From Archangium violaceum (GTDB lineage: Bacteria; Myxococcota; Myxococcia; Myxococcales; Myxococcaceae): a stretch of 64,000 nt of DNA. Shown one piece after another: positions 1 to 64,000 of the stretch. Every line of letters begins with the position of its first letter. The first letter of the stretch is position 1. The stretch is taken from assembly GCF_016859125.1 (NCBI RefSeq), contig NZ_CP069338.1:9303501-9367500 (forward strand). Direction: 5' to 3'. Made by a program: the position numbers and the translations under genes. The notes under the pieces are model-generated. The model did not search any database, was not told the DNA's origin, and was given only the letters and a program-made list of their open reading frames with translations.

Positions 1-482
1 AGGCGTTGGGCCCGGGAAGGGAAGGGGACATCGAGGTGCGAGGCCCCACGGTGATGGCCGGTTACTGGAACCGGCCGGAGGCCACGAGCGAGACCCTGCG
101 GGACGGCTGGCTGCGGACGAAGGACATGGGGGTGTTGGACGAGCGGGGGCGGCTCACGGTGCTCTCCAGGCGGACGGACCTGATCATCCGGGGAGGGGAG
201 AACATCTACCCGGCGGAACTGGAGGCGGTGCTGGCCTCGCACCCGGTGGTGCGGGAGGCCGCGGTGGTGGGAGTGCCGGACGGACGCTGGGGCGAGGTGC
301 CGGTGGCCTTCGTGGCGACACGGGACGGAGCCCCCCTGCCGGAGGATCTGGGGGCGTGGTGTCGCGAGTCCCTGGCGGGCTTCAAGGTGCCCGCGCGCTT
401 CCTGAACATCGAGGCGCTGCCGCGCAACGCCATGGGCAAGGTGGAGCGCACGGTGCTGCGCCAGCGGGCTCGAGCGGCCTGA
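1..482 (+). CDS. acyl-CoA synthetase, C-terminal part (5' end outside window)
   Basis: Only the last 160 or so residues are present; the frame is open to the window edge, so the gene begins upstream. This is the C-terminal end of an ANL-superfamily AMP-binding enzyme, which activates a carboxylate as acyl-AMP and then forms the CoA thioester. The hinge region is visible (GWLRTKDMGVLDERG, then RRTDLIIRGGENIYPAELE), and the catalytic-lysine motif lies close to the end (PRNAMGKVER). The GENIYPAE wording is shared by o-succinylbenzoate-CoA ligase (MenE) and by fatty acyl-CoA ligases, so the substrate is left open. It converges on the small gene that ends one base beyond its stop. Confidence 0.85.
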   Translation, partial: ALGPGREGDIEVRGPTVMAGYWNRPEATSETLRDGWLRTKDMGVLDERGRLTVLSRRTDLIIRGGENIYPAELEAVLASHPVVREAAVVGVPDGRWGEVPVAFVATRDGAPLPEDLGAWCRESLAGFKVPARFLNIEALPRNAMGKVERTVLRQRARAA

Positions 483-483
483 G

Positions 484-879
484 TCAGGCCGCGTCGAGCT
501 CGTCGCGGGCCTCGAGGAGCCAGTGCCGGGCCTCCTCCTCGTCCTGGAAGCGGCGGAGGATGCTGTCCATGCCGCTGGCGCGCGCGATGCGGTTGAGCTG
601 GAGCGTGGTGAGCTCACTGTTGACGAGCTCGGCGATGCGCCTCATGCCCGCCTTCATCGCGGCCTCCTGGCCCTGGCGGAGGAGCTCCGCGGCCTCGGGA
701 GAGGTGGTCCGGAGGTGGCGCAGGTCGGCCAGGGCGACGACGACGCGCCCCTGTTGGGCGAGCGAGCGCACCGCGTTCAGGGACTGCTCGACGAACTGCT
801 GCATCTCATCGGCGCGAACGGTGCCTTCCAGGGTGACTTCCACGATTGATTTCGACTGATCGATCTTGACCTGGAACAG
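484..879 (-). CDS. small STAS-like hypothetical protein, probable CTG start
   Basis: About 131 residues, function unknown. The alternation of a beta strand (SIVEVTLEGTV), a helix, a strand (RVVVALADLRHL) and further helices resembles the STAS or SpoIIAA-like fold used in anti-sigma and phosphate signalling, but no phosphorylatable serine motif can be named with confidence. The first ordinary start is GTG at 843. However, the frame continues upstream with protein-like sequence (FQVKIDQSKSIVEV) to a stop at 919-921, and the only plausible start there is CTG at 877-879. That CTG follows AGAGG (complement of 885-889) by five bases. The gene is divergent from the PilT-like gene. Confidence 0.6.
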   Translation of the reverse strand: MFQVKIDQSKSIVEVTLEGTVRADEMQQFVEQSLNAVRSLAQQGRVVVALADLRHLRTTSPEAAELLRQGQEAAMKAGMRRIAELVNSELTTLQLNRIARASGMDSILRRFQDEEEARHWLLEARDELDAA

Positions 880-1058
880 GGGAACCTCTGCGGAGCGGGG
901 CGCGGGCAGCGGAGTTTTCTACCTGGATTTCATACCTCATGCCAGAGGCCCCCGCTGTGACGGCGCGGTGAAACCCGAGAGGGGGAATCCGGTCAGGTTC
1001 CTGGCTGGCCCGGGGGGCTTTCGCCTAGAATCCCCGCGCGACGAGAGAGGTACTCCCC

Positions 1059-2132
1059 CTGGATCAGGCAACACTCAACAAGCTGCTCACGGTCGGCGTC
1101 CAGAATGGCGCTTCGGACATCCACTTCCGGCCTGGCGATCCGCCCATCTACCGGGTCAATGGCGTGCTGCGGCCGCTGAAGATGGAGAAGCTGCATCCGG
1201 ATCACACCAAGCAGGTAGCGCTTCACATCATCCAGGATCCGCTGACGAAGACCCAGGTGGACAACCTGCAGGAGTACGACACCTCCTACGGCTTGCCGGG
1301 GGTGGCGCGGTTCCGGGTGAACATCTACCGGCAGAGGGGCACGCTGGCGTGCATCCTGCGCATCATCCCGGACGAGATCCCCACCATCGACGGGCTGGGG
1401 CTGCCACAGGTGCTCAAGACGATCGCCGGCAATGATCGCGGACTGGTGCTGGTGACGGGAGCGACGGGCTCGGGCAAGAGCTCGACACTCGCGGCGATGA
1501 TCGATCACATCAACCGCACCGAGAACCTGCACATCCTCACCATCGAGGATCCGGTCGAGTTCATCTACAAGAACCACAAGTCCTCCATCTCGCAGCGGGA
1601 GATCGGCCCGGACACGGAGAACTTCGCCATCGCGCTGCGCGCCGCGCTGCGCCAGGACCCGGACGTCATCCTGGTGGGCGAGATGCGCGACACGGAGACG
1701 ATCGACATCGCGCTCAAGGCCTCGGAGACGGGCCACCTGGTGCTCTCGACGGTGCACACGACGGACGCCTCGCGCACCATCAACCGCCTCGTGTCGGTGT
1801 TCCCCGCCGAGGAGCAGGCGATGGTGCGCATGCGCCTGGCCGACAGCCTCAAGGCGACCATCTCGCAGCGGCTGCTGCCGAAGGCGGACGGCAAGGGTCG
1901 CACGGTGGCGCTGGAGATCATGGTCCAGACCAAGTCGGTGGAGCAGTACATCCGCGAGGATCGGACCAGTGAGCTCAAGGACGTAATCGAGAAGGGCCGG
2001 GACATGTTCGGCATGCAGTCCTTCGATCAACACCTGAGCCAGCTCTACCGCCAGGGCATCATCACCCTGGAGACGGCGCAGAGCGCGGCGACCAACCCGG
2101 CGGACTTCCAGCGCGCGCTCGAATTCGAGTGA
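1059..2132 (+). CDS. pilT: PilT-family twitching-motility ATPase, probable CTG start
   Basis: 357 residues; a hexameric secretion-type ATPase that powers type IV pilus retraction at the inner membrane. Visible are the Walker A (GATGSGKSST, about residue 135), the Asp-box region around IEDPVEFIY, the Walker B (DPDVILVGEMRD) and the His box (TGHLVLSTVHT). The family-conserved N-terminus (LLTVGVQNGASDIHFRPGDPPIYRVNG) lies upstream of the first GTG at 1164. Between the in-frame stop at 1026-1028 and 1164 there is no ATG, GTG or TTG. CTG at 1059 is preceded by GAGAGAGG (1043-1050) at an eight-base gap and gives a full-length protein. No other pilus gene is nearby, so this is probably a PilT paralogue rather than the copy in the main pil cluster. 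Confidence 0.9.
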   Translation: MDQATLNKLLTVGVQNGASDIHFRPGDPPIYRVNGVLRPLKMEKLHPDHTKQVALHIIQDPLTKTQVDNLQEYDTSYGLPGVARFRVNIYRQRGTLACILRIIPDEIPTIDGLGLPQVLKTIAGNDRGLVLVTGATGSGKSSTLAAMIDHINRTENLHILTIEDPVEFIYKNHKSSISQREIGPDTENFAIALRAALRQDPDVILVGEMRDTETIDIALKASETGHLVLSTVHTTDASRTINRLVSVFPAEEQAMVRMRLADSLKATISQRLLPKADGKGRTVALEIMVQTKSVEQYIREDRTSELKDVIEKGRDMFGMQSFDQHLSQLYRQGIITLETAQSAATNPADFQRALEFE

Positions 2133-2220
2133 GCGGGCGGTCCACGCGGTTCGCGCCGGTGTGTGTGTCCCGGTTCTGGGAGGAGCGGAATGACCCGGTG
2201 ATCCGCGGCCCCGTGGAAGT

Positions 2221-2258
2221 CCCCTCTCCCCCTGGGAGAGGGCGAGGGTGAGGGTATT
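2221..2258 (+). repeat. dispersed palindromic intergenic repeat, copy 1
   Basis: Contains CCTCTCCCCCTGGGAGAGGG followed by GAGGGTGAGGGTATTT. The CTCTCCC/GGGAGAG arms form a short hairpin. It lies about 90 bases after the PilT-like gene. Five related copies occur elsewhere in the window. Confidence 0.8.
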
Positions 2259-2338
2259 TCCCGCCCTGTGTTGCTCACTGGCGCTTGCGATGACCCTCGT
2301 GGGAACCGGGGCCGTAGACCTCCTGATAAACCTTGGAC

Positions 2339-2989
2339 ATGTCGAGCGACACACAGGAACAGCGCGTCCGTCAGGTCTACGGAGAGATAGCCAAGGCCTA
2401 CGAGGCCTTCTTCCCCTCGCTGCACCGGTACGAGGGGAGGGTGGAGGGGTTTCTCGCGGAGGCGGTGGTACCCGGCTGTCGGGTGCTGGACGTGGGGTGT
2501 GGCCCGGGGCACCTGACGAGGGCGCTGGACCCGACCGTACAGGTCGTGGGCCTGGATCTCTCACCCGAGATGATCGACCTGGCGCGGAGGGGTCGGCCCA
2601 CGGGCGAGTACCGGGTGCACAGCTACCGCGACCCCATCCCGGAGGAGCTCGGCCATTTCGACGTGGCGCTGGCGGTGGGGTGCCTCGACTTCTGCGACGA
2701 TCTGCCGCGAACGCTGCGCCACGTGTCCGAAGCATTGAAGCCTGGAGGGCGCTTCCTCTTCACGGTGCTCGAGCGCCGCCCGGGGCTGGAGGGGCACGAG
2801 GACGCCCGGCGACAGGTCCAGACCGCGGACACGGAGGTGACGCTGTACTTCGAGTCCTTCGAGGAGACAGCCCGGGCCCTGGAGGCCTCGAAGCTCCTTC
2901 CCCGTGCCTACACCCATGCGCCCGGCTGGGTGCAGCTCACCGGGCAACGGACGATGTACTTCGGCTGGTGGGACGTGGAGCGGTGCTGA
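2339..2989 (+). CDS. class I SAM-dependent methyltransferase
   Basis: 216 residues from ATG 2339; an in-frame TTG six bases earlier is possible. It is a Rossmann-fold methyltransferase. Motif I is clear (VLDVGCGPGHLTRALD, about residue 53), followed by the acidic ribose-binding residue (VVGLDLSPEMIDLA) and motif IV (HFDVALAVGCLDFCDDLPRTL). Post-motif sequence (LKPGGRFLFTVLE) follows the UbiE/Methyltransf_11 pattern. The substrate cannot be told from sequence. It stands alone between the PilT-like gene and the TCA-cycle block, without a clear ribosome-binding site. Confidence 0.85.
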   Translation: MSSDTQEQRVRQVYGEIAKAYEAFFPSLHRYEGRVEGFLAEAVVPGCRVLDVGCGPGHLTRALDPTVQVVGLDLSPEMIDLARRGRPTGEYRVHSYRDPIPEELGHFDVALAVGCLDFCDDLPRTLRHVSEALKPGGRFLFTVLERRPGLEGHEDARRQVQTADTEVTLYFESFEETARALEASKLLPRAYTHAPGWVQLTGQRTMYFGWWDVERC

Positions 2990-3115
2990 GCGCGGGCGCA
3001 CCTGTTCTGGGAGGTAGGGTCGAAGCGGGGAGGGGCCGCGGCGGAGCTCCAGGCGGAAGGCCCTATGGGGATTGGATCCGATAAGTCAGGCCGCACGCTC
3101 GGCAGCCGAACATCC

Positions 3116-3144
3116 TTGACGCGGGGGGCCAGTGTTGCAAAGCA
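3116..3144 (+). promoter_or_regulatory. possible sigma-70-type promoter for icd
   Basis: TTGACG at 3116-3121 matches the -35 consensus in five of six positions, 70 bases before icd. No good -10 hexamer follows; AAAGCA at a 17-base gap is weak. The call rests on the -35 only. Confidence 0.3.
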
Positions 3145-3192
3145 TCCGCGGCCCGATAGGTCACCCCCATCCCCAAGTCAGGAGCTTCCTTC

Positions 3193-5452
<2,260 letters not shown>

Positions 5453-5468
5453 TCCTTCCCGCCGCGAG

Positions 5469-5509
5469 CCGGCCCGGTCCCGCGCGGTGCGAGCCGCCGC
5501 GCGGGCCGG
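5469..5509 (+). terminator. GC-rich hairpin after mdh
   Basis: CCGGCCCG (5469-5476) pairs with CGGGCCGG (5502-5509), with further GC pairing inside. No run of T follows, so it may be an attenuator, an mRNA-stabilising structure or a Rho-assisted terminator. Confidence 0.4.
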
Positions 5510-5560
5510 ACTGAGCGGGGCTGATGCCGGAGATGGAGCGCTCTTATCCCTTCGCTCCGG

Positions 5561-5610
5561 TAATCTTTGCGGCTCGCTGAATTCGCCAGTTAACTAGAAA
5601 GTGTATTGAA
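5561..5610 (+). promoter_or_regulatory. AT-rich probable promoter region for sdhAB
   Basis: A local AT-rich patch (GTTAACTAGAAAGTGTATTG) in otherwise GC-rich DNA, about 100-140 bases before sdhA. TTGCGG at 5567-5572 with TTAACT at 5590-5595 (17-base gap) is one weak -35/-10 pairing. It implies that sdhAB may be transcribed apart from icd-mdh. Confidence 0.3.
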
Positions 5611-5706
5611 CCGGAGGTCTGGGCGGCGCGTTCGCTCGCGAAGTCGGGTTGCGGCGCCGTCCATGCCCGAGGGCGTCCGGCCCTCCGGTCACCAAGGAGA
5701 CGCAGC

Positions 5707-7587
5707 ATGGCAGCAGCAGCGCGGTTCACGGTGGTGGGCGGCGGACTCGCCGGACTGATGACCACCATCAAGCTCGCCGAGGCCGGCTATCAGGTCGATA
5801 TCCTGTCGCTCGTGCCGGTGAAGCGTTCCCACTCGGTCTGCGCCCAGGGCGGCATCAACGGCGCGGTGAATACCAAGGGCGAGGGTGACTCCCCGGACAT
5901 CCACGTGAAGGACACGCTGCGCGGCGGAGACTTCCTCGCCGAGCAGGTCTCCGTGAAGGGCATGTGCTACGCGGCCCCGGGCATCATCTACCTGCTCGAC
6001 CGCATGGGCGTGACCTTCAACCGGACGTCCGAGGGTCTCCTGGACTTCCGCCGTTTCGGCGGCACGCTGCACCACCGCACGGCCTTCGCGGGTGCCACCA
6101 CCGGCCAGCAGCTGCTGTACGCGCTGGACGAGCAGGTGCGCCGCTGGGAGTCAGAGGGCCGCGTCACCAAGTACGAGTACTGGGAGTGGCTCGGCATGGT
6201 GAAGGACGGCACGGGCCGGTGCATCGGCAGCGTGGCCATGGATCTGCGGACCAACGAGATCCGCACCTTCCCGGCCGAGGCCGTGTGCCTCGCCACGGGT
6301 GGCCCGGGCATCGTCTTCGGGCGCTCCACCAACTCCATCATCAACACCGGAACCGCCGCGGGTCGCGCCTTCATGGAGGGCGCCATCTACTCCAACGGCG
6401 AGTTCATCCAGGTGCACCCCACCTCCATCCCGGGTGAGGACAAGCTGCGCCTGATGAGCGAGTCGGTGCGTGGCGAGGGTGGCCGCGTCTGGGTGCCCAA
6501 GAAGAAGGGCGACACCCGCGACCCGAAGGACATCCCCGAGAGCGAGCGCTGGTACTTCCTCGAGGAGAAGTACCCCAAGTACAAGAACCTCGTGCCGCGC
6601 GACGTGGCCACCCGCGAGATCTTCAGCGTGTGCCGCGAGCTGGGCATGGGTCTGGGCGGCCAGGACGCCGTGTACCTGGACGTCACGCACATCCCGGCCC
6701 ACGTGCTCACCGCCAAGCTGGGCGGCGTGATGGAGATCTACGAGAAGTTCGTGGGTGATGACCCGCGCCACGTGCCCATGAAGATCTTCCCGGGCATGCA
6801 CTACTCGATGGGCGGTCTGTACGTGCGCTTCGAGGCGGATCCGCAGACGCAGACGCCGCTGGTCGGCAGCCCCGTCAACCAGTCCACGAACATCCCCGGC
6901 CTCTATGCCGCGGGCGAGGCGGACTTCGCCTACCACGGCGCGAACCGCCTGGGCGCCAACTCGCTGCTCTCCTGCATCTACAGCGGCATGATCGGCGGCC
7001 CGGCCATGGTGGCCTTCTCCAAGAACAACGCCAAGAGTGCCACCGACGCGGACAACCAGAAGTACTTCGCCGAGTCGAAGAAGTTCTGGGAGGACCGCTT
7101 CGCCACCATCAAGAAGATGGACGGCAAGGAGAACGCGTACGGGCTCTCCCGCGAGCTGGGCGATCTGATGACGGAGAACTGCACCGTCGTCCGCTACAAC
7201 GATCGCCTGAAGAAGACCGTGGAGAAGATCCGCGACTTCAAGGAGCGCTGGAAGAACCTCAACGCGCTCGACACCGGCAACGTGGGCAACCGGAGCATCT
7301 CGTACGCCAACCAGCTCTGGAACATGTTCGAGCTGGCCGAGGTCATCGCCAAGAGCGCGCTGCTGCGCGACGAGAGCCGCGGCGCCCACTACAAGCCGGA
7401 GTTCTCGCTGCCCGAGCCGGAGACGAAGGATCCGACGAAGGATCCCAACTGGATGGCGCTGTGGAAGAAGCGCCACGAGAAGTGGGCGAAGACGACCATG
7501 GCCAGGTACTCGGCCGAGGGCCCGCAGATCAGCTACGAAGACCTTCCCACGCCCGTGCTCGACCCCGAGCCGCGCTGGTACGCCTGA
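5707..7587 (+). CDS. sdhA: succinate dehydrogenase/fumarate reductase flavoprotein subunit
   Basis: 626 residues; the FAD-binding catalytic subunit of succinate:quinone oxidoreductase (complex II). The N-terminal FAD loop is VVGGGLAGLMTTIKLAEAG. The His-Ser segment for covalent FAD and the flavin-binding stretch are in RSHSVCAQGGINGAVNTKGEGD, and HPTSIPGEDKLRLMSESVRGEGG and the catalytic-arginine region are present. Near the end, GLYAAGEADFAYHGANRLGANSLL closes the FAD domain. Length and wording fit the Bacillus/epsilonproteobacterial type B enzyme, which normally works with a single five-helix cytochrome b subunit (SdhC). No such gene is present upstream or nearby. AAGGAGA lies seven bases before the ATG. 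Confidence 0.96.
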   Translation: MAAAARFTVVGGGLAGLMTTIKLAEAGYQVDILSLVPVKRSHSVCAQGGINGAVNTKGEGDSPDIHVKDTLRGGDFLAEQVSVKGMCYAAPGIIYLLDRMGVTFNRTSEGLLDFRRFGGTLHHRTAFAGATTGQQLLYALDEQVRRWESEGRVTKYEYWEWLGMVKDGTGRCIGSVAMDLRTNEIRTFPAEAVCLATGGPGIVFGRSTNSIINTGTAAGRAFMEGAIYSNGEFIQVHPTSIPGEDKLRLMSESVRGEGGRVWVPKKKGDTRDPKDIPESERWYFLEEKYPKYKNLVPRDVATREIFSVCRELGMGLGGQDAVYLDVTHIPAHVLTAKLGGVMEIYEKFVGDDPRHVPMKIFPGMHYSMGGLYVRFEADPQTQTPLVGSPVNQSTNIPGLYAAGEADFAYHGANRLGANSLLSCIYSGMIGGPAMVAFSKNNAKSATDADNQKYFAESKKFWEDRFATIKKMDGKENAYGLSRELGDLMTENCTVVRYNDRLKKTVEKIRDFKERWKNLNALDTGNVGNRSISYANQLWNMFELAEVIAKSALLRDESRGAHYKPEFSLPEPETKDPTKDPNWMALWKKRHEKWAKTTMARYSAEGPQISYEDLPTPVLDPEPRWYA

Positions 7588-7603
7588 GTAAGGAGGGAAC
7601 GAC

Positions 7604-8434
7604 ATGGACACCGCGACCGCGCAGGCACCTGTCAGCACCACCACGAAGCACGTCACCTTCCGCATCTGGCGGCAGAACGGTCCGGATGGGGCGGGGCACT
7701 TCGACGAGTTCCGCGTCCCGTACAGCAAGGGCGCGAACGTCGTCTCCTGTCTGATGGAGATCCAGCGCAACCCGGTCACCACCGACGGCCGCAAGGTCTC
7801 CCCGGTGATCTGGGACGCCGCCTGCCTCGAGGAGGTGTGCGGCAGCTGCGCCATGAACATCAACGGGCGGGTCCGCATGGCCTGCTCGGCGCTGATCGAC
7901 CGCATCATCGGTGACGGGGAGCCCATCATCACCCTGGAGCCGATGAAGAAGTTCCCGGTCACGCGCGACCTGGCGGTCAACCGTGACCGCATGTTCGACG
8001 CGCTCAAGCGCGTGAAGGCGTGGATCAACATCGACGGCACGCACAACCTGGGCCCCGGTCCGCGCCAGTCCCAGGGGGACCACTCGGTGATGTACAAGCT
8101 GTCCACGTGCATCACGTGCGGCAGCTGCCTCGAGGCGTGCCCGCAGGTGACGATCGACAACGGCTTCATCGGCGCCGCCGCCATCAGCCAGGCCCGGCTC
8201 TTCAACATGAACCCCACCGGCAAGATGAACGCCGAGGAGCGCGTCCGGGGTCTCATGGGGCCGGGCGGTATCCAGGACTGCGGCAAGGCGCAGAACTGCG
8301 TGAAGGTGTGCCCGAAGGAGATCCCGCTCACCACCTCCATCGCGGTGATGAACCGCGAGGTGACCAAGCAGATCGTCAAGGACATCTTCTTCGACCAGGG
8401 CGAGGAGAAGAAGTCGACGAGCGGGCCGGGCTAG
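7604..8434 (+). CDS. sdhB: succinate dehydrogenase/fumarate reductase iron-sulfur subunit
   Basis: 276 residues; carries electrons from FAD to quinone through three Fe-S clusters. The plant-type [2Fe-2S] site has CLEEVCGSCAMNINGRVRMAC. The C-terminal domain has CITCGSCLEACP and CGKAQNCVKVCPKEIP for the [4Fe-4S] and [3Fe-4S] clusters. A strong AAGGAGGG (7590-7597) precedes ATG 7604, which starts 16 bases after sdhA, so the pair is one transcript. A terminator-like hairpin follows before sucC. Confidence 0.96.
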   Translation: MDTATAQAPVSTTTKHVTFRIWRQNGPDGAGHFDEFRVPYSKGANVVSCLMEIQRNPVTTDGRKVSPVIWDAACLEEVCGSCAMNINGRVRMACSALIDRIIGDGEPIITLEPMKKFPVTRDLAVNRDRMFDALKRVKAWINIDGTHNLGPGPRQSQGDHSVMYKLSTCITCGSCLEACPQVTIDNGFIGAAAISQARLFNMNPTGKMNAEERVRGLMGPGGIQDCGKAQNCVKVCPKEIPLTTSIAVMNREVTKQIVKDIFFDQGEEKKSTSGPG

Positions 8435-8471
8435 CAGCAGGGTAGTAGGTGTCAGTCACATGGTCGTTTCA

Positions 8472-8521
8472 CGAGGCCCCGCGTCCGGCTGTTCCTCGCC
8501 GGGCCGGGGCCTCGGTTCTTT
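8472..8521 (+). terminator. probable terminator after sdhB
   Basis: A perfect ten-base inverted repeat: CGAGGCCCCG (8472-8481) pairs with CGGGGCCTCG (8505-8514). GTTCTTT follows, giving a short T-rich end. Confidence 0.6.
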
Positions 8522-8541
8522 CCGGTCCGCGGGTTTGGCCC

Positions 8542-8574
8542 TTGACAATAGGGCCTTGCCAAGCGGGCCATTCT
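8542..8574 (+). promoter_or_regulatory. probable promoter for sucCD
   Basis: A perfect TTGACA at 8542-8547 lies just after the sdhB hairpin. The best -10-like element is CATTCT (8569-8574) at a long 21-base gap, so the -10 assignment is weak. sucC starts about 85 bases downstream. Confidence 0.45.
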
Positions 8575-8659
8575 GCGCGAGAGAGGCACCCGCATCGTCC
8601 CGCCCCGGGGCTGATTCCCGGGTGCCAGTCTCGCGTCACTCGCGTCACCCGGAGCCTCG

Positions 8660-9820
<1,161 letters not shown>

Positions 9821-9840
9821 GGCAGAGAAAGGTTCAAGCC

Positions 9841-10743
<903 letters not shown>

Positions 10744-10778
10744 TCCCACCTCTCACACGTCACACGAGGACCACGACA

Positions 10779-11222
10779 ATGGCCATCGAGCGTACGCTGT
10801 CCATCATCAAGCCCGACGGGCTCCAGAAGGGCGTCATCGGCAAGATCATCTCCCGCTTCGAGGAGAAGGGTCTCAAGCCGGTCGCCATCCGCCTGCAGCA
10901 GCTGTCCCAGGCCCAGGCCGAGGGCTTCTACGCCGTCCACAAGGAGCGGCCCTTCTTCAAGGACCTGGTGAACTTCATGATCTCCGGCCCCGTGGTGCTG
11001 ATGGTGCTGGAGGGTGAGAACGCCGTCCTGGCCAACCGCGACATCATGGGCGCCACCAACCCGGCCAACGCCGCCCCGGGCACCATCCGCCGCGACTTCG
11101 CCACCAGCATCGACCAGAACACGGTGCACGGTTCGGACAGCCTGGAGAACGCGAAGATCGAGATCGCGTACTTCTTCCGCGAGACCGAGATCCACGGCTA
11201 CGACTGGACGGCCAAGAAGTAG
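10779..11222 (+). CDS. ndk: nucleoside diphosphate kinase
   Basis: 147 residues; transfers the gamma phosphate between nucleoside triphosphates and diphosphates through a histidine intermediate. It starts with the family signature [20 protein letters not shown] and has the catalytic histidine in [16 protein letters not shown]. Its place right after sucCD makes sense, because succinyl-CoA ligase and Ndk both act on the NTP pool. A strong terminator hairpin lies downstream. Confidence 0.97.
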
Positions 11223-11247
11223 GCAGTAGGGCCTCGAGCCCAGGACC

Positions 11248-11297
11248 CCGGCCCGGCTCCCGCGCTCCTCCGCGGGTGGCCGGGCCGGTCGTCTTTT
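11248..11297 (+). terminator. Rho-independent terminator after ndk
   Basis: CCGGCCCGGC (11248-11257) pairs perfectly with GCCGGGCCGG (11279-11288), with an inner CCCGCG/CGCGGG stem. It is followed by TCGTCTTTT. It closes the TCA/ndk block. Confidence 0.75.
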
Positions 11298-11394
11298 CCG
11301 GCAGCCCACGAAAAGCAGGGAAGGGGACGGGCGCTCCTTTGACTCCGCGTCCCATCCTGTGGGAAGTCACGCCCACACTCCCCTCGTTGGAATC

Positions 11395-12561
11395 ATGATG
11401 ATGCAGCCCGAGCCCACCAGCGCCAACGCCGACATCACGGCCACCTCCGTGCCCGCGCAGGCCCCCGCGCCCGCGAAGCTCGTGGAGGTCTCCAGTCTCA
11501 CGCTGGAGGGCCTCACCCGCTTCCTCACCGAGGAATTGGGCGAGCGTGCGTTCCGTGCCGGCCAGCTCTACCGGTGGATCCACCAGCGCGGCGCCACGTC
11601 CTTCGACGAGATGACGGACCTCTCCAAGGTCCTGCGCGAGAAGCTCAAGCAGCGCGCGGAGATCGTCCCCCTGGTGAAGGACGCCGAGCAGCGCTCGGTG
11701 GACGGCACCATCAAGTACCGGTGGAAGACCCGGGATGGTCGCTACATCGAGTCCGTCTACATGCCCTCGGAGGACCGCAAGACGCTGTGCGTGTCCACCC
11801 AGGTGGGCTGCGCCATGGCGTGCAGCTTCTGCATGACGGGCACCCTGGGTCTCAAGCGCAACCTCACCCCGGGGGAGATCGTCGCCCAGGTGCACGCGGT
11901 CAACCGCGAGGTGCGCAAGAACGAGAAGCTGGAGACCCTGCGCCCGCTCTCCAACCTGGTCTTCATGGGCATGGGCGAGCCCCTGCACAACTTCGAGAAC
12001 CTGAAGACGGCGCTCTCCATCCTCCAGTCCGAGGACGGGCCCAACTTCAGCCACCGCCACATCACCGTCTCCACCGTGGGCCTGGTGCCGATGATCGAGC
12101 GCTTCGGCCAGGAGACGGACGTGAAGCTCGCCATCTCGCTCAACGCGAGCACCGACGAGCAGCGCTCCAAGACGATGCCCGTCAATCGCAAGTGGAACAT
12201 CGCGGCGCTGCTCGACGCCTGCCGCAAGTTCCCCCTGCGCCAGGGCCGTCGCATCACCTTCGAGTACGTCCTCCTGCGGGACTTCAACGACAGCGACGAG
12301 GATGCCTACCGCCTCATCGAGCTGCTCAAGGACATCCCCGCCAAGGTCAACCTCATCCCCTACAACGAGAACCCCGGGCTCGGCTTCAAGACGACCATGG
12401 ACGAGCGGGCCGAGCGCTTCCGGGAACTGCTCACCGAGGGGCATATCGCCGCCTTCATCCGGCAGAACCGGGGCCGGGACATCGCCGGGGCCTGTGGGCA
12501 GCTGGCCAATCGGGGCGGAGAAAATGCGTCAGAAACGGCGCAAAACCCCGAGCTTCCTTGA
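11395..12561 (+). CDS. rlmN: dual-specificity 23S rRNA A2503 / tRNA A37 C2-methyltransferase
   Basis: 388 residues; a radical SAM enzyme that methylates A2503 of 23S rRNA and A37 of some tRNAs. The radical SAM motif is CAMACSFCMTG (about residue 140), with GMGEPLHNFENL after it and the SAM-binding strand region ISLNASTDEQR. The C-terminal catalytic cysteine is in GRDIAGACGQL. Three consecutive ATG codons (11395, 11398, 11401) could start it; an in-frame GTG at 11359 is also possible. The first 35 residues are Ala/Pro-rich and variable. Confidence 0.95.
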   Translation: MMMQPEPTSANADITATSVPAQAPAPAKLVEVSSLTLEGLTRFLTEELGERAFRAGQLYRWIHQRGATSFDEMTDLSKVLREKLKQRAEIVPLVKDAEQRSVDGTIKYRWKTRDGRYIESVYMPSEDRKTLCVSTQVGCAMACSFCMTGTLGLKRNLTPGEIVAQVHAVNREVRKNEKLETLRPLSNLVFMGMGEPLHNFENLKTALSILQSEDGPNFSHRHITVSTVGLVPMIERFGQETDVKLAISLNASTDEQRSKTMPVNRKWNIAALLDACRKFPLRQGRRITFEYVLLRDFNDSDEDAYRLIELLKDIPAKVNLIPYNENPGLGFKTTMDERAERFRELLTEGHIAAFIRQNRGRDIAGACGQLANRGGENASETAQNPELP

Positions 12562-12647
12562 CAATCCGGTTGGGGCGGCGTTAAGAGCGCCCCCCTCCAA
12601 GCTGATCACCTTCGTTTCACCTTTAGTTTTCACCTGGAGCATCAGAA

Positions 12648-12911
12648 ATGGCCGTTGTTCTCCGTCTTGCCCGCGCGGGCGCCAAGAAGAAGCCGTACTA
12701 CCACGTGGTGGCCACCGACTCCCGGAACCCCCGGGACGGCAAGTTCATCGAGGCCGTCGGCGCCTACGACCCCAACCACAACCCGGCCAAGGTGGAGTTC
12801 GACGCGGATCGCCTGGAGCACTGGCTGAAGGCCGGCGCGACCCCCTCCGAGACGGTGGGCGAGCTCATCAAGCGCCACAAGCGCGCCGCCGCCGCCAAGC
12901 CCACGGCCTAG
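12648..12911 (+). CDS. rpsP: 30S ribosomal protein S16
   Basis: 87 residues, a normal length for S16. The family start AVVLRLARAGAKKKPYYHVVATDSR and the middle NPAKVEFDADRLEHWLKAGA are clear. The ATG is preceded by CTGGAG. It begins the conserved rpsP-khpA-rimM-trmD-rplS order. Confidence 0.97.
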   Translation: MAVVLRLARAGAKKKPYYHVVATDSRNPRDGKFIEAVGAYDPNHNPAKVEFDADRLEHWLKAGATPSETVGELIKRHKRAAAAKPTA

Positions 12912-12936
12912 TCCCTCGCAGGGCTGAGCGGACAGC

Positions 12937-13227
12937 GTGGAGCAACTCATCATCTATCTCGCGCGGGCCCTGGTCGATCAACCCGATCAGGTGAGCCTGC
13001 GCGCGTCCGACGTGGAGGGGGCCCGGCTCTATGAGCTGAAGGTCGCCCCCGAGGACGTGGGCAAGGTCATCGGCCGCGATGGGCGCACTGTGGGTGCCCT
13101 CCGGACGTTGCTCGGTGCCGCGGCCCAGAAGCAGGGCCAGAAGGTCCGCCTGGAGATCCAGGACGACCGGCGCCAGCAGCCCCAGGCCGCGGCCCCCGCG
13201 CCCGCCACCGCCCCTCAAGGCCAGTGA
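12937..13227 (+). CDS. khpA: KH-domain RNA-binding protein KhpA
   Basis: 96 residues. A single KH domain carries the GxxG loop in VIGRDGRTVGALRTLL, followed by an Ala/Gln/Pro tail. KhpA proteins bind RNA, often as a partner of KhpB, and affect cell division and envelope functions. The start is GTG at 12937. Its stop overlaps the rimM start by three bases (GTGA), showing translational coupling. The placement between rpsP and rimM is typical. Confidence 0.92.
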   Translation: MEQLIIYLARALVDQPDQVSLRASDVEGARLYELKVAPEDVGKVIGRDGRTVGALRTLLGAAAQKQGQKVRLEIQDDRRQQPQAAAPAPATAPQGQ

Positions 13228-13772
13228 CGCTCAAACCCCATCTCGAGCTGGGCTATGTGGCCCGCGCCCATGGTCTCCGGGGAGAAGTGGCCGTTCGCCC
13301 CTTCGATCCGGAGTCCGAGACGCTCGACTACGTCGAGCGTGTGCTCGTGCGCACGCGTGCTGGCGTGGAGCGCGTCCTGCGCATCGAGTCCGTCCGCCCC
13401 ACCCCCAAGGAAGTCCTCGTCGTTTTCGAGGAGGTGGAGGGCCGCAACGACGCCGAGGCGCTGGTGGGGGCCACGGTGCTCGCCTTCCGTGAGGACCTCG
13501 AGCCTCCCGCCGAGGACGAGTACTTCCAGGGCGACCTGGTGGGGCTCACCGCCGTGGACGAGTCCGGCAACGTGCTCGGCCGCGTGGAGGAGCTCTGGAG
13601 CACCGGCGAGGTGCCCAACCTCGTCATCCGCGCCGAAGGCAAGGAAGAGCTGGTGGTGCCCTTCGCCGACGATTTCGTCTCCACCGTGGACATCGCGGGT
13701 GGGCGGCTCGTGGTGAAGCCCCCGGAGTACCTGGAGGTCGGCGGGGAGGAGCGGGAAGGGGGCGAGGACTGA
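13224..13772 (+). CDS. rimM: ribosome maturation factor RimM
   Basis: 182 residues; assists 30S head maturation by binding S19. The N-terminal RimM domain starts [22 protein letters not shown], and a PRC-barrel follows with [21 protein letters not shown] and [15 protein letters not shown]. The C-terminus is a short acidic tail. GTG 13224 overlaps the khpA stop, and the TGA overlaps the ATG of trmD. Confidence 0.95.
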
Positions 13773-14506
13773 TGTATCCCGTGGAGGTGCTGACCCTCTT
13801 CCCGGACAGCGTCTCGGGCTACCTGAGCGCGAGCATCCTCGGGAAGGCCCGGGAGAAGGGGCTGCTCGGCGTCACCGTCACCTACGTGCGGGACTTCGCC
13901 GAGGGCAAGCACCGCGTCACCGACGACACGCCCTACGGGGGCGGCGCCGGCATGGTGATGAAGCCCGAGCCCCTGGTGGCCGCCATCGAGGCCGCCCGGG
14001 CCCGCGCTCCCGCCGGGGCGAAGGTGCTGCTGATGAGCCCTCGCGGCCCCGCCTTCACCCAGGCGAAGGCGCGCGAGCTGGCCAAGGAGCCCGGCCTGAT
14101 CCTCGTCTGCGGCCGCTACGAGGGCGTGGACGAGCGCGTCATGCCCTATCTGGACGGGGAACTGTCCCTGGGGGACTTCATCCTCACCGGGGGTGAGGTG
14201 GCCGCCCTGGCCGTGGTGGACGCGGTGGCCCGGCTGCTACCCGGGGTGCTGGGCAACGAGTCCTCCAGTGTTACCGAGAGCTTCGAGGAAGGGCTCCTGG
14301 AGCACCCCCACTACACCCGGCCGCCCGTCTTCCGCGGCGCCGAGGTGCCCGCCGTCCTTCAGTCTGGCGACCACGCGCGCATCGCACGCTGGCGCCGCTG
14401 GAAGGCCCTGCAGCTCACCCGGGAACGGCGTCCGGATCTGTTCGCCCGCCTGGAGCTCGGCAAGGCGGACACGAAGCTGCTGCAGAAGAAAGAGGAGGAG
14501 TTGTAG
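13772..14506 (+). CDS. trmD: tRNA (guanine-37-N1)-methyltransferase
   Basis: 244 residues; methylates G37 of tRNAs with G36 and so prevents +1 frameshifting. The SPOUT knot is visible in [15 protein letters not shown] and [21 protein letters not shown]. The N-terminus [11 protein letters not shown] and [18 protein letters not shown] are family hallmarks. It starts at the ATGA overlap with rimM, and rplS follows after 133 bases. Confidence 0.96.
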
Positions 14507-14639
14507 CCCCTCCAATGGTTTCCGGACAATGGTCGGTGTTCTGCGGGCTTGTCCGACCCCCGGCTCTCTGGTAGTACGGCCCGCTCTCAAGTTTCGTATA
14601 CCCCGAGTCCGAGCATCAGGGGAGTACTGGAGTCAAGTC

Positions 14640-15044
14640 ATGCGTCGCAGCGCCATCGAGTACGTGGAGGCCAAGAACCTCCGCAAGGACGTTACCGAGT
14701 TCCGCACCGGTGACTCCGTTCGCGTCCACTGGAAGATCAAGGAGGGCGACAAGGAGCGCGTGCAGGCCTTCGAGGGAGTGGTCATCCGCAAGACGAAGGG
14801 CCACAACCGCGCCACCTTCACCGTCCGCAAGGTCTCCTTCGGCGTGGGCGTGGAGCGCATCTTCCCCGTGCACAGCCCGCGCTACGAGAAGATCGAGGTC
14901 CTCACCCGCGGTAACGTGAACCGCAACCGCCTCTTCTACCTCCGCGCCCTCAAGGGCAAGGCCTCCCGCGTGGAGAGCCAGGAGGACGCCGAGATGCGCC
15001 GCGCCACCTCGGCCGGCAAGGCCGCCGAGCAGGCGAGGGCCTGA
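14640..15044 (+). CDS. rplS: 50S ribosomal protein L19
   Basis: 134 residues. The L19 core is clear: [44 protein letters not shown] and the [20 protein letters not shown] region. There is a C-terminal basic and Ala-rich extension of about 20 residues. ATG 14640 is preceded by TGGAG (14628-14632). A terminator lies directly downstream. Confidence 0.96.
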
Positions 15045-15079
15045 TCCGGCTCCGGCCCTCGTTGGCCGGTTCCTTCCAG

Positions 15080-15114
15080 GGGAGCGTTCCTTTTCCAAGG
15101 GCGCTCCCTTTTTT
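15080..15114 (+). terminator. Rho-independent terminator after rplS
   Basis: GGGAGCG (15080-15086) pairs with CGCTCCC (15102-15108) and is followed by TTTTTT (15109-15114). It ends the rpsP-rplS operon. Confidence 0.85.
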
Positions 15115-15144
15115 CATGCCCATGCGCGATAGAATGGGGGGCGC

Positions 15145-17139
15145 ATGCACTTCGTCGAAGTCGCCGTCCAGAACGTCCGCGGGTTCGCCCCAGCGGGCCG
15201 TTTCGCCCTGAAGCCCGGATATCTGGTGCTCAAGCCGCCCGCGGACGTGAGCCCGTTGGCCGGTCTGGCGCTCGCGCTGCTCTACGCGGACGGGCGCGGG
15301 GGTGATGCCTCCTTCGCCGCCTCCGCGCAGAAGCCGGGCAAGGCCGCCCTCACCCTGGTGGGGCAGGACTCCGTCACCTACCGCGTGCTGCGCGAGCTGG
15401 GCGGTGGTGGTTCGCTGCATCGGCTCAATCCCAGCACGAAGCAGCCGGAGTTGGTGACGCAGGACACCGCCGAGGCCAATCAGTTCCTCCGGGGCCAGGT
15501 GGGGCTGCCGCCGCGCACCACCTTCGAGCAGCTCTTCTGTCTCCAGTCGGCGCAGCTGCCCTCGCGCCGGCCCCGGGGGGCGGGCCGTCCGGCCTCGACC
15601 TCGGGCCTGGGTCTTCGCTCGGCGGGATCGTCTCCGGGCCTGCCCGCCCTGCATTCGCCGTCTTCTCCCGGCATGCCGGCCCTGCGCTCGCCGTCGTCCG
15701 GAGGCATGGCGATCTCCGCTTCGGGGCTGGGCCTGCAGACGGTGCTGCCCGCGTCGGACATCCCCGCCGCCGAGGCGAAGCTGCGTGAGCTCGAGAAGGA
15801 GCTCGTCTTCTGCAAGGAGGTCGACAACCTCCAGTTCGAGGTGGACGGGCTCAACTCGCAGGTCTTCGATCTGGAGTCGAAGCTGCGGAGCACCGACGGA
15901 TTGAAGGAGAAGCTGCGCGAGACGGAGGCGGCCTGGTCCGCCGAGCCCACGCCCGAGTCCTTTGGTCTGCCCCAGGACATCGTGGCCCGCGCGGAGCGCT
16001 ACTCGCGGACCCTCGCCCGGCGAGACGAGGCGCTCGCGCGGCTCAACTCCGAGCGCGAGGTGGCCGAGGAGGAGGCGGCGCGTCTGCCAGACGTGGAGCC
16101 GCTCGTGCGCAACCGCAACTTCTGGATCGCCGTGGCCGCGGGCGTGGCGTGCTTCATCGCCGGCTTCTTCTTCACCAACGCGGGCCGGTACGTGGCGCTG
16201 CTGGACATCCCCGCGTTCGGCTTCGCGGCCGTGCTGGCCCTGCGCTACGTGGACGAGCTGCAGTACAAGGACAAGATCCTCCGCCGCGGCGAGATGTTCG
16301 TCGTGCGCGAGAAGAAGATCCTCGAGGAGTTCGAGGCTGAGGCGGGGCCGGTGCGCAAGGCTCTCGAAGTGTTCGACGTGGACACGCCCAGGGAGATCGC
16401 CCCCCGGCTCCAGCGGCGCGAGCAACTCGGCGCCGAGGTGGCCCAGTTGCGCGCCGAGCTCGTCGCCATGGAGCGGCATCCGGAGCTCGTCGAGGCCGTC
16501 GAGCAGCTGCCGGTGATCCGCCAGCAGATCGAGCTGCTCAACGCGAAGATCGCGGAGAAGGGCTCCTTCGTGCGCGACGTGCGCGAGGTGGAGCGGGAGA
16601 TCCTCCGGCTCAAGGAATCCATCGCGCTCGCCCGCAACCCGCAGCTGGCCGGAGCGGGGCTGATGCCCGGCGCCGAGATGGGCACGGGCATGGAGCCCCT
16701 GGAGGATCCGTCGCCCCTGCTGCTCGGTCTGACGGGTGATCTGCTCGCCACGGACGTGCACGCGGTGGTGGGGATGATGCGGGAGCGGTGCGTGCAGTAC
16801 TTCAGCGCGCTCACCGAGCGCCGCTACGTCGGCGTGGAGTGGGACAGGGACGGGCGGACGATGGTGGTGGCCGCCTCGGGCCGGCGCATGCCCGTGGGCG
16901 AGCTGGCTCCGCGCGAGGTGGACCTCTTCTTCCTCAGCCTCCGGCTGACGGTGGTGGAGAAGGTGAGCGCCCGGGTGAAGCTGCCGCTGCTCGTGGAGGA
17001 CGCGCTGGTGGGGGTGGACGAGACCCGGATGCCGCTGCTGGCGCGGATGCTCAAGCACCTGGGCACGCTGACGCAGGTGCTGCACGTCACCCCGCACGCC
17101 GGCTTCGCGCAGATGTCGGACGGGACTGTCACTCTGTAG
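15145..17139 (+). CDS. membrane-anchored SMC/YhaN-like protein with degenerate Walker A
   Basis: 664 residues, no named family. The N-terminus (FVEVAVQNVRGFAPAGRFAL) looks like the first strand of a RecN/Rad50/YhaN ATPase head. Where the Walker A should be, the sequence reads KPGYLVLKPPADVSPLAG, with no GxxGxGK. Residues about 205-320 and 395-520 are charged coiled coil. Two adjacent membrane segments are visible at about 325-345 (FWIAVAAGVACFIAGFFF) and 349-368. The C-terminal head keeps a signature-like ELAPREVDLFFLSLRL, a Walker B-like LPLLVEDALVGVDE and a His-switch-like VLHVTPHAGF. A Ser/Pro/Gly-rich repeat region lies at about 147-195. It may be a catalytically altered SMC-like protein of the inner membrane. 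Confidence 0.7.
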   Translation: MHFVEVAVQNVRGFAPAGRFALKPGYLVLKPPADVSPLAGLALALLYADGRGGDASFAASAQKPGKAALTLVGQDSVTYRVLRELGGGGSLHRLNPSTKQPELVTQDTAEANQFLRGQVGLPPRTTFEQLFCLQSAQLPSRRPRGAGRPASTSGLGLRSAGSSPGLPALHSPSSPGMPALRSPSSGGMAISASGLGLQTVLPASDIPAAEAKLRELEKELVFCKEVDNLQFEVDGLNSQVFDLESKLRSTDGLKEKLRETEAAWSAEPTPESFGLPQDIVARAERYSRTLARRDEALARLNSEREVAEEEAARLPDVEPLVRNRNFWIAVAAGVACFIAGFFFTNAGRYVALLDIPAFGFAAVLALRYVDELQYKDKILRRGEMFVVREKKILEEFEAEAGPVRKALEVFDVDTPREIAPRLQRREQLGAEVAQLRAELVAMERHPELVEAVEQLPVIRQQIELLNAKIAEKGSFVRDVREVEREILRLKESIALARNPQLAGAGLMPGAEMGTGMEPLEDPSPLLLGLTGDLLATDVHAVVGMMRERCVQYFSALTERRYVGVEWDRDGRTMVVAASGRRMPVGELAPREVDLFFLSLRLTVVEKVSARVKLPLLVEDALVGVDETRMPLLARMLKHLGTLTQVLHVTPHAGFAQMSDGTVTL

Positions 17140-17175
17140 CGCGGGGCCTCCGTGTCGGAGGTCCGGGAGGTTGGG

Positions 17176-17559
17176 ATGGGACGGGGAGGGGCGGCGGTGG
17201 ATCGCAAGGAGTACGGGGACGAGGGAGAAGAGGTGGCGGTGCGCTTCCTGGAGCAGCAGGGCTACCGGGTGCGCGCGCGCAACTACTCCTGCCGCCACGG
17301 GGAGCTGGACGTGGTGGCCGAGCACGGGGAGACCCTCTGCTTCGTGGAGGTGCGGATGCGCTCCACGGCGGTGTGGGGGGATCCTTCCCACACGGTGTCC
17401 TTCAGCAAGCAGCGCAAGGTGGTAAAGGCCGCGTTGCATTACCTCGCGGTCCATCGGCTGCGGGACAGGATGCTCCGCTTCGACGTCATCTCGGTGGTGG
17501 GCCGCGGCGAGCGCGCGACGGTGGAGCATCTGCCGGGCGCCTTCGACGCTGGCATGTGA
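17176..17559 (+). CDS. yraN: YraN/UPF0102 family endonuclease-like protein
   Basis: 127 residues. It has the predicted nuclease fold of the UPF0102 family, with GEEVAVRFLEQQGYRVRARNY, the acidic GELDVVAEHGETLCFVEVRMR core and a C-terminal RFDVISV. Biochemical role is not established in general; a Holliday-junction-resolvase-like fold is assumed. ATG 17176 follows GGGAGG (17165-17170) at a good distance; GTG 17152 is an alternative. It lies immediately upstream of rsmI, its common neighbour. Confidence 0.9.
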   Translation: MGRGGAAVDRKEYGDEGEEVAVRFLEQQGYRVRARNYSCRHGELDVVAEHGETLCFVEVRMRSTAVWGDPSHTVSFSKQRKVVKAALHYLAVHRLRDRMLRFDVISVVGRGERATVEHLPGAFDAGM

Positions 17560-17566
17560 GGCACGG

Positions 17567-18397
17567 ATGCCCGGAACGCTCTACCTGGTGGCGACGCCCA
17601 TTGGGAACCTGGGGGACATCTCCACGCGCGCCCTGGAGACGCTGCGGCAGGTGGCCTTCGTGGCCTGCGAGGACACGCGGCACTCGCGCGTGCTGTTGGA
17701 CCATTTTGGCATCTCCGCGGACACGGTGAGCCTTCCGGCCTTCGCCGAGGGCCAGCGCGCCGGCCGCATCCTGGATCGGCTCGAGGCCGGGGAGGACTGT
17801 GCGCTGGTGACGGACGCGGGCAGTCCGGGCATCAGCGACCCCGGCGAGAAGCTGGTGGCCGAGGCGCTCGAGCGCGGAGTGACGGTGGTGCCGGTGCCGG
17901 GGCCCACGGCGCTGGTGGCGGCGCTGAGTGCCTCGGGGCTGCCCACCGGGCGCTTCCACTTCCTCGGCTTCCTGCCGCGCAAGGGCCCCGAGCGTCAGGC
18001 CATGCTCGAGGAGGTGGCCCCGCTGTCGGCCACGATCGCCCTCTACGAGTCACCGCGCCGGCTGGCGGAGACGCTGGTGGACTTGAAGGACGCGCTGGGG
18101 GACCGGCGCGCGGTGGTGGCCCGGGAGCTGACCAAGGTGCACGAGGAGTTCGTGCGCGGCTCACTGGCCACTCTGGCCGAGCGCTACGCCACCGAGGAGC
18201 CCCGGGGCGAGGTGGTGGTGCTGGTGGAGGGGCGGACCGGCGAGCGCCGCTGGTCCGAGGAGGAGCTGCGGCGTGCGCTGGAGGCGGGGCTCGGGCGAGG
18301 GGAGAAGCTCAAACCTCTGAGCACCGAGCTGGCCCGTCGCGCCGGTTGGTCTGGTCAGGACGTGTACCGGCTGGGACTGGGACTCAAGAAGCAGTGA
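17567..18397 (+). CDS. rsmI: 16S rRNA (cytidine-1402-2'-O)-methyltransferase
   Basis: 276 residues; methylates the ribose of C1402 in the 16S decoding centre. The tetrapyrrole-methylase fold is recognised from PGTLYLVATPIGNLGDISTRAL, VACEDTRHSRVLL, ALVTDAGSPGISDPGEKLV, PVPGPTALVAALSASGLP and RFHFLGFLPRKGPER, all in the usual order. It starts seven bases after the yraN stop. A palindromic repeat follows its stop. Confidence 0.96.
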   Translation: MPGTLYLVATPIGNLGDISTRALETLRQVAFVACEDTRHSRVLLDHFGISADTVSLPAFAEGQRAGRILDRLEAGEDCALVTDAGSPGISDPGEKLVAEALERGVTVVPVPGPTALVAALSASGLPTGRFHFLGFLPRKGPERQAMLEEVAPLSATIALYESPRRLAETLVDLKDALGDRRAVVARELTKVHEEFVRGSLATLAERYATEEPRGEVVVLVEGRTGERRWSEEELRRALEAGLGRGEKLKPLSTELARRAGWSGQDVYRLGLGLKKQ

Positions 18398-18399
18398 AG

Positions 18400-18433
18400 A
18401 CCCTCACCCCGACCCTCTCCCAGGGGGAGAGGG
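18400..18433 (-). repeat. dispersed palindromic intergenic repeat, copy 2
   Basis: ACCCTCACCCCGACCCTCTCCC then AGGGGGAGAGGG: the reverse complement of the copy 1 pattern. It sits between the convergent ends of rsmI and the outer-membrane protein gene, where it could fold on both transcripts. Confidence 0.8.
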
Positions 18434-18449
18434 AGGAAGGGCCGTCACC

Positions 18450-19721
18450 CTAGAACCGGAAGGTGGCGGTGATGTCCACGCGGAAGTCCTTGCTCTCGGA
18501 GGCGTAGAAGCGCCGCGAGACGAAGTCCGTGCGGTAATCGAAATTGGGGTTGAGCTCCGCGGGTTCGTCCGTGATGTCCACCGAACCGTTCGCGTTGATG
18601 TCCTTGCCGATCTTCTCGTCGGTGAGGACATGGTCCGTGTTGTACAGGAGCATGCCCGAGCCCCGGACGGACACCACGTCGGAGAGTTGTGCCGTCAGGG
18701 CGAGCTGGCCGCCAATCTGTACGTAGTCCCCGGTGTAGAGCAGCTTGCGCAGCGCGCCGCTCAGCTCGTTGTAGTAGCGGCCCTCGGACACGTAGTTGGT
18801 GATGGCGCGCAGGTCCATCTTGAACTTGCGACGGGGCTGGTCATAGACCTGGAACTCGGAGCCGAACGTCACTCCAGCCACGTGCGCCGGCAGGATGCCC
18901 GTCGTCTTGCGATCCCATCCCGGGGTGCCGCAGTTGTCCGGGTGGCCGAGGTTCTGCGGCTCCACGTTGCGGTTGTCGCAGTTGGAGTAGAAGCCCGGGC
19001 CCCGCACCGGGATGGTGTAGTGCATCTTGAAGTACGGATCCGCCAGGCCGATCTTCCGCGAGAGCGCCGTGTACAGCGTGTACTTGTGCACCCGGTCGCC
19101 GACGGCTCCCCGGTCGTCCGAAGCCGTCACCATGCTCGGGTTGAGCTGCGCCGCCGTGGGCGCCTCGTAGTCCAGCCCCACCACCCACGTGGGCTTGGTG
19201 TCGTCCTTGCGCTGGTTGAAGACGGACCACGCCAGCCCGAAGCGCATGTTGCCCAGGCCGCCGCGGAACGACTCCAGGGGCACGGCGAAGAGCGGCTCCG
19301 GGCTGTCGGCCACGCAGGGCCTGCCGTCCTCACAGTTGTTGCGGACGGTGTTGCTGGGGATGGAGGAGTTGCCCGCGTTCCGGCCCGAGACGTAGCTCCA
19401 GTCCTCGTTCCAGGCGAGGATGATGGGCAGCCCGAACGACAGCTCCACGTCCTGGTAGATGCCGAAGGCCAGGTCCAGGTTCAGCCGGGTGTCGTGACTC
19501 TTGTACCAGAGCTCGGGAGTGAGCTGACGCGCCTCCCCCAACGGGAGGACCTCGCGGAGGATCTTCGTGCGCCGCTGCGTGTGCTCGAAGCCCACGTCGA
19601 TGAACATCCCGAACGGATCATCGTCCTCGAAGGACGATGCGACGCGGGTGATATCCGCCGCGGTGGCGACGAACGGCGCACCCAGCGTCAGCGCGGCGAC
19701 AACGGCGCGAAGCCTGGACAT
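18450..19721 (-). CDS. predicted outer-membrane beta-barrel protein
   Basis: 423 residues, family not recognised. A cleavable signal peptide is clear (MSRLRAVVAALTLGAPFVATAA). The mature part has alternating hydrophobic strands, such as TRLNLDLAFGIYQDVELSFGLPI and RFGLAWSVFNQ, and ends in DFRVDITATFRF. The terminal phenylalanine is typical of barrels inserted by the BAM complex. Two cysteine pairs occur in loop-like segments. It is likely a surface protein or channel. GGAGG precedes the ATG. It is separate from the M23 peptidase gene by about 120 bases. Confidence 0.7.
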   Translation of the reverse strand: MSRLRAVVAALTLGAPFVATAADITRVASSFEDDDPFGMFIDVGFEHTQRRTKILREVLPLGEARQLTPELWYKSHDTRLNLDLAFGIYQDVELSFGLPIILAWNEDWSYVSGRNAGNSSIPSNTVRNNCEDGRPCVADSPEPLFAVPLESFRGGLGNMRFGLAWSVFNQRKDDTKPTWVVGLDYEAPTAAQLNPSMVTASDDRGAVGDRVHKYTLYTALSRKIGLADPYFKMHYTIPVRGPGFYSNCDNRNVEPQNLGHPDNCGTPGWDRKTTGILPAHVAGVTFGSEFQVYDQPRRKFKMDLRAITNYVSEGRYYNELSGALRKLLYTGDYVQIGGQLALTAQLSDVVSVRGSGMLLYNTDHVLTDEKIGKDINANGSVDITDEPAELNPNFDYRTDFVSRRFYASESKDFRVDITATFRF

Positions 19722-19843
19722 CCGACCTCCGGAACCACATCCTCGGGCGTCCGGCCGATACCGCCTAACCCCCGAGAAATGTTGAGAAAAATTGTCCGGG
19801 GACGCTAGCCGCCGCAGGGAGGGGTGTCAAGAAACGGATGGAC

Positions 19844-20899
19844 TCAGCCGCCCGCCACCGTGGTGCCGAGCAGCGCGTCCTGCCGACGCATCTCGGCCTC
19901 GAAGGCCGCGCGCTGGGCGGGCGCCAGTGAGCGCCGGTAGGTGCGGTGGCTCTCGTAGGGGTCCAGGATGCGCTCGTTGGCGGCCTCGAGCTGGTAGTGC
20001 AGGTGGGGCGCGAAGGAGCGGCCACTGTTGCCGCTACGGCCCAGCACGGCGCCCGCGGCGATACGGTCTCCCACCTTCAGCGAGCGCGGCAGCTCGTCCA
20101 TGTGCAGGAAGAGGGCGCGGCGGCGCTTGCCACCCACCTCCTCCAGCTCGATGCAGTTGCCGTTGAAGCGGAAGCTCCAGTTCTTGCGGCGGACGATGCC
20201 GGTGAAGGGCGCCTTCACGGGGGTGCCCACGGGCGTCTTGAAGTCCACGCCCTTGTGCCGGCGGCCATCGCGCAGCAGTGACGTCACCTGCTCGTAGTCG
20301 TCCAGGGGCGAGTTCTCCAGGCGCAGCTCCAACTCCTCGCCGCTGGGCAGGTAGTAGCGGGGGTTCTTGTCGCCCTCGGCCTGGAAGCGGTAGGCCTTGT
20401 GCGTCTGGCCCGTCTTGTTGCTGGTGAAGCGCACCGCGTGCACGAGGGGCTCCTCGTTGGGGCGCACCTCGTAGAGCACGTCCAGGGTGTCACCGCGGCG
20501 GATGTCGCCCGGAACGTCCACCCACCACACCAGCGTACGCGTCACCACCTGGGCGAGCGCGGGGCCCACCTCGGGGCCGGCGGCCGCGGTGACGGCCGTC
20601 TCCAGGGGTCCCTCGACGCGGATGACGGCGCGGGACAGCCCGGCGGCCTTGAGCGGATCGGAGGAGGGAGCGGCGACCGCCGTTGGGGCGGAGGCGGTCG
20701 CGGCGTCCACGGCGCCCTGGGCCACGGGGGCGGTGTCATTTGACCCGGCCGCCGCGGTGGCGGGCGTCTCGGAGGCAAGTCGTTGCTTCCACCACCACAC
20801 GCCTCCGGCGCTCAGGCCGAGAAGCAGGGAAACGACCATCACCGGCCCCACGGGGCTCTTTTTCGGTTGAGGTCCGAGGGTGGGAAGAGGCGGCCGCAT
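19844..20899 (-). CDS. membrane-anchored M23 (LytM) metallopeptidase
   Basis: 351 residues; predicted peptidoglycan endopeptidase at the periplasmic face of the inner membrane. There is a short cytoplasmic start, one membrane segment at about 16-35 (VGPVMVVSLLLGLSAGGVWWW), an Ala/Thr-rich linker to about 75, then an OPCA/LysM-like domain. The M23 domain is at about 225-315. Zinc ligands are intact: HKGVDF (H-x3-D) and HLHYQLE (H-x-H), with the second histidine region at LFLHMDEL. Such proteins trim cross-links during growth or division. It is 77 bases downstream of the NtrC-type regulator on the same strand. Confidence 0.92.
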   Translation of the reverse strand: MRPPLPTLGPQPKKSPVGPVMVVSLLLGLSAGGVWWWKQRLASETPATAAAGSNDTAPVAQGAVDAATASAPTAVAAPSSDPLKAAGLSRAVIRVEGPLETAVTAAAGPEVGPALAQVVTRTLVWWVDVPGDIRRGDTLDVLYEVRPNEEPLVHAVRFTSNKTGQTHKAYRFQAEGDKNPRYYLPSGEELELRLENSPLDDYEQVTSLLRDGRRHKGVDFKTPVGTPVKAPFTGIVRRKNWSFRFNGNCIELEEVGGKRRRALFLHMDELPRSLKVGDRIAAGAVLGRSGNSGRSFAPHLHYQLEAANERILDPYESHRTYRRSLAPAQRAAFEAEMRRQDALLGTTVAGG

Positions 20900-20976
20900 T
20901 CAGGCTCCCAGAGTAGAAAGGGGTTGTGCGCCGGGACCGAACCGATGGTTTCGCGGCGATATTTCGCCGTCCGGTT

Positions 20977-22392
<1,416 letters not shown>

Positions 22393-22423
22393 GGGGGCTG
22401 GCGGTGGGGCGCTCCGGGGGGAG

Positions 22424-23281
22424 CTAACCGCGGTTCGGCTCGCTTTCCAGGGTGCAGATGGAGTCGGGGTGCTTGATGCGCAGGATGAGCGATTCGAGCA
22501 CCCGGAAGGGGTGGTTCATCCGGGAGGCCCCCAGGTAGGCGGTGACCATGTCCATGCCGATCGTGAGGTCCATGTTCTCGCGGCCGGTGGAGACGACCAC
22601 GCCCGAGTCACCGCGCAGCCGGTTGGACTGGAAGACGCCGTCGGCGGCGAGCTGACGGATGGTCTCGATCTCCAGCACGCCCGTCTTCTCGAAGATGCGG
22701 TGCAGCAGCGAGAAGAGGCGGGGAGAGAGGACGACGGCGTAGGGGCCGTAGTGGCCGGACTCGTTGAGCCTGCGGGTGGCCTCGACGATGGCCATGTAGC
22801 CGGCGCCGGGCGTGGTCCAGTCCCCGAGCGGCACGGTGAGGCGGCCCGTGGCGTTCATCAAACCCTCGTGGCCGAGCTTGGGATCACCGTAGAAGATGAG
22901 CTCGTCCTCCTGCTGGGCGCAGAGGGCGGCGGCGCCGGCGGCGGCGGACACGTCGAGCGGCATGTTGTGCAGACGGGCCGCCTCGATGTCGCGCCAGTGC
23001 AGCAGGAAGTCCTTGTAGATGATGGGGATCGTCTTGAACTTGCGCGCGTCGGTGAAGACGGAGGCCGTCTCCTGCTCGCCGACGATGTCCACCGCGCCCG
23101 GGCTGACGCCGGTGTACTCGTCATGGGGGACGCTCTGCACACCGGCGCCCAGCGGGCCATAGATGTCCAGGATGCGGCGGCCTACGAGCGCGCGGCGGGC
23201 GACCTGGATCACGGTCTCGTTGAGGCGAGCCCACTCGTCCTCGCGCAATGGGTTCTCGGCATGTCCAAGGAAGTCAGGCAT
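22424..23281 (-). CDS. encA: encapsulin shell protein EncA
   Basis: 285 residues; HK97-fold shell protein that assembles into an icosahedral nanocompartment. It closely follows M. xanthus EncA as I recall it: [20 protein letters not shown] at the start, [44 protein letters not shown], and [17 protein letters not shown]. In M. xanthus this shell stores very large amounts of iron and protects against oxidative stress. TGGAG precedes the ATG at eight bases. It lies 25 bases downstream of the cargo gene. Confidence 0.97.
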
Positions 23282-23306
23282 GAGGATGCTCCAGGGAGGT
23301 ACGCGT

Positions 23307-23792
23307 TCAGCGGCTGCGTCGCAGCGAGCCGACGGTCAAGGGATGGGTGCCCGGGCTGGGCGGCGGCGCGGGCACGCCGTACACGATGCGCTGAGGAGGA
23401 AGCAGGGTCGGCGATTCGGCCTGGCCATTGCGCCCATTGCGCGCGGGCTGGGCCGGCTCGGCCGGAGCCGCCGGGATGGGAGTGGCAGCGGGAGGGGCGG
23501 ACGGCTGGCCCTCGATGGCTCCCTGGAAGTGACCCGCGACGACGGGCTTGTTGAAGTGCGCCTCCTGACCGGCATCCAGCAGGCGCAGCATGTGGACGGC
23601 CTCGGCGACGTGCTCCTTCTCCTCTGCGGCCAGGTGCAGGAAGAAGTCCCGCACCTCGGGGCTGGAGGAAGCACGGGCGTGGGTCTCGTACTCATTGATG
23701 GTCTCCAGCTCGCGCGCCAGTACACGGCGCACGAGCGCGACATCGGTCGAGAGGTCGTTGGTAGGGGGACCAGCCATGGGAGGGCTGACCAT
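23307..23792 (-). CDS. encB: encapsulin cargo protein EncB, ferritin-like
   Basis: 161 residues in three parts. Residues about 15-80 are a ferritin-like helical pair with metal-ligand motifs ELETINEYETHA and EEKEHV; two such units dimerise into a ferroxidase site in encapsulated ferritins. Residues about 88-148 are a flexible Ala/Pro-rich linker. The C-terminus LTVGSLRR is the encapsulin targeting peptide known from M. xanthus EncB/C/D. It is first in the operon with encA. Start may be ATG 23792 or ATG 23777; the former is used here. Confidence 0.93.
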   Translation of the reverse strand: MVSPPMAGPPTNDLSTDVALVRRVLARELETINEYETHARASSSPEVRDFFLHLAAEEKEHVAEAVHMLRLLDAGQEAHFNKPVVAGHFQGAIEGQPSAPPAATPIPAAPAEPAQPARNGRNGQAESPTLLPPQRIVYGVPAPPPSPGTHPLTVGSLRRSR

Positions 23793-23882
23793 TGCGGCCT
23801 GCAGGGGGAACCGTCAAGGGAAACCATGGTGGCCGAGTTCATGCTTCTAGCGGGTGAACGCTCCGCGTAGAGTCCCGGACGC

Positions 23883-25577
23883 TTGACCGTCCCCGCCCCT
23901 CGTTCCGACGTCCCTCCCACGCCCGAAACCCGCCCCGTGTCCGCGCGCCCCGCGGCGAGAGGCAGCGGGGCGCTGTTCGTGGCGGCGGGCATCCTCGCAT
24001 CGAAGTTGGTGGGCCTGGTGCGCGAGCGCGTCTTCGCGCACTACCTGGGCAATGGCATCGTCGCCGCGGTGTTCAAGGCCGCACTGCGCATCCCCAACTT
24101 CCTGCAGAACCTCTTCGGGGAGGGCGTGCTCTCCGGTTCGTTCATTCCCGTATACGCGGGGCTGCTGGGGAAGGGGGACTCGAAGGAGGCGGATCGGGTC
24201 GCGGGAGCGGTCTTCGGGCTGCTCGCGCTGGCCACCAGCGTGATGGTGGCGGTGGGCCTGTTGGCCACGCCACTCTTCGTGGACACCATCGCTCCGGGCT
24301 TCGAGGGCGAGGCGCGGAGCATGGCCATCCAGCTGGTGCGCATCCTCTTCCCGGGCACGGGCATGCTGGTGATGTCCGCGTGGTGTCTGGGAGTGCTCAA
24401 CAGCCACCGGAAGTTCCTCCTGTCCTACCTGGCGCCGGTGGTGTGGAACGCGGCCATCATCACCACCCTGGTGGTGGCGGGCATGCGTGGGCTGACCGGG
24501 GCGCCGCTGGCGGAGGTGCTCGCCTATGGCGTGGTGGCGGGCTGCCTGCTGCAGTTCCTGGTGCAGGTGCCCTCGGTGATGAAGGTGCTCGGGCACTTCC
24601 GACCCACCTTGTCCACGGCCAGCGAGTCCGTGCGCCAGGTGCTGCGCAGCTTCACGACGGTGGTGCTCGGGCGCGGTGTGGTGCAGATCAGCGCCTATGT
24701 GGACACGTCGTACGCGTCGCTCATCGCGGACCGGGCGCTGTCCACGCTGACGTACGCGCAGACGATCTACCTCATCCCGGTGAGCCTCTTCGGCATGGCG
24801 ATCTCCGCGGCCGAGCTGCCGGAGATGTCGCGCGCGGCCGGGGCAGGGGAGGAGGTGGCTGGCAAGCTGCGCGCGCGGCTCGAGGCGGGGGCGCGCCGGA
24901 TCGCCTTCTTCGTGGTGCCCTCGTCGGCGGCGTTGCTCCTCATCGGGGACGTGGTCGCGGGGGCCCTGCTGCAGACGGGCCGGTTCACCGCCTCGGACAC
25001 GCGCTATCTCTGGTACGTGCTGATGGGCTCGTCGGTGGGCCTGGTGGCCTCCGCGCTCGGGCGCCTGTATGCCTCGACGTTCTACGCGCTGAAGGACACG
25101 CGCACGCCGCTGCGCTTCGCGGTGATTCGGGTGGTGGTGGGTGCGGCGCTGGCCTGGTTCCTGGCGCTGCGGCTGCCAGGGCTGGTGGGGCTTCCGGAGT
25201 ACCTCGGGACGGCCTTCCTTCCCCTCGCGGGCGGGCTGATGGCCTGGTTCGAGGCGCAGATGCTGCGCCGGACGCTCGCCCCGCGGATCGGACACGTCCG
25301 GATGCCAGAGGGAATGCCGAAGCTGTGGGGGGCGGCCATCGCGGCGGGGCTGACGGGGCTGGGCGTCAAGGTGGCGCTGACGAAGGTGCTGGGGCCCATG
25401 CCCGGGGTGACGGAGTGGGGAGGGAGCCTCCTCCCCCCGCCGAACCTCCACCCCCTGCTCGTGTTCCTGGCGGTCGTGCTGCCCTTCGGGGCGGTCTACT
25501 TCGGAATCACGGGCGCCCTGGGCATCCCCGAGGCGAAGTCCGTCCTCCAGAGGGTCCTCCGTCGCAGGGCCCGCTAA
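23883..25577 (+). CDS. murJ: lipid II flippase MurJ
   Basis: 564 residues with about 14 membrane helices; flips lipid II across the inner membrane for peptidoglycan synthesis (MOP superfamily). The hallmark N-terminal region is SKLVGLVRERVFAHYLG, then AALRIPNFLQNLFGEGVLSGSFIPVY. The start is uncertain: TTG 23883 is used, with GTG 23937 as an alternative that removes an 18-residue Pro/Ser-rich tail. It is divergent from encB, with about 90 bases between them. Confidence 0.94.
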   Translation: MTVPAPRSDVPPTPETRPVSARPAARGSGALFVAAGILASKLVGLVRERVFAHYLGNGIVAAVFKAALRIPNFLQNLFGEGVLSGSFIPVYAGLLGKGDSKEADRVAGAVFGLLALATSVMVAVGLLATPLFVDTIAPGFEGEARSMAIQLVRILFPGTGMLVMSAWCLGVLNSHRKFLLSYLAPVVWNAAIITTLVVAGMRGLTGAPLAEVLAYGVVAGCLLQFLVQVPSVMKVLGHFRPTLSTASESVRQVLRSFTTVVLGRGVVQISAYVDTSYASLIADRALSTLTYAQTIYLIPVSLFGMAISAAELPEMSRAAGAGEEVAGKLRARLEAGARRIAFFVVPSSAALLLIGDVVAGALLQTGRFTASDTRYLWYVLMGSSVGLVASALGRLYASTFYALKDTRTPLRFAVIRVVVGAALAWFLALRLPGLVGLPEYLGTAFLPLAGGLMAWFEAQMLRRTLAPRIGHVRMPEGMPKLWGAAIAAGLTGLGVKVALTKVLGPMPGVTEWGGSLLPPPNLHPLLVFLAVVLPFGAVYFGITGALGIPEAKSVLQRVLRRRAR

Positions 25578-25587
25578 CCGGGCATCC

Positions 25588-25628
25588 CCTCCCTCTCCCT
25601 CCGGGAGAGGGTCGGGGTGAGGGTATTT
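25588..25628 (+). repeat. dispersed palindromic intergenic repeat, copy 3
   Basis: CTCCCTCTCCCTCCGGGAGAGGG then TCGGGGTGAGGGTATTT, right after murJ. A partial second end (GGGGTGAGGGTTTTT) occurs at 25683-25697. Confidence 0.8.
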
Positions 25629-25950
25629 CGCCTCCCCAGGCCGGGTCCGTGGCGGGCTTCGTCTCCGCGCGTGAGAAAGCACGGGGTGAGGGTTTTTCCC
25701 TACACCCCACCGTTGTCAGTTTGACCCTTGTCTCCCGGGAGCAGGCGGGCATGCCCACCGCCAGACGTGGGGGATGGCGCCTCCAACGTGTCGCGTTATG
25801 GAGGGGTTGCGGGCGGGACTTGCGGAAGATGACCACATGCGTCTTCCGTCCAAGCACTGCGCGTGTATAGAGTGCGCCGCCTTTTTCCCCAGCAGGGGGC
25901 ACGGTCTCCCGGCGCTGGATTTCGTTGATTCGTTCAGGAAGGTCCCGGCA
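25629..25950 (+). other. intergenic leader before the S1-domain gene
   Basis: About 320 bases without a supported gene. It holds the partial palindromic repeat at 25683-25697, a TATAGA at 25866-25871 that could serve as a -10 element (no convincing -35 found), and the strong ribosome-binding site AGGAAGG at 25936-25942. A long 5' leader is possible. Confidence 0.5.
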
Positions 25951-28017
25951 GTGAGCGACGAGAAGAACGGTTCCGTGGGTTCTGGTGGCGGTGGTGCGGG
26001 GGGCTTCGGTCCCAAGAAGCCCAAGGCCACCTTTGGCGACGTGATGCTCGGCATCCCGGCGGGCCGTGGCGGCGAGCGCGAGGAGCGCGGTGGCCGTGAC
26101 CGGGACCGCGGTTCGGATCGCCCGCGCGGTGAGCGGGGAGGCGAGCGCGAGGCCCGTCCGGCGAAGCCGGAGGGCGAGGCGGGTGCCCAGCAGGGTCAGG
26201 GCGCGCCCCGTGAGGAGCGCCGGCCGCGCGGTGGTGGCGATCGGGGTGGCCGTGGCGGCGACCGCGGTGGCAGGGGCGGCGAGCGTCGGCCCCAGGGCCC
26301 CATGGTGGTCGTGAAGCGCGCCTCGGGCGCGGTGGAGACGCGTGGCCCGGTGACTCCGGCTCCGTCGTCGACCGCTCCGGCCGAGACCGCGGTGACCACC
26401 GAGGCCCCGACCGAGGCCCCGGCCGAGACGGCCGCTCCGGTTGCCTCGGCGACCCCGGCTCCCAAGGCTCCTCCCGCGCCGGCTCCCAGCAGCGCGCTCT
26501 ATGAGGAGGTCCCCGAGTCCCAGTCCTTCGCGGAGATGTTCGAGGCGCAGCAGAAGGAGGGCGGCGTGCCGGCCCGGCGCTCGGTGCGCATCGGCGAGAA
26601 GGTGACGGGCACGATCTTCCAGCTCGGCGCGGACACGGCCTTCGTGTCGCTGTCCAACGCCAAGAGCGAGGCGATGATCGAGCTGCGCGAGCTCAAGGAC
26701 GACGAGGGCGTGCTGCGCTACGGAGTGGGTGACACCATCGAGGCGCACGTCATCGAGGCGGGCGCTCGGGGCATCCTGCTCAGCCGCGCGCTGGCCAAGG
26801 GCAGCGCCAACATGGCGATGCTGGCCGAGGCCCGCGCCTCCGGCATGCCGGTGGAGGGCATGGTCCTCTCCGTGAACAAGGGCGGCGTGGAGGTGGCGAT
26901 CGGCGACGTGCGCGCGTTCTGCCCCATCAGCCAGCTCGACATCCGCTTCGTGGAGAAGCCGGATCAGTTCATCGGCGAGAAGCTCACGTTCCGCGTCACC
27001 GAGGTGCGGGATCGCAACGTGGTGCTCTCGCGCCGCTCCCTGCTCGAGGAGGAGCAGCGCCAGCTGGCCGCCAAGACGCGCGAGACGCTCTCCGAGGGCA
27101 AGGTGGTCAAGGGCAGGGTCACCGGCGTGCGTGACTTCGGCGCCTTCGTGGACCTGGGTGGAGTCGAGGGCATGATCCCCGTCTCCGAGATGTCCTACAT
27201 GCGCGTGGCCCACCCGAGCGACGTGGTGAAGCAGGGCGACGAGGTGGAGGTGGAGATCCTCCGCATGGAGCCCGCGCAGCCCAACTCGCCGGACAAGTCC
27301 AAGCAGAAGGAGCGGATCACCCTCTCCATGCGCGCCCGTCAGGAGGATCCCTTCAAGACGGCGCTCGCGGAGATCAAGGAGGGCGACCGTCTGCAGGGCA
27401 AGGTGGTGCGGTTGCAGCCCTTCGGCGCCTTCGTGGAGCTGCGTCCGGGCGTGGACGGCCTGGTGCACATCTCCGCGCTGTCCGAGCGCCGCATCGCGCA
27501 CCCGCGCGACGTGGTGCAGGTGGGCGAGACCATCTGGGTGCAGGTGGAGAAGATCGACGCCAACGACAAGCGCATCGGCCTGCGCCGCATCACCGAGGAG
27601 GAGGCCCAGCGCCCCGCCGAGGAGCGTCCGGCCGCCGCCGCCGAGGAGAAGAAGCCCGCCGAGCCCGCGGCGCCTCGCCCGAAGGTGGGCCAGGTGGTGG
27701 TGGGCAAGGTGGATCGCATCGAGCCCTACGGCGTGTTCCTCGTGTTCCCGGGCGGCAAGGGTCTCATTCCCGCCTCCGAGACGGGCACCGAGCGTGGCAC
27801 GGATCTGCGCAAGAAGTTCTCGCTCGGCCAGGAGCTGAAGGTGGCCCTCGTGGACATCGACGCCTCCGGGAAGATCCGCCTCTCCATCACCGCCGCCGAG
27901 CGGGCCGAGGAGCGCGCGGAGGTCGAGGCGTGGACGAAGAGCCAGCAGCCCGTCGGTGGTGGCAAGAAGGGACTGGGCACCTTCGCCGATCTGTTCAAGC
28001 AGAAGATGGGCAAGTAG
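25951..28017 (+). CDS. RNA-binding protein with RGG-rich N-terminus and five S1 domains
   Basis: 688 residues from GTG 25951, chosen for AGGAAGG eight bases upstream; the frame is open further 5' but not protein-like. Residues 1-190 are disordered, first rich in RGG/RGE motifs and then in Ala/Pro/Thr. Five S1 OB-folds follow, starting near KVTGTIFQLG, VEGMVLSVNKG, VKGRVTGVRDFGAFVDLG, LQGKVVRLQPFGAFVELR and VVGKVDRIEPYGVFLVF. Repeats 3 and 4 are the most canonical. A related short motif occurs three times: TFGDVM, SFAEMF and TFADLF. It resembles ribosomal protein S1 (RpsA), which has six domains in E. coli, but the N-terminal region differs. It likely binds mRNA. Confidence 0.85.
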   Translation: MSDEKNGSVGSGGGGAGGFGPKKPKATFGDVMLGIPAGRGGEREERGGRDRDRGSDRPRGERGGEREARPAKPEGEAGAQQGQGAPREERRPRGGGDRGGRGGDRGGRGGERRPQGPMVVVKRASGAVETRGPVTPAPSSTAPAETAVTTEAPTEAPAETAAPVASATPAPKAPPAPAPSSALYEEVPESQSFAEMFEAQQKEGGVPARRSVRIGEKVTGTIFQLGADTAFVSLSNAKSEAMIELRELKDDEGVLRYGVGDTIEAHVIEAGARGILLSRALAKGSANMAMLAEARASGMPVEGMVLSVNKGGVEVAIGDVRAFCPISQLDIRFVEKPDQFIGEKLTFRVTEVRDRNVVLSRRSLLEEEQRQLAAKTRETLSEGKVVKGRVTGVRDFGAFVDLGGVEGMIPVSEMSYMRVAHPSDVVKQGDEVEVEILRMEPAQPNSPDKSKQKERITLSMRARQEDPFKTALAEIKEGDRLQGKVVRLQPFGAFVELRPGVDGLVHISALSERRIAHPRDVVQVGETIWVQVEKIDANDKRIGLRRITEEEAQRPAEERPAAAAEEKKPAEPAAPRPKVGQVVVGKVDRIEPYGVFLVFPGGKGLIPASETGTERGTDLRKKFSLGQELKVALVDIDASGKIRLSITAAERAEERAEVEAWTKSQQPVGGGKKGLGTFADLFKQKMGK

Positions 28018-28088
28018 CGGCGTCGAATCGCTCTTGGTTGGAGGCGTGGGGAATGAAGATCGCGCCTCCAGCCGTTCGATAAAAACAG

Positions 28089-28117
28089 TTGACGCTCCCG
28101 GGGGAGGGCGGTACTTA
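28089..28117 (+). promoter_or_regulatory. promoter of the initiator tRNA cluster
   Basis: TTGACG (28089-28094), 17 bases, then TACTTA (28112-28117). The first tRNA begins 15 bases after the -10 element. Confidence 0.6.
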
Positions 28118-28131
28118 GCCTCCCACTTCGC

Positions 28132-28206
<75 letters not shown>

Positions 28207-28214
28207 TCAACAGG

Positions 28215-28257
28215 CCAGAGACCCTGTTGGAAATAATAGACAAGGTCTCTGGTGTTT
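28215..28257 (+). terminator. hairpin between initiator tRNA copies 1 and 2
   Basis: CCAGAGACC (28215-28223) pairs with GGTCTCTGG (28244-28252), followed by TGTTT. It may be a terminator or a processing structure. Confidence 0.55.
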
Positions 28258-28279
28258 GACATAGAGCAGCAGCCGATAT

Positions 28280-28354
<75 letters not shown>

Positions 28355-28365
28355 TCTGTGGATGA

Positions 28366-28396
28366 AGCCCCGCTGGTGCTCAACCAGCGGGGCTTT
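28366..28396 (+). terminator. terminator-like hairpin after initiator tRNA copy 2
   Basis: AGCCCCGCTGGT (28366-28377) pairs perfectly with ACCAGCGGGGCT (28383-28394) across a five-base loop, then TT and GTCATT. Confidence 0.65.
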
Positions 28397-28440
28397 GTCA
28401 TTGCAAGCTGTACGTGTGTGTTGTTGGTAGCAATCGATAT

Positions 28441-28515
<75 letters not shown>

Positions 28516-28525
28516 TCGAAGATGA

Positions 28526-28562
28526 AGCCCCGCTGACGCTGAGTCAGCGGGGCTTTGTCGTT
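28526..28562 (+). terminator. terminator after initiator tRNA copy 3
   Basis: AGCCCCGCTGAC (28526-28537) pairs perfectly with GTCAGCGGGGCT (28543-28554), followed by TTGTCGTTT. Its arms are nearly the same as the hairpin after copy 2, so the tRNA-plus-hairpin unit was probably duplicated together. Confidence 0.7.
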
Positions 28563-28718
28563 TCCGGGCTCCCGTGAACGCGCGAACCGCACCACTCGGA
28601 GGTCACCTCGTGGAGCAGAGCCGAGGCGCTCGCCCTGTGTCACGAAGGGACAGTCACAAATCGCGTGAGCTGGGCTTGCTGGCGGCCCGGTTGAGGCAGG
28701 CGGTCGCGAGGAAGCGGA

Positions 28719-29420
28719 TTACGTGCCGCGCTCGCGGTGTGCCTCGAGATACGCCGCGAAGCCCGCCTTGGACTGGATGCGGAGCTCCGGCAGGCGCGCG
28801 AGTGCCTCGGGCTCGAACGCGTACTGCTCGCAGACGAGGCTCGCCCGCAGCGCCTGTTCCGGACCTCCCGTGAAGGGCCGTACCTCGTGCGTCAGCTCCC
28901 CCCGGAAGTGCACCAGCATCCCAGGCCTCGGACGCACCTCGCCCAGGAGCTGGCTTCCTCGCGAGAACACCAGCGCGCCTCCCTTCGCGCCCTCGGGCAC
29001 GTTCAGGTAGAGCACGCTCACGTGCTCGGGCGTTGCTCCTGGGACCCCGCTCGGCTCCTGCAGCGTCGCGTCGATGTGCCGGCCCACACTCCGCCCGGGC
29101 TCCAGCAGCAGCAGGTTCAAGTAGAAGGCGTTCGGCTTTCGTCGCTCCCTGCTCGGGCCGAAGAGCCGCTCACGCCAGGGCAGCAGCCCCCGCGAGCTCG
29201 CCGGATCCATCACCAGCGCCAGGTAGTCCCGGAGGAAGGGGAAGCGCTCTTCCAGCGTCAGCCGTCCCGTCTCCGTGAAGATGAACGCGAAGCCCCGGCT
29301 GCTCTGGAACGTCCCCATCAAGGGGCTGCGCGCCACGAAACGCGACGAGAGCAGGGCCTCCCGGAGGGCCTCCAACCTCGCTCCCTTCATGGCGTCGCGG
29401 TGGGTGACGTACTCGCTCAT
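28719..29420 (-). CDS. 2OG-Fe(II) oxygenase superfamily protein
   Basis: 233 residues. The double-stranded beta-helix core carries the iron ligands: HxD in VGRHIDATLQ (about residue 122) and the distal histidine in GELTHEVRPFTGG, with an arginine seven residues later region for 2-oxoglutarate. It resembles prolyl 4-hydroxylase-like dioxygenases; the substrate is unknown. ATG 29420 is chosen because sequence upstream of it in this frame is only the complement of the neighbouring topoisomerase. It follows that gene by 32 bases on the same strand, so co-transcription is likely. Confidence 0.78.
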   Translation of the reverse strand: MSEYVTHRDAMKGARLEALREALLSSRFVARSPLMGTFQSSRGFAFIFTETGRLTLEERFPFLRDYLALVMDPASSRGLLPWRERLFGPSRERRKPNAFYLNLLLLEPGRSVGRHIDATLQEPSGVPGATPEHVSVLYLNVPEGAKGGALVFSRGSQLLGEVRPRPGMLVHFRGELTHEVRPFTGGPEQALRASLVCEQYAFEPEALARLPELRIQSKAGFAAYLEAHRERGT

Positions 29421-29452
29421 GCGCGGGAGTCTAGCTCCGGCGGGGAAGGGGA

Positions 29453-30496
29453 CTACACCGCCGCGGGCCGCTTGCCGTCCTCGATCATCTCCAGCAGGGC
29501 CTTCTCCGAGCAGTGCAGCGCGGGCTTCTCGTGCCGCGCCAACTCCTCCACGGAATCGAAGTAGCGCTCCACCACGTGCCCCTTCTCGAACATCGCCAGC
29601 ACCGAGGGATAGATGTACGAGTCCCTCGCCACCGCGGGCGTGTTCCCCAGGTGCTCGGCCACCTCCTTCACCGCCGCCACCATCGTCTTCTTCGCGACCT
29701 TCTGTCCGCTCTTCGCGGCTTCCTGGCGCACCCGCTCCTTCGCCCGGGCCAGCGCGCACGCGCAGATGAGCGTCCCGCCCCACGTGCGGAAGTCCTTCGC
29801 GCTGTAGCGCGCCCCCATCACTTCCTGGATGTACTCGTTGATGTGGCGCCGCCGCACGTCCACCACGAACCCGTCGTCCAACCGGAACTTGAAGACGTCC
29901 CGTCCCGGCAGCTTCAGGCACTCGCGCACGATGCGAGCCACCTGCCGATCCTTCAACTCCCGGTGCTGCTGCTTCCCGCTCTTGCCCGGGAAGTCGAAGA
30001 TGACCGTGTCGCCCTTCACCTTGACGTGCTTCGCCCGAAGCGTGGCCAGCCCGAAGCTCTGGTTCTCGTCCGCGTACTGCTGGCTCCCCGCACGGATGAA
30101 GCACGTCCCGAGGATCCGCAGCAGGCACGCCATCACCTTGTCTCGTCCCAACCCCGGCTTGCGCAGATCCGCCGCCACCCGCCGCCGCAGCCTGGGCAGC
30201 GCCCTCGCGAAGTCGACGATCCGCTCGTACTTCTCCGCCTCGCGTCGCTTCGTGAAGGACTCGTGGTAGCGGTACTGCCACCGCCCCGCGCCGTCCTTCC
30301 CCATGGCCTGCAGCTTCGACGTGGGTGACGGGCTGATCAACACGTCCGTCCACGCGGGCGGAATCTTCAGCGCCTCGATGCGCTCGCGTTCCCGAGCCGG
30401 TACCGGCTTCCCGTTCGACTGCTTGTACTGGAAGCCTCGCTTGGGGCTCCCGAGCCGACGGATTCCATCCTGTCGCAGTCTCTCGATATGCGTCAT
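29453..30496 (-). CDS. topIB: DNA topoisomerase IB
   Basis: 347 residues; a poxvirus-type topoisomerase IB that nicks one strand and relaxes supercoils. The N-terminal domain ends near PPAWTDVLISP; QAMGKDGAGRWQYRYH carries the Lys/Arg catalytic region. TCFIRAGSQQYADENQSFGLATLR holds an active-site arginine, FRTWGGTLICACAL the second basic residue position, and the nucleophile tyrosine is in VARDSYIYPSVL. Start ATG 30496 lies after GGTGAG. Bacterial TopIB is scattered and often horizontally moved. It is divergent from the flotillin module, with 162 bases between the starts. Confidence 0.95.
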   Translation of the reverse strand: MTHIERLRQDGIRRLGSPKRGFQYKQSNGKPVPARERERIEALKIPPAWTDVLISPSPTSKLQAMGKDGAGRWQYRYHESFTKRREAEKYERIVDFARALPRLRRRVAADLRKPGLGRDKVMACLLRILGTCFIRAGSQQYADENQSFGLATLRAKHVKVKGDTVIFDFPGKSGKQQHRELKDRQVARIVRECLKLPGRDVFKFRLDDGFVVDVRRRHINEYIQEVMGARYSAKDFRTWGGTLICACALARAKERVRQEAAKSGQKVAKKTMVAAVKEVAEHLGNTPAVARDSYIYPSVLAMFEKGHVVERYFDSVEELARHEKPALHCSEKALLEMIEDGKRPAAV

Positions 30497-30558
30497 GCCC
30501 GTGCTCACCTGGAATGCCTGTGCAGCCCGGCGCATCCCGTCAACGCAGCCCCACCCGG

Positions 30559-30574
30559 CTGGTCTGGAGACCAG
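30559..30574. promoter_or_regulatory. short palindrome in the topIB/yqiJ-like divergent region
   Basis: CTGGTC-TGGA-GACCAG is a six-base inverted repeat between two divergent starts. It could be an operator; there is no other support. Confidence 0.25.
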
Positions 30575-30658
30575 GCAGGTAGCAAATCGTCCGGAGGGGC
30601 TGTCCCGATCCCGCAAGCCTGGAATAGACTCCCAACCACCTCTTTGCTTGCTGGGCCG

Positions 30659-31438
30659 ATGACCGAGTTCCTCGACGCCATCCTCGCCTTCCCGACCGTC
30701 ATCTTCACCATCCCCCTGGGAGTGGTCGTCGGCTATTGGCTCACCGTCATGGTGGGCGCGGTGGGGATCGATCTGCTCGATGGAGACCTCGGGGACTTCG
30801 CGCTGGGTGCGAAGGCGGGGGCCGCGGAAGCGCTCGAGGGCGGCGTGAAGGGCGCGATGGAAGGGGGCGCCAAGGCCGCGATGGAGGGCCACTCCGAGCA
30901 CGGCGGCTCCTTCCTGGAGGTGCTCGGCTTCGGCGGCGTCCCGGTGACGGTGTCCGTCAGCTTCGTGGTGTTCCTCTCCTGGCTGTTGTCCCTGGCCTTC
31001 GCCCATCCAGCCAAGGAGGCGCTCGGCGCGCTGCCCGGTGCCCTCGTCAGTGGCGGCCTCGCCGCCCTGTGCCTCGCGGTGGGTCTGGTGCTCGCTGGCC
31101 TCGCGGTGCGTCCCCTGCGGCCCATGTTCGCCGTCCAGCAGGCGCCCCGCCGCTCCGAGTTGATGGGCCGCGTCTGTGTCATCTCCAGTGGCCGCGTGGA
31201 CGGCAGGTTCGGCCACGCCACTTTCGAGGACGGTGGCGCCGGCCTCATCCTCAACGTGGTGTGCGACAAGGCCAACGGGCTCAAGCGTGGCGAGAGGGCG
31301 CTCATCCTCGGCTATGATGCCGTCCGCGATGCCTACGAGGTGGAGCCCGTGGACTGGCTCCTCCCCGAGGAGATGGAACATTTGAAGGATCCGCTCACCG
31401 CCGCCACGCTTGCCCGGGACAGGGCTCGCACCCGGTAG
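30659..31438 (+). CDS. YqiJ/NfeD-like membrane protein with OB-fold
   Basis: 259 residues. There are membrane segments near residues 7-38 and about 98-120 and 125-148, with a low-complexity Gly/Ala/Met stretch between them (EGGVKGAMEGGAKAAMEGHS). The C-terminal region (ELMGRVCVISSGRVDGRFGHATFEDGG) is an OB-fold-like domain as in NfeD and YqiJ proteins, known partners of flotillins. A flotillin gene begins 105 bases downstream on the same strand. ATG 30659 is chosen because it starts with a membrane segment. The first of a three-gene module. Confidence 0.78.
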   Translation: MTEFLDAILAFPTVIFTIPLGVVVGYWLTVMVGAVGIDLLDGDLGDFALGAKAGAAEALEGGVKGAMEGGAKAAMEGHSEHGGSFLEVLGFGGVPVTVSVSFVVFLSWLLSLAFAHPAKEALGALPGALVSGGLAALCLAVGLVLAGLAVRPLRPMFAVQQAPRRSELMGRVCVISSGRVDGRFGHATFEDGGAGLILNVVCDKANGLKRGERALILGYDAVRDAYEVEPVDWLLPEEMEHLKDPLTAATLARDRARTR

Positions 31439-31543
31439 CAACCCTTCCAGACTTCCTCAGTGCCGCGCCGGAGGCTGTTCGCGGGGGGCTCCGGTCGCGT
31501 GATAGAAGGTCCCCCGGTCTACTCGCTCGGGAAAAAGCACCGA

Positions 31544-33745
31544 ATGGATCTGCCAATCGTCGTATCCGGAATCGCGGGAGGACTCTTCTTCCTCTTCTGT
31601 TCCGCCTTCATCGTCTCCAGGTTCTACCGTCAGGTGGATCAGGGACGTGCGCTGATCGTCAACCCCTTCAAGGGAGAGCCGATCGTCACCTTCACCGGTG
31701 CCATCGTGTGGCCCATCATCAACCGGGCCGAGGTGATGGACATCGCCTTGAAGACGATCGAGATCGATCGCCGCGGCAAGGAAGGCCTGATCTGCCAGGA
31801 CAACATCCGCGCGGACATCAAGGTCACCTTCTTCGTCCGGGTGAACAAGACGCGCGAGGACGTGCTCAAGGTGGCCCAGTCCATCGGCTGCGCCCGCGCC
31901 AGCGATCAGGAGACCCTGGAGCACCTCTTCGAGGCCAAGTTCTCCGAGGCCCTCAAGACGGTGGGCAAGAGCTTCGACTTCGAGGAGCTTTACACCAAGC
32001 GGGATGCCATCAAGGACCAGGTCGTCCAGGTGATCGGCAAGGACCTCAACGGCTACATGCTCGAGGACTGCGCCATCGACTTCCTGGAGCAGACCCCCGT
32101 CGAGATGCTGGACAAGGACAACATCCTCGACGCGCAGGGCATCCGGAAGATCACCGAGCTCACCTCCGTCCAGAACATCCACACCAACGAGTTCCGCCAG
32201 AGCGAGCGCATGGCCATCACCAAGCGCAACGTCGAGGCGGACGAGGCCATCTTCGCCCTCGAGCGCCAGCGTGCCGAGGCCGCGGCCAAGCAGAAGCGCG
32301 AGATCGACTCCATCCAGGCCCGTGAGACCGCCGAGGCCGAGCGCGTGAAGGCCGAGGAGTTCGCCAAGCAGCAGCTGGCGCGCATCAAGGCCGAGGAGGA
32401 GATCCAGATCAACGATCAGAACAAGCACCGTCAGGTGGAGGTGGCCCAGAAGAACCGCGAGCGCGTGGTCGGCGTGGAGGCCGAGCGCGTGGAGAAGGAT
32501 CGCGCCCTGGAGGCCATCAACCGCGAGCGCGAGGTGGAGCTGTCGCGCATCGGCAAGGAGAAGCAGCTCGAGGCCGAGAAGAAGGCCATCGCCGACGTGG
32601 TGCGCGCCCGCATCGCCGTGGAGAAGGGCGTGGCCGAGGAGGAGGAGCGCATCAAGGATCTGCGCGTGAAGGCCGAGGCCATGCGCCGCAAGGACGCGCT
32701 GCTCATCACCGCCGAGGCCCAGGCGCAGGAGAAGCTCGTCAAGGACATCAAGGCCGCCGAGGCCAGCAACGAGGTGTCCAAGTTCTCCGCCAAGGAGAAG
32801 CTCACCCTGGCCGAGGCCGAGCTGCAGGCCGCCGACATGACGGCCAAGGCGAAGATGCGCCTGTCCGAGGGCATCCAGGCCGAGGAGGCCGCTCACGGTC
32901 TGGCCGAGGTGCGCGTGAAGGAGGCGGACGCGCTCGCCATCGAGAAGCAGGGCATGGCCACCGTGCGCGTGAAGGAGGCCGAGGCCGCCGTCATCGAGAA
33001 GCAGGGCATGGCCCAGGCCACCGTCCTCAAGGAGCGCGGTCTCGCCGAGGCCGCCGCCGCCCGCGAGAAGCTGCTCGCCGAGGCCGCCGGTGAGAAGGAG
33101 AAGGGGCTGGCCCGCGCGAGCATCGGCGAGGCCGAGGCCATGGCCATCCAGAAGCGCGGCGAGGCCGAGGCCATCGCCACCCGCGAGAAGCTGCTCGCCG
33201 AGGCGAAGGCCATCGAGGAGAAGCTGCTCGCCGAGGCCCGCGGTCTGGCCGAGAAGGCCGAGTCCATGAAGCTGCTCCAGGGCGCCACCCGCGAGCACGA
33301 GGAGTTCCGCCTGCGCCTGCAGAAGGAGCGCGACGTGGAGCTCGCCACCATCCAGGTGCGCAAGGACATCGCCGAGGCCCAGTCCAAGGTGCTCGCCGAG
33401 ACCATGGGCAACGCCAAGGTCAACATCGTCGGCGGCGACGGCCAGTTCTTCGAGCGCTTCATCAAGGCCATCTCCGTGGGTCAGTCCTTCGATGGCGCGC
33501 TCGACCAGAGCGAGGTGCTGCGCAAGGCCTTCGGGGGCTACCTCAACGGCGAGAAGGATCTGTCGGCGGACCTCAAGGAGATCCTCTCCAAGCCGGGTCT
33601 CACCAACGACGCGCAGAACCTGGCCATGGCCGCCCTGCTGCACCGCATGGCGCCCAACCCCACGGCCGCGGCGGCCTCCAACCTCAAGTCGCTCGTGGAG
33701 GCCGAGCCCGTCCGGACGTCGGCTCCCGAGAAGACCCAGGGCTGA
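31544..33745 (+). CDS. YqiK-type flotillin (SPFH domain) protein
   Basis: 733 residues. A single N-terminal membrane segment (IVVSGIAGGLFFLFCSAFIV, residues 5-24) is followed by an SPFH/Band 7 domain to about 230 (YRQVDQGRALIVNPFKG, IKVTFFVRVNKTREDVLKV). About 400 residues of charged, Ala/Glu/Lys-rich coiled coil follow, with repeated EKLLAEA and AIEKQGMA units. Flotillins oligomerise into cages or membrane microdomains through such tails. The YqiK subtype is longer than eukaryotic flotillin. Start ATG 31544 places the membrane segment at the N-terminus. It lies between the YqiJ-like protein and the giant ATPase. Confidence 0.9.
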   Translation: MDLPIVVSGIAGGLFFLFCSAFIVSRFYRQVDQGRALIVNPFKGEPIVTFTGAIVWPIINRAEVMDIALKTIEIDRRGKEGLICQDNIRADIKVTFFVRVNKTREDVLKVAQSIGCARASDQETLEHLFEAKFSEALKTVGKSFDFEELYTKRDAIKDQVVQVIGKDLNGYMLEDCAIDFLEQTPVEMLDKDNILDAQGIRKITELTSVQNIHTNEFRQSERMAITKRNVEADEAIFALERQRAEAAAKQKREIDSIQARETAEAERVKAEEFAKQQLARIKAEEEIQINDQNKHRQVEVAQKNRERVVGVEAERVEKDRALEAINREREVELSRIGKEKQLEAEKKAIADVVRARIAVEKGVAEEEERIKDLRVKAEAMRRKDALLITAEAQAQEKLVKDIKAAEASNEVSKFSAKEKLTLAEAELQAADMTAKAKMRLSEGIQAEEAAHGLAEVRVKEADALAIEKQGMATVRVKEAEAAVIEKQGMAQATVLKERGLAEAAAAREKLLAEAAGEKEKGLARASIGEAEAMAIQKRGEAEAIATREKLLAEAKAIEEKLLAEARGLAEKAESMKLLQGATREHEEFRLRLQKERDVELATIQVRKDIAEAQSKVLAETMGNAKVNIVGGDGQFFERFIKAISVGQSFDGALDQSEVLRKAFGGYLNGEKDLSADLKEILSKPGLTNDAQNLAMAALLHRMAPNPTAAAASNLKSLVEAEPVRTSAPEKTQG

Positions 33746-33823
33746 GCCGGTCGGTATTTCGCGGTCATGACCGCGCGGACCCGGTGACACGGCGTCCGCG
33801 CGGATTGGAGTACGGATTCCCCA

Positions 33824-33859
33824 TACCCTCACCCCCGCCCTCTCCCGAGGGGAGAGGGG
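33824..33859 (-). repeat. dispersed palindromic intergenic repeat, copy 4
   Basis: TACCCTCACCCCCGCCCTCTCCCGAGGGGAGAGGG: reverse orientation. It forms a head-to-head pair with copy 5, 13 bases away, between the flotillin and ATPase genes. Confidence 0.85.
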
Positions 33860-33872
33860 GCAACGCACCAAC

Positions 33873-33908
33873 TCCCTCTCCCCTCGGGAGAGGGTCGGGG
33901 TGAGGGTA
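33873..33908 (+). repeat. dispersed palindromic intergenic repeat, copy 5
   Basis: TCCCTCTCCCCTCGGGAGAGGG then TCGGGGTGAGGGTA, forward orientation. With copy 4 it makes one large inverted repeat able to fold into a long hairpin just upstream of the giant ATPase gene. Confidence 0.85.
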
Positions 33909-33946
33909 CGTGCACCCCTGGTTCCTCATCTCCCGGTGAACTGACG

Positions 33947-36900
33947 ATGGCAACTGAAAGCCCCACTCCCGCGTCGGGCGAGGCCACGCTGGAGGGCGGT
34001 AGCTACGAGGTCATCCGCGCGCGCCTGCTCGCCCAGGCCGAGGCGCTCGGCAACAAGGCCACGGACCTCAACGAGCGTCGCAAGAAGCTCTTCGGTGGCA
34101 CAGAGCTCACCGTCATCGGCAACGAGCGCGTCCGCACCGAGCACAACTGCGTCCCGTGCGACATCGTCGGCGTCGGGAAGTACCTGCTCTTCGGCTACAA
34201 CGTCTTCATCGGCCTGAAGAAGGAGATGTCCGTCGCGGACGTCTTCTCGCTGCACAAGTTCGAGAAGACCGCCGAGGGCTTCGACTTCTCCCTGGTGCCG
34301 TCCTCCGAGGCCGGCGGGTTCCTGCAGGATCCCCGCTTCGTCAAGGACTTCGGCGAGCTCTACAAGTATTACAAGGACGCGAGGCTCCTTCAGCTCCGCC
34401 GCAACGAGACGAAGCTCCTGGCCATCTTCCAGACGGGCCAGTCGCAGCGCGACATCAAGGTCTTCCGCTTCGCGCTCGATGTGGAGGGCAACGCCACCTA
34501 CATCGACAACCAGGGCGAGAGGGATCACGTCTTCCCCGCGACCCACGACTTCGAGTGGAAGGTGGCCACGCGCGAGAACTACGTGCTCGGCCAGCACCCG
34601 CACGTCAACGTGTTGGATCAGGTGTTCGTGGAGACGGTGAAGGGCGACCTCACCATCAAGGTGGAGAACAACACCACGGACGGCCTGGGCATCTACCGCG
34701 AGCCGGTGGACGATCCGGATCAGTCGCTCGATGACGCCGAGTTCGCCTACGCCCAGGTGGGAGGCCTCATCCTCCTGCGCGTCCTGCCGTTCCGCGAGCA
34801 GACGCACCGCTACCTCGTCTTCAACACCCGCACCCAGCACGTGGTGCGCATCGACGCCATCGGCAATTCCTGCGTCCGGCTTCCCGAGGATCAGGGCATC
34901 GTCTTCCCCGGCGGCTACTACCTGCAGACGGGCGACTACAAGGTCTTCGAGGGCATTGGCGAGGGGCTCCAGTTCAAGCGCGCCATCCGCTCGCCCAACG
35001 GCGAGGACGTCCTCTACGTCTTCTTCCGCCGCGACGAGGGCGCCTACGTCCTCTTCCCGTACAACCTCGTGCGCAAGGAGGTGCAGAACCCGCTGCAGGG
35101 GCACGGCTTCAGCCTCTTCGGGGACGGGCGCATGGTGGTGTTCCGCTCCACCTCCAACGAGCCCACCCGCGTGCACCCCATGCAGGTGTGGCAGACGCCC
35201 TTCGTCTCCGCCGAGCACGCCGCGAAGATGCCGCCCGCGCCCGGCTACCTCGGCAAGGTGGGCAACGCCGAGCTGGTGCGCGGCATCTCCGACGCGCTGA
35301 CGCTCGTGCGCATGGCCCGCACGGACAAGCCCTCGCGCCGCACCTACGAGGACCTGGCCGCCGCCGCCACCCGCATGCTCGATGCCTTCTACTGGCTCGG
35401 GCACGAGGAGACGGCACTCCAGGAGGGGATCGAAACCCTGCGGCGCACCTCCGAGCTCATCATCGACGAGTTCGAGAAGGTGCTCGCCCTGCGCAAGCGC
35501 GCCACGGACGCCATCGCCACGGCCCAGACGGCCCAGGAGCAGGTCCTCCTGCGCGTGCGTCCCGAGGAGCTCCAGAGCGCCGAGGGCTTCATGAACGCCC
35601 TCTCGGACCTGCGCAAGCAGCGCGGTCAGCTCATCACCCTCAAGGAGATCCGCTACATCGACGTGGCGCGGCTCGAGGCCCTCGAGAAGCAGGTCATCGA
35701 GGAGACCGATCGCGTCAGCGCGGATGCCGTGCAGTTCCTCCAGCGGGGCGAGGCGCTCCAGCCCCTGGCCGAGCGCCTGGACGTGCTGCTGCAGAAGCTG
35801 GAGCCCATCCAGACCACGAGCGAGCTGGCTCCGCTCGGTGAGGACGTCGAGCAGGTGGGCAAGGGCCTGGAGGTGCTGAGCGAGACGGTGGGTGGCCTGC
35901 AGGTGGGCGATCCGCTGGCGCGCGCGCGGATCCTCGAGGGCATCTCCGAGCTGTTCTCCCGCCTCAACCGCGTGCGCGCGGGCCTCAACGTCAAGCGCAA
36001 GGAGCTGGTGGGCCGCGAGAAGCGGGCCGAGTTCGGCGCCCAGTTCAAGCTGCTCGGGCAGGCGGTGGAGAGCGCGCTGTCCGTGGCGGACTCGCCGGAG
36101 AAGTGCGACGAGGGCCTCTCGCGCCTCACCGTGCAGTTGGAGGAGATGGAGGGGCGCTTCGGCGAGTTCGACGAGTTCCTCGGCCAGCTCACCCAGAAGC
36201 GCGAGGAGCTGCTCGAGGCCTTCGGGCAGAAGAAGCAGGCGCTGGTGGACGAGCGCCAGCGCCGCGCGCAGAACCTCTTCGGCGCCGCCGAGCGCATCCT
36301 CACCGGCGTCAACCGCCGGGCGAAGTCCTTCAAGGACGAGGACGAGCTCAACTCGTATTTCGCGTCCGACTCGATGGTGCAGAAGCTGCGGCAGCTCGCC
36401 CAGCAACTCCTCGAGCTCCAGGACAGCGTGCGCTCGGACGAGGTGCTCAGCCGGGTGAAGACGGCGCGCCAGGATGCCCTGCGCGCGCTGCGCGACCGCA
36501 ATGACCTCTACGAGGAGGGCTCGGGCGCGCCGGTCATCAAATTCGGCAAGCACCGCTTCAACGTCAACACCCAGCCGCTGGAGCTGACGCTGGTGCCGCG
36601 CGATGGCGCGCTCTACCTGCAGCTCACCGGCACGGACTACGCCCAGAAGCTCGAGGACCCGGAGCTGGAGAAGTACCGCGAGCTCTGGGATCAGCACCTC
36701 GTCTCCGAGACGCCCCAGGTGTACCGCGCCGAGTACCTCGCCGCGCAGGTGCTGCTGGACGCGGAGGAGGGGAAGGGGAGCGTGACGCTCGCGGCGCTGC
36801 ACCAGGCGGTGCTGGAGCAGGGCGGGCTGCTGGAGAAGGTGCGCGCGTACTCGGCGGACAAGTACGACGAGGGCTACGAGCGCGGCATCCACGACGCGGA

Positions 36901-39472
36901 CGCGGCGGCCATTCTCGAGAAGCTGCTCGCGATGCACACGGGGGCGGGGCTGCTGCGCTTCGCGCCCACGCCGCGCGCCTGGGCGGCCCTGTTCTGGGCC
37001 TTCGGGGGCGAGGGGGACGAGAAGGCGCTCTTCCACCGCCGCGCGCGCAGCCTGCACCGGCTCCGCGTGGCCTTCGGTGAGTCGGCGGAACTGGTGGCCC
37101 TCGGCGACGAGGTGGGCGAGCGCATCGGCGCCTTCCTGAATGCGCTGGGCGTGCGGTGTGGCCCCGCCGAGGCCCGGCTCGCCGGGCGCTACCTGGTCGA
37201 GGAGCTGGGCGTGGACAGGCCCCGCTTCACCACCAGCGGGGAGGCGGTGGCGCTCAAGGACGCGCTGCTGTCGCAGCTGGACAGGGCGGGCACGCGCTCG
37301 GCCTTCGAGGAGGATCTGCGGGGCCTGGAGAAGAACCTGCCCGAGCGCCTGCGTGTGGTGCGTGCGTGGGTGGAGGCCTTCCTGGCGCGGCGCGAGGGGG
37401 GCCCGGGCCCGGCGGCCCACGTGGCGGTGGAGGCCGCGGTGGTGCTGCTCACCGAGCGCAAGCTGGATCGCGAGGTCGTCGGTGCCCTCACCTCCGCCGA
37501 GGTCTCGGGGATGTTGGGCCAGCACCCGCGCATCCAGGACCGGAGGCTGCCGCTGCGCCTGGACGAGTTCCTCGCCCGCCTGAGCGACTTCCGGCAGGTG
37601 CGCGTGCCGGCCTACCACGCCTACCGCGCGCTGCTGCGGGACATCCTGGACCGCGAGCGCCGCCGGCTGCGCCTCGAGGAGTTCACGCCGAAGGTGCTGT
37701 CGTCCTTCGTGCGCAACAAGCTCATCGACGAGGTGTACCTGCCGCTCATCGGCGCCAACCTGGCCAAGCAGCTCGGCGCGGCGGGCGAGAACAAGCGCAC
37801 GGATCGAATGGGCATGCTGCTGCTCATGTCGCCTCCGGGCTACGGCAAGACGACGTTGATGGAGTACGTGGCCAGCCGGCTCGGGCTCACCTTCGTGAAG
37901 GTGAACGGCCCCGCGCTGGGCCACTCGGTGAAGTCGCTGGATCCGGCCGAGGCGCCCAACGCCACGGCCCGCCAGGAGGTGGAGCGCATCAACCTGTCCT
38001 TCGAGATGGGCAACAACGTGATGCTCTACCTCGACGACATCCAGCACACGGATCCCGAGCTGCTCCAGAAGTTCATCTCGCTGTGCGACGGCCAGCGCCG
38101 CGTCGAGGGCGTGTGGAACGGCAAGACGCGCACCTATGATCTGCGCGGCAAGAAGTTCTGCGTGGTGATGGCGGGCAACCCGTACACCGAGACGGGTGAT
38201 CGCTTCCGCATCCCGGACATGCTCGCCAACCGCGCGGACACCTACAACCTGGGCGACATCCTCGACGGCAAGGAAGAGCTGTTCGCGCTGAGCTACATCG
38301 AGAACGCGCTCACGTCGAACGCGGCGCTGGCGCCACTCGCCACGCGCGAGCCGGGTGACATCTACAAGCTCATCCGCATGGCGAAGGGCGAGGAGGTGCC
38401 CACCGGCGAACTGTCATACGGCTACGCGGCGGCGGAGTTGCAGGAGATCGTCGCGGTCTTCCAGCGGTTGTTCCGGGTGCAGGAGGTGCTGCTGAAGGTG
38501 AACCTGGAGTACATCGCCTCGGCGGCGCAGGACGAGCGCTTCCGGACGGAGCCGGCGTTCAAGCTGCAGGGCAGCTACCGCAACATGAGCAAGGTCGCCG
38601 AGAAGGTGGTGGCGGCGATGACGGACGACGAGCTGGAGCGTCTCATCGACGATCACTACCAGGGCGAATCGCAGACACTCACCACGGCGGCCGAGCAGAA
38701 CCTGCTCAAGCTGCAGGAGATGCGTGGGAGGCTGACGCCGGAGAAGGCGAAGCGCTGGGAGGAGATCAAGCAGGGCTTCGCGCGGGTGAAGCGGATGGGC
38801 GGGAAGGAGGACGATCCGGTGGCCCGGGTGACGGGACAGCTGAGCGCCATCGAGGAGCAGCTCGGAGCGGTGGCGGGCGCGGTGGTGCAGGCCGCCGAGG
38901 TGACGCGCAAGCCGTCGGGTCCGAGCCCGGTGGCCGAGGTGTCGCCGCGGCTGGAGGCGCTGCGCGAGGCGCTGTTGGAGCTGGCGCGCAGGGAGACGCC
39001 AGCGCCGGTGGTGCAGGTGGCGCCGGGTACGGACCTGACGCCCTACCTGCAACACCTGGCGAAGGTGCTGAAGGTGCTGGCCGAGCGCTCGGTGGCGGCA
39101 CCGGCGCAGACGGCGGACCTGGGCCCGGTGATGGAGCAGCTCACGCAGGCGGTGAGGACGATGGCGGAGCGCCAGCCGGTGGCGGCACCCGCCTCGGCGC
39201 CGCCCGCGGACCTGGGGCGGTACATGGAGCAGATGTCCCAGGCGGTGAGGACGATGGCGGAGCGTTCACCGGCGCAGTCGCTGCAGAGGGCGGCAGCGGC
39301 GCCGCTGCCGGCGGACGTGGGCCGGCAGATCATGCTGGTGGAGAGCGCGCTGGCGCCGTTGGAGCGGCTGGCGAAGCGGACGCTGCAAGGCGGCGAGGAA
39401 AACCTCAAGGCGATGCAGGTCTGGCAAGCCGTCACGGAGGCGCTGGAGCTCCTCCAGGCGATGCAGCGCTGA
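33947..39472 (+). CDS. giant AAA+ ATPase of the flotillin module
   Basis: 1841 residues. About 20-420 is beta-rich, with repeated short strands and possibly a propeller-like fold. About 430-870 is mostly heptad-like coiled coil. The AAA+ domain is at about 1270-1480: Walker A SPPGYGKTTLM (near 1296), Walker B NNVMLYLDDIQH (near 1355) and a sensor-1-like VVMAGNPY (near 1405), closest in style to MoxR-type ATPases. The C-terminus has two copies of a PADLGxxMEQxxQAVRTMAER unit. Such proteins are often annotated as DNA repair ATPases, but no repair domain is evident here. It likely works with the flotillin upstream. Confidence 0.8.
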   Translation: MATESPTPASGEATLEGGSYEVIRARLLAQAEALGNKATDLNERRKKLFGGTELTVIGNERVRTEHNCVPCDIVGVGKYLLFGYNVFIGLKKEMSVADVFSLHKFEKTAEGFDFSLVPSSEAGGFLQDPRFVKDFGELYKYYKDARLLQLRRNETKLLAIFQTGQSQRDIKVFRFALDVEGNATYIDNQGERDHVFPATHDFEWKVATRENYVLGQHPHVNVLDQVFVETVKGDLTIKVENNTTDGLGIYREPVDDPDQSLDDAEFAYAQVGGLILLRVLPFREQTHRYLVFNTRTQHVVRIDAIGNSCVRLPEDQGIVFPGGYYLQTGDYKVFEGIGEGLQFKRAIRSPNGEDVLYVFFRRDEGAYVLFPYNLVRKEVQNPLQGHGFSLFGDGRMVVFRSTSNEPTRVHPMQVWQTPFVSAEHAAKMPPAPGYLGKVGNAELVRGISDALTLVRMARTDKPSRRTYEDLAAAATRMLDAFYWLGHEETALQEGIETLRRTSELIIDEFEKVLALRKRATDAIATAQTAQEQVLLRVRPEELQSAEGFMNALSDLRKQRGQLITLKEIRYIDVARLEALEKQVIEETDRVSADAVQFLQRGEALQPLAERLDVLLQKLEPIQTTSELAPLGEDVEQVGKGLEVLSETVGGLQVGDPLARARILEGISELFSRLNRVRAGLNVKRKELVGREKRAEFGAQFKLLGQAVESALSVADSPEKCDEGLSRLTVQLEEMEGRFGEFDEFLGQLTQKREELLEAFGQKKQALVDERQRRAQNLFGAAERILTGVNRRAKSFKDEDELNSYFASDSMVQKLRQLAQQLLELQDSVRSDEVLSRVKTARQDALRALRDRNDLYEEGSGAPVIKFGKHRFNVNTQPLELTLVPRDGALYLQLTGTDYAQKLEDPELEKYRELWDQHLVSETPQVYRAEYLAAQVLLDAEEGKGSVTLAALHQAVLEQGGLLEKVRAYSADKYDEGYERGIHDADAAAILEKLLAMHTGAGLLRFAPTPRAWAALFWAFGGEGDEKALFHRRARSLHRLRVAFGESAELVALGDEVGERIGAFLNALGVRCGPAEARLAGRYLVEELGVDRPRFTTSGEAVALKDALLSQLDRAGTRSAFEEDLRGLEKNLPERLRVVRAWVEAFLARREGGPGPAAHVAVEAAVVLLTERKLDREVVGALTSAEVSGMLGQHPRIQDRRLPLRLDEFLARLSDFRQVRVPAYHAYRALLRDILDRERRRLRLEEFTPKVLSSFVRNKLIDEVYLPLIGANLAKQLGAAGENKRTDRMGMLLLMSPPGYGKTTLMEYVASRLGLTFVKVNGPALGHSVKSLDPAEAPNATARQEVERINLSFEMGNNVMLYLDDIQHTDPELLQKFISLCDGQRRVEGVWNGKTRTYDLRGKKFCVVMAGNPYTETGDRFRIPDMLANRADTYNLGDILDGKEELFALSYIENALTSNAALAPLATREPGDIYKLIRMAKGEEVPTGELSYGYAAAELQEIVAVFQRLFRVQEVLLKVNLEYIASAAQDERFRTEPAFKLQGSYRNMSKVAEKVVAAMTDDELERLIDDHYQGESQTLTTAAEQNLLKLQEMRGRLTPEKAKRWEEIKQGFARVKRMGGKEDDPVARVTGQLSAIEEQLGAVAGAVVQAAEVTRKPSGPSPVAEVSPRLEALREALLELARRETPAPVVQVAPGTDLTPYLQHLAKVLKVLAERSVAAPAQTADLGPVMEQLTQAVRTMAERQPVAAPASAPPADLGRYMEQMSQAVRTMAERSPAQSLQRAAAAPLPADVGRQIMLVESALAPLERLAKRTLQGGEENLKAMQVWQAVTEALELLQAMQR

Positions 39473-39474
39473 AC

Positions 39475-39515
39475 TCCCTCCCTCTCCCTCTGGGAGAGGG
39501 CCGGGGTGAGGGTAT
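39475..39515 (+). repeat. dispersed palindromic intergenic repeat, copy 6
   Basis: CTCCCTCCCTCTCCCTCTGGGAGAGGG then CCGGGGTGAGGGTAT, two bases after the ATPase stop. Confidence 0.85.
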
Positions 39516-39538
39516 AGAGGACCCCGGGTTGGAAAGAG

Positions 39539-40062
39539 CTACTCGTCGAGCGTGGGCACGCGAACCAGCACTCGGAGTCCGCTGTCGCGCGAGTACCCGA
39601 CGGAGTACCGCTGGCCAGCGACTTCCACCTGAGCGCCGTGAGGAGGCCTCGGGTGGGCGTTCAGCCAGGTATCCGCTTCCTGTCGGGTATCAAAGACGCG
39701 GAGGGGGGAGGGGGAGCGAGAGCCTTTGAATCAAAACTCGAGAGAAAGACAGATGACGACGAAGGCAACCCCCGCGACAACAACGGTGGTGCCAATCAGG
39801 ACCTCCCGCTGATTGCGCCTCAACCAATCCGTAGCACGCTCAATGGCCGGAAAGCTCAAGGCCTCCAGCTTTGAGGTAAGCCTGGGGAAGGCTCCGGGGT
39901 CGGAAGCGTCTGGGAGTTGCTGCACGCAGCGAGAAAGCAGAGGAGACCCAATATGGCGATATGGCCTGCGTCCCATCGGGCGCGCCTGCTCGGGACGCCG
40001 CATTCATCGAATGGTTTCCACATGGTGGGTTCCACTGAGCCAGAACGTCCGAGGAGGGGCAC
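39539..40062 (-). pseudogene. decayed myxobacterial lipoprotein/effector-like gene remnant
   Basis: Three protein-like pieces lie in order on the minus strand but not in one open frame. First, from about 40023, a lipoprotein-like start with lipobox LLCFLAACSNSQ. Then, in another frame, a piece with a membrane helix (FPAIERATDWLRRNQREVLI, then a hydrophobic stretch) ending at a TGA at 39731-39733. Then, in the same frame after that stop, VFDTRQEADTWLNAHPRPPH and GLRVLVRVPTLDE up to TAG 39539-39541. The last piece has no start codon of its own. The parts recall myxobacterial lipoprotein/effector and small immunity-like families from memory. Sequencing error is an alternative. Confidence 0.5.
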
Positions 40063-40213
40063 GTCATATCTTCACCGAGGGCGAGAGTCTCTTCCCGCGT
40101 GCGAACCTCTTCCCGGCGCCGAGGCTCCCGGTTACCGTGCGTCGCCGAGCGCGCACTGGCGGGCCCGCTCGCCCCCCCCATTCGTTCCGCCCGAGCTTCC
40201 GAGGTCCCCCCGC

Positions 40214-41350
40214 ATGTCCCGCGCCACCCCTGACTTCGATCCCGCGTCCGTGGACGTGGAGGGCTTCCTGGCCGACATCCGCGCGCTGCGCGCCGAGATC
40301 GATGCCTCCGTCAGCGAGGCGGACCTCGAGCACCTGCGGAAGATCGAGAACTGGGGCCGCGCGGCCACGGCGCTCGGTCTGGCCACCTGCTGGCTGATGC
40401 CCAACCCCCTGAGCGCGGCGGCGATGGGCCTGGGCCGCTCCACGCGCTGGCTGCTGATGCACCACGTGGGACACCGGGGCTACGACCGTGTCCCCGGCGC
40501 CCCCGCGGAGCGGACCAGCAAGGGCTTCGCCAAAGGCAAGCGCCGCTTCGTCGACTGGCTTGACTGGATCATCCCCGAGGCCTGGGTCTTCGAGCACAAC
40601 GTCCTCCACCACTCGTACACCGGCGAGGACGCGGATCCGGATCTGCTCGAGCGCAACGCCGAGGGCTCCCTGCGCGACCCCGAGCGCCCGCTCGCGCTGC
40701 GCTACCTCCAACTCGCGCTGCTCGCGATCACCTGGCGCGCCAGCTACTACTCCCCGGAGACGCTCGCCTCGCTGCGACGCAAGCGCCGCCCGGACGGGCC
40801 CCTGAGCCGCGAGGAGTGGCGCGAGGTGCTGCTGACCGGCTACGCCCCCTACGTCGCCTGGAACTTCGCCGTGCTGCCCGCGCTCTTCCTGCCCCTGGGT
40901 CCGTGGGCCTCGTTCAGCGCCCTGTGTAACTCGCTCATGGCCGAGGTCATCACCAACGTGCACACCTTCCTCGTCGTGGGGCCCAACCACACCGGCGAGG
41001 ACCTGTACCGCTTCGACTCGGCCCCCGAGGGCAAGGGGGAGCGCTACCTCCAGCAGGTCATCGGCAGCGCCAACTACCGCACCGGTGGGGATCTCAACGA
41101 CTACCTCCACCTGTGGCTCAACTACCAGATCGAGCACCACGTCTTCCCCGACCTGTCGATGCTCCAGTACCAGCGCGTGCAGCCCAGGCTGCGCGCCCTG
41201 TGCGAGAAGTACGGCATCCCCTACGTGCAGGAGAGCGTCTGGACGCGCGCGCGGAAGATGGTGGACATCATCGTGGGCAAGAGCTCCATGCGGCGGCTCG
41301 GTCGCCGTGAGGCGGCCTCCGCTCCCGGTCCGCTCCCCGAAGTGGCGTGA
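40214..41350 (+). CDS. membrane fatty acid desaturase
   Basis: 378 residues; a di-iron acyl-lipid or acyl-CoA desaturase that introduces a double bond into fatty acids. The three His boxes are complete: HHVGHRGYD (about 75), HNVLHHSYTGED (about 135) and QIEHHVFPDL (about 305). The last box with Q in place of the first His is typical of front-end desaturases. Membrane segments lie between the boxes. ATG 40214 is preceded by GAGG at a distance. The small Lrp-domain gene overlaps or follows its stop directly. Confidence 0.9.
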   Translation: MSRATPDFDPASVDVEGFLADIRALRAEIDASVSEADLEHLRKIENWGRAATALGLATCWLMPNPLSAAAMGLGRSTRWLLMHHVGHRGYDRVPGAPAERTSKGFAKGKRRFVDWLDWIIPEAWVFEHNVLHHSYTGEDADPDLLERNAEGSLRDPERPLALRYLQLALLAITWRASYYSPETLASLRRKRRPDGPLSREEWREVLLTGYAPYVAWNFAVLPALFLPLGPWASFSALCNSLMAEVITNVHTFLVVGPNHTGEDLYRFDSAPEGKGERYLQQVIGSANYRTGGDLNDYLHLWLNYQIEHHVFPDLSMLQYQRVQPRLRALCEKYGIPYVQESVWTRARKMVDIIVGKSSMRRLGRREAASAPGPLPEVA

Positions 41351-41364
41351 TAGGGTGCGCCCCC

Positions 41365-41604
41365 GTGCACACCATCTTCGTCATGATCAAGTGTGAGCTG
41401 GGGCAGACCTACAAGACCGCGGCCATGATCGCCGACCAGGTCGACGAGGCCGCCGAGGTTCATTCCACCTCGGGCGGGTACGATCTGCTGGCCAAGTTCC
41501 ACCTCGACAAGGACCAGGACATCGGCCGCTTCGTCACCGAGCGCATCCAGACGCTTCCCGGCGTCAAGGACACCTACACCATCACCACCTTCAAGGCCTT
41601 CTGA
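41365..41604 (+). CDS. stand-alone Lrp/AsnC ligand-binding domain protein
   Basis: 79 residues: only the RAM/ligand-binding part of Lrp-family regulators (FVMIKCELGQTYKTAAMIAD, SGGYDLLAKFHL, RIQTLPGVKDTYTITTF), with no DNA-binding helix-turn-helix. Such proteins bind amino acids and may form mixed oligomers with full-length Lrp. GTG 41365 starts the first strand; another GTG at 41347 overlaps the desaturase stop. It is probably co-transcribed with the desaturase. Confidence 0.85.
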   Translation: MHTIFVMIKCELGQTYKTAAMIADQVDEAAEVHSTSGGYDLLAKFHLDKDQDIGRFVTERIQTLPGVKDTYTITTFKAF

Positions 41605-42014
41605 GCCGGCGCGACCGGCGGGTCGGCCTCCCGGGCGTGTTTCATCCCGACTTGTCCGACTGTCGGACGCGTTCGCGCGGAACGCGACCGGAGGAGTTCC
41701 CCGCCCGGGCTCTGGCTGGATCTCCAGCCAGAACTGAACACCGGGCAGCCCCCGGGGCCAATGCAAGTCCAGGACTTCTGACACGAGAATTGTCCAGCGC
41801 AAGGCACAGCACCCCGAGGTGTTTGACGCTGAGTGATATTGGATTTACTGAAAGTGAAGTGCCACTCCGCGTGAAGCACTCCGATTCTGAGAGCCTGTGT
41901 TTTCCAGTGAAACAGGAATAGTATGACTTAGACGGTGAAGTTGTGCATAGTAGGGAACGAGTGCAACTCGGGCTCGGCATGGGGCCATCGAGGGGCATTG
42001 AAGGAGGAATGCGC
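41605..42014. other. 410-base intergenic region before the PhnD-like sensor kinase
   Basis: No gene supported. It contains a perfect TCTGGCTGG/CCAGCCAGA hairpin at 41711-41732, without a T run. An AT-richer stretch at about 41820-41940 includes TTGACG (41823-41828), which may be a -35 element, but its -10 partner is weak. Confidence 0.5.
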
Positions 42015-44219
42015 GTGACCCCGTCCACCACTCCCATCCGTTTCCTGCTCTACCCGTCGCTCGGGGAGGTGCGGGAGCACGTGCGGGTCGAGCTCTTCGG
42101 GCGAGTGCTGTCCGAGCGCCTGGGCCGGCCAGTGGTGATGGAGATCGCGCCCACGTACGAGGTGCTGGAGACGGAGCTGGCCGCGGGCCGGGTGGACATG
42201 GCGTGGGCCACGGCCGAGCAGTGCACCGCCTACGAGCCGCGGGCGCGGGCAGTGCTGCGCTCGGTGCGCTCGGGGAGCTGGCACTACCACGCGGCCCTGG
42301 TGTGCCGCGCGGACGCGCCGCTGACCGTGGAGACGATGAAGGGCAAGCGCGCCGCCTGGGTGGCCCCGCGCTCCACGGGCGGGCACCTGCTGCCCATGCG
42401 CTTCCTGCAGCAGCGGGGGCTGCGCCCGGACGAGCTCTTCTCCGAGCAGCGCTTCCTGGGCACCTACCGCAAGGCGCTCGAGGCCGTGCTCGCCGGAGAG
42501 GCGGATGTGACCTCCGTCTTCTCCAACCACCCGGATGAGCTCGCCATGCGGGCCACCCTGGCCTCGTACGTAGGGGCCGAGGAGTCCAAGCTCGTCACCT
42601 TCGCCTTCACCGAGCCCACCCTGGCCGACGGCATCATCATCACCCGGCGCCTGTCCGAGGCCGATGCCGCCGCGGTGGTGTCCGTGCTCATGCGGATGAA
42701 CATCGACGGGGGAGGTCTGGATATCTTGATGGGGCCCTTCCGGGTGGAGGGCTTCTTCATGTCGTCGGCATCTCGGGAGGAGCTCGAGACGCCCCGGAAG
42801 GTACGCAGCGCCGAATACATGGTGGCGCAGCTGGATGGGGAGGACCGGTGCCTGCGGCTGTGCTCGCCCACGGGCAGGGCCTTTGGCCGGAACGTGAGTC
42901 ACGCCGAGGGGCGGACGCTGGTGGAGGTGCTGGGCGTGGAGGCGGGAGAGCCGCTGCTGACGCTGTTGCGCGCGGTACGCCGCGGCGTCGCGGGTGGCCG
43001 GATGGAGTACCGGCTGGAGGTGGAGGGCGAGACGCGCTGGTACGCGGCGGAGATCAGCCCGTGCGCTCCCGTGGCGGGAGAGACGCAGCCGCGCCTGGCG
43101 CTGCTGGTGCGCGACGTGACGGGGATGCGCGCCCTGGAGGAGCCGCTGTACCGGCTGGCCTCCTTCCCGTTGCTGCACCCCGAGCCCCTGCTGGAACTGG
43201 GCATGGACGGGGAGCTGCGCTTCGCCAACCCGGCCACGCACAAGGCCTTCCCGGAGCTGATCACCCAGGGGGCGGAGCACCCGATGGTGCGAGCGGCGAT
43301 CCAGTGGGCCTGGCGGGGGGCTCCCGCGGGTGAGCCCGCGCCCACGGTGCACCTGGACGGCCGGTACTGGGAGCTGACGGTGGCGCAGCTGTGGGATCCC
43401 CCGGGCCTGCGGGTGTTCGCCCGGGACGTGACGCTGCGCAAGCAGATGGAGGCTCGGCTCATCCAGGCGGACCGGCTGTCGGCGTTGGGCTCGCTGGCGG
43501 CGGCGGTGGGGCACGAGATGAACAACCCGCTGGCCTTCATGCTGGCCAACCTCTCCTTCGCGCGCGAGGAGCTGGAGCGGGTGGGCGAGTCGCTGAAGGC
43601 GAAGGACGAGTCCGTGACGCGGGAGCTGGACGACGTGCTGGAGGCCCTGCGGGAGACGGCGGAGGGGGCGTTGCGGCTCAAGCACATCGTGCAGGATCTG
43701 CGGACGCTCTCGCGCAAGCCGCCGGAGCACCAGGCGCGGGTGGAGGTACAGCCGGTGCTGGAGAACGCGCTGAAGCTGATCCGCGGCGAGCTGAACCACC
43801 GGGCGCGGCTCGAGCGGGACTTCCACGAGATACCGGCGGTGGACGCGGACGAGGCGCGGCTGAGCCAGCTCTTCCTCAACCTGCTGCTCAACGCGGTGCA
43901 ATCGATGGACCCGGCGGAGGCCGAGGACAACGTGCTGCGCGTGGCCGCCTACACCGGGGAGGAGGGCGAGGTGGTGGTGGAGGTGCAGGACACGGGCAAG
44001 GGTCTGCGGCCCGAGGCGCTCTCGCGCATCTTCGAGCCCTTCGTCGCCTCGCGGCCCGGCAGCTCGGGCCTGGGGCTGTCGGTGAGTCATGCCATCGTGA
44101 CGGGCCTGGGCGGCACGCTGCGCGCGGAGAGCCGCCAGGGACGCGGCACGTTGATCACCATCACGCTACCCCCTGCGTGCGAGGCGCTCCAGCCGCAGGC
44201 GGCCCTGCTCGCGGGGTAG
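42015..44219 (+). CDS. sensor histidine kinase with cytoplasmic PhnD-like domain
   Basis: 734 residues. Residues about 5-250 resemble a PhnD/periplasmic phosphonate-binding protein (IRFLLYPSLGEVREHV, GRVDMAWATAEQC, KGKRAAWVAPRSTGGHL), yet no signal peptide or membrane helix is present, so it should sit in the cytoplasm. A PAS-like region follows at about 300-470. The kinase core has the H-box VGHEMNNPLAFML (about 500), the N-box LFLNLLLNAVQSMD and the G-boxes VQDTGKGL and SSGLGLSVSHAIV. GTG 42015 is preferred over ATG 42009, because AAGGAGG (42001-42007) is then seven bases away instead of one. No response regulator adjoins it. Confidence 0.85.
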   Translation: MTPSTTPIRFLLYPSLGEVREHVRVELFGRVLSERLGRPVVMEIAPTYEVLETELAAGRVDMAWATAEQCTAYEPRARAVLRSVRSGSWHYHAALVCRADAPLTVETMKGKRAAWVAPRSTGGHLLPMRFLQQRGLRPDELFSEQRFLGTYRKALEAVLAGEADVTSVFSNHPDELAMRATLASYVGAEESKLVTFAFTEPTLADGIIITRRLSEADAAAVVSVLMRMNIDGGGLDILMGPFRVEGFFMSSASREELETPRKVRSAEYMVAQLDGEDRCLRLCSPTGRAFGRNVSHAEGRTLVEVLGVEAGEPLLTLLRAVRRGVAGGRMEYRLEVEGETRWYAAEISPCAPVAGETQPRLALLVRDVTGMRALEEPLYRLASFPLLHPEPLLELGMDGELRFANPATHKAFPELITQGAEHPMVRAAIQWAWRGAPAGEPAPTVHLDGRYWELTVAQLWDPPGLRVFARDVTLRKQMEARLIQADRLSALGSLAAAVGHEMNNPLAFMLANLSFAREELERVGESLKAKDESVTRELDDVLEALRETAEGALRLKHIVQDLRTLSRKPPEHQARVEVQPVLENALKLIRGELNHRARLERDFHEIPAVDADEARLSQLFLNLLLNAVQSMDPAEAEDNVLRVAAYTGEEGEVVVEVQDTGKGLRPEALSRIFEPFVASRPGSSGLGLSVSHAIVTGLGGTLRAESRQGRGTLITITLPPACEALQPQAALLAG

Positions 44220-44371
44220 GTCGATAGGTCCATGCTCGCGGCGACGGTGGGGCATCGGGGCCGCGGTGAAGCCTGTACGACGCTCAGCCCGTTCGTGCCG
44301 CGACAATGCCCTGGAGGGCTGCCTGTGGCGTGTCTCCTCGCTCCCTAGCGTGCGCTCCTGACGGAGGCTGC

Positions 44372-45661
44372 ATGTCGCGGGGCGCGCGGGACTTGCTGTG
44401 TCTGGCGGTGGGCGGGGTTCTGCTGTCCTGCACCTCCCCGACCGGATGGGTGGGGCCGCTGCCCGCCGAGTGCCAGGAGCTCGCGCCGGCGGAGTCCGGT
44501 CCGGCGACCCATGTCGAGGAGGATGGGTTGCCGGTATTCAACCTGTTCATCTCGGAATCCCTCCCGGATGAACAGGGCTATTTCGTGGCGCGGCTCGTCT
44601 ACCGCGGGCGATGCCAGCCGCTGTGGGTGAGGCTCCGCGGGAACACCTCCCACTTCTTTCCCAAGCGCAGCTTCACCCTCGAGTTCCCGAAGGACGCGCC
44701 CTTCGACGAGCCCCTCCTCGGCGGTGGCTTCACCGGCCGGCGCAAGGTGGTGCTCATCAGCCCGTTCAACGACAACTCCTATGTGCGGAACCGGCTCGCC
44801 TTCACGCTGTGGAACCGGATGTCGCCGGGCCATCTCCCGGTGAAGACCTACAGCGCCGTCGTCTATGTGAACGGGAACTACCAGGGCCTGTACACGGTGG
44901 CCGATCACATCGACAAGCACCTGATGGCGGCGCGGGGACTGGAGAGGGACGGGGAGTTGTTCAAGGCCTCGGGCGATGACGCCAACTTCTCCCACCTGGA
45001 CGTCAAGGGGCGGCCCAAGCGCGATTTGAAGCAGGGTTTCGAGAAGCGGGCGGGACGCCCCGAGTCCGGCGCCGAGGCCTACGACAGCATCCGTGTGTTC
45101 TCGGCCTTCGTGATCGACTCGAGCCCGGAGCGCTTCCGGGAGGAGCGCCACGCATGGATGAAGGCACACGCGTACGAGGACTGGTGGATCTTCTCCACGC
45201 TCATCGTCGCCAACGATTCGGTGTCGAAGAACGCCTACCACTACAGGGATCCGGGTCCCGGAGGCCGGTGGCGCTACATCCCGTGGGATCTCGATGCCAG
45301 CTTCGGCCAGAACTGGGACACGCGGCGCAATGATCCGCGGGAGCGCCCCCTCTTCACGACCCGGAACCACCTGTTCGAGCGGATGCTGGAGGATCCCTCC
45401 ATCGCGGCGTCCATGCGCGAGCGCTACCGGGTGCTGCTCCAGGGGGAGCTGCGCGCGGAGGTGGTGCTCGGGCTCATCGACGAGTACGCGCGGGAGGTGG
45501 CCGCCGCGGCCCGTCGTGACGAGGCCCGGTGGAGGGAGGAGTACCTGAGCTTCTTCCGGTGGAAGACCCGCACGGACTTCACCACCTTCGACGAGGAGGT
45601 GGAGTACCTCCGGTGGTGGGTGCGGACGCGTTGGGGGGAGCTGGAGCAGCAGCTTCCCTGA
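44372..45661 (+). CDS. CotH-family kinase-like lipoprotein
   Basis: 429 residues. A signal peptide with lipobox (VGGVLLSC, cysteine near residue 20) marks it for lipid anchoring. The body is the CotH fold, an atypical protein kinase: LRGNTSHFFPKRSFTLEF, YVNGNYQGLYTVADHIDK, then VANDSVSKNAYHYRDPG and IPWDLDASFGQNW, whose Asp/Asn residues match the CotH active site. Outer-surface CotH proteins phosphorylate spore-coat proteins in Bacillus and bind host proteins in fungi; the role here is unknown. GGAGG precedes ATG 44372. Confidence 0.88.
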   Translation: MSRGARDLLCLAVGGVLLSCTSPTGWVGPLPAECQELAPAESGPATHVEEDGLPVFNLFISESLPDEQGYFVARLVYRGRCQPLWVRLRGNTSHFFPKRSFTLEFPKDAPFDEPLLGGGFTGRRKVVLISPFNDNSYVRNRLAFTLWNRMSPGHLPVKTYSAVVYVNGNYQGLYTVADHIDKHLMAARGLERDGELFKASGDDANFSHLDVKGRPKRDLKQGFEKRAGRPESGAEAYDSIRVFSAFVIDSSPERFREERHAWMKAHAYEDWWIFSTLIVANDSVSKNAYHYRDPGPGGRWRYIPWDLDASFGQNWDTRRNDPRERPLFTTRNHLFERMLEDPSIAASMRERYRVLLQGELRAEVVLGLIDEYAREVAAAARRDEARWREEYLSFFRWKTRTDFTTFDEEVEYLRWWVRTRWGELEQQLP

Positions 45662-45697
45662 GCCCATTCGCCACGTGGGGCCTGATAGAAGACGCCC

Positions 45698-46315
45698 ATG
45701 AACCTCTTCTCATCCGCCTGCCTCGCCGTGTTGCTCACCCTCGCCCCCACCGCCTTCGCCGCCTCGCCGAAGAAGGCGGCGAAACCGGAGCCGGTCAAGA
45801 CGGTACGGGTGGTGCTCCAGACGGAGAAGGGCGAGATCGAGCTGGAGCTCGACGAGACCCACGCGCCCAGGACGGTGCGCAACTTCCTCCACTACGTGGA
45901 CGGTGGCTTCCTCGAGGGTGGGGTGTTCCACCGCACGGTGAAGCCCGACAACCAGCCGGACAACAAGGTGAAGATCGAGGTCATCCAGGGGGGGATCAAC
46001 CCCGCTCGCGAGTCCGAGCAGCTCCCGCCGATTCCGCTCGAGCGCACGAACGAGACGGGGCTCAGGCACAAGGATGGAGCCATCTCGATGGCGCGCGACA
46101 CGCCGGACAGCGCGGTGTCGGACTTCTTCATCTGCGTGGGGGACCAGCCCGGGCTCGATCACGGAGGCAAGCGCAACCCGGATGGGCAGGGCTTCGGTGC
46201 CTTCGGCCGGGTGGTGAAGGGCATGGACGTGGTGCGCGCCATCCAGCAGGCCCCGGCGGAGGGGCAGAAGCTCACCCCCCCGGTCAAGATCCTGCGCGCC
46301 ACGCGCAAGCCGTAA
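45698..46315 (+). CDS. exported cyclophilin-type peptidyl-prolyl isomerase
   Basis: 205 residues. The signal peptide is NLFSSACLAVLLTLAPTAFAA. The cyclophilin domain starts at VVLQTEKGEIELELDETHAP and has the catalytic GGVFHRTVKP, followed by IQGG and the ISMARDTPDSAVSDFFIC strand. Cyclophilins speed proline isomerisation; this one acts in the periplasm. It starts 36 bases after the CotH gene, and is likely co-transcribed with it. Confidence 0.93.
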   Translation: MNLFSSACLAVLLTLAPTAFAASPKKAAKPEPVKTVRVVLQTEKGEIELELDETHAPRTVRNFLHYVDGGFLEGGVFHRTVKPDNQPDNKVKIEVIQGGINPARESEQLPPIPLERTNETGLRHKDGAISMARDTPDSAVSDFFICVGDQPGLDHGGKRNPDGQGFGAFGRVVKGMDVVRAIQQAPAEGQKLTPPVKILRATRKP

Positions 46316-46336
46316 CGAGATGAAGGCCGGCCCGGC

Positions 46337-46720
46337 TCACGGCTGGCGCGGCACCAGGACACACTGGCCGAGCTCCGTGTCACACACGGGCTCGAGCTCT
46401 CTCGGGTCCAGGCAGGCGGCGGTGACGCACTCTCCAGGCTGGCATGCATTGGATGCCTGTTGAGCCAGCATTCGCGCTCGCCGCTGGAACTCGGCGAGGT
46501 TCGCCCTCGAGTTGACCGCACCGAAGCATTGGAATGCTCCCAGGCAGTTCTGCCCGCCAGCCAGGGCGAGCAGATCGATCTCCTGGCAGGTGTCGCCAGC
46601 GCGGCACCGGGCGTAATGGGAGACCAGCTCCGTGGCGCCCTCCTGGAGTTGCTCGCAGTTGGCACATCCCGACAGCCACATCGCCAGCGCAGCCATCCAC
46701 GAAACGAGCATTCGTCTCAT
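46337..46720 (-). CDS. cysteine-rich lipoprotein
   Basis: 127 residues, family not recognised. The signal peptide has a lipobox (WLSGC, cysteine at about 20), and ten cysteines follow in a 100-residue mature part, including NCEQLQ, CRAGDTCQEI and QNCLGAFQCFG. They suggest a disulfide-stapled secreted domain. The start ATG 46720 is chosen because GGAGG (complement of 46729-46733) is eight bases upstream; ATG 46726 would be too close. Convergent with the cyclophilin gene. Confidence 0.75.
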   Translation of the reverse strand: MRRMLVSWMAALAMWLSGCANCEQLQEGATELVSHYARCRAGDTCQEIDLLALAGGQNCLGAFQCFGAVNSRANLAEFQRRARMLAQQASNACQPGECVTAACLDPRELEPVCDTELGQCVLVPRQP

Positions 46721-47086
46721 TCCCATCACCTCCGCGTAGGCCGGTTCCACGTCTCGTCTTCCCCGTGCGCCTCACGCTTCTGGCGATGGGGGCGGACGCA
46801 GCCTGGACACGCGGAGCCGAGCGCGCATCGTCCGGCGGGGAGGCCAGGGGGCTGCCGGGGCCCCATCCGTCCTTCTGTGAAGCGGCGAGGCGAGCATCCT
46901 TGAGCCCGTTCGTTCGCACGGTTCCTCGACGATCAAGCCCTTGCGGATCCGCTCACGCTCCACAATTTAACTCCGAAGCCTCGAAGGGATCGTCCCCCCC
47001 CCAACACCGGGCCCACCAGACTTGGGTCAGCGAGCGCCGAACTCGTAGCCCCCAGGCGATCGTTACGTGGCGCTTGGAGGTTACCG
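46721..47086. other. 366-base intergenic region before the five-PAS kinase
   Basis: No gene supported. It lies between divergent starts. It holds a C9 run at 46994-47002 and an AT-richer patch (ACAATTTAACTCC) near 46962-46974. Only the ribosome-binding site GGAGG at 47076-47080 is clear. Confidence 0.5.
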
Positions 47087-50239
<3,153 letters not shown>

Positions 50240-50329
50240 GAACGTTTGAAGTCACGACAAAGAGGCTTGGCGTTGCCCGCGAGAAATGCTTGCCTCGGCG
50301 CCCCCCCCCACCTGGAAAGGTGCTCATCC

Positions 50330-50755
50330 ATGCGCAACATCCTCGCGACGTCTGTCTCCCTCTTCTCGCTCACCCTTCTTGGACCCGTGGCCTGTGGCGG
50401 CACGGTCGCCGAGCCGGCTCAGGTGCTCTCGGAGCAGACGCAGTCCCTGAACGCCGTGGGCACCGGCTGCTCCTCCGACGCGCAGTGCTCGACCGGGCTG
50501 TGCTGGACCGTGGCGGACTCGTACCCCCTCTACAACCCGTACTGGATCAGCGCCGATAGCTGCACCGAGGAGTGCGGGGGTCCTGGCGACAACGCGTACT
50601 GCCAGCAGCTCGCCGCGGAGTTCAACGCCCCGCATCCCGAGGCCGCGCGCTGCATCGCCGCCCGGGGCGTCTATGACAACTACCCGTACGACGACATCTT
50701 CTACGTGTGCGACCTGCTCCCCGCCGGTCTGGGCGAGGTCCACTGGGTCGAGTAG
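50330..50755 (+). CDS. secreted cysteine-rich lipoprotein
   Basis: 141 residues, family not recognised. The signal peptide ends in a lipobox-like GPVAC. The mature part has nine cysteines, including GTGCSSDAQCSTGLCWTV, a pattern seen in myxobacterial extracellular proteins. GGAAAGG precedes ATG 50330. A C9 tract lies just upstream at 50301-50309. It follows the five-PAS kinase by 90 bases on the same strand. Confidence 0.75.
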   Translation: MRNILATSVSLFSLTLLGPVACGGTVAEPAQVLSEQTQSLNAVGTGCSSDAQCSTGLCWTVADSYPLYNPYWISADSCTEECGGPGDNAYCQQLAAEFNAPHPEAARCIAARGVYDNYPYDDIFYVCDLLPAGLGEVHWVE

Positions 50756-50930
50756 TCACGCGGCGTGACTCGCGTCTTCCAGGGGGATGCGTTCATGGTC
50801 GGGTGAACGCAGGCCTGGGGAGCGCATATCGGAACCTTCGGGGGCGACTGAGCGTGTAGGGAGCCCCCTCTCAGGTGCGATATGGTACCCATCCCCGCCC
50901 TCCGTTTCGGGAAAGGGCCATCCCCCAACC

Positions 50931-53900
50931 ATGAGCGTCAGCGACTCCACCCACCGCCTGGTTCCCCTCCTCATCCCTGGATACACGCTCCAGGGGCCCT
51001 TCCAGGAGACGGGAACGAACGTCCTCTACCGCGCGGTGCGCGAGGCCGACGGGCTCCCGGTCATCGTCAAGACGCCGCGCTTCCTGCACCCCGGCCCGCG
51101 CGAGCGCGCTCGCTACCAGCGCGAGTACACCATCCTGCAGCGCCTGAGGGGCACTCCCGGGGTGCTCGCCGCCCACGGGCATGAGGTGCTCCAGGATCGG
51201 CCCCTCCTCCTGCTGGAGGACGTGGGGGGGGGGGCCCTGTCGGAGCAGGTGGGACGCGCGCTCGAGCCTTCCCGGTTCCTCGAGCTGGCCCTCTCCCTGG
51301 CGGCCACCCTGGCGGAGGTCCACCGGCGCGGCGTCATCCACAAGGACATCAAGCCCTCCAACATCCTCGTGTCGCCGTCGGGAGGGGCCTGGCTCATCGA
51401 CTTCGGCATCGCCACCCTGCAGCGGGTGGAGCACGTGGAGGCGATCCTCCAACACCAGTTCGTCGAGGGCACTCCGGCCTACATGTCCCCGGAGCAGTCG
51501 GGGAGGATGAATCGCGCGGTGGACTACCGCACGGACTTCTACTCGCTGGGGGTGTCGTTCTACGAGGTACTGACGGGGAAGCTGCCCTTCCGGGGGCAGG
51601 ACGTGTTGGAGTGGTTCCACGCCCATCTGGCCCAGGCGCCCATTCCTCCGCACCGGGTGGTGTCGTCGGTTCCCGCCGCTCTCTCGGCGGTGGTGATGAA
51701 GCTGCTGGCCAAGGTGGCCGAGGAGCGCTACCAGAGCGCCGAGGGGCTGCGGGCGGACCTGGCGCGGTGCCAGGAGGCGCTGCGGGGCGGGGCGCTGGAG
51801 CCATTCCCCCTGGGCAGCCGGGATGTCCCCGCCCGCTTCCTGCTCCCCCAGCGGCTGTACGGCCGCGAGGCGGAAGTGGACACCCTGCTGGAGTCCTTCG
51901 AGCGGGTGGCCCAGACGAAGCGGGCCGAGTGGATGCTCGTGCGTGGCTACCCCGGCATCGGCAAGTCCGCCGTCGTCCGCGAGTTGCACCGCCCCGTGCT
52001 CCGGCGGCGCGGCTTCTTCCTCAGCGGCAAGTTCGATCAATTCCAGCGGGACGTGCCCTACGCCACGCTGGCGCAGGCCATCCGGGAGCTGGTGCAGCAA
52101 CTCCTGGCCGGTAGCGACGAGGAGATGGCGGCCTGGCGCAAGAGGCTGCTGGAGGCGTGGGAGGGCAATGGGCGGGTGCTGGTGGAGCTGGTGCCCCAGC
52201 TCGATCGGGTCGCCGGCGCGCAGCCCGCTCTCGACGAGCTGCCGCCTGGCGAGGCGCGCAACCGTTTCAACCGTGTCTTCCAGCGTTTCCTCGGTGTCTT
52301 CGCCACCCCCGAGCGCCCCCTCGTCCTCTTCCTGGATGATCTGCAGTGGGCGGACTTCGCCAGTCTGGAGCTGCTCCGCTACCTCACCACGCACCCGGAT
52401 ACGCCGCCCCTGCTGCTGATCGGCGCCTACCGGGACAACGAGGTGAGCCCCTCCCACCCGTTGGAGCGGACGCTGGCGGAGGCTCGCAAGGCCGGAGCGA
52501 GGTTGGGGGAGATCCGCCTGGGCGCGCTGGAGCTGGAGCAGACGCGGCGGTTGGTGGCGGATGCACTGCCCGGGGCCAGCGAGGAGCTGGTGGTGCCCCT
52601 GACGTCGCTCGTCCAGGAGAAGACGGGGGGCAACCCCTTCTTCCTCCTCCAGTTGTTGCAGACGCTCCACCAGGACGGGCTGGTGGTGCGGGCCCAGGAG
52701 GGGGGCTGGCGCTGGGACGCCGAGGGGGTACGGGCCAGGGGGTACTCGGACAACGTCATCGACTTCATGGTGGGCCGCCTGTTGCAGCTGCCGGAGCGGA
52801 CGAGGCTGCTGCTCTGTCTGGCGGCGTGCGTGGGCAATACCTGCCCCGTGCAGGAGCTGACCCTCCTCGCCGAGCAGGACGCGGCCCAGGTGGAGCAGGG
52901 CCTGGAGCCCGCCTTCCTGGAGGATCTGCTGGTGCGGGTGGATACCTGGGGGTACCGCTTCCTGCACGATCGCATTCAACAGGCGGTCTACACGCTCGTC
53001 CCCGAGCAGGAGCGCAAGTCCATCCATCTGCGCATGGGCCGCCTGCTGCTGGAGCGTCTCTCTCCGGAGGAGCTGCGCGAGCGCATCTTCGATGTGGTGG
53101 GGCACCTCAACGCGGGTGTGGAGTTGATGACGGAGGAGGAGCGCTCCCGCCTGGCGCACCTGAATGCCGAGGCGGGTTGGAGGGCCAAGGCCTCCAATGC
53201 CTGGCGCTCGGCCGCCGCCTGCTTCACCCTGGCCCTCTCCCTGCTTCCCTCCGAGCCCTGGGACGGGGAGGGCGCCCTGGCCTTCAAGCTGCGCCTGGAG
53301 CAGGCGGGCTGTGAGCTGATGAGTGGCAACGCCGCCGAGGCTCGCCGGCTGGTGGACGAGCTGCTGCCTCGGGCGCGCACGCGCGCGGACCTGGCGGCCG
53401 TCTACTCCCTCAAGCGGGAGATCCTCATCGCCTCCAGCGATGCCCCGGGTGCCGTCAGCTGCCTGCTGGAATGTCTGACGGCGTTCGGCATGCCCCTGCC
53501 GCTCCATCCCTCCCAGGAGGAGGTGATGGCCGCCAACGACGAGGTGTGGCGCCTGTTGGGGGAACGCCCCATCGAGAGCCTCATCGAGCTGCCGCCCATG
53601 TCGGATCCCGACTTGAAGGCGGTCATGCGCATCCTCGCGGCCCTGTCCCTTCCCACCTTCTACTCGGGCAACAACAACCTGTACGTCCTCCACATCTGCC
53701 GGATGGTGTCCCTCTCCATCCGTCACGGCAGCTCGGAGGCCTCCTCTCACGCGTATGTCTGGTATGGCTTCGTGAGCAGCAATGCCTTCCGGCGGTACCG
53801 GGAGGGGCATACCTTCGGCAAGCTCGCCTGCGAGCTCGCCGAGCGCCAGGGTCTCTCCCACCAGCGGGGCGAGGTGTTCCTGCTCCGGGGGCTGCTCGAG

Positions 53901-56273
53901 CAGTGGGTGCACCCGTTTCCCCTCGCCCAGGAGCGCTTTCGCGATGCCATGCACCGGGCGGCCCTGGCGGGTGATTTCCAGAATGCCAGCTATTGCTACA
54001 ACAACCTCGTCGCGAGCCATCTCGCCCTGGGACGCGAGCTGTCCGACATCCACCAGGATGCCGTCGCCGGCCATGACTTCGCCTCCAAGGCGGGCTTCTG
54101 GGATGTCGCCCAGACGATGCTCGTCTGCCAGCGTTACGTGCAACAGCTCCGCGGGCGCTCCGAGTCGTTCAGCACCCTGAATGGTGATGGCTTCGACGAG
54201 GCGGCGTTCGAGAGCCTGTTGGCCTCCAGGGGCCTGAGCTCGATGCGCTGCTGCCACGCCATCATGAAACTGCAGTCCCGCTTCGTGTGTGGCTCCTATG
54301 ACGAGGCGCGCCAGGCGGCGGCCGCCGCCAGGGAGCTGATCTGGGCGTCGCACGGCCAGGCATTCCATTACCTCTATCATCTGTACCGGGCGCTGACCCT
54401 GGCGGCGTGCTGCCGGGACGCCCCGCCACCGCTGCGCGGCGAGTACCTGGAGGCCATCGAGCAACACCACCGGCAGTTGGCGGAGTGGGCCGAGCACTGC
54501 CCGGAGAACTTCCGCGCGGCCGAGCGACTGGTGTTCGCGGAGAGGGCGCGCCTGAACGATCAACCCGACAATGCCCTCCGGGCATACGAGGAGGCCATCC
54601 AATCCGCCCGCGAGCAGGGCTCCCTGCTGAACGTGGCCCTGGCGTGTGAGCAGGCCGCGCGCTTCTGGAGGGCCCGGGGGATGCCCACCACCGCCATGGC
54701 CTTCGCCCGGGAGGCCCGGGAGGCCTGGTGGCAGTGGGGGGCCGAGGGCAAGGTGCGGCAGATGGACGAGCTGTGGCCGTCCCTGGCCGCTCCGGCCATG
54801 AGGGGCCAGGAGTCCAGCACCAGCTACGACACGGACTCCAGTCACCTGGATGCGATCACGATCCTCAAGGCCCAGCAGGCCATCTCCAGTGAGATCGTCC
54901 TGGATCGGCTGGTGAATACCCTCATGCGGGTGGCGCTGGAGAACGTCGGCGCCCAGCGCGGCGCGCTGCTGTTGCTGCGCAATGACACGCTGGAGGTGGC
55001 GGCCCTCGTGGACACCTTCTCGGGCCTGTCCTCGATATCGGCGGAGGCCGAGCGGCCGTTGCCCTGGACGCTGCTGACCTACGTGCGGCGCTCGGGCGAG
55101 CACGTCCTCATCAACGACACCGCCCAGCCCCACGCCTTCTCCACGGATTCGTACTTCTCCGACAGTCCGGCCCGCTGCGTGCTGTGCCTGCCGCTCGGGC
55201 GCCAGGAGGAGCTCGGCGGGCTGTTGTACCTGGAGAACGATCTGGCCTCGGAGGCCTTCTCCCCCAGACGCGTCGCGCTGCTCAGACACATCGTCTCCCA
55301 GGCCGCCATCTCCATCGAGAACGCGCGCCTGTACGCGGAGGTGCGGCGGGCCGAGGCCGTCATGCGCCAGTCCAATGACGAGCTGGAGCGGCGCGTGGAG
55401 GAGCGTACGCGCGAGCTGAAGCAGGCCCAGGCTCACCTGGTGGAGACGGCGCGCGTGGCGGGCATGGCGGAGATCGCCTCCAACATCCTCCACGAGGCGG
55501 GCAATGCCCTCACCAGCGTGGTGGTGGACACGGATCTGCTCCGCAAGGCGGTGGAGGCCTCGCGCGTCGGCCGGGTGCAGCAGGTCGCGGAGCTGCTGGA
55601 GGAGCACCAGGACGATCTGGCGGACTTCCTCACCCAGGATTCGCGCGGCAGCCTCCTGGCGGGCTACCTGTCCAGCCTCGCGGGCGAGCTGCTGCGCGAG
55701 CAGGCGGCGCTGAAGAAGGGCCTGGAGGCCCTGGAAGGTCATGTGAGCCGGGTGGGGACCATCGTCCAGACGCAGCGGACCTATGCGACATCCACGCTGC
55801 TGACGGACGAGTACGACCTGGGCGGACTGGTGGAGGAGGCCCTGCACCTGCACCAGATGGCGTCACGGCACTTCCCCATGTCGGTGACGAAGGAGCTCTC
55901 CGAGCTGCCGCTGGTACGGGTGGACAGGCATCGCGTGTTGCAGATCCTCACGAGCCTGCTCAGCAACGCCCGGGGGGCCCTGACGCCCGTGCCCGAGGGG
56001 GAGCGGCGCCTGCGGGTGCGGCTGTCCGCGGAGGACGGGTGGGCCCGGATCCAGGTGGAGGACAACGGAGAGGGCCTGACGCCGGAGGTCCGCGAGCGCC
56101 TCTTCACGCAAGGCTTCAGCACGCGCAAGGACGGCTACGGCATCGGTCTGCACACCAGCGCGCTGGCGGCCCGGTTGTTGGGCGGACGGCTGACGCTGGA
56201 GAGTGACGGGCCGGGGCAGGGTGCCATCGCCACCCTCGAGCTCCCCCTCAAGGAAACGCGTCGTGGAGGATGA
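50931..56273 (+). CDS. Ser/Thr kinase-ATPase-GAF-histidine kinase fusion
   Basis: 1780 residues. The Ser/Thr kinase domain is at about 15-285: VIVKTP with the ATP lysine, catalytic HKDIKPSN (HRD to HKD) and DFGIAT. An AAA/STAND ATPase follows (YGREAEVDTLLESF, Walker A GYPGIGKSAVV, Walker B LFLDDLQWAD), then a long helical TPR-like region to about 1300. A GAF domain spans about 1310-1450. The histidine kinase part has ILHEAGNALTS (about 1520), the N-box-like LLSNARGALTP and VEDNGEGL. ATG 50931 is taken as start; the frame is open further 5'. An unbroken G11 run lies within the kinase domain at 51224-51234. Confidence 0.9.
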   Translation: MSVSDSTHRLVPLLIPGYTLQGPFQETGTNVLYRAVREADGLPVIVKTPRFLHPGPRERARYQREYTILQRLRGTPGVLAAHGHEVLQDRPLLLLEDVGGGALSEQVGRALEPSRFLELALSLAATLAEVHRRGVIHKDIKPSNILVSPSGGAWLIDFGIATLQRVEHVEAILQHQFVEGTPAYMSPEQSGRMNRAVDYRTDFYSLGVSFYEVLTGKLPFRGQDVLEWFHAHLAQAPIPPHRVVSSVPAALSAVVMKLLAKVAEERYQSAEGLRADLARCQEALRGGALEPFPLGSRDVPARFLLPQRLYGREAEVDTLLESFERVAQTKRAEWMLVRGYPGIGKSAVVRELHRPVLRRRGFFLSGKFDQFQRDVPYATLAQAIRELVQQLLAGSDEEMAAWRKRLLEAWEGNGRVLVELVPQLDRVAGAQPALDELPPGEARNRFNRVFQRFLGVFATPERPLVLFLDDLQWADFASLELLRYLTTHPDTPPLLLIGAYRDNEVSPSHPLERTLAEARKAGARLGEIRLGALELEQTRRLVADALPGASEELVVPLTSLVQEKTGGNPFFLLQLLQTLHQDGLVVRAQEGGWRWDAEGVRARGYSDNVIDFMVGRLLQLPERTRLLLCLAACVGNTCPVQELTLLAEQDAAQVEQGLEPAFLEDLLVRVDTWGYRFLHDRIQQAVYTLVPEQERKSIHLRMGRLLLERLSPEELRERIFDVVGHLNAGVELMTEEERSRLAHLNAEAGWRAKASNAWRSAAACFTLALSLLPSEPWDGEGALAFKLRLEQAGCELMSGNAAEARRLVDELLPRARTRADLAAVYSLKREILIASSDAPGAVSCLLECLTAFGMPLPLHPSQEEVMAANDEVWRLLGERPIESLIELPPMSDPDLKAVMRILAALSLPTFYSGNNNLYVLHICRMVSLSIRHGSSEASSHAYVWYGFVSSNAFRRYREGHTFGKLACELAERQGLSHQRGEVFLLRGLLEQWVHPFPLAQERFRDAMHRAALAGDFQNASYCYNNLVASHLALGRELSDIHQDAVAGHDFASKAGFWDVAQTMLVCQRYVQQLRGRSESFSTLNGDGFDEAAFESLLASRGLSSMRCCHAIMKLQSRFVCGSYDEARQAAAAARELIWASHGQAFHYLYHLYRALTLAACCRDAPPPLRGEYLEAIEQHHRQLAEWAEHCPENFRAAERLVFAERARLNDQPDNALRAYEEAIQSAREQGSLLNVALACEQAARFWRARGMPTTAMAFAREAREAWWQWGAEGKVRQMDELWPSLAAPAMRGQESSTSYDTDSSHLDAITILKAQQAISSEIVLDRLVNTLMRVALENVGAQRGALLLLRNDTLEVAALVDTFSGLSSISAEAERPLPWTLLTYVRRSGEHVLINDTAQPHAFSTDSYFSDSPARCVLCLPLGRQEELGGLLYLENDLASEAFSPRRVALLRHIVSQAAISIENARLYAEVRRAEAVMRQSNDELERRVEERTRELKQAQAHLVETARVAGMAEIASNILHEAGNALTSVVVDTDLLRKAVEASRVGRVQQVAELLEEHQDDLADFLTQDSRGSLLAGYLSSLAGELLREQAALKKGLEALEGHVSRVGTIVQTQRTYATSTLLTDEYDLGGLVEEALHLHQMASRHFPMSVTKELSELPLVRVDRHRVLQILTSLLSNARGALTPVPEGERRLRVRLSAEDGWARIQVEDNGEGLTPEVRERLFTQGFSTRKDGYGIGLHTSALAARLLGGRLTLESDGPGQGAIATLELPLKETRRGG

Positions 56274-56359
56274 GGTGAAGGTGTCCGGCGCGAATTCCAG
56301 GGTAGGATGCGCGCCGGCGTCGTTTCCCGCCGCCCACCCGTAAAAGAAGGAGCCCTCTC

Positions 56360-57301
56360 TTGGCCGGATCCAGCCTGCTTGCACTGATCGACGACATCGC
56401 CACCATCCTCGACGATGTGGCGGTGATGACCAAGCTGGCCGCGAAGAAGACCGCCGGCGTGCTGGGGGATGACCTGGCGCTCAATGCCCAGCAGGTCACC
56501 GGCGTCAACGCCGACCGCGAGCTGCCGGTGGTGTGGGCCGTGGCCAAGGGCTCGGCGGTGAACAAGGCCATCCTGGTGCCCCTGGCGCTGCTCATCAGCG
56601 CCTTCCTGCCCTGGGCGGTGACGCCGCTGCTGATGGTGGGTGGCCTCTTCCTGTGCTTCGAGGGCGTCGAGAAGCTGGCGCACAAGTTCCTGCACAGCGA
56701 GGCCGAGGACGAGGCCCACCACGCCGAGCTCACCCAGGCCCTGGTCGACCCGAACGTCGACCTGGTGGCGCTCGAGAAGGAGAAGATCAAGGGCGCGGTG
56801 CGCACCGACTTCATCCTCTCGGCGGAGATCATCGCGATCTCGCTGGGCGTCGTGGCCGGCGCACCCCTCATGACCCAGGTGACGGTGCTGGTCGGGGTGG
56901 CCGTGCTGATGACCGTGGGCGTCTACGGCCTGGTGGCGGGCATCGTGAAGATCGACGACCTGGGGCTCGCCCTCAGCCGGAGCTCCAGTGGATTCCACCA
57001 GAGCCTGGGGGCGGGCATCCTGAAGGCGGCGCCCTGGCTCATGAAGAGCCTGTCGATCGCCGGCACCGTGGCCATGTTCCTGGTCGGCGGAGGCATCCTC
57101 ACGCACGGCATCCCCCCGCTGCACCACGCGATCGAGGAGTTCGCCCACCACGCGGGCGAGGTGCCCGGCCTCGGCGGACTGCTGGCGGCGCTCGTTCCGA
57201 CGTTGGCCGACGGACTGATTGGCATCGTGGCCGGCGCGGTGGCGCTCGGTGTGGTGACCGTGTTCCAGCGCGTCCTGAGCCGTGGAAGGAAGGCGGCCTG
57301 A
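56360..57301 (+). CDS. yedI: DUF808 family membrane protein
   Basis: 313 residues with about seven hydrophobic helices. It matches the DUF808/YedI family: [57 protein letters not shown] and [19 protein letters not shown]. Function is unknown. TTG 56360 is chosen because AAGGAG (56347-56352) is seven bases upstream and the family starts there. The GNAT gene starts one base after its stop. Confidence 0.9.
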
Positions 57302-57302
57302 C

Positions 57303-57830
57303 GTGGAGATCCGCTTCCTGGACGCCACCGAGGCGGCCTCCTACCTGGACGACCTGGTGGAGCTGCTCAGGGACTCCGTGGATGGCGGAGCCTCCGTGGG
57401 CTTCCTTCCACCACTGGATGCGGCCGAGGCTCGGGCCTACTGGAAGGGCGTGGTGGCGGAGCTGGCCTCGCCCGAGCTCAGCCTGGCCCTGGCCTGGGAG
57501 GATGGCCGGGTGGCCGGCACGGCCCAGCTGGTGGAGGCGAGCAAGGCCAACGCCCGCCACCGGGCGGAGGTGTCCAAGGTGTTGGTCCATTCGGCCTTCC
57601 GCCGCCGGGGGATTGGGGCCGCGCTCATGCAGGCCCTGGAGGAGCGGGCCCGGGAGCGGGGGAGGACCACCCTGGTGTTGGACACCCTGGAGGGCGCTCC
57701 CTCCGAGCGGCTCTACCAGTCCCTGGGCTGGATTCGGACGGGGGTGATTCCCCAGTACGCCCGGGTCGCCGATGGCACCCTGCGGGCCACGGTCGTCTAT
57801 TACAAGCTGCTCGGCGAAGCGGGACGGTGA
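57303..57830 (+). CDS. GNAT-family N-acetyltransferase
   Basis: 175 residues. The acetyl-CoA loop is in VSKVLVHSAFRRRGIGAALMQ (motif A, RRxGxGxA type), with LYQSLGWIRTGVIPQYAR as the C-terminal motif B. The acceptor is unknown. GTG 57303 starts right after the DUF808 stop, with GGAAGGAAGG upstream, so translation is coupled. GTG or ATG further upstream would overlap the previous gene. Confidence 0.9.
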   Translation: MEIRFLDATEAASYLDDLVELLRDSVDGGASVGFLPPLDAAEARAYWKGVVAELASPELSLALAWEDGRVAGTAQLVEASKANARHRAEVSKVLVHSAFRRRGIGAALMQALEERARERGRTTLVLDTLEGAPSERLYQSLGWIRTGVIPQYARVADGTLRATVVYYKLLGEAGR

Positions 57831-57993
57831 GCGGGGTGGGTCCTCTCGGGCGCGGGTCACAATCCCGTGCCGCCATCGTGGGCGCGTGTCGGGACCGTGT
57901 CGCCGAGCGCGATTAAACCCGAAAAAATAGGCGGCTTGCTCATAAGGGGCGCAGCACCCCTCAATCCCTCTCATCCAGAATTGGAGTGTGAGA

Positions 57994-58395
57994 ATGAGCA
58001 AGAAGATCATTCGTCGAGCCGCGATTGCCCTTGGCCTCATGGGCCTTGTTGGTCTGACGGGAACCCTGGTGGCCACCCCCGCCAATGCATCTCAAATGGG
58101 CACCCTCGCCACCTGCAACGCGACCTGGTACGGCGCGGAGGGCGAAATCCCCGAGGGTTGGCCGACCGCCAGCGGCGAGCCCTTCAGCCGGTGGGCGCTC
58201 AAGGCCGCGCACAACTCCCTGCCGTTCGGCACTCGCGTCAAGGTGACCTACCAGGGCCGGTCCGTCACGGTGACCATCAATGACCGGGGAGGCTTTGGTG
58301 GCGCGACCTGCCTGGATCTCACCTATGGGGCGTTCATTCAGATCGCCAATCCCGACCTCGGCGTCATCCCCGTGCAGTACGAGATCCTCCCGTAA
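57994..58395 (+). CDS. exported RlpA-like double-psi beta-barrel protein
   Basis: 133 residues. A signal peptide (ALGLMGLVGLTGTLVATPANA) precedes one DPBB domain: ATWYGAEGEIPEGWPTASGE, LKAAHNSLPFGTRVKVTYQG and the catalytic-region motif VTINDRGGF. RlpA-type proteins are lytic transglycosylases for naked peptidoglycan, but the SPOR domain is missing; a bacterial expansin-like role is an alternative. ATG 57994 is preferred over GTG 57988, because TGGAG (57982-57986) then lies seven bases upstream. AT-rich DNA lies 80-110 bases before it. Confidence 0.85.
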   Translation: MSKKIIRRAAIALGLMGLVGLTGTLVATPANASQMGTLATCNATWYGAEGEIPEGWPTASGEPFSRWALKAAHNSLPFGTRVKVTYQGRSVTVTINDRGGFGGATCLDLTYGAFIQIANPDLGVIPVQYEILP

Positions 58396-58651
58396 GGGGA
58401 ACCTGGGCGCGAGGAGGGAAGGAACGGCCTGTCCTCCTGTCCGTGGTGTTCTCCCCGCGACGGGACGAAAGAGCCCCCCGGCGCATGGATGAAGAACGGG
58501 GGACTCCGGAACTCGGAGTCGCCCCGGCTCTCTCCTGGGTGCAGCTTGTGGCGTGCATCGAACGATTCCGATGCGCGGAGCAAGGCACATGCGCAAGCGG
58601 GCAAGCGGAGCGGGCAGGCAGCGAGGGCGGGTTGCTTCAGCGCCAGTGGAC

Positions 58652-60034
58652 ATGGCGCGCCCCTCGCCCTCCTTGCGCATCGTCGACGCGGTGGCGCTGA
58701 CGGTGGGCGTCGTGCTGGGGGCCGGCATCTTCAAGGCGCCCTCGCTGGTGGCGGCCCAGCTGGGCAGCGAGAGCGCGGTGCTGCTCGCGTGGCTGCTCGG
58801 AGGTGTGGCCTCGCTGGTGGGCGCGCTGTGTTACGCGGAGCTGGCGAGCGCCTGGCCGCACCCTGGTGGTGACTACCACTTCCTGCACCGCGCGCTCGGC
58901 CAGGGACCGGCCTTCCTCTTCGCGTGGGCCCGGTTGACGGTCATCCCCACCGGCTCCATCGCGCTGCTGGCCTTCGTGTTCGGTGACTACGCCTCACAGC
59001 TCGTGCCGCTCGGGCCGTACTCGTCCTCGGTGTACGCGACGGCGATGGTGGTGGGGCTGACGGCCATGAACGTGGCCGGGCTCCGGCAGGGCACACGCAC
59101 CCAGAACCTGCTCACCCTGCTGGAGGTGCTCGGCGTGGGCATCCTCATCGTGGCGGGGCTGCTGCTCGCGCCCACTCCCGCCCAGCCTCCGCCCGCGGCT
59201 CCCTCGACGTCCATGGGCTCGGCCTGGGGCATGGCGATGATCTTCGTCCTGCTCACCTATGGAGGGTGGAACGAGGTGGCCTGTCTCTCCGCGGAGGTGC
59301 GGGGCTCGCGGCGCAACCTCGGACGGGCCCTGCTGGTGAGCATCGGTGTGGTGACGGCGCTGTACCTGCTGGTCAATTGGGCCTACCTGCGGGGCCTGGG
59401 CCTCGCGGGGGTGGGGGGCTCGGAGGCGGTGGCCTCGGATTTGATGAGGCGGGCCCTGGGCAACTGGGGCTCACAGGTCATCAGCATCCTCGTCGCCGTG
59501 TCCGCGCTCACCTCCGCCAACGCCACGGTGCTCACCGGTGCGCGCACCCACTATGCCTTCGGTTGTGACAGCTTGATCTTCAAGGGGCTGGGCTACTGGC
59601 ACGCGCGGGCCAACACGCCGACGCGCGCGCTCCTCGTGCAGGGGGCCATCTGCCTGGTCCTGGTGGGCCTGGGCACGCTGACGCGCCAGGGCTTCCAGAC
59701 GATGGTGGAGTACACCGCGCCCGTCTTCTGGCTCTTCTTCCTGCTGACGGGCGTGTCGCTGCTGGTGCTGCGCGTGCGCGAGCCCCATGCACCCCGGCCC
59801 TTCCGGGTGCCGCTGTACCCGCTCACGCCGCTGCTCTTCATTGGCACGTGTGCGTACGTCCTCTACTCCAGCCTGGCGTACGCGGGACTGGGCTCGCTGG
59901 CGGGACTGGCCGTCCTGGGCTCCGGTGCCGTGTTGCTCACGGTGGAGCACGTACGCCGCGTCCGCACGGCCCTCCGCCAGCGGAGCCACGCGCCTCACTC
60001 TCCACGCCTGCAGCAACCCAAGGAGGTCACATGA
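58652..60034 (+). CDS. APC-superfamily amino acid permease
   Basis: 460 residues with about 12 membrane helices. It starts with the APC pattern ALTVGVVLGAGIFKAPSLVA and has a conserved CYAELASAWPHPGGDYHFL. WNEVACLSAEVRGSRRNLGRAL lies in the loop before helix 7. It likely imports an amino acid or amine by proton symport; substrate unknown. ATG 58652 is chosen because the upstream 33 residues are basic and not family-like. Its stop overlaps the start of the exported methyltransferase (ATGA). Confidence 0.88.
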   Translation: MARPSPSLRIVDAVALTVGVVLGAGIFKAPSLVAAQLGSESAVLLAWLLGGVASLVGALCYAELASAWPHPGGDYHFLHRALGQGPAFLFAWARLTVIPTGSIALLAFVFGDYASQLVPLGPYSSSVYATAMVVGLTAMNVAGLRQGTRTQNLLTLLEVLGVGILIVAGLLLAPTPAQPPPAAPSTSMGSAWGMAMIFVLLTYGGWNEVACLSAEVRGSRRNLGRALLVSIGVVTALYLLVNWAYLRGLGLAGVGGSEAVASDLMRRALGNWGSQVISILVAVSALTSANATVLTGARTHYAFGCDSLIFKGLGYWHARANTPTRALLVQGAICLVLVGLGTLTRQGFQTMVEYTAPVFWLFFLLTGVSLLVLRVREPHAPRPFRVPLYPLTPLLFIGTCAYVLYSSLAYAGLGSLAGLAVLGSGAVLLTVEHVRRVRTALRQRSHAPHSPRLQQPKEVT

Positions 60035-60612
60035 AGCGGATCGTGTTCTTGCTGTCACTCGTCGCGGGGCTCTCGGCGTTCGCCCAGGACACCTCGGCTC
60101 GTCAGATGCCAGGACAGCAGGAGGAGGTGCAGGCCCCAGAGGTACCCTTCGTCCCCACTCCTCAAGACGACGTGGATCAGATGCTGGAGCTGGCCGGGGT
60201 GAAACCGGGGGATGTCGTCTACGATCTCGGCAGCGGAGATGGCCGCATCGTCATCACCGCCGTGCAGAAGTACGGGGCACGTGGGGTGGGGGTGGACATC
60301 AACCCCGTGCGTATCTCCGAGGCGAACGAGAACGCGCGCCGCGCGGGCGTGGAGGACCAGGTGGAGTTCCGCCAGGGAGACCTGTTCAAGGCCGACATCG
60401 GCGACGCCTCGGTGGTGACGCTCTACCTGCTGCCCTCCGTCAACGAGCGCCTCAAGCCCAAGCTGCTCGCCGAGCTGAAACCGGGCACGCGCATCGTCTC
60501 GCATGACTTCGACATGGGGGACTGGAAGCCGGTGAAGCAGATCGAGACGAACGGCAGCACGCTCTATCTGTGGGTCGTCCCGGAGCGTGGTGGCCACAGG
60601 GCCCCACGCTGA
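60031..60612 (+). CDS. signal-peptide-bearing SAM-dependent methyltransferase
   Basis: 193 residues. The N-terminus (KRIVFLLSLVAGLSAFAQ) is a signal peptide, followed by PFVPTPQDDVDQMLELAGVK. The methyltransferase motif I is VVYDLGSGDGRIVITAVQ, then GVGVDINPVRISEANENARR. AAGGAGG lies upstream of ATG 60031, which overlaps the permease stop. Related proteins occur in several bacterial groups. SAM is normally cytoplasmic, so the leader is odd; it might not be cleaved or exported. Confidence 0.85.
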   Translation: MKRIVFLLSLVAGLSAFAQDTSARQMPGQQEEVQAPEVPFVPTPQDDVDQMLELAGVKPGDVVYDLGSGDGRIVITAVQKYGARGVGVDINPVRISEANENARRAGVEDQVEFRQGDLFKADIGDASVVTLYLLPSVNERLKPKLLAELKPGTRIVSHDFDMGDWKPVKQIETNGSTLYLWVVPERGGHRAPR

Positions 60613-60631
60613 GCGGGAGCGGACCCCGGTC

Positions 60632-60721
60632 CTATCCGGCGAAGGGGGCGAAGTTCACCACCACCTGAGCCTCGGGGACGAAGATGCGGCGCGCGAAGTC
60701 CTGTATGTCCTTGCGAGGCAG
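60632..60721 (-). pseudogene. C-terminal fragment of a lost gene, possibly M16 peptidase
   Basis: A 30-residue piece, PLPRKDIQDFARRIFVPE then AQVVVNFAPFAG, ends in TAG at 60632-60634. An in-frame stop at 60740-60742 bounds it upstream, and no start codon is present. The shape (a helix, a basic segment, then a hydrophobic strand) looks like the end of an M16 zinc peptidase, but this is weak. Confidence 0.35.
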
Positions 60722-60794
60722 GGGCGCCGGGGGGCCACGCTACGCCCGCTGGCGCCGCCTCCATCCCGCGCTCGAGCAGGTGTCCCGAGAGGAA

Positions 60795-62294
60795 TCAGGC
60801 CCGGGCGGAGAGAGGGGTCTCCCTCGCCGGATCGAGCGACTTGAGCGTGGCGACCACGCCCTGCTCGTCGATCTGGTTGCGCAGCCTCAGGTACAGGTCC
60901 ACGAAGCCCTGGTGCTCGGAAATCTTCGAGCCCACGACCTCCTCGAGCTGGATGAGCGTCATGGGCGAGTTGCTCTCCATGACCGGCTCGAGCAGGTGGC
61001 GCGCGTTGGGCTCGTTGATCGTATGGAGCTGGCCCTTCTCGTCCGTGCCCTTCAGGTAGCGGTCGTAGGCGGCGAGGAAGAAGGCGATGCGGTGATAGGG
61101 GCGGCCGTTCTCCAGGATGGCGTGCACGGTGGGCAGGAGGAAGCCGGGGATCTTCGAGCCGCCATCCATGCACAGGCGCGCGAGCTGGTCTCCCACGGCG
61201 CGATTGCCGAAGCGCTCGAGCAGCTTGTCCTTGTAGGCCGGGATCTCGAGCCCGGGCAGGGACTCGAGCCATACACCCGCGTCATGGTCGAGGAAGCCGC
61301 GCAGGTAGTTGAAGAAGAGCGGATCGTGCAGCGCGTCGTCCACCTTGCGCAGGCCGGCCAGGTACGCGGGGTAGGAGAGCATCGTATGGGTCGCGTTGAG
61401 CAGGCGGATCTTCGCCTCCTCGTACGGCGACACGTCCTTCGTGAACATCACGCCCACCGCGTCCCACTCGGGGCGGCCGTTGCGGAAGTCGTCCTCCAGC
61501 ACCCATTGGATGAAGTCCTCGCAGATGACCGGGGCGGAGTCGTCCACCTGGGTCAGCTCGCGCAGCTTCTGCCGGGCGATGTCGTCCGTGGCGGGGGTGA
61601 TGCGGTCCACCATGCCGTTGGGGAAGGCCACCTCGCGCTCGATCCACGCGGCCAGCTCCGGATTCCTCGCCCTGGCGAAGGCCACCACTGCGCGGCGGGC
61701 CTGGGCACCGTTGTGGCGCAGGTTGTCGCAGGACATCACCGTGAAGGGCTTCACGCCCGCCTTGCGCCGGCGCTCCAGTGCTCCCACGAGGAAGCCGAAC
61801 ACACCCTGGGGTGAGCCGGGGTTGGCCAGATCGTGCGCGACCGTGGGGTGCTGGCGGTTGAACTTCCCCTGCTCGTCGAGCAGGTAGCCGCCCTCGGTGA
61901 TGGTCAACGAGACGATGCGGATGTCCGGGTGGCTCAACTTCGCGAGCACCGCCTCCGGGTTCTCCGGGGCATAGAGGTACTCCACCATGCACTCGACGAC
62001 GCGCGAGACGTGCGAGCCATCTGGCGCCATCTCGCTCACGGTGTAGAGGCCATCCTGCTTCTTCATCGCCGCGGCCATGGCTGCGTCCTGGGGCAGCAGG
62101 TTGATGCCACACACGCCCCAGCCCTCCTGGCCGGGCCGTGCGAGGGCGCGGTCGGTGTAGATGGCCTGGTGGGCGCGGTGGAAGCCGCCCACGCCAATGT
62201 GGGCGATGCCGGCGCGCACCCGGGTCCGGTCATAACCGGGGCGGGCGACGGAGGAGGGCAGGCGGGAGAGGTGGGCTTGATCGAGGGGGTGCAT
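60795..62294 (-). CDS. mtlK: mannitol dehydrogenase (polyol dehydrogenase)
   Basis: 499 residues; NAD-dependent oxidation of mannitol (or arabinitol/sorbitol) to the ketose. It is a long-chain polyol dehydrogenase: the N-terminal dinucleotide loop is IAHIGVGGFHRAHQAIY, with LTITEGGYLL following. The catalytic Lys/Asn/His set is in KIRLLNATHTMLSYPAYLAG. It is the last gene in the - strand polyol operon, 14 bases after the ABC ATPase gene. The pathway would feed fructose into glycolysis. Confidence 0.92.
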   Translation of the reverse strand: MHPLDQAHLSRLPSSVARPGYDRTRVRAGIAHIGVGGFHRAHQAIYTDRALARPGQEGWGVCGINLLPQDAAMAAAMKKQDGLYTVSEMAPDGSHVSRVVECMVEYLYAPENPEAVLAKLSHPDIRIVSLTITEGGYLLDEQGKFNRQHPTVAHDLANPGSPQGVFGFLVGALERRRKAGVKPFTVMSCDNLRHNGAQARRAVVAFARARNPELAAWIEREVAFPNGMVDRITPATDDIARQKLRELTQVDDSAPVICEDFIQWVLEDDFRNGRPEWDAVGVMFTKDVSPYEEAKIRLLNATHTMLSYPAYLAGLRKVDDALHDPLFFNYLRGFLDHDAGVWLESLPGLEIPAYKDKLLERFGNRAVGDQLARLCMDGGSKIPGFLLPTVHAILENGRPYHRIAFFLAAYDRYLKGTDEKGQLHTINEPNARHLLEPVMESNSPMTLIQLEEVVGSKISEHQGFVDLYLRLRNQIDEQGVVATLKSLDPARETPLSARA

Positions 62295-62308
62295 GGAAGA
62301 GGGCGCTC

Positions 62309-63391
<1,083 letters not shown>

Positions 63392-63404
63392 GGAGCGTGC
63401 TCCG

Positions 63405-64000
63405 TTACTTGACGGCGCCGAAGGTGAGACCGCGGACGAGTTGTTTCTGCGAGCCCCAGCCCAGGACCAGGATCGGAGCGCAGGCGAGCGTGGAAATGGC
63501 GGACAGCCGGGCCCAGAAGAGGCCTTCAGGACTCGAGAACGAGGCGACCAGGGCGCTGAGGGGCGCGGCCTGGGTGGTGGTCAGGTTGAGGGACCAGAAC
63601 GCCTCGTTCCAGTTGAGGATGAGCGCCAGCAGCGCGGTGGAGGCGAGTCCGCCCCGGCTGACGGGCAGGAGCACGCGGTAGATCTCCTGCGCGGTGGTGG
63701 CGCCGTCCATGCGCGCGGCCTCCAGGATGTCCCGGGGGATGTCCCGGAAGTAGGTGTAGATCATCCACACCATGATGGGCAGGTTGACGAGCGCGAACAC
63801 GATGATGAGCAGGAAGCGCGTGTCGAGCAGACCCGTGAAGCGCGCCAGCAGGTAGATGGGCACCAGCACGCCCACGCCGGGCAGCATCTTGGTGGACAAC
63901 ATCCACATGAGGGTGCCCTGGGTGCGCTCGCCGGGATGGAAGGCGAACGCATAGGCCGCCGGCACCGACACGAGCATGCCCAGCAGCGTGGCGCCGCCGC
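63405..64000 (-). CDS. polyol/sugar ABC transporter permease, MalG type (5' end outside window)
   Basis: About 198 residues visible; the frame is open to the window end, so the N-terminal part is missing. Four or five membrane segments remain. The EAA loop that docks on the ATPase is clear: EAARMDGATTAQEIYRVLLPVS, after PIMVWMIYTYFRDIP. It belongs to the MalG/SmoG/MtlG branch. With the ATPase and mannitol dehydrogenase it matches the mtl-type polyol operons of Pseudomonas; the substrate-binding protein and first permease should lie upstream, outside the window. Confidence 0.93.
   Translation of the reverse strand, partial: GGATLLGMLVSVPAAYAFAFHPGERTQGTLMWMLSTKMLPGVGVLVPIYLLARFTGLLDTRFLLIIVFALVNLPIMVWMIYTYFRDIPRDILEAARMDGATTAQEIYRVLLPVSRGGLASTALLALILNWNEAFWSLNLTTTQAAPLSALVASFSSPEGLFWARLSAISTLACAPILVLGWGSQKQLVRGLTFGAVK

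Follow-up and report, generated by a model that had tools for sequence, protein, structure and literature searches.

The window analysed here is a 64,000-nucleotide stretch of Archangium violaceum DNA, from a genome assembled as a single contig of 12.68 Mb. The open reading frame at 15145-17139 on the forward strand encodes a protein of 664 amino acids, and the boundaries given for it in the initial annotation are correct. The gene is surrounded by translation and tRNA genes, and from the translations we take the gene order to be rpsP, KH, rimM, trmD, rplS, the window gene, yraN and rsmI; the order of rpsP, rimM, trmD and rplS agrees with the annotation of E. coli K-12. Its direct flanks are rplS and yraN; neither an ATP-binding partner gene nor an SbcD/YhaO-type nuclease gene adjoins it, and no kleisin gene is seen beside it. 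The features are listed below with the basis for each.

15080-15114, + strand: intrinsic terminator downstream of rplS, with GGGAGCG ... CGCTCCC and then a run of six T (scan and reading by eye)
15130-15135, + strand: -10-like TAGAAT, 9 nt before the ATG (upstream comparison of loci)
15145-17139, + strand: very likely a membrane SMC/YhaN-like pseudo-ATPase, 664 aa (open reading frame, model, structure match, relatives)
15145-15567, + strand: N-lobe of the ABC head, residues 1-141 (AlphaFold2, VIA)
15235-15258, + strand: former Walker A slot, residues about 31-38, without a P-loop (sequence comparison)
15568-15759, + strand: Ser/Pro/Gly-rich linker, residues 142-205 (pLDDT below 50 at 148-197)
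15760-16104, + strand: coiled-coil arm 1, residues 206-320, bearing the family motif LQF-x-x-DGL (model, alignment)
16105-16254, + strand: hydrophobic two-helix hairpin, residues 321-370, predicted to lie in the membrane (hydropathy, model)
16255-16644, + strand: coiled-coil arm 2, residues 371-500 (model)
16645-16704, + strand: second flexible linker, residues 501-520 (pLDDT below 50 at 504-514)
16705-17136, + strand: C-lobe of the ABC head, residues 521-664 (profile, model, VIA, hhalign, tblastn)
16903-16923, + strand: ABC-signature position, LAPREVD (LSRGTRE in YhaN) (alignment)
16987-17001, + strand: Walker B position, LLVED (LIVDD in YhaN) (alignment)

The terminator scan matched AAGGGCGCTCCCTT followed by TTTT at 15097-15110, and inspection by eye extended this to the longer inverted repeat and showed similar hairpins at loci L002, L005, L007, L008, L010, L011, L012, L014, L015 and L016. 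Under a strict sigma-70 rule, the region 14400-18600 gave no promoter. At 50 of the 56 set 1 loci, against 0.3 expected, a TAnnnT element stands 7-13 nt upstream of the start; the 56 belong almost entirely to the window's family and, being related, are not independent cases. In 45 of the 50 it stands at exactly 9 nt, and its middle bases differ. The same element is found at 7/18 other loci of the order, 1/9 P-loop loci and 5/18 others, with 0.2-0.3 expected in each group. The comparison suggests that in the window's family the gene has its own promoter and an apparently leaderless mRNA, beside the ribosomal gene cluster.

In 97 of 104 loci, from 101 genomes, rplS is found on the same strand no more than 1.5 kb upstream. 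Loci L040, L089, L092, L098, L099, L100 and L103 have no rplS match; L089 and L092 include almost no upstream sequence, and since the other five have 3.4-4.4 kb of it, the position after rplS is not universal. Downstream, yraN or rsmI is found in many loci, though not in all.

The window protein alone, used as a query, picks up a relative in 56 of the 59 near genomes (its own included), and the family profile matches 123 of the 146 sampled Myxococcota genomes. The matches in G062, G065 and G066 are weak, the one in G065 being a YhaN-like protein, and dropping these three leaves 120 carriers at E 2e-36 or better. A family match is absent from genus group g20 (G024, G134 and G160; 2.1-2.7 Mb), which is in the window's own family group, and from several other Myxococcota groups. 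Word searches of open-access papers found no description of the family. The alignment used below has 78 rows; L009, L027 and L045 were left out as truncated or of unclear reading frame, as were 23 of the 27 loci L054-L080. Median identities to the window protein are 36% in the N-lobe, 38% in the hairpin, 30% in the C-lobe and 23% in the linker, and the positions conserved at 90% or more in 77 rows include E5, Q9, G25, R80, L91, P122, P139, G333, R548, E605 and Q644. At one locus, L093, an in-frame TGA lies inside the match (G096:C21:102311-104317).

Head fold, coiled coil and apical hairpin

The AlphaFold2 model, built with 43 homologues, has a mean pLDDT of 87.9 and a pTM of 0.51, and 488 of its 664 residues reach at least 90. 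Both lobes are modelled confidently, with block means of at least 90 in nearly all of the N-lobe and the C-lobe. In a Foldseek search of the PDB the top match by E-value is Rad50 (6e-11), and VIA-align superimposes the model on Rad50 3qf7_A with Z 26.2 (277 aligned, rmsd 2.9 A) and on SMC heads with Z up to 22.7. In searches with the family profile the E-values are 8e-10 for Rad50 C-lobes and 2e-3 for an SMC. On the evidence of the model, the window protein has a complete Rad50/SMC-type ABC head fold whose two lobes are joined by an antiparallel coiled coil. An SMC/YhaN-type head had been proposed in the initial annotation from the sequence, with structure prediction as the check; the AlphaFold2 model contains the ABC head fold, and this, the Rad50 match and the Z of 26.2 bear the proposal out.

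Family databases say less about the protein. Pfam and NCBIfam give no meaningful match to the window protein and PHROGs and PADLOC give none; weak matches to unrelated families of coiled coils were discounted. A few members match SMC_N (4/43, best E 0.0013), ASRP (8/43) and Rad50 and RecN models, and these sequence matches agree with the fold.

The head-to-coil junctions are two stretches predicted to be disordered, with AlphaFold2 pLDDT below 50 at 148-197 and 504-514. The linker between arm 2 and the C-lobe varies in length, and in the f12 members L101, L105 and L107, whose open frames are 763-1048 aa, it is 354, 156 and 110 residues long by the 78-row alignment, compared with 23 in the window protein.

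The hydrophobic hairpin occupies the spot of the SMC hinge or the Rad50 zinc hook. The window protein has no CxxC zinc hook, and between the arms of the model there are only the helices of the hairpin and no SMC hinge domain. The two hydrophobic helices that had been noticed within the coiled coil are confirmed by hydropathy across the 78 aligned members, where the median 19-residue means are 2.05 and 1.65 for the helices and 1.31 for the best window elsewhere, the second helix being moderately hydrophobic. At a lenient cut of 1.2 both helices pass in 78/78 members and a window elsewhere passes in 59/78; the corresponding counts are 66/78 and 25/78 at 1.4, and 40/78 and 8/78 at 1.6. The top hydrophobic window of the whole protein is a hairpin helix in 77/78, and both helices exceed all other windows in 62/78; in the remaining 16/78 some window elsewhere equals or exceeds one of them. 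Membrane insertion of the hairpin is probable, as predicted from hydropathy and the model.

Loss of the ATP site

The Walker A slot reads LVLKPPADVSPLAG in the window protein versus LLYGPNEAGKSTLL in the YhaN of the same genome, so that LKPPADVSPL stands where YhaN has the P-loop LYGPNEAGKST. The missing Walker A that had been called from the sequence is therefore real, and the reading of the protein as non-hydrolysing is supported as probable: a head that has lost Walker A, together with a hydrophobic hairpin, points to a protein that probably does not hydrolyse ATP. The stretch LAPREVD, described earlier as signature-like, does occupy the place of the ABC signature without conforming to LSxG, and of the 77 rows that have letters at this place none shows LSxG. 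The Walker B-like stretch puts VED, not DD, at the Walker B position, and H651 aligns with the His switch of YhaN. The motifs required for ATP-dependent engagement of SMC heads are absent from the window protein.

Remnants of the site are scattered over the family. Among the 69 P-loop-less rows, Walker B is ED in 29 and DD or DE in 19, the His of the switch is kept in 20, and six retain the LS of the signature. From this often kept acidic pair, the H651 of those 20 rows and the six L-S rows (none of them LSxG) it could be argued that ATP or another nucleotide still binds at a changed site, or that the function is regulated by ATP in trans. However, the P-loop is deleted or replaced in 92/92 genomes outside group f13 and no substitute nucleotide-site motif is seen for it, and we regard retained nucleotide binding as very improbable.

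Absence of the ATPase motifs could also mean that the gene is decaying and on its way to being lost, and its absence from some small genomes, such as those of g20, would fit. The matches listed contain no internal stop except the one TGA in G096, seven pairs of P-loop-less members show dN/dS values of 0.19-0.41, and rplS stands upstream in the 97 loci noted above, all of which speak against decay and leave it scarcely credible. Judging from the substitution rates, the window family is under purifying selection after the loss of the ATP site.

The P-loop position was read in 101 genomes (50, then 24 new and 27), three more loci of the second round coming from genomes already read. GxxGxGK[ST] is present in nine: seven match it strictly and two have A as the first residue. 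These genomes make up 9/9 of a single family group, f13, and a recount over the 78 aligned rows returns the identical nine members. Whether any homologue keeps a P-loop had been raised at the outset, and nine orthologues at the same position do so. A scan of 84,980 species genomes with patterns of the P-loop group matched 70 stretches, of which 9 are relatives, all in Myxococcota, Myxococcales or 'Deltaproteobacteria' assemblies; the nine loci are of f13 type and all have the loop, the ninth (L153) having a protein start identical to that of L082. All P-loop orthologues come from metagenome-assembled genomes of uncultured Myxococcota (accessions include JAUVBB010000324.1, JAFDKH010000011.1, JAUXGL010000077.1 and JAAZNF010000087.1). 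The nine align over their full length with the P-loop-less set (628 columns, E 5e-98), and rplS is directly upstream in 9/9. At E 0.01 Pfam AAA_23 matches 9/9 of them and SMC_N 8/9, and the window protein matches neither at E 1.

Walker B is DD in 8/9 P-loop rows. A canonical signature or His switch is found in 0/9, and because both are lacking throughout, the P-loop orthologues may themselves not be ordinary ATPases. Their own model is of moderate quality, with a pLDDT of 71.8 (9 sequences) and a best VIA Z of 13.1. Two P-loop orthologues have PADLOC matches that fall mostly on the P-loop/N-lobe or the coiled coil, and these were not counted as evidence for defence. No row has a canonical signature, so this motif probably changed earlier than the loss of Walker A; the His is kept in 20/69 P-loop-less rows, so the nine P-loop orthologues may have lost it separately.

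The number of P-loop losses depends on the tree considered. In an unrooted protein tree built without the P-loop columns, which omits 11/78 members (L003, L004, L006, L013, L048, L054, L055, L059, L065, L102 and L104), the nine P-loop members form one clade (support 100, quick method). A linked-gene tree rooted on E. coli places the P-loop-less f12 outside the P-loop group (96/93); it omits 14/49 loci with fewer than three of four neighbour genes, and f15, f19, f22, f24 and f29 are among the groups left out. The linked-gene tree favours two or more losses. Forcing a single P-loop-less clade gives a p-AU of 0.072 in an AU test and is not rejected, so the claim is limited to one loss of the ATP site as a minimum, with perhaps more than one.

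Proposed function and relation to known systems

Taken as a bare statement, that the window protein is a membrane pseudo-ATPase of SMC/YhaN type can be held with good confidence. As to function, our preferred reading (probability roughly 0.6) is of a pseudo-ATPase anchored in the inner membrane, which descends from the YhaN branch of the Rad50/SMC-type ABC ATPases or is its sister, and whose head would serve as a constitutive docking module for a partner protein; an ATP-independent membrane scaffold is the most likely description. In this picture the hairpin would lie in the inner membrane and leave both arms and the head on the cytoplasmic side. The head would no longer cycle with ATP; kept at a distance from the membrane by the coiled-coil arm, it would dock a putative partner protein constitutively.

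Rad50 and SMC heads bind DNA, and a membrane anchor for chromosomal DNA, with the SMC-like head as the DNA contact, had been suggested for this protein. The lobes are near neutral, at +4 for the N-lobe and -1 for the C-lobe in the window protein, with medians of +3 and 0 over 68 P-loop-less members (net charge, not a surface map). DNA contact by Rad50 and SMC heads needs ATP-driven engagement, the neighbours are translation and tRNA genes, and nothing else indicates DNA. The suggestion therefore finds no support, and a DNA anchor is quite unlikely.

The retained head fold could alternatively pair with an active ABC head, as that of an ATP-dead regulatory subunit which inhibits or positions YhaN, SbcC or SMC. 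The own genome encodes all three as well as RecN (labels by family hits and length). An ATPase-dead SMC-like regulator is known from a passage in PMC5373644: SMCL-1 of Caenorhabditis, an SMC-type head without the residues needed for ATP hydrolysis and with a regulatory role, is speculated there to act in this way with condensin in C. elegans. However, no ATPase gene adjoins the window gene, and the signature by which it would complete the ATP site of a partner is missing. PF13514, which spans the YhaN N-lobe only, matches at E 1e-10 or better in 56/146 genomes, of which 55 belong to the 120 carriers, with at most 19 candidates scored per genome. The paired ATP-binding gene that the initial annotation would have looked for is thus not found next door, and since a strong PF13514 match is present in only 55/120 carriers, YhaN is ruled out as an obligatory partner. 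A regulatory subunit remains less probable than a constitutive docking scaffold, and we consider it unlikely.

SMC and Rad50 heads are almost always discussed as ATP-driven machines. A head fold kept without the ATP loop in a probable membrane protein, across much of a bacterial phylum and for the most part at a single chromosomal position, would be of interest in this light, and the orthologues with and without a P-loop provide a natural comparison for what the head does in the absence of ATP. We put at about even odds a wider reading in which the docking scaffold belongs to a phylum-wide, membrane-embedded and ATP-free SMC-like family, with a membrane hairpin in place of the hinge, the head as docking module and an ATP site disarmed stepwise. 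Within it, the signature would have gone first, being already non-canonical in the P-loop orthologues, and Walker A later, perhaps several times, with intact-loop orthologues surviving at the same position.

The nearest known relative of the window family is YhaN, judging by profile comparison. We take SbcE of Bacillus subtilis to belong to the YhaN family (Pfam AAA_27, PF13514). Portions of PMC3896406 and PMC4205851 cite the study of SbcE (YhaN), and the former treats yhaONM as a putative double-strand break repair cluster. In hhalign, the family profile scores 92.7 (E 7e-11) against the own-genome YhaN, 42.1 against RecN, 35.9 against SMC, 31.8 against SbcC and also RecF, and 21 or less against two others, these seven heads being labelled, where named, from family hits and length. 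With a smaller margin, hmmsearch concurs (YhaN 21.2 bits, RecN 14.2, RecF 4.5), and another comparison gives the C-lobe an hhalign E of 1e-11 against YhaN. A tblastn search of plasmids returned 11 records; of the 10 listed, nine carry the annotation 'YhaN family protein' at the match and the tenth 'hypothetical protein', and the matches cover the C-lobe alone (about residues 548-662, 35% identity, E 6e-6, 17% coverage). AAA_27 itself does not match the window protein at E 1, is absent from the families listed for 43 members at E 0.05, and matches 1/9 P-loop orthologues, under the cut-off.

YhaN and the window protein have the same lobe order, and two mid-coil hydrophobic helices are present in 6/6 myxobacterial YhaN with the LSRGT signature. 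Membrane tethering, regarded as unusual in the initial annotation, is hence not so in itself, as the P-loop-bearing YhaN of the own genome has the mid-coil pair too. A seventh YhaN (L108) and two plasmid YhaN are without it. A further 14 YhaN-like loci included four that gave no P-loop open reading frame; among the ten that did, the pair is found in two (L163 and L168), a single helix in L115 and none there in the rest. The hairpin is accordingly common to part of the YhaN-like proteins compared by sequence, and what appears special here is its combination with the loss of the ATP site. YhaN differs in having the P-loop GPNEAGKS, the LSRGT signature and the Walker B DD, none of which the window protein has, and its arms are about three times longer by rough boundaries.

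The own-genome YhaN (L051, L111; G000 C1 about 1282500-1287200) carries the P-loop, LSRGT, Walker B and the mid-coil hydrophobic pair, and what we take to be an SbcD-like gene adjoins it. A 'DNA repair exonuclease' also stands beside two plasmid YhaN. A membrane-bound Mre11-Rad50-like pair, if this YhaN and the SbcD-like gene form one, would merit attention.

With Rad50/SbcC the window protein shares the head fold (Z 26; profile E 8e-10), and it differs from them in lacking the ATP site, the zinc hook and an adjacent nuclease gene, with a hydrophobic hairpin at the apex. It resembles SMC and condensin in the head fold and in terminal lobes linked by an antiparallel coiled coil; unlike them it has neither hinge nor ATPase motifs, and its arms are only about 115-130 residues long. 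SMCL-1 is alike in its ATPase-defective SMC-type head and, in the passage of PMC5373644 concerned, is eukaryotic, has no coil and is limited to some Caenorhabditis. No common origin is implied by the likeness; the window protein, in contrast, has both the coil and the hairpin, and its relatives are spread over a bacterial phylum.
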